Positions 1 through 21,916 of a stretch of DNA of 21,916 bases are shown here, piece after piece. How positions within the stretch are numbered: position 1 is the first letter of the stretch; each line of letters begins with the position of its first letter. The notes under the pieces are model-generated. The model did no database searches. It was not told where the DNA came from and saw only the letters and a program-made list of their open reading frames with translations. The translations under genes and the position numbers were made by a program. This DNA comes from a virus: IMG/VR virus record IMGVR_UViG_3300013094_000313, positions 1 to 21,916 of that record; one strand, written 5' to 3'.

Positions 1-1
1 G

Positions 2-505
2 TTCAGCCTCCCTTACCTCTACACCGACTACGTTCTGCAATACTTCAACGGCATCTGGTACACCCTCGTCGGCCCCTTCAACGGCATCACAGGAAGCGGC
101 GCGTCAGTGTTCGCCACCAGCCCCACGCTCACCACGCCTACTCTTGGTGTTGCTACGGCCACCAGCGTCACGTCAAACGTGCTGGCCCCCAGCGTTGGCT
201 CGGTAACTGTTTCTTCGCAGGCGGCCACTGTCACGCCATCATCGTACACCTCAACCAAGGTAACGAACAACGCCGCTTTGTCTGTAACGATTACCATGTC
301 GACCACAAGTGCTGTTGATGGCATGCAATCAATCGTTCGCTTCTATGACTACTCCGCCTCTTCCGTGACGTTGTCTTTCAACAACACAGAAAACTCGACT
401 GTTTCCGTGCCGACTTCGTCCAACGGTTCAACAACGCTTCCGCTTACCATTGGCTTTATCTACAACGGTGCCACATCTAAGTGGCGTTGTGTGGCGGTGG
501 CGTAA
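2..505 (+). CDS. Tail fibre-like structural protein, C-terminal part (5' truncated)
   Basis: The frame is open from the window edge to a TAA at 503-505, so the true start lies outside. About 167 residues are visible. The stretch after GSGASVFATSPTLTTPTLG resembles the linker common in phage tail-fibre and tail-collar proteins (repeating S/T-P-T-L-T-x-P-T-x-G). The rest is rich in Ser, Thr, Val and Asn and has no charged clusters, as in beta-structured fibre domains. It overlaps the next gene by one base (TAATG), which suggests translational coupling. Role as a receptor-binding or distal tail component is inferred from composition and position among structural genes. Confidence 0.7.
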   Translation, partial: FSLPYLYTDYVLQYFNGIWYTLVGPFNGITGSGASVFATSPTLTTPTLGVATATSVTSNVLAPSVGSVTVSSQAATVTPSSYTSTKVTNNAALSVTITMSTTSAVDGMQSIVRFYDYSASSVTLSFNNTENSTVSVPTSSNGSTTLPLTIGFIYNGATSKWRCVAVA

Positions 506-1185
506 TGGCTATCACCGGGGCTTACGGTACCAACAACGGTGGAATTACCACGTCTATTTCTTTGCCACGCATCTCTGTGGATGGCGACCTCATCGTCATT
601 GCACTTGGTTCGGGTAACGCAAACTGGACCACTGTAACCGCAAGCGGTGCTGGCGCAACGTGGTATACCTTTGGTACCAACTCTGGTGGCGCCGCTCAGG
701 GTAACTGGTTTGCCATTGGCGTCAATGCTGGAGCAGGCTATCTGTCGAGCGCGGTGACGCTGAGCAGCAACCCTTCGACCACTGCGGGTAGTTACTCAAT
801 TGCCATGTTCTCCGGCTGCTCAAAGTCATTTGTTCCAACCGCAGCCTTCGGTCCATTGACGAACACGACATTTGGTTCAACGGTTACGGCAACGGGTCTT
901 TCATGGTCATCCGGCGAATTGCTGTTGGCGGTTGGTGAAGCCTATACCTGGGCGTCGACAACGCCGACCGGAACCTGGGCTGGCGCTTCAGACACGTTTA
1001 TTGGGTCATCCATTGTGAACTCTCGCGCTCCTTTTATTAACTATCAGATTGCCTCATCATCAGGAAGCAGCGCAACATACGTCAGCCCTGCATCAGCCAG
1101 TGGCTACGGAGTCGGTACGGTCTACGGATTTATCATCCCCGCTGCTGCCACTGCTGGCGGCAACATGCTTCTAGCGATGAACTAA
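505..1185 (+). CDS. Putative phage structural/adhesin-like protein
   Basis: 226 residues, low in charge and rich in Gly, Ser, Thr and Ala, with a regular pattern suggesting a beta-sandwich. I do not recognise a specific family. An in-frame GTG lies at 481, but the ATG at 505 overlaps the upstream stop by one base (TAATG) and is the better start. The gene sits between a tail-fibre-like fragment and another structural gene, so a virion or tail-tip surface role is plausible. No catalytic motif, signal peptide or membrane segment is visible. Confidence 0.7.
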   Translation: MAITGAYGTNNGGITTSISLPRISVDGDLIVIALGSGNANWTTVTASGAGATWYTFGTNSGGAAQGNWFAIGVNAGAGYLSSAVTLSSNPSTTAGSYSIAMFSGCSKSFVPTAAFGPLTNTTFGSTVTATGLSWSSGELLLAVGEAYTWASTTPTGTWAGASDTFIGSSIVNSRAPFINYQIASSSGSSATYVSPASASGYGVGTVYGFIIPAAATAGGNMLLAMN

Positions 1186-1201
1186 CAGGTAAAGGAAACT
1201 C

Positions 1202-2470
1202 ATGCCATCCATCATTACAGTAGGCGGTTCAGCCAGTACGTCGACAACGGGCGCAACGTTTGGCGACATGATTGAAAAGGTGTACCGTCGCACCATGGGC
1301 GGTATCCGTGAGCGTACGGTCCTGGCCAGTAGTTCCGGAAGCGGCGTTGCCATCCTGCCAACCGACAGCACGGTTCTGCTTACCGGTTCGCAGACGAGCG
1401 GTATCCAGCCTGGCGTTATCCTTGCCATCGACCTCGAACTGATGCTGGTCCTGTCTTGGGTGTCTGGAACCGGCATTGCCACCGTCGAGCGTGGCTACAT
1501 GGGTTCAACCGCGAACTCGCACAACAACAACACCGTTACCTACATCAATCCTCGCTACTCGCGCTACGACATTGGTGTGGCCATCAACGATGACTTGCGT
1601 TCGCTTTCGTCTCCGACCAACGGCTTGTTCCGTGTGGGTGTGGCCGAACTGACGTACAACCCCGTGTTCGCCGGTTACGACCTTGGCGCCCTGCCCGCCA
1701 ACTTCACCGACATCCTTGAGGTTCGTTACCGCATCGCACCGCCCTACCGTACGTTCCCACCGATTCGCCGCTGGAAGGTCATTCGTTGGAACTCAGGCAA
1801 CACCGACCCATCGTTCCCCTCGGGTCTCGGCTTGGTTCTGTACGAATCGGGATGGCCAGGCTTGCCGATCTACGTGACCTACTCGGCTCCGTTCATCAAG
1901 ATGGTCGACACCACGGACTCGTTCATCAACACGCCTGGCACCAACGACGAGGCGCCACCCTACAACGGCTACGAGAACACGGTGGCCTACACCTTCACCG
2001 GTAACGTCACGGCTGGTAGCACGTTGGTGTCGAACGTGTCGGCAACCACGGTTGCTGAGTTGAGCCCAGGTATGCCAGTAGCCGACAGCACGGGCGTGAA
2101 TACTTACATCCCGAACAACGCCACTATCTACTCGATTCCCTCATCGAGCGGTACGACATTCTACATGACCCAGCCCGCCTCGGTGACGGCTACCGGCATC
2201 ACGCTTCAAGCCGCAACGCCGACAACCATTCCCAACATGGTGCCGACGATGCTCGACCTGCCGGCCCTAGGTGCCGAGATTGACTTGACCATTCCACGAG
2301 AAATCAGCCGTAACTTCATGGAGTCACAGCCTGACCCGCGTAAGGCTCAGGAAGTTGCTCCAGGTGCCGTGGCTGGATCAGTCAATGCACTTATCATGCG
2401 TCGCGCCCAGCGCATTTCTGAAGAAGCCGACCGACTCCAGCGTCAGTACACGAGGGTCAGCCCACTCTAA
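1202..2470 (+). CDS. Putative phage structural protein with an inserted beta domain
   Basis: 422 residues, preceded by a good ribosome site (AAAGGAAA, about 5 bases upstream of ATG). The N-terminal 250 residues and the C-terminal 80 residues look like a conserved virion component. The C-terminus is helical and charged, around ALIMRRAQRISEEADRLQRQ. Between about residues 266 and 336 is a separate Gly/Ser/Thr-rich segment (TGNVTAGSTLVSNVS, then SPGMPVAD, then YMTQPASVTATGITLQA). It follows the pattern of small Ig-like or decoration domains found inserted in many phage structural proteins. The gene ends in TAATG overlapping the next gene. A neck, tail or adaptor role is inferred from context only. 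Confidence 0.65.
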   Translation: MPSIITVGGSASTSTTGATFGDMIEKVYRRTMGGIRERTVLASSSGSGVAILPTDSTVLLTGSQTSGIQPGVILAIDLELMLVLSWVSGTGIATVERGYMGSTANSHNNNTVTYINPRYSRYDIGVAINDDLRSLSSPTNGLFRVGVAELTYNPVFAGYDLGALPANFTDILEVRYRIAPPYRTFPPIRRWKVIRWNSGNTDPSFPSGLGLVLYESGWPGLPIYVTYSAPFIKMVDTTDSFINTPGTNDEAPPYNGYENTVAYTFTGNVTAGSTLVSNVSATTVAELSPGMPVADSTGVNTYIPNNATIYSIPSSSGTTFYMTQPASVTATGITLQAATPTTIPNMVPTMLDLPALGAEIDLTIPREISRNFMESQPDPRKAQEVAPGAVAGSVNALIMRRAQRISEEADRLQRQYTRVSPL

Positions 2471-5181
2471 TGACCATCAACTACACGCCGACCACAGGGC
2501 TTGCGGGCCTACAGGGATACAGCATTTCCATCACGGACACCTCTGGCGTTCCCTACCCAGACGGCACCGGAACGTATGCACCGCAGACGCGCACGTTCCC
2601 AGTAGACACCTCGTTTGAGCCGTATCGACGTGAGGCTTTCCGTCACCGCTCTATTCCTGCCCAGCGTGAAGCAGTCCAGATGACGAACGTGATGGGTGAA
2701 GGCACGGTCAACACTGAGGGTCTGTGGCGTCGAGAGCAGCGCGAGTGGTCAATGGGTGCGGGCCAGCAATACCTTGACCACCGTGACGGTGATAGCGACA
2801 TGCGCTTCTATGCAAGCAAGGGCATCGACGTTTTCAGTTACCCCGCGCAGGCCACGCTCCTGCCGGACACCTACAAGGTTCTGGCTAGCACCGCGTCCAA
2901 TGTTCAGGTTGTAACTTGCAACGGCTATGTCGTTATGGGTGGAAGTTCTGGCGGCACGGTGTCGGTGTATTACTTCAACGGCAATACCTCCATCGGCACG
3001 GCGTGGACGCAATCAGGTGTGCTCCCTATCTCGTTTGGAACAACCTACGGCGGCACCGCACCAACGGTTATGCACGACATGGCCGCATCTCCTACCTACG
3101 TTTGGCTGGCAACGGACACGGGTATCTGGTTCGCCCAGCCTGGTGTTAGTTCGTTCCAGTTGTTTGCTTCCGGCTCTTACGGCATGGTGGCGTGGGCCAA
3201 CGACCAGTTGATTGCTGGTGGCTACGGCTCAACCTCGAACCAACTGTATGCTTTCCAGCCCCGCTCGGCAACCACCGCACCCATCTACGGCTCTGGATTC
3301 AGCGTTACCGTCACTGCGGAAAACATTGGTCAGATTGCCAACGGCTCCGGTGGTCACGGTTCATCGGGAACGTTTGTCTATATGACTAATCCTTCCACTG
3401 AATTTGTCGTAGGTCAAAGCATCACCATTGCTGATACGCAGGCGCAGGCGCAGGCCACCAGCCTTTCATTGTCCGGAACCACGCTTACCGCTACCTGCAC
3501 CAGTGGAACGTACTGCGGTTTTCAAGTTGGCAACACCATCACCGTTGAGATGAACTTCTCCGGCACCTACAAGGCCGAGACAGTAACCGTGTCGGCTGTA
3601 GGTGGTAGTGGTAATACGTTCTCTTGGGTCACAAAAAGCCTTGCATCAACCACTGGGTTTACAAGCCTTATTGCCAAGTCCACCAGCAGTCTGTTCAACA
3701 ACACATGGACTATTGGCGCAATCAGCGGCAATGAAATCACCATTGTCGATAACAACGGCCTAACGCTGACTCCATCAACCTACGGCACTTTTGCGGTCGG
3801 CGGAAGCATGGGTAACAATTCTGTGAGCGACCTGTTGTTTAGTCACCCTGACCCCAGTTGGGTGTGGTCTGACGCAGTAGGCGGAGAGACACAAGTGTAC
3901 TTTGCTGGCTACTCCAGTCACACGGTGAGCGGCACCACGACCAACGGCAACGGGTGCATCTACCGCTCCGACCTGCTTGGCTCCAGCACCACATCACCCT
4001 CAAACGTGGCTACGGTATCAACGTCGACAGTGGCTCAGCCGTTCCAGTTGGTTTCCCCGGTTCAGGCACTTCCAATGTCGCCAGACGAATACCCCACGGC
4101 AATTCAATCCTACCTCAACTTCATCTTCATTGGCACCAACCGCGGCATCCGCATGGCGCAGACGTTGAGTGTGTACGACCCCACCGCTACGGCAACGGGC
4201 GACCTCAAGAGTGGTCCGTTGATTCCTAACATCTTGCAGCCGCTCACCTCGCCGGTCACGGCAATCATTGGTGACGGTCGCTTCGTTTGGTTCGCTTGGA
4301 ACAACTACGACACCAGCAGCACCGGTCTTGGCAAGTTAGACCTCTCCACGTTCATCAACCAAGACGAACTGGCACCGGTCTACACCTCCGACCTTATGGT
4401 CACTGGCCAGGGCACCGTCAATTCTTTGGCGTGGAATCCATCAACAAACTTGCCACTCATCGCAGTCGGCGGCCTCGGCGTCTACCAGCCCTACGCCAAG
4501 AACGTCAATGGTGTAATCAGCGCAACCAAGTATGTTTCGAGCGGAACGCTTACTACGTCAATCTTTGACTACGGCATCCCTGACCAGAAGGCGCCGGTCT
4601 ATTTTGAGTACGGTGGCTCGACCAACTACGGGTCAAGTATTCAGGCCAACGTCATCTGCGAACCGCTGGACTCGTTTGCCCTGACGCTACCCATCTCATC
4701 CTTCACTTCACCGACCGCCATTGGTACGGCCACCAAGGAATACCCAATGCCTACGGTGGGCAGTGTCTCCAACCCGAAGTCATCGCAGTTCCAAGTGGTG
4801 ATGACGCTGAGCGCCGGTACGCATACCACCACCAACGACACCTCGCCGGTCATGTACCGCTGGACACTCAAGGCGTTCCCGAACGTGGTGTCTGGTACGC
4901 AGATAAGCGTTGTCTTGCAACTTTTCTCGGTCGACGTTGTTGATGGGCAAGAAGTTTACATGGACCCCTACGACAATTTCTATTGGCTAGAGTCGCTACG
5001 CCAAGCACAGAACATTGTGATTTACCAAGAAGGGCCACTCAGCGCAAGCATCTCAGTCATTGAGTCGCTGGACTGGATTCCCCACAAGCGTCGAGACAAC
5101 TACGAAAACGGGTACGAAGGCGACATTGTTGTCGACATCAAGACCCTTGGACCTTACTCATACACCAAACCATCAACCTAA
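2470..5181 (+). CDS. Large structural protein, probable minor tail or baseplate component
   Basis: 903 residues, the largest product in the window; its ATG overlaps the upstream stop by one base. The first 140 residues are charged and aromatic, with a YRREAFRHRSIPAQRE segment. Repeated short strands follow, in which an aromatic-rich strand is followed by a turn (YVWLATDTGIWFAQPG, FIFIGTNRGIRMAQ, FVWFAWNNYDTSSTG). This spacing suggests a beta-propeller-like fold. A Ser/Thr-rich section near residues 275-450 looks like one or more inserted beta domains. The C-terminus (about 780-903) contains LESLRQAQNIVIYQEGPLSA and looks like a conserved tail-protein end. Position directly before the endolysin fits a distal tail role. 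The exact function cannot be read from sequence. Confidence 0.65.
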   Translation: MTINYTPTTGLAGLQGYSISITDTSGVPYPDGTGTYAPQTRTFPVDTSFEPYRREAFRHRSIPAQREAVQMTNVMGEGTVNTEGLWRREQREWSMGAGQQYLDHRDGDSDMRFYASKGIDVFSYPAQATLLPDTYKVLASTASNVQVVTCNGYVVMGGSSGGTVSVYYFNGNTSIGTAWTQSGVLPISFGTTYGGTAPTVMHDMAASPTYVWLATDTGIWFAQPGVSSFQLFASGSYGMVAWANDQLIAGGYGSTSNQLYAFQPRSATTAPIYGSGFSVTVTAENIGQIANGSGGHGSSGTFVYMTNPSTEFVVGQSITIADTQAQAQATSLSLSGTTLTATCTSGTYCGFQVGNTITVEMNFSGTYKAETVTVSAVGGSGNTFSWVTKSLASTTGFTSLIAKSTSSLFNNTWTIGAISGNEITIVDNNGLTLTPSTYGTFAVGGSMGNNSVSDLLFSHPDPSWVWSDAVGGETQVYFAGYSSHTVSGTTTNGNGCIYRSDLLGSSTTSPSNVATVSTSTVAQPFQLVSPVQALPMSPDEYPTAIQSYLNFIFIGTNRGIRMAQTLSVYDPTATATGDLKSGPLIPNILQPLTSPVTAIIGDGRFVWFAWNNYDTSSTGLGKLDLSTFINQDELAPVYTSDLMVTGQGTVNSLAWNPSTNLPLIAVGGLGVYQPYAKNVNGVISATKYVSSGTLTTSIFDYGIPDQKAPVYFEYGGSTNYGSSIQANVICEPLDSFALTLPISSFTSPTAIGTATKEYPMPTVGSVSNPKSSQFQVVMTLSAGTHTTTNDTSPVMYRWTLKAFPNVVSGTQISVVLQLFSVDVVDGQEVYMDPYDNFYWLESLRQAQNIVIYQEGPLSASISVIESLDWIPHKRRDNYENGYEGDIVVDIKTLGPYSYTKPST

Positions 5182-5190
5182 AGGAAAAAC

Positions 5191-5667
5191 ATGACAGATA
5201 CCCGTAATGCAATCGTTGCCTGGGCTAAATGGGCCGTGGCGAATAAGCAGCACTTCAACTATTCAGAGGCAGGCAACCGCGCCGAAGCCATTGGCGTGTA
5301 CCCGCCGAAGTTCCCCCTGTTCATGGACTGCTCCATGTTCGTGACGTGGTGCTACTGGGTTGCTGGCTGCGCCACTGACCCCACCAACAAGGCAGGCTTT
5401 GCTACGCACGAAGGCTACACCGGCACCGAGTTGTCGACCGGCACCGAGATTCCGCTCGCTCAGGTTCAGCCCGGTGACGCCATCGTCTACGGCCCCGGCG
5501 TGGGCTGGCACACGGCCCTTGTCGTGGAGGCAGGCCCAGACCCACTGACCGTCAGCATGGGACAGCAGGGCGACCCTTCGTTCGTTCGTGTCTCGCAGGA
5601 CGGACGCCAGCCCCAGCGTTACCTTCGCTTCAACACCCAAGGCACGCCACGCCTTCCGCAGTCATGA
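5191..5667 (+). CDS. Endolysin, NlpC/P60-like peptidoglycan hydrolase
   Basis: 158 residues with a strong ribosome site (AAAGGAAAA) before ATG. The papain-like catalytic Cys is C47 in DCSMFVTW, matching the NlpC/P60 motif DCSxFV. The catalytic His is H107 in GWHTALVV, preceded by PGDAIVYGP (94-102), the usual strand before the His. No signal peptide or separate cell-wall-binding domain is visible, so export probably depends on a holin. Two membrane-protein genes follow directly. Cleavage of peptidoglycan peptide stems is the family role. It could instead be a tail-associated hydrolase, but its small size and lysis-type neighbours favour endolysin. Confidence 0.85.
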   Translation: MTDTRNAIVAWAKWAVANKQHFNYSEAGNRAEAIGVYPPKFPLFMDCSMFVTWCYWVAGCATDPTNKAGFATHEGYTGTELSTGTEIPLAQVQPGDAIVYGPGVGWHTALVVEAGPDPLTVSMGQQGDPSFVRVSQDGRQPQRYLRFNTQGTPRLPQS

Positions 5668-5927
5668 TGGCGTCGGTATTCACCTCAGCGAACTTCTGGT
5701 ACATCACCGAAGCAGTCGTTGTGGTGGCAGGCGCAGTCGTCGGTGTCTGGCGTGTAGTCCACAATGCCCTTGCCCGATCGGTCACAGAACGCCTGCACGA
5801 ACTACAGGCAGAGCTGCGACCCAATCACGGCTCATCTATGCGTGATGCCATTGACCGCATTGAGCGCAACATTGACGAAGTAAAACTGGAACTTGCCCGA
5901 CACCTAGGCGCACACGAAGGATTGTAA
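5664..5927 (+). CDS. Holin candidate, one membrane segment plus coiled coil
   Basis: 87 residues. The ATG overlaps the endolysin stop (ATGA), so translation is probably coupled. Residues about 12-32 (YITEAVVVVAGAVVGVWRVV) form one hydrophobic membrane segment. Residues 38-80 are charged and helical with heptad-like spacing (LHELQAEL, then AIDRIERNIDEVKLELARHL), suggesting a cytoplasmic coiled coil. This layout, directly after an endolysin, fits a single-span holin or holin partner. No family match was tested. Confidence 0.7.
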   Translation: MMASVFTSANFWYITEAVVVVAGAVVGVWRVVHNALARSVTERLHELQAELRPNHGSSMRDAIDRIERNIDEVKLELARHLGAHEGL

Positions 5928-6295
5928 TGAAGCGTTGGAAGCACCCGATTACGGGTGAGAACATCACGTTAGGAGAACACCTCTCTTGGACAGCACAGAA
6001 CGCGATTCGTCGCTGGGAGTTTGTGGGCGCCGTGACGCTTGCTACGGTGGTTTGCTGGGGCATCAACACGGCGGGTGTACTGGAGTGGTGGAACTACACG
6101 GCTTCGTACATGGCGGTTCTGATTGAACTGGTCGTGGGCATTGCCATGTACCAGCAGACCAAGGCCGACGCCAAGGTCATCCGCAAAATCCTTGCCATGG
6201 AGACGCACCAATTTGCCGAACTCAAGGACCTGATTGCTAAGGTCGAAGAAGACCTAGAGGCCTACCACGAAGGAGATGGAGATGAAGCCCGGTGA
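5927..6295 (+). CDS. Small two-span membrane protein, second holin candidate
   Basis: 122 residues; the ATG overlaps the upstream stop by one base (TAATG). There are two hydrophobic segments, at about 32-50 (FVGAVTLATVVCWGINTAG) and 58-76 (TASYMAVLIELVVGIAMYQ). A charged helical tail follows (about 80-122) with Glu/Lys-rich heptads. Topology with a short basic N-terminus and an acidic C-terminus is compatible with a class II holin. It overlaps the next hydrolase gene by 14 bases. Paired membrane proteins after an endolysin are common in actinophages; which one makes the hole cannot be decided here. Confidence 0.65.
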   Translation: MKRWKHPITGENITLGEHLSWTAQNAIRRWEFVGAVTLATVVCWGINTAGVLEWWNYTASYMAVLIELVVGIAMYQQTKADAKVIRKILAMETHQFAELKDLIAKVEEDLEAYHEGDGDEAR

Positions 6296-6776
6296 TTTGG
6301 TACTTTGTCACTCGACAGGAATACTCGGACGTGCCATTCGGGTCGCTGAACGTCGCCTCCAAGACAGTCGGTTCTCAAAATGGAACCACATTGCGATTCT
6401 TGACCGACAAGTGGATGGCCAATGGTATGTTATTCAAGCCGAAGCCAAAGGCGTAACGAACGACAAGACATTGTCCTCGGTGGCCCCAGGTGGCCGATAC
6501 GAGGTCATTCCGCTTCCCATTCAGGCCGACCGCATGAAATTGCTGACGTTTGCTCGCGCCCAGGTGGGGGACAAGTACTCGTGGCTGTCCATTTTCTCAT
6601 GCGCATTTGACATGTGGTTGCCAAATGCTATCTGTCTTCGGCATGGCAGCACATGGATTTGCTCTGGCCTTGCTGCCGCCGCTTTGTGGTTTGCTGGGTA
6701 CGAGCCTCTTATGCGGTTGAACGACGTTTATACCTGCACGCCTGCGGAAATTGCACAGGTTTGCACTAGCGTGTGA
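6282..6776 (+). CDS. Permuted papain-fold (YiiX/YaeF-like) hydrolase
   Basis: 164 residues from ATG 6282. An earlier in-frame ATG at 6276 is rejected because AGGAG (6271-6275) touches it, whereas it sits six bases before 6282. The protein opens with KPGDLVLCHSTG, then has KWNHIAIL (H36), QAEAKG (E54) and WICSGLAA (C127). This His-before-Cys order is that of circularly permuted NlpC/P60 proteins of the YiiX/YebB group, reported to act on amide or acyl bonds in cell-envelope or lipid substrates. It overlaps the membrane-protein gene upstream, so it probably belongs to the lysis or envelope-modification cassette. No signal peptide is seen. The substrate is unknown. Confidence 0.7.
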   Translation: MKPGDLVLCHSTGILGRAIRVAERRLQDSRFSKWNHIAILDRQVDGQWYVIQAEAKGVTNDKTLSSVAPGGRYEVIPLPIQADRMKLLTFARAQVGDKYSWLSIFSCAFDMWLPNAICLRHGSTWICSGLAAAALWFAGYEPLMRLNDVYTCTPAEIAQVCTSV

Positions 6777-6806
6777 TAGGCTAAGCAGGACCAAGGAGGT
6801 CTTGCC

Positions 6807-7640
6807 TTGCTTCCTAAGCCAACCGTTCATGTCGTAATCCCCGACACGCAGGCCAAGCCTGGTGCGCCGACCGACCATCTTCTCTGGATCGGTCAGTACA
6901 TTGTCGACCATTTCCGCGACCAACCCATCAAGATTATCCACCTTGGTGACCACTGGGACATGCCTTCGCTTTCGCTTTACGACAAGGGGAAGAAGGCCAT
7001 GGAGGGCCGACGCTTTCTTGAGGACATCAAGGCAGGCAACGACGCATTTGTTGTGTTGAATCAACCTTTGATCGACCTCAACAAAGTACGCAAGCAAACC
7101 AAGCACGCAGGCTGGCACCCCGAACGCTACATCTTGCGAGGCAACCACGAGGACCGCATCAACCGTGCCGTGTCTGCCGACGCCCAGTTGGAAGGCGTGG
7201 TGGGCGATTTCCAGTTCAATGACGTGGAGTTGGGCTGGCGCCCTGTACCCTTCCTCGACATTCTTTGGCTCGACGGCGTGGCCTATTCGCACTACTTTTA
7301 TAACCCCATGACGGGCAAGCCTTTTGGAGGAACCATTGACTCGCGACTCAAGACCATTGGGCACTCGTTCTCGATGGGCCACCAGCAGACGCTCGGGTAC
7401 TCTTTACGCTTTGTCGCAGGCAAGTCGCAACACGGATTGGTTGCGGGAGCGTGCTATCTACACGATGAGGATTACAAGGGGCCGCAGGGAAACGCCCACT
7501 TCCGAGGCATCGTCGTTAAGCACGAAGTCGAAGGTGGCGCGTACTGTCCAATGTTTATCTCTCTTGATTATTTGTGTCGCCGTTATGAAGGAATGCGCTT
7601 AGAAACCTTCATGAAAAAAAAATACAACGTCTCGATTTGA
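6807..7640 (+). CDS. Calcineurin-like metallophosphoesterase
   Basis: 277 residues. The start is TTG, chosen because a perfect Shine-Dalgarno sequence (AAGGAGGT, 6793-6800) lies six bases upstream. Metal-binding motifs are in order: IPDTQ (residues 11-15), LGDHWD (46-51), RGNHED (111-116), SHYF with H162, and GHS/GHQQ (185-194). The first motif has Gln where most family members have His (D-x-H). Phage relatives are thought to hydrolyse nucleotides, cyclic nucleotides or nucleic-acid 3' or 5' phosphates; the substrate here is unknown. It begins the replication-side gene block after the lysis cassette. Confidence 0.85.
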   Translation: MLPKPTVHVVIPDTQAKPGAPTDHLLWIGQYIVDHFRDQPIKIIHLGDHWDMPSLSLYDKGKKAMEGRRFLEDIKAGNDAFVVLNQPLIDLNKVRKQTKHAGWHPERYILRGNHEDRINRAVSADAQLEGVVGDFQFNDVELGWRPVPFLDILWLDGVAYSHYFYNPMTGKPFGGTIDSRLKTIGHSFSMGHQQTLGYSLRFVAGKSQHGLVAGACYLHDEDYKGPQGNAHFRGIVVKHEVEGGAYCPMFISLDYLCRRYEGMRLETFMKKKYNVSI

Positions 7641-7665
7641 CAATGTCACAAGCCACCTGTATTGT
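7637..7665 (+). promoter_or_regulatory. Promoter for the first WhiB gene
   Basis: TTGACA (7637-7642), a 17-base spacer and TATTGT (7660-7665). Transcription would begin about 7-8 bases downstream, at or next to the A of the ATG at 7673, giving a leaderless mRNA. The -35 box overlaps the stop codon of the metallophosphoesterase gene. Confidence 0.65.
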
Positions 7666-7672
7666 GGCCGTC

Positions 7673-7939
7673 ATGACATACACAAACTGGAAGAAGAAAG
7701 CCCAGTGCCGTGGGGTCGACACCGCCATTTTTATGCCGGACGACACCGACACTTTGGCTGGTAGCCGCAAGCGGTTAGCCCTAACGTATTGCAACGCATG
7801 CCCTGTTCGACAGGAATGCCTTGATTACGCCATTGAAAACAACATCACGGTTGGCATCTATGGAGGGACGACCAATCTTGATCGCCGTCGCTACAAGAAG
7901 CGCATGAAGAACAGCGGCGGACAGGCTGAAAATGTTTAG
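7673..7939 (+). CDS. WhiB-family iron-sulfur transcription factor
   Basis: 88 residues from ATG 7673. Four cysteines in the WhiB pattern are C12 (AQCRG), C40, C43 (YCNACP) and C49 (QECLDYA). They are followed by the GIYGG turn (61-65, usual G-[VI]-[WY]-G-G) and a basic tail (RRRYKKRMK). WhiB proteins bind a 4Fe-4S cluster and act with the primary sigma factor; they are confined to Actinobacteria and their phages. Upstream in-frame starts at 7637 (TTG) and 7643 are less likely: there is no ribosome site, and the promoter boxes lie across them. It overlaps the next small gene by 8 bases. Confidence 0.9.
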   Translation: MTYTNWKKKAQCRGVDTAIFMPDDTDTLAGSRKRLALTYCNACPVRQECLDYAIENNITVGIYGGTTNLDRRRYKKRMKNSGGQAENV

Positions 7940-8105
7940 TCTTGAACTGACCGCAGACCAGTACGTGACGATGGTTGTTGCGCTGGCATTTATCGAAGTA
8001 AAGCACGAAGACTGGCAACTCGGCAAAGAATGCGGCGCCCTGCTCGAAGAAATTGAGCGCCAAGCCGGTTTGACAGGCACCGTGTCCAAGCAGTACAATC
8101 AATAA
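7932..8105 (+). CDS. Small hypothetical protein (57 aa)
   Basis: An ATG at 7932 inside the end of the WhiB gene opens a frame ending at TAA 8103-8105. The product begins MFSLELTADQYVTMVVAL and continues with a helical, acidic segment (VKHEDWQLGKECGALLEEIE). It probably forms two helices. GCTGAA upstream is not a clear ribosome site, so coupling to WhiB is likely. I do not recognise the family. The frame fills the gap between WhiB and the next promoter, which supports it as real. Confidence 0.55.
   Translation: MFSLELTADQYVTMVVALAFIEVKHEDWQLGKECGALLEEIERQAGLTGTVSKQYNQ
8070..8099 (+). promoter_or_regulatory. Promoter for the recombination gene block
   Basis: TTGACA (8070-8075), an 18-base spacer and TACAAT (8094-8099). 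It lies in the end of the 57-residue gene and about 25 bases upstream of the GTG at 8125, leaving room for a short leader with an AAAGGAG ribosome site. Confidence 0.65.
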
Positions 8106-8124
8106 CCTACAAAAAGGAGTTAGT

Positions 8125-9012
8125 GTGTTTAAAGCAGACAAACCAATTATTACAAGTGCACTCGTTGAAGAGCTGCACGTCAAGTCAGCAGTACCAAAGC
8201 CCACGGCGAAAGGAACGCCCATGCGTTACTCGTCAGCGTTTTCGTGCGGACGCCAGCAAGGATACGCCGCGTTTGACGCAAAGCCCTCGAACCCGATGGA
8301 CGAAGCAGGTGCATGGGCGACAGGTCTAGGTACCATCATTCACGAAGCACTGCAGGACTGCATCAGCCGCAAGTACCCCAGCGCACAGTTCGAGGTGGCA
8401 TCGCAGGTCGGCAGTTACGTGTCCGGTTCTTGCGACGCCTTGCTTGAGACGAAGGGGCTTGACGAGTTCTTCTCGGGCACTCACGCTTTGTATGAACTCA
8501 AGACCATGGGCACGTACTCATTTGACAAGCAGGTCGGCTGGAACCGCATGCGTGGTGGCACCCAGAACGAGGGCGAAGGACCTGCCCTTAAGGCAATCAT
8601 TCAGGCTGGCATGAACGCCATCGGCATCATGAACGAAAACCCTGACATTGAAATCGACTGGCTCATCATGGGCTCTATCACTTTTGAGGCGCTGTCAAAG
8701 AACAAGGCAGCGAACATGGGCGTCGAGGGGACCAACCGTTTCCTTGCCGAATACTACGTGCCTCGTGAAGAGTGGTACGACCTTGCGTCCGAGGAACTCG
8801 CTCGCATGGAGCAGATCGCCTACCAAGTCGAACAGGGGTATTTGCCTGCTCGATTTGCGCAGGACGACAACGGCATGCAAATATCGTTGGACCCCATTAG
8901 CGGACGTGCGTGGCAGTGTGACTACTGCGCCTTCAAGGACCTGTGCATTTCCGATGGTGGGGCAGCAATCACCATCACACAAAGCAACGCAGCAGAAGGG
9001 AGCGCACAGTGA
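8125..9012 (+). CDS. Cas4/RecB-type PD-(D/E)xK nuclease with Fe-S cysteines
   Basis: 295 residues from GTG 8125, with AAAGGAG five bases upstream. RecB-type nuclease motifs are GTIIHEAL (H73), SGSCDALLE (D104) and YELKT (E124, K126). Four cysteines, C41 (FSCGRQ), C265 and C268 (QCDYC) and C274 (DLC), have the Cas4/AddB arrangement of one distant and three clustered ligands that hold a 4Fe-4S cluster. Such phage proteins are likely single-strand exonucleases. The annealing protein gene just downstream suggests an exonuclease-annealase recombination pair. No CRISPR array or other cas gene is in the window, so a CRISPR role is not implied. Confidence 0.88.
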   Translation: MFKADKPIITSALVEELHVKSAVPKPTAKGTPMRYSSAFSCGRQQGYAAFDAKPSNPMDEAGAWATGLGTIIHEALQDCISRKYPSAQFEVASQVGSYVSGSCDALLETKGLDEFFSGTHALYELKTMGTYSFDKQVGWNRMRGGTQNEGEGPALKAIIQAGMNAIGIMNENPDIEIDWLIMGSITFEALSKNKAANMGVEGTNRFLAEYYVPREEWYDLASEELARMEQIAYQVEQGYLPARFAQDDNGMQISLDPISGRAWQCDYCAFKDLCISDGGAAITITQSNAAEGSAQ

Positions 9013-9233
9013 TGCAGACAGACTGGCCCGTGCTTCGGGTCCGTAAGGGGAAGGTGTTCTTTAAGATCACCCCAGTCCAAGCAGAAGATGGTTTGTTTGA
9101 CATCTTCATTGAAAACGAGAAGGGCAACGTCCTTATCGCAACAAAGCGAACGTTTGAAGATTCGTTCGAAGACATCAATGCCCTTGCCACCGTCTTCGGT
9201 GTCTTAGGGTACGTTATTGAGCACCGTTTCTAA
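9012..9233 (+). CDS. Small hypothetical protein between nuclease and annealase
   Basis: 73 residues, starting at the ATG that overlaps the nuclease stop (TGATG, 9010-9014). A GTG one codon earlier is possible. The product starts MQTDWPVLRVRKGKVFFKI and looks like a small alpha/beta domain with a hydrophobic C-terminal helix. I do not recognise it. The position between an exonuclease and an ERF protein hints at a recombination accessory role, but this is only context. Confidence 0.65.
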   Translation: MQTDWPVLRVRKGKVFFKITPVQAEDGLFDIFIENEKGNVLIATKRTFEDSFEDINALATVFGVLGYVIEHRF

Positions 9234-9241
9234 GGAGGAAC

Positions 9242-9880
9242 ATGAACCGCAGTACCGAAATCAACGAGTTGGCATCAGCCCTCGTCGCAGCACAAGCCGA
9301 ATTTTCGGCGGTCCCGAAGGGGTCAACCAACCCCTTCTTCAAGAGCAAGTACGCCGCTTTGCCTGACGTGGTGGCCTCGGCCAGTCCCGTCCTGACGAAG
9401 CACGGTCTTGCTGTCACTCAATCCATCTCGTTCGACGTGAACGGTGACGGAAGCCTTGCTGACACCTTGACCACGACCCTGCTGCACAAGTCGGGTCAGT
9501 ACATCCAGAACTCGATGCTCCTGCACCTGCCCAAGCAGGACCCGCAGGGTCAGGGCTCGGCTGTCACCTACGCTCGACGCTACGCCTACATGGCCATCCT
9601 CGGCCTCGTGGCTGACGATGACGATGACGGCAACGCCGCAAGCCGACCAAAGGTACAGCAGTCGCAGCACCCGAAGCCCAGCCCCGAGTACAAGGCAGCC
9701 ACTCCGGCCGATGGCGTTCGTGACCTCACGGCACAACTCCGCGACCGCTTGGCCGTCAAGTTCGGTGAGCCCATCAAGGGCAAGGCAGCCGTAGAGAAAA
9801 TCCTCGGCCGCTCCATCGGCAAGTTGTCCGAACTGACCGACGCTGAAATTGCAGGCGTCCTGTTGGAACTGGGCGAATGA
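9242..9880 (+). CDS. erf: ERF-family single-strand annealing protein
   Basis: 212 residues with a strong ribosome site (AAGGAGGAAC, 9232-9241) before ATG. The ERF signature is clear: NPFFKSKYAALPDVV near residues 31-45 and GSAVTYARRYAYMAILGL near 104-121. An acidic DDDDDG follows, then a Pro/Gln-rich linker. The C-terminal 50 residues form a small helical domain (AVEKILGRSIGKLSELTDAE). ERF proteins anneal complementary single strands in phage recombination and genome circularisation. The adjacent nuclease supports a two-component recombination module. Confidence 0.93.
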   Translation: MNRSTEINELASALVAAQAEFSAVPKGSTNPFFKSKYAALPDVVASASPVLTKHGLAVTQSISFDVNGDGSLADTLTTTLLHKSGQYIQNSMLLHLPKQDPQGQGSAVTYARRYAYMAILGLVADDDDDGNAASRPKVQQSQHPKPSPEYKAATPADGVRDLTAQLRDRLAVKFGEPIKGKAAVEKILGRSIGKLSELTDAEIAGVLLELGE

Positions 9881-10044
9881 CCCACCGGCACGACTGGCTC
9901 ATGAACCTGTCGGCCGCGCACCCAGCCCTTGTGTTTTGCAAGGGCTGTGGTGCGCAGTTCAAGCCCGAGAACCAACAAATCCCCTACCGAGGAAAGGTGC
10001 CAGCAAAGTATGCGATACTTCCAGTGCCCAAAATGCAACCTTAA
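9877..10044 (+). CDS. Small CxxC protein (55 aa)
   Basis: The ATG overlaps the ERF stop (ATGA). The product starts MTHRHDWLMNLSAAHPALVF and contains one CKGC pair (C21, C24). A basic and Pro-rich tail ends at TAA 10042-10044. A single CxxC may be half of a zinc site, completed by the His residues near the N-terminus or by dimerisation. It overlaps the next zinc-ribbon gene by 35 bases. Small zinc proteins are typical of actinophage replication regions; the function is unknown. Confidence 0.6.
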   Translation: MTHRHDWLMNLSAAHPALVFCKGCGAQFKPENQQIPYRGKVPAKYAILPVPKMQP

Positions 10045-10144
10045 AGTTCACGCCGTTGCGACCGATGTGTCGCACCGTTGTCCAAAAAACAAAAGCCTGA
10101 ACACAGCGTTTGTTCATATACCTGGCCCGAAGGAGACCAAGTGA
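10010..10144 (+). CDS. Small zinc-ribbon protein (44 aa)
   Basis: Starts at ATG 10010 with GAGGAAAGG about 12 bases upstream. The product begins MRYFQCPKCNLKVHAVATDV and continues SHRCPKNKS. C6 and C9 with H24 and C26 give a probable CxxC...HxC zinc site. I recall very similar short proteins with an MRY-x-x-CPxC...HRCP layout from mycobacteriophages and related phages. A longer frame from 9929 is possible but lacks a ribosome site. Confidence 0.7.
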   Translation: MRYFQCPKCNLKVHAVATDVSHRCPKNKSLNTAFVHIPGPKETK

Positions 10145-10214
10145 TAATCGCCATTTGCTGTACAATCATTATTTTTTGTTGCATAGCCTCTATGCGAATT
10201 CCAAAGGACTGATC

Positions 10215-10610
10215 ATGTCATCATTCAACCTGATTCTAAAAGAAGTGCAGGCCATGCACGATAAGAAGTCTCGTGATTACGGCCGCCCTCATGACCCCTA
10301 CTACAACATTCGTGGCTCCGAAGAGTTCGGCATCCCCTCGTGGGTCGGTGCAGTCATGCGAGCCAACGACAAAATGAAGCGTCTGCAACGGGCCGCCTCT
10401 GGCGGCAGCCTTAGCAACGAGGGCGTCGAGGACAGCCTGCTGGACATGATTACGTACCTGACCATTGCCCTCGATGAGTACCGGTCATACCAGCACGAGT
10501 TTGTCAGCATGTGTGGCAAGTGTGGCGAGCAGTTCGGCTCCGATACGGCTGAGCATCTGCTCGACCTTGAGGACTTGCACGACTGCATCATGGACACCTA
10601 CGACCAATGA
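10215..10610 (+). CDS. DUF1599/Nmad1-like protein with C-terminal zinc finger
   Basis: 131 residues from ATG 10215, with AAAGGA six bases upstream. The core has KKSRDYG (17-23), GIPSWVGAVMRANDKMKRL (39-57) and an EDSLLDMITYLTIAL helix (72-86). Together these match the DUF1599 (nucleotide modification associated, Nmad1) pattern and recall MazG-like pyrophosphatase helices. After it comes CGKCGEQF...EHLLDLEDLHDC, giving C100, C103, H114 and H122 as a probable zinc finger. A nucleotide-handling role is likely, perhaps trimming or supplying modified nucleotides. No other base-modification enzyme is obvious in the window. Confidence 0.7.
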   Translation: MSSFNLILKEVQAMHDKKSRDYGRPHDPYYNIRGSEEFGIPSWVGAVMRANDKMKRLQRAASGGSLSNEGVEDSLLDMITYLTIALDEYRSYQHEFVSMCGKCGEQFGSDTAEHLLDLEDLHDCIMDTYDQ

Positions 10611-10810
10611 CCCCCGCCGAACGCCAAGCCCTACGAGAGAAGCACCAGCCTCATCCGCACACGGAATGGTTTCCGGTGTGCGCCACCTGCATCACCCAAT
10701 CACCCTGCGACGTAATCAAGGTACTGGACGCTACCGAAAACCTAAAGTTTAGCGACCTAAAAACTAAAGTTGAGTGCGACTTATGTGACGTGGAAGATGT
10801 GGCGCGATGA
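10607..10810 (+). CDS. Small zinc-binding protein (67 aa)
   Basis: The ATG overlaps the preceding stop (ATGA). The sequence has H13 and H16, then WFPVCATC (C25, C28), SPCDVIKVLDA (C34) and a second CDLC pair (C57, C60). The HP-x-n-W-x-x-CxxC...PCDVIKxLDA layout resembles small proteins common in actinophage genomes. One or two zinc sites are likely. The function is unknown; the ATGA overlaps on both sides place it in the replication operon. Confidence 0.7.
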   Translation: MTPAERQALREKHQPHPHTEWFPVCATCITQSPCDVIKVLDATENLKFSDLKTKVECDLCDVEDVAR

Positions 10811-11328
10811 CTGACGTGTACAAGGAAGTTTTGTGTTTGTTAATTCAGGAGGGGCGTGTCACCGTGGAAGAGGTGGAGGAAATGAAGAAGTTCGTCAACG
10901 CCCGAACTGTGGCACGAACCAAGCAGACAGAGACATGGGCGCAGGCTCGAACGCTTTGTGAGCGCCTCAACGAAGGCATTGTTGCCAACTCCCACCGCCC
11001 TTTTGTTATGAACGACACGAACGTTTCCGCAATGGAAAAGTTGTTGCGCATTGACAAGGTGCCGGTGCCCAACGTCGAAGAGATGATGACGTGGTGCATA
11101 GGGCACGATTTCTGGGGCACGGTTATCTTTTCCCCGATCAAGTTCCGCAAGCACTACCACACGATGCTGGCTCAGCGCCAGCGTGACGGTGAGACAATCG
11201 TGGTGAAGGACACTGGACCTCGAATCCCCGTTATTGACAAGGCTTTCCTAGAAAAGAAGCGTCAAGAGCACGAAGAATCAATTGCTATGCCAAAGGACTT
11301 TAAGCGTGTGCTAGGCTTTGCACGATGA
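10807..11328 (+). CDS. Helicase loader/replication-initiator-like protein
   Basis: 173 residues with an ATGA overlap upstream. The central part, AMEKLLRID followed by PNVEEMMTWCIGHDFWGTVI and SPIKFRKHY, matches a helical segment I recall from the C-terminus of phage replication proteins (K-L-x-R-x-D...I-x-W-x-x-x-D-x-F-W-x-x-x-I-x-S-x-x-K-L-R). The N-terminal 35 residues look like a short helical region rather than a full winged helix. The C-terminus is basic. A role in loading the helicase or organising the replisome is plausible given SSB and resolvase neighbours, but no ATPase motif is present. Confidence 0.6.
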   Translation: MTDVYKEVLCLLIQEGRVTVEEVEEMKKFVNARTVARTKQTETWAQARTLCERLNEGIVANSHRPFVMNDTNVSAMEKLLRIDKVPVPNVEEMMTWCIGHDFWGTVIFSPIKFRKHYHTMLAQRQRDGETIVVKDTGPRIPVIDKAFLEKKRQEHEESIAMPKDFKRVLGFAR

Positions 11329-11483
11329 CTACACCAGAAGAAATCCAGAAGAAAATTGACGAGACGGTCGACGCCATGATGCTCGATTTCCTCACTGCAC
11401 TTGTCAAGGTTGGCGTGACGAAGGAGACTGTCAAGAAGGCCATCGACTTGATGGTTGAGAGCGCCGAGAATGACGACGCCTGA
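11325..11483 (+). CDS. Small acidic helical protein (52 aa)
   Basis: The ATG overlaps the preceding stop (ATGA), and the frame ends at TGA 11481-11483. The product is almost entirely charged or aliphatic (MTTPEEIQKKIDETVDAMML, then FLTALVKVGVTKETVKKA) and should form two or three helices. It overlaps the following nuclease gene by 14 bases. I do not recognise it. Confidence 0.6.
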   Translation: MTTPEEIQKKIDETVDAMMLDFLTALVKVGVTKETVKKAIDLMVESAENDDA

Positions 11484-11808
11484 AAAGGCAAAGGGTTCCC
11501 AGTGGGAACGTGACGTTGCCAAGGTGTTTAACGACATGGGGTTCCCCTATGCCGAGCGACGCTACGGCGCAGGCAACACGATGGACAAGGGCGACCTTAA
11601 CGGTATCCCTCGGGTCGTGATTGAGTGCAAGAATGTAAAGACCATCACGTTGGCGAGCATCATGGACGAAGCGTCCCGAGAGCGAGCCAATGCGAAGGCG
11701 GATCTTGGTATCGCTGTTATCAAACGGCGGAACAAGCCAGCTCGACTGGGCTACGCAGTCGTAACGCTGGAAGAAATGGCTTGGTTGCTTAAGCGAGCAG
11801 GCTTCTAA
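11470..11808 (+). CDS. Holliday junction resolvase-like PD-(D/E)xK nuclease
   Basis: 112 residues from ATG 11470. A TTG at 11455 in frame is less likely. The motifs are KGSQWERDV (E13), TMDKGDLNGIP (D42) and VVIECKN (E52, K54). They are followed by a helix with ASRERANAKADLGIAV and a strand, as in archaeal-type Hjc and phage resolvases. It would cut branched DNA intermediates before packaging. An identification as a general restriction-like endonuclease is possible, but the length and position beside SSB and ERF favour a resolvase. Confidence 0.8.
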   Translation: MTTPEKAKGSQWERDVAKVFNDMGFPYAERRYGAGNTMDKGDLNGIPRVVIECKNVKTITLASIMDEASRERANAKADLGIAVIKRRNKPARLGYAVVTLEEMAWLLKRAGF

Positions 11809-11810
11809 CG

Positions 11811-11819
11811 TGGTATAAT
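11811..11819 (+). promoter_or_regulatory. Extended -10 promoter for SSB
   Basis: TGG-TATAAT just after the resolvase stop codon, a perfect -10 box with the TGn extension. No good -35 box lies at 16-18 bases. The start site would be near 11826, giving a leader of about 30 bases that carries the AAAGGAA ribosome site. Confidence 0.65.
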
Positions 11820-11857
11820 AAATAAGCCGCAAGGCAAAACACTGTAAAGGAAATGAA

Positions 11858-12220
11858 ATGAGTACAACTCTTATCGGCCGCATGGTCGCAGACGTGGACC
11901 TGAAGTTCACAAACAAGGGAACTGCCCTCGCTAATTTTAGCATTGCGGTTAACCGTAAGAAGGGCGAAGAAGAGTCCGTTTCTTACTTCGACTGCACCGC
12001 TTGGGGCACTCTTGCTCAGGGCATCTCGGACAACTTGCGCAAGGGCCAGCGTGTCATCGTCACCGGCAACTTGAACCAAGACCGTTACGAAAACAAGGAA
12101 GGCAAGACTGTCTCAAAGGTAATCCTTACCGTTGAGGGAGCAGGGGCCGATCTTCGCTACGCCAGCGAGGACGCTAAGGGCGCACCCAAGAAGTGGTCGA
12201 CCCCCGAGGAAGACTTCTAG
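11858..12220 (+). CDS. ssb: Single-stranded DNA-binding protein
   Basis: 120 residues; TAAAGGAAATGA precedes ATG. The OB-fold pattern is clear: STTLIGRMVADVDLKFT, ALANFSIAVNR, SYFDCTAWGTLAQ, LRKGQRVIVTGNL and RYENKEGKTVSKVIL. It ends in an acidic tip (TPEEDF), as in bacterial SSB proteins that recruit partners. It coats single strands during phage replication and recombination. Its own promoter at 11811 would allow expression independent of the upstream operon. Confidence 0.96.
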   Translation: MSTTLIGRMVADVDLKFTNKGTALANFSIAVNRKKGEEESVSYFDCTAWGTLAQGISDNLRKGQRVIVTGNLNQDRYENKEGKTVSKVILTVEGAGADLRYASEDAKGAPKKWSTPEEDF

Positions 12221-12223
12221 CCC

Positions 12224-12607
12224 ATGACGGATTGGTCTAGAGCCCTTTGCATAGGGCAGACAGACCTCTTCTTCAACGACCGCCTCACACAACAGGCTAG
12301 TGATATTTGCGCTACCTGCCCCATCAAAACCGATTGCCTGTATTGGGCCTTAGAACATCGGGAAGCATGGGGAGTGTGGGGCGGTTTGTCGTATCAGGAA
12401 TTACGCATCGTGGCTGTTTCGTTGGGCTACGAGCCTCCCAATCGCAAAGAGATTGAGCATGGCACGGAGCGAGGCCACGCACAGCATCGCCGCCTTAAGC
12501 TCAAGGACCCTTATCACGTCATTTGCCAGCCGTGTGTTGAGGCATACAATCAGGCCTCAAAAATAAGAGTAGCCCGTTACCGCAAGAAACGGAACGGGCT
12601 TACTTAA
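12224..12607 (+). CDS. WhiB-family protein with extra C-terminal zinc motif
   Basis: 127 residues, three bases after the SSB stop. WhiB cysteines are C9, C29, C32 (CATC) and C38, followed by GVWGG (50-54). Unlike the first WhiB it extends for 70 more residues. This part has HGTERGHAQHRR (79-90) and CQPC (101-104), a His/CxxC pattern seen in other actinophage proteins and probably a second metal site. The tail is strongly basic (RVARYRKKRN). It is probably a DNA- or RNA-polymerase-binding regulator. The last 35 coding bases form a strong hairpin. Confidence 0.88.
   Translation: MTDWSRALCIGQTDLFFNDRLTQQASDICATCPIKTDCLYWALEHREAWGVWGGLSYQELRIVAVSLGYEPPNRKEIEHGTERGHAQHRRLKLKDPYHVICQPCVEAYNQASKIRVARYRKKRNGLT
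12571..12600 (+). terminator. Hairpin at the end of the replication operon
   Basis: AGCCCGTTACCG (12571-12582) pairs with CGGAACGGGCT (12590-12600), with one unpaired A and a 7-base loop. It lies inside the last codons of the WhiB gene and is not followed by a T tract on the plus strand. It may be a U-less terminator of the type common in Actinobacteria, or an mRNA 3'-end stabiliser. Confidence 0.5.
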
Positions 12608-12701
12608 AGGGTGCCAGGGGGGGAGCTGCACCTGGAGAAAGGGAACAGGTCGGCTCATTACCGAGGAAGTCAGACTCGACCCCCCTAGCGAACTTAGTTT
12701 A
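12608..12701. other. Structured convergent intergenic stretch
   Basis: A seven-base G run (12617-12623) can pair with a C run (AGGGGGG 12616-12622 with CCCCCCT 12680-12686), enclosing about 57 bases. Inside are CCAGG/CCTGG and TCGG/CCGA stems. It lies between the convergent ends of the WhiB gene and the minus-strand zinc-ribbon gene, so it may be part of a two-way terminator. I see no gene in it. Confidence 0.4.
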
Positions 12702-12872
12702 TCACAGGCAATCGTCGCAGTGATAGTTTATTTCGTCTCCCATGTCGTTGTAGACAATGGTGAGGGTGCGCAACTCGCAGCACGAATCGCAGATACCAAA
12801 GGGGTTTTTGCTGGGCTTGTAAATTGATCCTTTGCAGGTCGTGTAAAAGCCGTCGCCCGAAACGTTTGTCAT
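12702..12872 (-). CDS. Small four-cysteine zinc-ribbon protein (56 aa)
   Basis: Read on the minus strand from ATG 12872, with GTAAAGGAAATGAG directly upstream, almost the same leader as that of SSB. The in-frame ATG six bases earlier is too close to the ribosome site. The product starts MTNVSGDGFYTTCKGSIYK and contains ICDSCCEL (C28, C31, C32) and YHCDDCL (C52, C55). Two CxxC knuckles about 20 residues apart are a standard zinc ribbon. It is the first of the minus-strand accessory genes. A possible minus promoter is TTGTAC (12918-12913), 18 bases, TATAAC (12894-12889). Function unknown. Confidence 0.7.
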   Translation of the reverse strand: MTNVSGDGFYTTCKGSIYKPSKNPFGICDSCCELRTLTIVYNDMGDEINYHCDDCL

Positions 12873-12887
12873 TCTCATTTCCTTTAC

Positions 12888-12896
12888 TGTTATAAT
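12888..12896 (+). promoter_or_regulatory. Extended -10 promoter for the gene at 13036
   Basis: TGT-TATAAT on the plus strand, with TTGTCA (12866-12871) 19 bases upstream. A transcript would start near 12903 and carry about 130 bases of AT-rich leader before the ATG at 13036. The same bases contain a possible minus-strand -10 for the divergent zinc-ribbon gene. An inverted pair (TGCAAAT 12942-12948, ATTTGCA 12981-12987) in the leader could be an operator. Confidence 0.55.
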
Positions 12897-13035
12897 GGCC
12901 TTGCGACCACAAGTACAAATCTAGTGCTTGTCAACACTAAATGCAAATTTAAATAAAGATAGTCGTTATCTGTTCTTATGATTTGCAATTTGTGGGATTA
13001 AGCATTAATGTGGGTATCACCTTAAAGGAGGTAAC

Positions 13036-13281
13036 ATGGAAGAAATTAAGTGGGAAGCGCCAGCACCAGCAAAGCGTGGTGGCTACGCAGCAACTAAGTC
13101 AGCGTACTTTGTTGAGGCTGGGAAGTCTCGCCCCAACCAGTGGTTTGTGCTCTACGAGGGCACGGCTCACCGCCCAGCATGGGGACCGTTCAAGGGTCCG
13201 CAGTGGGAGCGAGCTTACCGCCGAACGGTTGAGAACGGCGTGAAGATCCAGCGCACTTACATTCGCTACATCGGCAACTAA
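13036..13281 (+). CDS. Small hypothetical basic protein (81 aa)
   Basis: A perfect ribosome site (AAAGGAGGTAAC) precedes ATG 13036, which suggests high expression. The product starts MEEIKWEAPAPAKRGGYAAT and continues with QWFVLYEGTAHRPAWGPFKG. It is basic and aromatic, with no cysteines, and looks like a small folded domain rather than a peptide. I do not recognise a family; a nucleic-acid or host-protein binding role is possible. It is the only plus-strand gene in the accessory block and has its own promoter and a strong hairpin just after its stop. Confidence 0.75.
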   Translation: MEEIKWEAPAPAKRGGYAATKSAYFVEAGKSRPNQWFVLYEGTAHRPAWGPFKGPQWERAYRRTVENGVKIQRTYIRYIGN

Positions 13282-13287
13282 GCGCAT

Positions 13288-13348
13288 AATTCCCTCGGGT
13301 AGAGGTGGGTTCTTACTCGTTTAAGGCCCCCTCTTCCGAGGGAATTTT
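13288..13348 (+). terminator. Terminator-like compound hairpin after the 13036 gene
   Basis: AATTCCCTCGG (13288-13298) pairs perfectly with CCGAGGGAATT (13336-13346), followed by TTTT. Nested inside is AGAGG (13301-13305) with CCTCT (13330-13334). The 11-base stem with a short T run directly after the stop codon fits a terminator. The large loop, about 37 bases, is unusual. Confidence 0.65.
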
Positions 13349-13353
13349 GCGGT

Positions 13354-13401
13354 CGGTGCCAAAGGATAATTCGCCGGAGCGGTACCAAAGGATAATTCGC
13401 C
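13354..13401. repeat. 22-bp direct repeat pair
   Basis: Two copies (13354-13375 and 13380-13401) of a unit with core CCAAAGGATAATTCGCC, differing at one base and set 26 bases apart. An inverted pair CGCCGGAG (13372-13379) and CTCCGGCG (13401-13408) frames the second copy. The 11-base core CAAAGGATAAT recurs at 15916-15926, upstream of the amidoligase gene. This suggests a regulator-binding site, but no protein is known. Confidence 0.6.
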
Positions 13402-13489
13402 TCCGGCGTCCGCGCTTGCCGCGGCTTACGTATTCGTGTTTTGAGGTGACCCTTTAGGGTCGGTGAGAAACGCGACCAACACCAATACA
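13402..13489. other. Intergenic region with small hairpins
   Basis: No gene is seen. Short inverted repeats include CCGCG-CTTGC-CGCGG near 13411 and GACCCT-TT-AGGGTC near 13448. With the flanking hairpins and direct repeats, the whole 13282-13535 interval is unusually structured. It may be the 3' region of the 13036 transcript or a small RNA; no convincing promoter was found within it. Confidence 0.35.
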
Positions 13490-13533
13490 AAATTAGGGTG
13501 AGAGCAGTCTTTCGACTACTCCCACCCTAATTT
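13490..13533. terminator. Bidirectional terminator between convergent units
   Basis: A 15-base arm (13490-13504, AAATTAGGGTGAGAG) pairs with 13519-13533 with one mismatch. Inside, AGTC (13506-13509) pairs with GACT (13514-13517) around a TTTC loop. TTTATTT follows on the plus strand and a T-rich run on the minus strand. It lies just beyond the stop of the minus-strand membrane gene. Confidence 0.75.
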
Positions 13534-13535
13534 AT

Positions 13536-13712
13536 TTACTTGCGCTTGGCATTCACCCAAGTGGCCCACATGGCCCCACCAATAGAGGTGCCTGCGAACA
13601 GGGCAACTGGATCGGTGGTGTTGACTCCAACAATGGATGCTGTGTACTTGTGTACAAAAGAGTAGACAAGGTAGCCTTCAATGGCGCAAACCACGAAGGC
13701 CACCTTGTCCAT
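13536..13712 (-). CDS. Small two-span membrane protein (58 aa)
   Basis: Read from ATG 13712. A longer frame to 13796 would overlap the amidotransferase end and has no ribosome site either. Hydrophobic segments are about 4-24 (VAFVVCAIEGYLVYSFV) and 40-55 (PVALFAGTSIGGAMWATW), ending in a basic NAKRK. This is a holin-like or small envelope-protein layout. It is the last gene of the minus-strand unit with the amidotransferase and amidoligase, so it may help place their product or target at the membrane; this is inference. Confidence 0.6.
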   Translation of the reverse strand: MDKVAFVVCAIEGYLVYSFVHKYTASIVGVNTTDPVALFAGTSIGGAMWATWVNAKRK

Positions 13713-13747
13713 GTACTTTTGATATCGGAAATGCCAGCCGGAGCCGC

Positions 13748-14653
13748 TTATGGCTTTTCCGTGGGCAGTGATTCGCGAATGTCTTCGCAAATACACTCAT
13801 CCCACGTGTCGAGGCACATTTGGCAGACGCCGCACTCCAAGCACAACTGTCCGTCTTCTGGGAGAACCCAGCCGGGGCAGGTTGTGTCAAGGCATGCCAT
13901 TCCGCCAAACAACTCTTCGTACTCTTCTTCGGTCATGGTTGACTTTGACTCAAACATGTCGTAGTCTGACCAAGTGCTCTCGCGTGCTGGCATTCGCGAC
14001 CCGTAGGTCACGTTTGCTGGCGTGCGATACGAAGGAGTGCTGCACCATGAGGTGTTAGACCACCAGAGCCCGGTGTTCTTGTCCCACGATCCGAGGCTTT
14101 CGCCCAAGATGATGACAGGTGACTCTTCGAAGATGGTGTTGAGAATTACCACCTTGGAGCGTTCGCCCTCAACGTAACCGTTGAGGATGTCCCACACGTA
14201 CGGCTTGTTCAGCGATTCGACGCCACCGAACATTGGCAGCACATCCTCCGCAAAGACCTGCGAGTCAACCCGCTGGTCGTTCTTGGGGATGCTCAAGCCA
14301 AGCATTCCGTTGTGTGCAAGCAACGCACTGGTGTCGTACTCACGCGTACCTTCTGGTACCCAGAATGGGTGACAGCCTTTCAGGTGAACCCCACCGCGTG
14401 TGGCGATGCGAGCGTGGAACAGGTGTCCCACAACTGCTTCGCCCAACTGGTCGAGTGCCGCGAAGTACGAATCGATGGCGCTTTCGGACGTCATCGAGTG
14501 GCTTGCCATGAGTCGACGGGTTGGTGTTCCTTCGACTTGTGCGTCGTACACGATTCCCCAGCCGAAGCCGTCTGGGTTGTTGATGCAACTAACGACGAGG
14601 TTAGCGCGTGTCGGCCGTTCATTGGCGGTCGTTCCTACGCACATCACGCACAT
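13748..14653 (-). CDS. Class II glutamine amidotransferase-like protein with C-terminal Cys-rich module
   Basis: 301 residues from ATG 14653, with GGAG seven bases upstream. Class II (Ntn-hydrolase) features are a Met-Cys start, NPDGFGWGI (26-34), FHARIATRG (79-87), CHPF (94-97) and LLAHNG (111-116). The nucleophile would be C2 after Met removal. An alternative ATG at 14644 also gives Met-Cys and overlaps the amidoligase stop as TGATG, so the start is uncertain by three residues. The last 50 residues hold eight cysteines (C254, C259, then CLECGVCQMC and CICE), likely one or two zinc sites. It would release ammonia from glutamine, probably for the adjacent amidoligase. Confidence 0.85.
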   Translation of the reverse strand: MCVMCVGTTANERPTRANLVVSCINNPDGFGWGIVYDAQVEGTPTRRLMASHSMTSESAIDSYFAALDQLGEAVVGHLFHARIATRGGVHLKGCHPFWVPEGTREYDTSALLAHNGMLGLSIPKNDQRVDSQVFAEDVLPMFGGVESLNKPYVWDILNGYVEGERSKVVILNTIFEESPVIILGESLGSWDKNTGLWWSNTSWCSTPSYRTPANVTYGSRMPARESTWSDYDMFESKSTMTEEEYEELFGGMACLDTTCPGWVLPEDGQLCLECGVCQMCLDTWDECICEDIRESLPTEKP

Positions 14654-15858
14654 GAGCGGTCTCCACGATTGTCGGGCGGGAGAATTTCCATGTTGAAGCG
14701 CAAGCCACGCATGATGTTCTTGGCCAGTGGCCAGTTGTCGCACGACATGACGTACTTCTTGAACTCGTCGTAGGCCAGAGCCCCGCGGATGGCATCGTAT
14801 GCGGTCATGTTGCGCGTGTACGCAATTGCTGCATCGACCAACTCAATTGAACCGATTACGCGGCCGACTGACAGCGATGGACGGAAGATACGAATTTCGA
14901 TCGTTGTTCCACCGTTGGCGCCAGTGTTGACGGCGTCGGAGTGAGCAGCCCACGTTGGGTTTTTGACCTTCATGACGGCAGCCCCTTCGATTCCGCTGAA
15001 CGACGCGTACGAGGTCTTGCGGTTGGCGAGACGGATCCAGTCTTCTGCGTTGCGCGCAAACAACATCACGAAACGAGCCGCGTGGCTGGTGGTGAAGTTC
15101 TTACGTCCAACGTGGATGTGCAAACCAGCACGAGTTTGCGACCAAGCGCGCTGACCGAGACCGCTCAATTCCTTGAGCGCTACGGCCAGTTCGGGAGCAA
15201 TTTCCCGCCACGACGCAAGCGACCGAGGGTGGCTGACAATCTCCATGCCGTAGGACAGCGAGCCGTCCGACTTGAGGTAGAAGTCGTCCATCGTGTAGTG
15301 CGTGCGGAACGCGGCGATTGCTTCGTTCAACTGGTGTGTTACGTTTTCCGACTCAAGTTCGATGCCGTAAGTGGGAGTGGGGTACCCTTGGGCTCCATTC
15401 CAGATCTCATTGCTGGCGAACTTGTGAATTGGACGTGGCTTGAAGTTGTAGGACATCAACTCTTGTTCTACGCGCTCGCAAGTGTGGTTATCCCAGTGAT
15501 TGGTTTCGCAGTTGTCGCAGTACCACGTGTTGTCGTCACATTCAGAGCAGACGTTGGATTCGTCGTCAACGCAGGTGGAACTTTCGTAGTACGAGTCGAA
15601 CCAGTTGGAGCATGAGTCACAAACCCATGATCGCAGGTTGGCGCAGTCTTCGCACCACTGCTGTTCGCCGCCCAACGTAAAGACATTCATATAGTCATAT
15701 GAATCGTTGAGCCACGCGTTGTCGCAGGTGGTTCGCTCGCAACGGGTCATGGTGTCCGAATCGAACTCCATGGTTTCTCCGTCGATGGTGGCGAATTCAG
15801 TGATGACGTCACTGGGCGCTTGTGAGTTTACGAGTTCACGCTCGTAGCCTTCAGGCAT
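14644..15858 (-). CDS. Amidoligase-family enzyme with N-terminal zinc-ribbon array
   Basis: 404 residues from ATG 15858, with GAAAGGG upstream. Residues 40-127 hold a run of CxxC-type pairs (CERTTC, CEDC, CDSC, CSEC, CDNC and a late HTC), enough for three or four zinc sites. From about 160 the protein matches the amidoligase family of glutamine synthetase-like fold: YGIELESE (164-171), KSDGSL (196-201), GMEIVSHP (204-211), AGLHIHVGR (244-252) and IEIRIFRP (320-327), with Glu, His and Arg placed to bind Mg-ATP and substrate. It overlaps the amidotransferase gene by about 10 bases. It probably joins an amine or amino acid to a carboxylate; the target is unknown. Confidence 0.82.
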   Translation of the reverse strand: MPEGYERELVNSQAPSDVITEFATIDGETMEFDSDTMTRCERTTCDNAWLNDSYDYMNVFTLGGEQQWCEDCANLRSWVCDSCSNWFDSYYESSTCVDDESNVCSECDDNTWYCDNCETNHWDNHTCERVEQELMSYNFKPRPIHKFASNEIWNGAQGYPTPTYGIELESENVTHQLNEAIAAFRTHYTMDDFYLKSDGSLSYGMEIVSHPRSLASWREIAPELAVALKELSGLGQRAWSQTRAGLHIHVGRKNFTTSHAARFVMLFARNAEDWIRLANRKTSYASFSGIEGAAVMKVKNPTWAAHSDAVNTGANGGTTIEIRIFRPSLSVGRVIGSIELVDAAIAYTRNMTAYDAIRGALAYDEFKKYVMSCDNWPLAKNIMRGLRFNMEILPPDNRGDRSCA

Positions 15859-16040
15859 ATTACCCTTTCTCGGTAACTTGTTTTCTTCCGGGACTTTCCC
15901 TTCAGATTTTGATTGCAAAGGATAATCTTGCTCTATACAAGACACCCTTCGCTGAACCCTACCGAGAGGCTTGAAAAAGCCTCTCGGTAGGGTACGACCT
16001 TCGGATTTTTTATTGCTGAACCGTTTAGGGGCGTTACCCC
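15859..16040 (-). promoter_or_regulatory. Leader region of the amidoligase unit
   Basis: About 180 bases with no gene. It holds the core repeat CAAAGGATAAT (15916-15926), which matches the 13354-13401 repeats, and the long hairpin annotated separately. On the minus strand, TTGTATAGAG near 15937-15928 could be a weak -10 region. A second short inverted pair (TAGGGG/CCCCTA, about 16026-16043) adjoins the stop of the 22-residue peptide gene. Confidence 0.4.
15956..15993. terminator. Perfect 17-bp hairpin upstream of the amidoligase
   Basis: 15956-15972 (ACCCTACCGAGAGGCTT) pairs perfectly with 15977-15993 around a GAAA loop on the plus strand. No T tract follows directly on either strand; on the plus strand a six-T run comes about 20 bases later. 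It probably ends the upstream minus-strand unit as a U-less terminator, or acts as a structured leader for the amidoligase mRNA. Confidence 0.65.
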
Positions 16041-16109
16041 CTATTTCCTTGGTTCCTCGTCGGCCTCGGCTGCGCGAGCGACCTCGCTTGCAAATTCCGT
16101 CTTGCTCAT
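16041..16109 (-). CDS. 22-residue peptide with perfect ribosome site
   Basis: ATG 16109 on the minus strand is preceded by AAAGGAGGTGAGACC, the best ribosome site on this strand. The frame ends at TAG 16041-16043. The peptide is MSKTEFASEVARAAEADEEP followed by RK: hydrophilic, with an amphipathic helix. A longer frame through 16292 exists but is arginine- and alanine-rich antisense-like sequence. Such a strong site before so short a frame suggests a real small protein or a leader peptide. Function unknown. Confidence 0.5.
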   Translation of the reverse strand: MSKTEFASEVARAAEADEEPRK

Positions 16110-16146
16110 GGTCTCACCTCCTTTCTTTCTCTTCGACTTCATGACT

Positions 16147-16323
16147 TCACCAACCGCTTCTGCGTGCTGCTTTGCGGCGGGCGCGGATACGGCGGTTGCG
16201 GCGGCGGCGGCGCTTTGCCTGTGGGCTGGTGAAGTCAGTGAACCACTCCTCGACCAAGAAGGCGAGAAGTACGAACAACATCGGCGCTGCAATCACCAGC
16301 GTTGCTTGCAGGTCAACCCACAT
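16147..16323 (-). CDS. Membrane peptide with arginine-rich tail (58 aa)
   Basis: ATG 16323 overlaps the upstream stop (TGATG) and has GGGAGGT six bases before it. Residues 8-27 (TLVIAAPMLFVLLAFLVEEW) form one membrane segment. Residues 36-56 are extremely basic (KRRRRRNRRIRARRKAARR). This would leave a highly positive tail in the cytoplasm, able to bind nucleic acid or acidic lipids. I do not recognise a family. The strong ribosome site and coupling to its neighbour support a real gene. Confidence 0.65.
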   Translation of the reverse strand: MWVDLQATLVIAAPMLFVLLAFLVEEWFTDFTSPQAKRRRRRNRRIRARRKAARRSGW

Positions 16324-16577
16324 CACATCACCTCCCAACTTGCGTCAGCGAGTTCGAGTTCGTAACGTTCGACCTCGGCTTCCCAATCGGTGATGAGGCG
16401 GTCGTACCACGCAAGAACGTAGACGGCGTCTGGGTGCCCTGCTTCCGCAAGGGCCTCAAACTCGCCAAGCGCCTTGAACGCGCCATCGCGCTCACTGGAC
16501 GGAACGCCTACCCCGTAGGTGGCGTCGAACAACTGCTTTGCAACCGTCTGAAGGGTTGCCTGAAATTCAAACTGCAT
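16323..16577 (-). CDS. Small acidic helical hypothetical protein (84 aa)
   Basis: ATG 16577 is preceded by AAAGGATACACC. The product starts MQFEFQATLQTVAKQLFDAT and continues with EFEALAEAGHPDAVYVLAWY and a long helix rich in Glu. No cysteines and no membrane segment. It overlaps the arginine-rich membrane peptide gene by one base, so the two are probably made together; its acidity could balance the basic tail of its partner. Family not recognised. Confidence 0.65.
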   Translation of the reverse strand: MQFEFQATLQTVAKQLFDATYGVGVPSSERDGAFKALGEFEALAEAGHPDAVYVLAWYDRLITDWEAEVERYELELADASWEVM

Positions 16578-16648
16578 GGTGTATCCTTTCTCGATACTTA
16601 GTTGGTTGGTTGGGCCCTTTAGCGGTGGAACCCATACCGTACTGCGAA

Positions 16649-17059
16649 CTAGGGAATCGGGTCAGGCGTGATGTGCGGACGGTACGACCAGCCGGGCACC
16701 CCAGCCTTGCGGGCGATGTCAACCATCATGGAAGTGCCTCGGGAGTCGTCTTCAGCGGGCCCGAAAAATGCCAGCACGAGGTTCGGCTTGCCTTCGTCAA
16801 GCATGCGCTGGTTTCTGATGTACCCAGCACGCTTGGGTTCGGCTGTCCAGTCGGCTTTGAACACGCTCACTTCCCACTTCCACCCACGGCCGATTTTTTC
16901 AGCGATCGTGTCGGCACCTGCAGCGCCACCCGTGATCAACTTCACGTCGGTTGCCTCAACGCCGAGGTCGGCAATTACATTGCTCAACTTGTTCCGCATG
17001 AAGGCTTCGTCCTTGAACGTGCGACTCCCACAAACCAGAATCGTTATAAACTTTCCCAT
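16649..17059 (-). CDS. SLOG/DUF2493-like nucleotide-binding protein
   Basis: 136 residues from ATG 17059; the ATG at 17065 touches the AAAGAGG ribosome site, which is six bases from 17059. The Rossmann-like SLOG pattern is clear: ILVCGSRTF (7-15), LITGGAAGAD (41-50), FKADWTAEPKRAGYIRNQRM (67-86) and GTSMMVDIARKAG (108-120). DUF2493/YspA relatives are thought to bind nucleotides or nucleotide-derived ligands, and are found in phages and near defence genes. The substrate is unknown. It is the most upstream gene of the minus-strand block, next to the large non-coding region. Confidence 0.8.
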   Translation of the reverse strand: MGKFITILVCGSRTFKDEAFMRNKLSNVIADLGVEATDVKLITGGAAGADTIAEKIGRGWKWEVSVFKADWTAEPKRAGYIRNQRMLDEGKPNLVLAFFGPAEDDSRGTSMMVDIARKAGVPGWSYRPHITPDPIP

Positions 17060-17130
17060 ACTCATCCTCTTTCCCTATGCGCGCATCTCACGCATAGTTG
17101 GGACAGGAGGACGGCGTTTGCTTTGCCACT

Positions 17131-17150
17131 CACGTTCGCTAGCGAACGTG
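17131..17150. repeat. 20-bp perfect palindrome
   Basis: CACGTTCGCTAGCGAACGTG is a perfect inverted repeat. It can fold as an 8-base stem with a CTAG loop inside the 17115-17166 helix, or act as a dimer-binding DNA site. The half-site CGAACGTG recurs at about 17174-17181. Confidence 0.6.
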
Positions 17151-17616
17151 TGGGGCTTAGCAAACGGCCGAGGCGAACGTGACAACGACGCAGTGCGTCG
17201 TTGGCGCGGGCGGCGAAGGGGGTGGATTTCGTGTGTCAACAGGGCGCGGAACGCGTCGCAGGAAGTTTTCAGAATTCCGGGGGGTCCCCGCTTGCGGGGG
17301 GCCGTAATTGTGAAAAGTTTCTGAGAAGCCTGCTAAGAATTGTGCCCCGCAGGGGCGCAATGCAGGCTCCCGTCCGTTTACGGATTGACACGCGAAATTT
17401 ATCCCGTACCGTGGAACCAACTGTGTGTGAGTTTGGCCGTAGGCGACAGGCGTAGGCCGATGGGGGGGGTTTACTCCCCCCCTCGGACAAGCCGTAGCGG
17501 CATAGGTGCGGTCAGTCCGCTTTTGGGACTGACCAAACCATAGGCCCCTTGGGGCCGGGCCGCTCGCCGCGATTCCCAGCCGGACGGTGGCGCCCGTCCA
17601 AATTGCGAGATTTGGT

Positions 17617-17756
17617 AAATTTGAGCCTGCAACAACGTGCGTTTGCTCAAAGGGTGTGAAACCTACCGAGTCCGTTAGAGAGGGGTTTCCCCGAACTTAC
17701 GGATCGTTGGGTTTACGCCCTCGCAAACGTGCGTTGTAAATGCAGGCTGCAAATTT
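17617..17756 (+). other. 140-base rod-like helix within the giant RNA
   Basis: Successive paired segments are 17617-17623/17750-17756, 17624-17631/17741-17748, 17632-17646/17723-17737 and 17651-17664/17709-17721, with small bulges. The end carries TCCGT/ACGGA (17671-17675/17699-17703) and GGGG-TTT-CCCC. There are over 40 base pairs in total, with G-U pairs at 17638-17731, 17639-17730, 17655-17717 and 17664-17709. Confidence 0.7.
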
Positions 17757-18537
17757 AGGGCGACACCCATGAACCGGGAGGGGCCCGTGCAGTAAGATGA
17801 CGACGCCCCCGTCGGCGTCTTACTAGCGGGAGGATCCCGGATTAGTCGGCTTTAGCCGTCTTGCTAATCCAACGCCTTCCCCTCCAATTTGTTTCTCATT
17901 CTGGCTGGTTGCAAGCGGAACTGCAAACTTTGGAAGGTATCCCTTCCAAGTTTGCCCGGGAGGATATGGAACCGGGTAGGTTCCGTAAAATGCGAGGCGC
18001 ACATATTCTGGTGTGGAAAAAAACTCTGTGTTTACCAGCGACTTGACCGGGTGTGTGCCGAGCCCGTCTTGCTACCAAGAGTTGTTATCCCCTCTACCGA
18101 AAACTGTCATTCTCGTCACCAAGCCAGGCGCCGCGGTCGCGGCCGCGGCTATGCGTTGTATCTATCAAAAGTACTATCAGTGGGTTTCATCCGCGGCGGA
18201 AGGTTTTCTACCTCGGGATTATGGGGGCTAGTATCGTTTGCTCACAACTCTGCCCGCATTTCCCTCAACTCCGAAGAGTCTGCAATACCTGTTCCGCACG
18301 GCGCAAGGACTGTTTGTGGAGCAATGCAACTCCTCAACTCTTCCCCAAAGCAACCAAATTGCATTCAGGGTGCGCCAACCGAATCCCGCTCTAACCGGGT
18401 AACTGCGGCGAGTATTCCTAGGAACTCACACTCCGCGGGGACTCCCACCCACGACCGCTGCCAATGGCGATATACCCATGATACACCACCGAGGCCGCGG
18501 TGCAACACCTTTTGGCGTAACTTTTTGGGATCACCGC

Positions 18538-18546
18538 TGGTACACT
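18538..18546 (+). promoter_or_regulatory. Extended -10 promoter for the Cys-rich peptide
   Basis: TGG-TACACT, the same TGn plus TAYAnT form seen elsewhere in the window. A start near 18553 leaves a leader of about 24 bases containing AAAGGA before the ATG at 18577. Confidence 0.55.
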
Positions 18547-18576
18547 TGTATGTACTCTTAAACAAAGGAAAAAACA

Positions 18577-18693
18577 ATGTGTATCACCTGCGGCTGCGAC
18601 AAGATGTGTAACTGCCCCGGTTGCGCGGCGCTTGCGGCGAAGTTCGAGAGCAAGCCCATTAGCGATAACCCTCCGGCCCCAGACGCCTACTGA
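18577..18693 (+). CDS. 38-residue cysteine-rich peptide
   Basis: ATG 18577 follows AAACAAAGGAAAAAAC, a good ribosome site, and the frame ends at TGA 18691-18693. The first 16 residues, MCITCGCDKMCNCPGC, hold six cysteines (2, 5, 7, 11, 13, 16). The rest is AALAAKFESKPISDNPPAPD plus AY. CITCGC fits the CxxCGC nickel-binding motif at the N-terminus of HypB proteins, and the cysteine density recalls metallothioneins; this is likeness, not shown homology. It probably binds a metal or a cluster. It sits alone between the giant RNA and the small-RNA units, with its own promoter. Confidence 0.7.
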   Translation: MCITCGCDKMCNCPGCAALAAKFESKPISDNPPAPDAY

Positions 18694-18747
18694 TTCAAAT
18701 TGTATGAGATTCGGCGGCACACTGGCCCCCCTTCTCTGCCCTCCATC

Positions 18748-18756
18748 TGATATAAT
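18748..18756 (+). promoter_or_regulatory. Extended -10 promoter of small RNA unit 1
   Basis: TGA-TATAAT, a consensus extended -10 box with no clear -35. The start would be near 18763. No ribosome site or credible frame follows before the terminator at 18801. Confidence 0.6.
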
Positions 18757-18762
18757 GTTTGT

Positions 18763-18828
18763 ACCTACATTGCGATCCGTCTTGCTCATAGATGCAAATT
18801 GGCCCCCGTCTCCGGACGGGGCCTTTTT
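18763..18828 (+). ncRNA. Candidate small RNA 1 (about 66 nt)
   Basis: Bounded by the promoter at 18748 and an intrinsic terminator (18801-18828). The free 5' part is about 38 bases and includes GATGCAAATTGG (18791-18802). It has no ribosome site and no useful frame. Ends are predicted from the promoter and terminator only. Confidence 0.5.
18801..18828 (+). terminator. Intrinsic terminator of small RNA unit 1
   Basis: GGCCCCCGTC (18801-18810) pairs with GACGGGGCC (18815-18823) with one bulged C and a TCCG loop, followed by TTTTT (18824-18828). Confidence 0.85.
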
Positions 18829-18836
18829 GCAAGTTT

Positions 18837-18866
18837 GCACCCCGGTGCTTTAAAAATTTTTTTACC
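18837..18866 (+). terminator. Back-up terminator-like hairpin
   Basis: GCACC-CC-GGTGC (18837-18848) is followed by TTTAAAAATTTTTTT. It lies directly after the first terminator and could catch read-through. Confidence 0.45.
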
Positions 18867-18892
18867 CCTTTGCACACATACGGTCCCACCCG

Positions 18893-18901
18893 TGATACAC
18901 T
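18893..18901 (+). promoter_or_regulatory. Extended -10 promoter of small RNA unit 2
   Basis: TGA-TACACT, with TTGCAC (18870-18875) 20 bases upstream, a longer spacer than usual. The start would be near 18908. Confidence 0.55.
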
Positions 18902-18907
18902 GGGAAC

Positions 18908-18978
18908 GTCCCTCCTCAGGACGCTCACACAAAACCCTTCCACAAAAATCCCCACCGTAACTGGTGGGGATTTTTGTG
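18908..18978 (+). ncRNA. Candidate small RNA 2 (about 70 nt)
   Basis: Starts after the 18893 promoter and ends in a very strong intrinsic terminator. A 5' hairpin (CGTCC 18907-18911 with GGACG 18919-18923) is followed by an unstructured A/C-rich stretch. No ribosome site or frame is present. It has the same promoter-insert-terminator plan as unit 1. Confidence 0.5.
18941..18978 (+). terminator. Strong intrinsic terminator of small RNA unit 2
   Basis: 18941-18956 pairs perfectly with 18963-18978 (16 bases, core ATCCCCACC/GGTGGGGAT) around GTAACT, with five T in the right arm. The -10 box of the next gene begins at the next base. Confidence 0.85.
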
Positions 18979-18984
18979 TATACT
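18979..18984 (+). promoter_or_regulatory. -10 box of a leaderless gene
   Basis: TATACT with six bases (GAATAC) before the ATG at 18991, so transcription would begin at the start codon. No good -35 box exists, because that region is the terminator hairpin. Confidence 0.5.
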
Positions 18985-18990
18985 GAATAC

Positions 18991-19281
18991 ATGACCAAGC
19001 ACATCAGCACACACATCACGGCCCTGTTGTCAGGGGCTACCGCCATTGTTGCCCTGATTCACCCGGGCTTCAACTTAAACCCTGTTGTACAGGCCATCAG
19101 TTTTACGGTGCCCGCATTGTTTGCGGCTGCCCTTGAGGCCCTGCACTTTCTGAAGAAGCACAGCTTGGAAGCGGACAGCATTGCTGCGGTTCATTTCATT
19201 AACAACATCCTGGCTCAGTCAGAAGCCGTTCCTGCCGCTCCGGTTGTTCCTGCTGCTCCCACCGAGACACCCCAGGCCTAA
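18991..19281 (+). CDS. Small membrane protein, holin-like, likely leaderless
   Basis: 96 residues from ATG 18991. An in-frame GTG at 18964 lies inside the terminator and is rejected. There is no ribosome site. Hydrophobic segments are about 8-25 (HITALLSGATAIVALIH) and 34-52 (AISFTVPALFAAALEALHF). A helix follows, then a Pro/Ala tail (VPAAPVVPAAPTETPQA). The two-span layout is holin-like, but the gene lies beside terminase, away from the lysis cassette. Its stop overlaps the next ATG (TAATG). Function uncertain. Confidence 0.7.
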   Translation: MTKHISTHITALLSGATAIVALIHPGFNLNPVVQAISFTVPALFAAALEALHFLKKHSLEADSIAAVHFINNILAQSEAVPAAPVVPAAPTETPQA

Positions 19282-19529
19282 TGCCTTCCGAGGACTCAAT
19301 CGCAACCTCGCTACGGCAATGGTTGGATGAGAACCTTCCGAAGTTTTTGACGACCATTAACCACGACCTTGATAAAAGTGAAGAGTGGAAAATGCCAGTC
19401 ATCGAGGACTACTGCCTCGTCGTCGCTGTCAGTGATTACAGCGACGGCGGGGGCGGTGTCTTTACAATTTACGGGAATACTCCAACGTATCGAGTAGCAG
19501 GACTGCTGACGACCGCATTAAATAGTTAA
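19281..19529 (+). CDS. Small hypothetical protein upstream of terminase (82 aa)
   Basis: Overlaps its neighbours by one base on both sides (TAATG). The product starts MPSEDSIATSLRQWLDENLP and ends with a hydrophobic strand and RVAGLLTTALNS. The pattern, an N-terminal helix, a VVAV strand, an acidic Gly-rich turn and a C-terminal GLL helix, resembles short proteins I recall just upstream of terminase in other actinophages. Its role is unknown; a packaging accessory is possible. Confidence 0.7.
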   Translation: MPSEDSIATSLRQWLDENLPKFLTTINHDLDKSEEWKMPVIEDYCLVVAVSDYSDGGGGVFTIYGNTPTYRVAGLLTTALNS

Positions 19530-21442
19530 TGGCTGTTACTCCCGCCCAACGCAAGAAATACTTTGAAGCGCGCACGGCTGGTTTCTCCATTGCCGACAGC
19601 GCCCGCAAAGCAAAGTTTTCGGAAGCTACGGCTTACCGCGTAGAAAAAGCCGCCCAAACGCTAAAAGCGACAGATCAAATGGACACGTCAGCGTCCAACT
19701 ACCGAGAACTTAAAGTAGAAGCCAAGCTTGAAGGGCCCAAGCCATACGACAGTTTGTGCGAAGAAGCCAAGCTGGCCCTAGAGGATTTTGGGTATTTTCG
19801 GCGCCGGTACTTTGGGCGCATTGCCACGCCGTGGCAAGAAGAAGCCGGTACTGAACTGGTCAAGCTCTTAGAGTCTGAGCAAAAAGAATACGTGGTCATG
19901 AACATGCCCCCGGGTTCTGGTAAAACGACCCTGCTCCACGATTTGACGTGCTGGATCATTTGCCGAAACCGAGCAGTGCGTTTGCTGACTGGATCGGCCA
20001 CAATGAGCCTGGCTAAGCGAAACCTAATGCGCGTTCGCCGTTCCCTAGAGCGTGTCATTCCTGAATTGGCCGATGACAACCTTAAAGCCCGTGGCCAAGC
20101 GGTCGACGCCGAATCAACCCTAGCCTTTGACTTTGGCCGGTTTAAGCCTTTGGAAAAAGAGCTTTGGACCAATGAAGCATTTATTGTTATGCAGCCCGAA
20201 GAAAACGGTGCTATCTCAGAAAAAGAACCAACGCTCAGTGCTTACGGTATGGACTCAGGTTTTATTGGTGGCCGCTTTGATGGTTGTTTTTGGGACGACC
20301 TTGTGGACCCTCGTAAAGTACGAAGTGCTGAACAGCGAGAAGCCATGGAGGACTGGTACCAAGACGTGGCCGAGACTCGTCTGGAACCCGCTGGCATGCT
20401 TGCCCTTATTGGCCAGCGACTTGCTCCTGATGACCTATATCGCTTTGCGCTGGACATGATCCAGCCCTTGGAGGAAGATGAAATACTTGACGAACTTACC
20501 GATGATGAAATCGCCAGTCTCCGACACGACAAGAAGTACAAGCACCTGCTGTACCGTGCCCATTACGAAGATCGATGCGACCCCGCTTTCCACAAAAGAG
20601 GATCTGAAGCGTATCCTAAGGGTTGCCTTTTGGACCCCCGTCGACTCCCATGGCGCGAAGTATCGAATCTTATGTCAAACCGTGGTGAACGCTTTGCGGT
20701 CGTCTACCAGCAAGAAGACATTGCGCTAGATGAGACGCTGGTTCGGAATGAATGGGTCTACGGACACGGAGGGAGCGTGGGGTGCATTGACAAAGATCGA
20801 GACCGTTGGGAGACACCCCCGGGGCTTAATCCAGCCGATTGCATGGTTATCGCCACGGCAGACCCGTCGCCAACTAACTATTGGTCGATTCAATGCTGGC
20901 TATACCATCCTGAAAGCCAACAACGGTTTTTGCTTGACCTTATTCGCAAGAAAATGGAAGCCCCGGAGTTTTTGGAATACAACTACAATCTCGGTGAATT
21001 CACTGGGGTCATGGAAGAATGGCAGCGTTTATCGACCAGTATCGGTTTCCCGATACAGTGGTGGATTATTGAACAAAATGCCGCCCAGCGATTCATGCTC
21101 CAGTACGACCATTTCAAAAGATGGCGGCAACTCAGCGGCGTCGAAGTAATTCCTCACAATACCACCAGTAACAAAAGTGACCCAAATTATGGTGTTACGA
21201 CGATTTCCCAACATTGGCGATTTGGTCGTGTAAGATTGATGGGTAAGGGTGAAGGCAAAACCCGGTCGATGCATCTTATTGACGAGGTAACCAAGTACCC
21301 TCACGGGCGTACAGACGACTGCGTAATGGCGGAATGGTTCTTTGAATGGAACATTCCAAACTTGCACCAGCCACGATCCATTGCGGTCCAGGCATGGCGC
21401 CCCAAGTGGGTACGCAACACCCAACTAGCGAACTTGAGGTAA
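19529..21442 (+). CDS. terL: Terminase large subunit
   Basis: 637 residues. The N-terminal 45 residues resemble a helix-turn-helix (FSIADSARKAKFSEATAYRV), which is unusual for a large subunit and may do a DNA-recognition job of a small subunit. The ATPase part has Walker A PPGSGKTT (127-134), GSATMSLAKRN (155-165) and a Walker B-like CFWDDLVD (253-260), then LIGQRLAP. The RNase H-like nuclease has ATADPSP (D445), WWIIEQN (E515) and GRTDDCVMAEWF (D596, D597). It pumps DNA into the prohead and cuts it. No separate small-subunit gene is seen in the window. Confidence 0.95.
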   Translation: MAVTPAQRKKYFEARTAGFSIADSARKAKFSEATAYRVEKAAQTLKATDQMDTSASNYRELKVEAKLEGPKPYDSLCEEAKLALEDFGYFRRRYFGRIATPWQEEAGTELVKLLESEQKEYVVMNMPPGSGKTTLLHDLTCWIICRNRAVRLLTGSATMSLAKRNLMRVRRSLERVIPELADDNLKARGQAVDAESTLAFDFGRFKPLEKELWTNEAFIVMQPEENGAISEKEPTLSAYGMDSGFIGGRFDGCFWDDLVDPRKVRSAEQREAMEDWYQDVAETRLEPAGMLALIGQRLAPDDLYRFALDMIQPLEEDEILDELTDDEIASLRHDKKYKHLLYRAHYEDRCDPAFHKRGSEAYPKGCLLDPRRLPWREVSNLMSNRGERFAVVYQQEDIALDETLVRNEWVYGHGGSVGCIDKDRDRWETPPGLNPADCMVIATADPSPTNYWSIQCWLYHPESQQRFLLDLIRKKMEAPEFLEYNYNLGEFTGVMEEWQRLSTSIGFPIQWWIIEQNAAQRFMLQYDHFKRWRQLSGVEVIPHNTTSNKSDPNYGVTTISQHWRFGRVRLMGKGEGKTRSMHLIDEVTKYPHGRTDDCVMAEWFFEWNIPNLHQPRSIAVQAWRPKWVRNTQLANLR

Positions 21443-21445
21443 TAC

Positions 21446-21916
21446 ATGGCATTGGCCCTTGACAACGAAAAGGCTGCAGGCCAAATCGTTTCTATGTTCC
21501 AGGAACGGCAGATGAGCCGTTCGGGCACCTTTAAGCGCATGGCCGAAGTCCGCGACCACTACAACGGCGATGTCATTGTGCCTTTGCCCGAGCTGGACGA
21601 AGCTGAGCGCCCCGCCATTCCTAACCTTATCGCTCAGGGTATTGACCAGTTCTCCATGCGCGTGGCGTCGGTTTTGCCAGACATTCAATACCCTGCTCTT
21701 CGCAACGGCATCCAGGCGTCCGAGAACAAGGCGCACGACCGCCGACTGGCAAACCTTGGCTGGTGGGACATGAACAAGATGACCACCAAGGTGCGCCGTC
21801 GTGCCCGTCACTTGACCGCCTACGGCATGTCAGCCATTTCGCTTTCGCCCGTGGCCCTCGACCCCAGCGACCGCCGAGAGATTCCGTTCTGGCGCGTACG
21901 CAACCCTTTGGCCACA
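21446..21916 (+). CDS. Portal protein, N-terminal part (3' truncated)
   Basis: Starts at ATG 21446, three bases after the terminase stop, with GAGGT five bases upstream. The frame stays open to the window edge (157 residues). The N-terminus has FKRMAEVRDHYNGDVIVPLP, then AIPNLIAQGIDQFSMRVASV and later ARHLTAYGMSAISLS. These fit the start of phage portal proteins (a Y-x-G-D motif, a conserved N-L-x-x-x-x-I-D-x-x helix, and a GMS/A-x-I segment). Position directly after terminase supports it. The rest lies outside the window. Confidence 0.85.
   Translation, partial: MALALDNEKAAGQIVSMFQERQMSRSGTFKRMAEVRDHYNGDVIVPLPELDEAERPAIPNLIAQGIDQFSMRVASVLPDIQYPALRNGIQASENKAHDRRLANLGWWDMNKMTTKVRRRARHLTAYGMSAISLSPVALDPSDRREIPFWRVRNPLAT

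Follow-up and report, generated by a model that had tools for sequence, protein, structure and literature searches.

A probable new family of structured non-coding RNAs encoded beside phage terminase genes

Location and extent of the conserved domain

Does the stretch at 17066-18535, proposed in an initial annotation as a giant ornate non-coding RNA of about 1.47 kb, encode a structured RNA, and if so, over what extent, on which strand and of what kind? The window, by which we mean the entire stretch of DNA analysed, is the 21,916-base virus record IMGVR_UViG_3300013094_000313. Among the proteins it encodes are two WhiB-like regulators, an Erf-like annealing protein, an SSB, a RusA-like resolvase and the terminase large subunit. 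Because of the WhiB-like regulators and the rest of this gene set the host is likely actinobacterial. The region is flanked on the left by minus-strand genes, one of which reaches 17065, and on the right by packaging genes, the placement that the annotation had described. We consider it probable that the locus belongs to a new family of structured non-coding RNAs encoded by phages, and that the RNA is located on the minus strand and divergent from the packaging operon.

The accessory block to the left (13748-17065, minus strand) encodes class-II glutamine amidotransferase-like, amidoligase-like and SLOG-family proteins, the first two calls being both slightly below the Pfam cut-offs. A second strongly folding stretch lies at the start of the amidoligase-like gene (15801-16100; z -6.1 and -5.5 in 200-nt windows).

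A search of IMG/VR with the terminase gave 113 relatives, and the best 80 of the 113 loci were kept. In nucleotide comparisons, only the right end of 17066-18535 is conserved beyond one near-identical locus (L004) and its identical copies. The conserved domain measures 474 nt in the window, where it extends from 18046 to about 18519, and 407-647 nt across 34 lineages (less than 97% identity), which are the remainder of 87 long loci after a 97% identity filter. The idea of one conserved 1.47-kb molecule is not supported, as conservation is confined to this domain and only near-identical kin can be aligned over the GC-rich hairpins. No credible gene is present in 17066-18535, where longer mechanical ORFs do occur. 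A conserved frame was sought in 18372-18492 and none is open across all 34 lineages, the best being open in 12 of 34, which agrees with the annotated non-coding nature. The features of the locus at this scale are listed below, with the strand that we favour for the RNA.

~18046..18525, minus strand: whole conserved RNA domain, from the 34-lineage alignment, with blocks CUCGGCACACACCCGGUCA, GAGAAUGACAGUU and UGACAGUG on the RNA strand
17862..17890, minus strand: semi-conserved G-rich element (GGG..GAUGGGCUUA in relatives), seen by eye in an alignment of 34 flanks
17100..17860, strand unassigned: nested GC-rich hairpin array, lineage-specific, aligning only with L004 and identical copies; candidate part of the RNA
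18577..18693, plus strand: Cys-rich ORF of 38 aa (tblastn), right of the RNA and its neighbour in part of the relatives too

The core of the domain (model R1) was matched in 50 of the best 80 terminase loci and in the window, with all 51 matches in the same orientation relative to the terminase. A DNA pattern search returned 53 stretches, 15 of them on new contigs, and a second model confirmed 15 of these 15. Among 49 newly fetched loci, 42 have the terminase to the right of the core, and the other seven end at most 1.4 kb from the core. When 30 chosen records were searched in full, 19 matched, 18 with one copy and one 65-kb record with two; the record of L059 was a new match. The total comes to 65 IMG/VR contigs (49 + 15 + 1) besides the window's record, many of them near-identical. 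The homologues share a non-coding domain with a covariation-backed fold (see below) and a fixed place beside the terminase genes, usually as one copy per record. One contig of 64,966 bases, IMGVR_UViG_3300025400_000015 (L004 and L005), carries two copies of the RNA and a pair of terminases (99% and 91% like that of the window), and therefore probably contains two phages.

Thirty terminase loci were unmatched. Absence of the RNA says little at 24 of them, because they extend no more than 2.2 kb to the left of the terminase. Model searches with filters off gave nothing significant in L040, L061, L067, L070, L077 and L078, and of these, L077 and L078, with 60% terminase identity and records of about 40 kb, lack the RNA. 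The best sub-threshold match (L067:630-897, minus strand; full-length, 6.3 bits, E 0.84) lies left of a terminase 66% identical to that of the window and is either a very distant copy or chance. In cultured phages the core DNA had no real match. The terminase matched 34 cultured phage records, all below 60% identity, and the 30 listed share 23-30% over at most 57% of the protein. By these comparisons the RNA-bearing phages are one group without close cultured kin. One exact pattern gave 0 matches in species genomes; the pattern is narrow, because it allows only A or C at a position that is G in the window itself.

Folding energy, on which the initial annotation had relied, is indeed exceptional in part of the region. 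The stretch 17060-18050 has z-scores of -11.1 (plus) and -11.7 (minus), with none of 20 dinucleotide shuffles as stable, and three long inverted repeats (17115-17166, 17178-17208 and 17505-17539) were verified, so that both the strong folding and these repeats are real. In 200-nt windows the excess sits in 17001-18100 (z -2.5 to -7.5), while 18001-18600 gives values from 1.5 to -1.3; single strong windows occur elsewhere at 15801-16000 (z -6.1) and 13401-13600 (z -5.0), and the mean outside is -0.8. Folded as single sequences, the conserved domains show nothing unusual (median z -0.3). Of the three thirds of the region, the one with the conserved RNA is poorest in hairpins, and evolution keeps something other than the hairpins. 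With only the right end conserved and the domain folding in an ordinary way, the annotation therefore reached the right place via the wrong feature. The conspicuous hairpins are one part of the region and the conserved RNA another, which should caution any scan that ranks candidates on folding energy.

The hairpins at 17100-17860 may or may not be part of the RNA. It is conceivable, if rather doubtful, that the whole 1.4 kb including these hairpins forms one giant ornate RNA with a variable arm of each lineage's own, a reading compatible with the family proposed here. The array is continuous with the domain, nested and very stable, and by analogy GOLLD, with its variable 5' region, might offer a parallel. 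For the flank before the domain, z is -9.1 in the window and -10.6 in L004; this flank is also very stable in L019 (extreme) and moderately so in L079 and L091. However, the median over 33 lineages is -1.2, without significant excess of structure over a downstream control (p 0.15). The 12 differences between the window and L004 in 17100-18050 also speak against this reading, as nine fall in predicted pairs, five breaking and four keeping them.

Structure of the RNA core

Alignments A2 and A3 hold 32 of the 34 lineages, L053 and L060 being excluded as too divergent; L053, L060, L056, L058, L066 and L071 served as held-out tests. In the minus-strand alignment, 93.4% of the cells in 37 pairs are paired and 23 of the 37 pairs vary on both sides, against 31-45% of cells paired in sliding controls, and covariation thus supports the annotated structured RNA. 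The covariation score is 0.374 on this strand, compared with 0.142 in shuffles, and 0.280 on the plus strand. Read as plus, the 32 lineages have 88.4% of cells paired and both-side changes in 24 of 38 pairs, and sliding the partners by 1-3 columns leaves 31-41% paired. RNAalifold gave 22 pairs on 31 loci, 10 of them changed on both sides, and 22 pairs on 32 lineages, eight of them changed on both sides. Under an in-house tree-based null with 40 simulations and rough E-values, E<=0.05 was reached by five column pairs out of 106,953. The final model contains four of them unchanged; the remaining one, 18300-18375, corresponds to helix P1 in its majority register. The core comprises the following elements.

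18296..18525, minus strand: RNA core (model R2), 230 nt, 37 pairs in nine helices, from covariation in 32 lineages; single match in the window, 181 bits
18300..18376, minus strand: helix P1, arms 18300-18304 and 18372-18376; fully complementary over 5-6 bp in 32 of 34 lineages, through nine variants
18312..18338, minus strand: hairpin Pa, two short stems; both-side changes in six of seven pairs
18343..18372, minus strand: hairpin Pb, loosely aligned; 75.8% of cells paired, outermost base overlapping P1 in the window
18385..18399, minus strand: hairpin P2, stem CCCG/CGGG, loop GUUAGAG; outer pair CG/GU/AU
18405..18436, minus strand: helix P3, variable apical arm, arms 18405-18413 and 18424-18436; 100% of outer and 95.3% of inner cells paired
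18438..18450, minus strand: hairpin P4, T-loop-like loop UGNRAGY in 32 of 32; stem swap CG 17/GC 15
18454..18471, minus strand: hairpin P5; 18457-18468 is AU in 16 and GC in 16, and 18455-18470 shows all six standard types

The arms of P1 include the variants GGCGC/GCGCC, GAACAC/GTGTTC, GAGCAT/ATGCTC and TGTCGC/GCGACA, the exceptions being L053 and L122. This helix was found by inspection, and its count is that of the best run among candidate motifs. The P2 loop GUUAGAG occurs in 46 of 47 full-length model matches, with L058 deviating. Its invariance among the 34 lineages is by construction, because all 87 long loci were picked by a pattern containing that loop; the fair counts are those from the 31 loci found by nhmmer and from the 46 of 47 model matches.

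A plus-strand closing helix GCG/CGU proposed by RNAalifold was dropped, because none of its pairs changed on both sides and P1 fits the same bases better. A kissing interaction of the P2 loop was also rejected for either strand; a complementary 7-mer within 900 bases to its left or 170 to its right exists in only three of 34 lineages. Long-range helices between the domain ends are suggestive in single clades and not universal. The G-rich element lies about 160-180 nt left of the domain, beyond its 3' end.

Probable strand and independence of the RNA

The initial annotation had expected a plus-strand transcript. We find instead that the RNA very probably lies on the minus strand, running leftward and divergent from the packaging genes, a judgement that depends mostly on three variable pairs. 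Pairs 18385-18399, 18405-18436 and 18455-18470 are non-standard on the plus strand in 12, 20 and 17 of 32 lineages, respectively, and standard on the minus strand in 32 of 32. An A.C on one strand is a G.U on the other; read as plus, the non-Watson-Crick cells comprise 79 A.C and 47 G.U, 29 of the latter being one invariant pair. For an identical set of 38 pairs, the share of standard cells is 91.1% on minus and 88.4% on plus. The minus model omits the invariant pair (U.G on plus), without which the minus strand has 93.4% standard cells, 77 G.U and 18 A.C.

Further measures point to the minus strand to varying degrees. Consensus energies (from a script implementing RNAalifold) are -71.6/-69.8 on minus and -59.4/-58.1 on plus. 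On a tree built from the same domain, changes on the minus strand number 27 into G.U and 12 into A.C (p 0.024), or 13.5 to 5 for the well-aligned helices alone (p about 0.06-0.1). In 32 of 34 lineages the single core folds more stably on minus, partly through composition, and its z-score is lower on minus in 23 of 34 (p 0.014; coding control 13 of 34). The T-loop-like loop of P4, UGNRAGY, appears on this strand in 32 of 32.

Some observations lean the other way. The six held-out relatives are about equal, three scoring higher on each strand (plus/minus bits 87.7/81.7, 77.2/76.6, 64.6/70.2, 61.5/65.6, 39.8/44.2 and 25.5/21.2), and the window itself scores higher on plus (196.5/181.1). The invariant U.G beside the P5 loop (29 of 31) favours plus if it is paired. 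At least six T in eight positions are found in three of 34 minus 3' flanks versus 11 of 34 plus 3' flanks, and the mean T-run values (minus 4.29, shuffled 4.25; plus 5.18, shuffled 4.93) also lean to plus.

These observations bear on the possibility, which we regard as improbable, that the RNA is on the plus strand and heads the packaging operon as a long 5' leader, with a cis role in antitermination or translation control. In its favour, place and orientation left of the plus-strand genes are fixed, with all 51 matches on the terminase strand and, in 42 of 49 further loci, a terminase to the right; T-runs follow GUAAC in several lineages, and plus gives the higher score for the window and for three of the six held-out relatives. 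Against it stand the 79 A.C versus 47 G.U cells and the three variable pairs that only G.U on minus explains, as well as the consensus energy and the loop motif. Many relatives, by eye, also have a plus-strand promoter-like site after the RNA.

A leader on the minus strand, belonging to the accessory genes (the SLOG-family protein at 17065 and beyond), is equally hard to sustain. The next minus-strand gene of the window does start at 17065, but the left neighbour is on plus or different in other lineages, and the minus-strand operon of L123 has its own TTGACA promoter-like site, by eye. Among 25 lineages with a left ORF of at least 130 aa, the nearest is on plus in 15 and on minus in 10, some of the ORFs counted (the window's included) being mechanical. 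In L115, L057 and L063 the left gene is a plus-strand phrog_25883, of the same family as the window's minus-strand gene at 13748-14743. The RNA keeps its packaging-side place while the left block turns round, which argues against a leader of the left genes. A DNA site (pac, cos or origin) that folds by chance would suit the constant position beside the terminase genes and is very improbable given the compensatory changes over many helices and the strand-asymmetric wobble pairs.

A stand-alone transcript from the minus strand is the most likely form of the RNA, since the left neighbour genes vary in identity and orientation between lineages. For its transcription, ends, independence and any function, we infer the following. 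Transcription would proceed leftward from the intergenic space at ~18525-18560; the RNA would start near GUUACGCC at ~18520 and run through the domain to ~18046 or 17860, independent of any gene and not as a leader. No convincing minus-strand promoter was recognised; in 16600-19600 the sole minus-strand promoter-like match falls within the domain and does not exceed chance expectation. A run of seven T (18016-18022, minus strand) is present in the window and L004, and the flank of L091 has a run of six elsewhere.

Known RNA families, possible mechanism and flanking elements

The annotation had raised membership of GOLLD, ROOL or another Rfam family, and a covariance-model check gave no match. 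Nothing in the window reached a gathering score, and GOLLD and ROOL were not matched at E<=10 in 16300-19300; weak matches to IMES-4, NPPA-AS1_3, mir-1001 and Tombus_3_III are far under their gathering scores. Among the relatives scanned, GOLLD was not among the Rfam matches. By the tests made, the RNA is thus neither GOLLD nor ROOL. No tRNA or tmRNA was detected in the 21.9-kb record, and L053 has one marginal tRNA (29.8 bits, cut-off 29).

In GOLLD the 3' region is universally conserved and the 5' region less so; its genes are often near tRNA islands, its expression rises at lysis, and it forms a 14-mer cage. GOLLD is described as a large structured phage RNA with one conserved and one variable region, ROOL as a large phage-borne RNA, and the functions of both as poorly understood (PMC12286853). 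The RNA described here resembles GOLLD as a large structured phage RNA with a conserved and a variable region, and ROOL as a large RNA borne by phage. Unlike in GOLLD, the conserved part would be 5' on the minus strand (on plus it would be 3', as in GOLLD), and the conserved domain spans just 0.4-0.65 kb. It differs from both in lacking an Rfam match and in the absence of tRNA from the window. In the literature searched, with most subscription papers outside reach, we found no paper on this RNA. It would add a deeply covarying family for which a 37-pair model, a probable strand and a constant genomic position are available, so that lake metatranscriptomes and in vitro folding could test it directly.

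T-loops follow the pattern UNNRA, found in tRNA and several other RNAs. The loop of P4 (UGNRAGY) fits this pattern and is closed by G-C, a resemblance at the level of sequence. The P2 loop with its flanks, GGUUAGAGC, resembles a tRNA D arm; we treat both resemblances as leads only. We tentatively suggest that the RNA acts in trans, is made compact via T-loop-type contacts, and might bind a host or phage machine (ribosome, tRNA or RNA polymerase) or its own copies, in analogy to GOLLD and ROOL. More speculatively, and with a good deal less confidence, it could represent a new class of stand-alone ornate phage RNA, in which a conserved 0.5-0.7-kb minus-strand domain with tRNA-elbow-like contacts and a fast-evolving hairpin arm of at most 0.8 kb would act on tRNA or ribosomes or self-assemble during infection.

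Several elements were observed around the domain. A palindrome TGTGAA....TTCAC, whose shape we take to be like that of a CRP-family site, lies just outside the right end of the core in nine of 34 lineages (L012, L019, L022, L026, L027, L063, L079, L091 and L123; +129 to +166 from the core pattern). In L123, L012 and L022 a similar sequence recurs, by eye, beyond the other end of the RNA. Type II hammerhead ribozymes (RF02276, above gathering score) occur at L012:3873-3934 (minus), L022:3709-3770 (minus) and L123:3071-3132 (plus). In L123 the ribozyme follows the stop of a small gene and precedes the start of the next one in a same-strand operon. Hammerhead cleavage as 3' processing of this RNA was rejected, because that ribozyme sits between two small genes, past another promoter-like site.

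To the right, the window has a possible short plus-strand RNA at 18748-18829, with TGATATAAT at 18748-18756 and a strong hairpin followed by a T-run from 18801. At this place many relatives show, by eye, TTGACA..TATAGT together with a short piece of non-coding sequence and a hairpin resembling a terminator. Further on, at 18944-18975, a very stable symmetrical hairpin (AAAAATCCCCACC GTAACT GGTGGGGATTTTT) is possibly a two-way terminator near the ORF at 18964.
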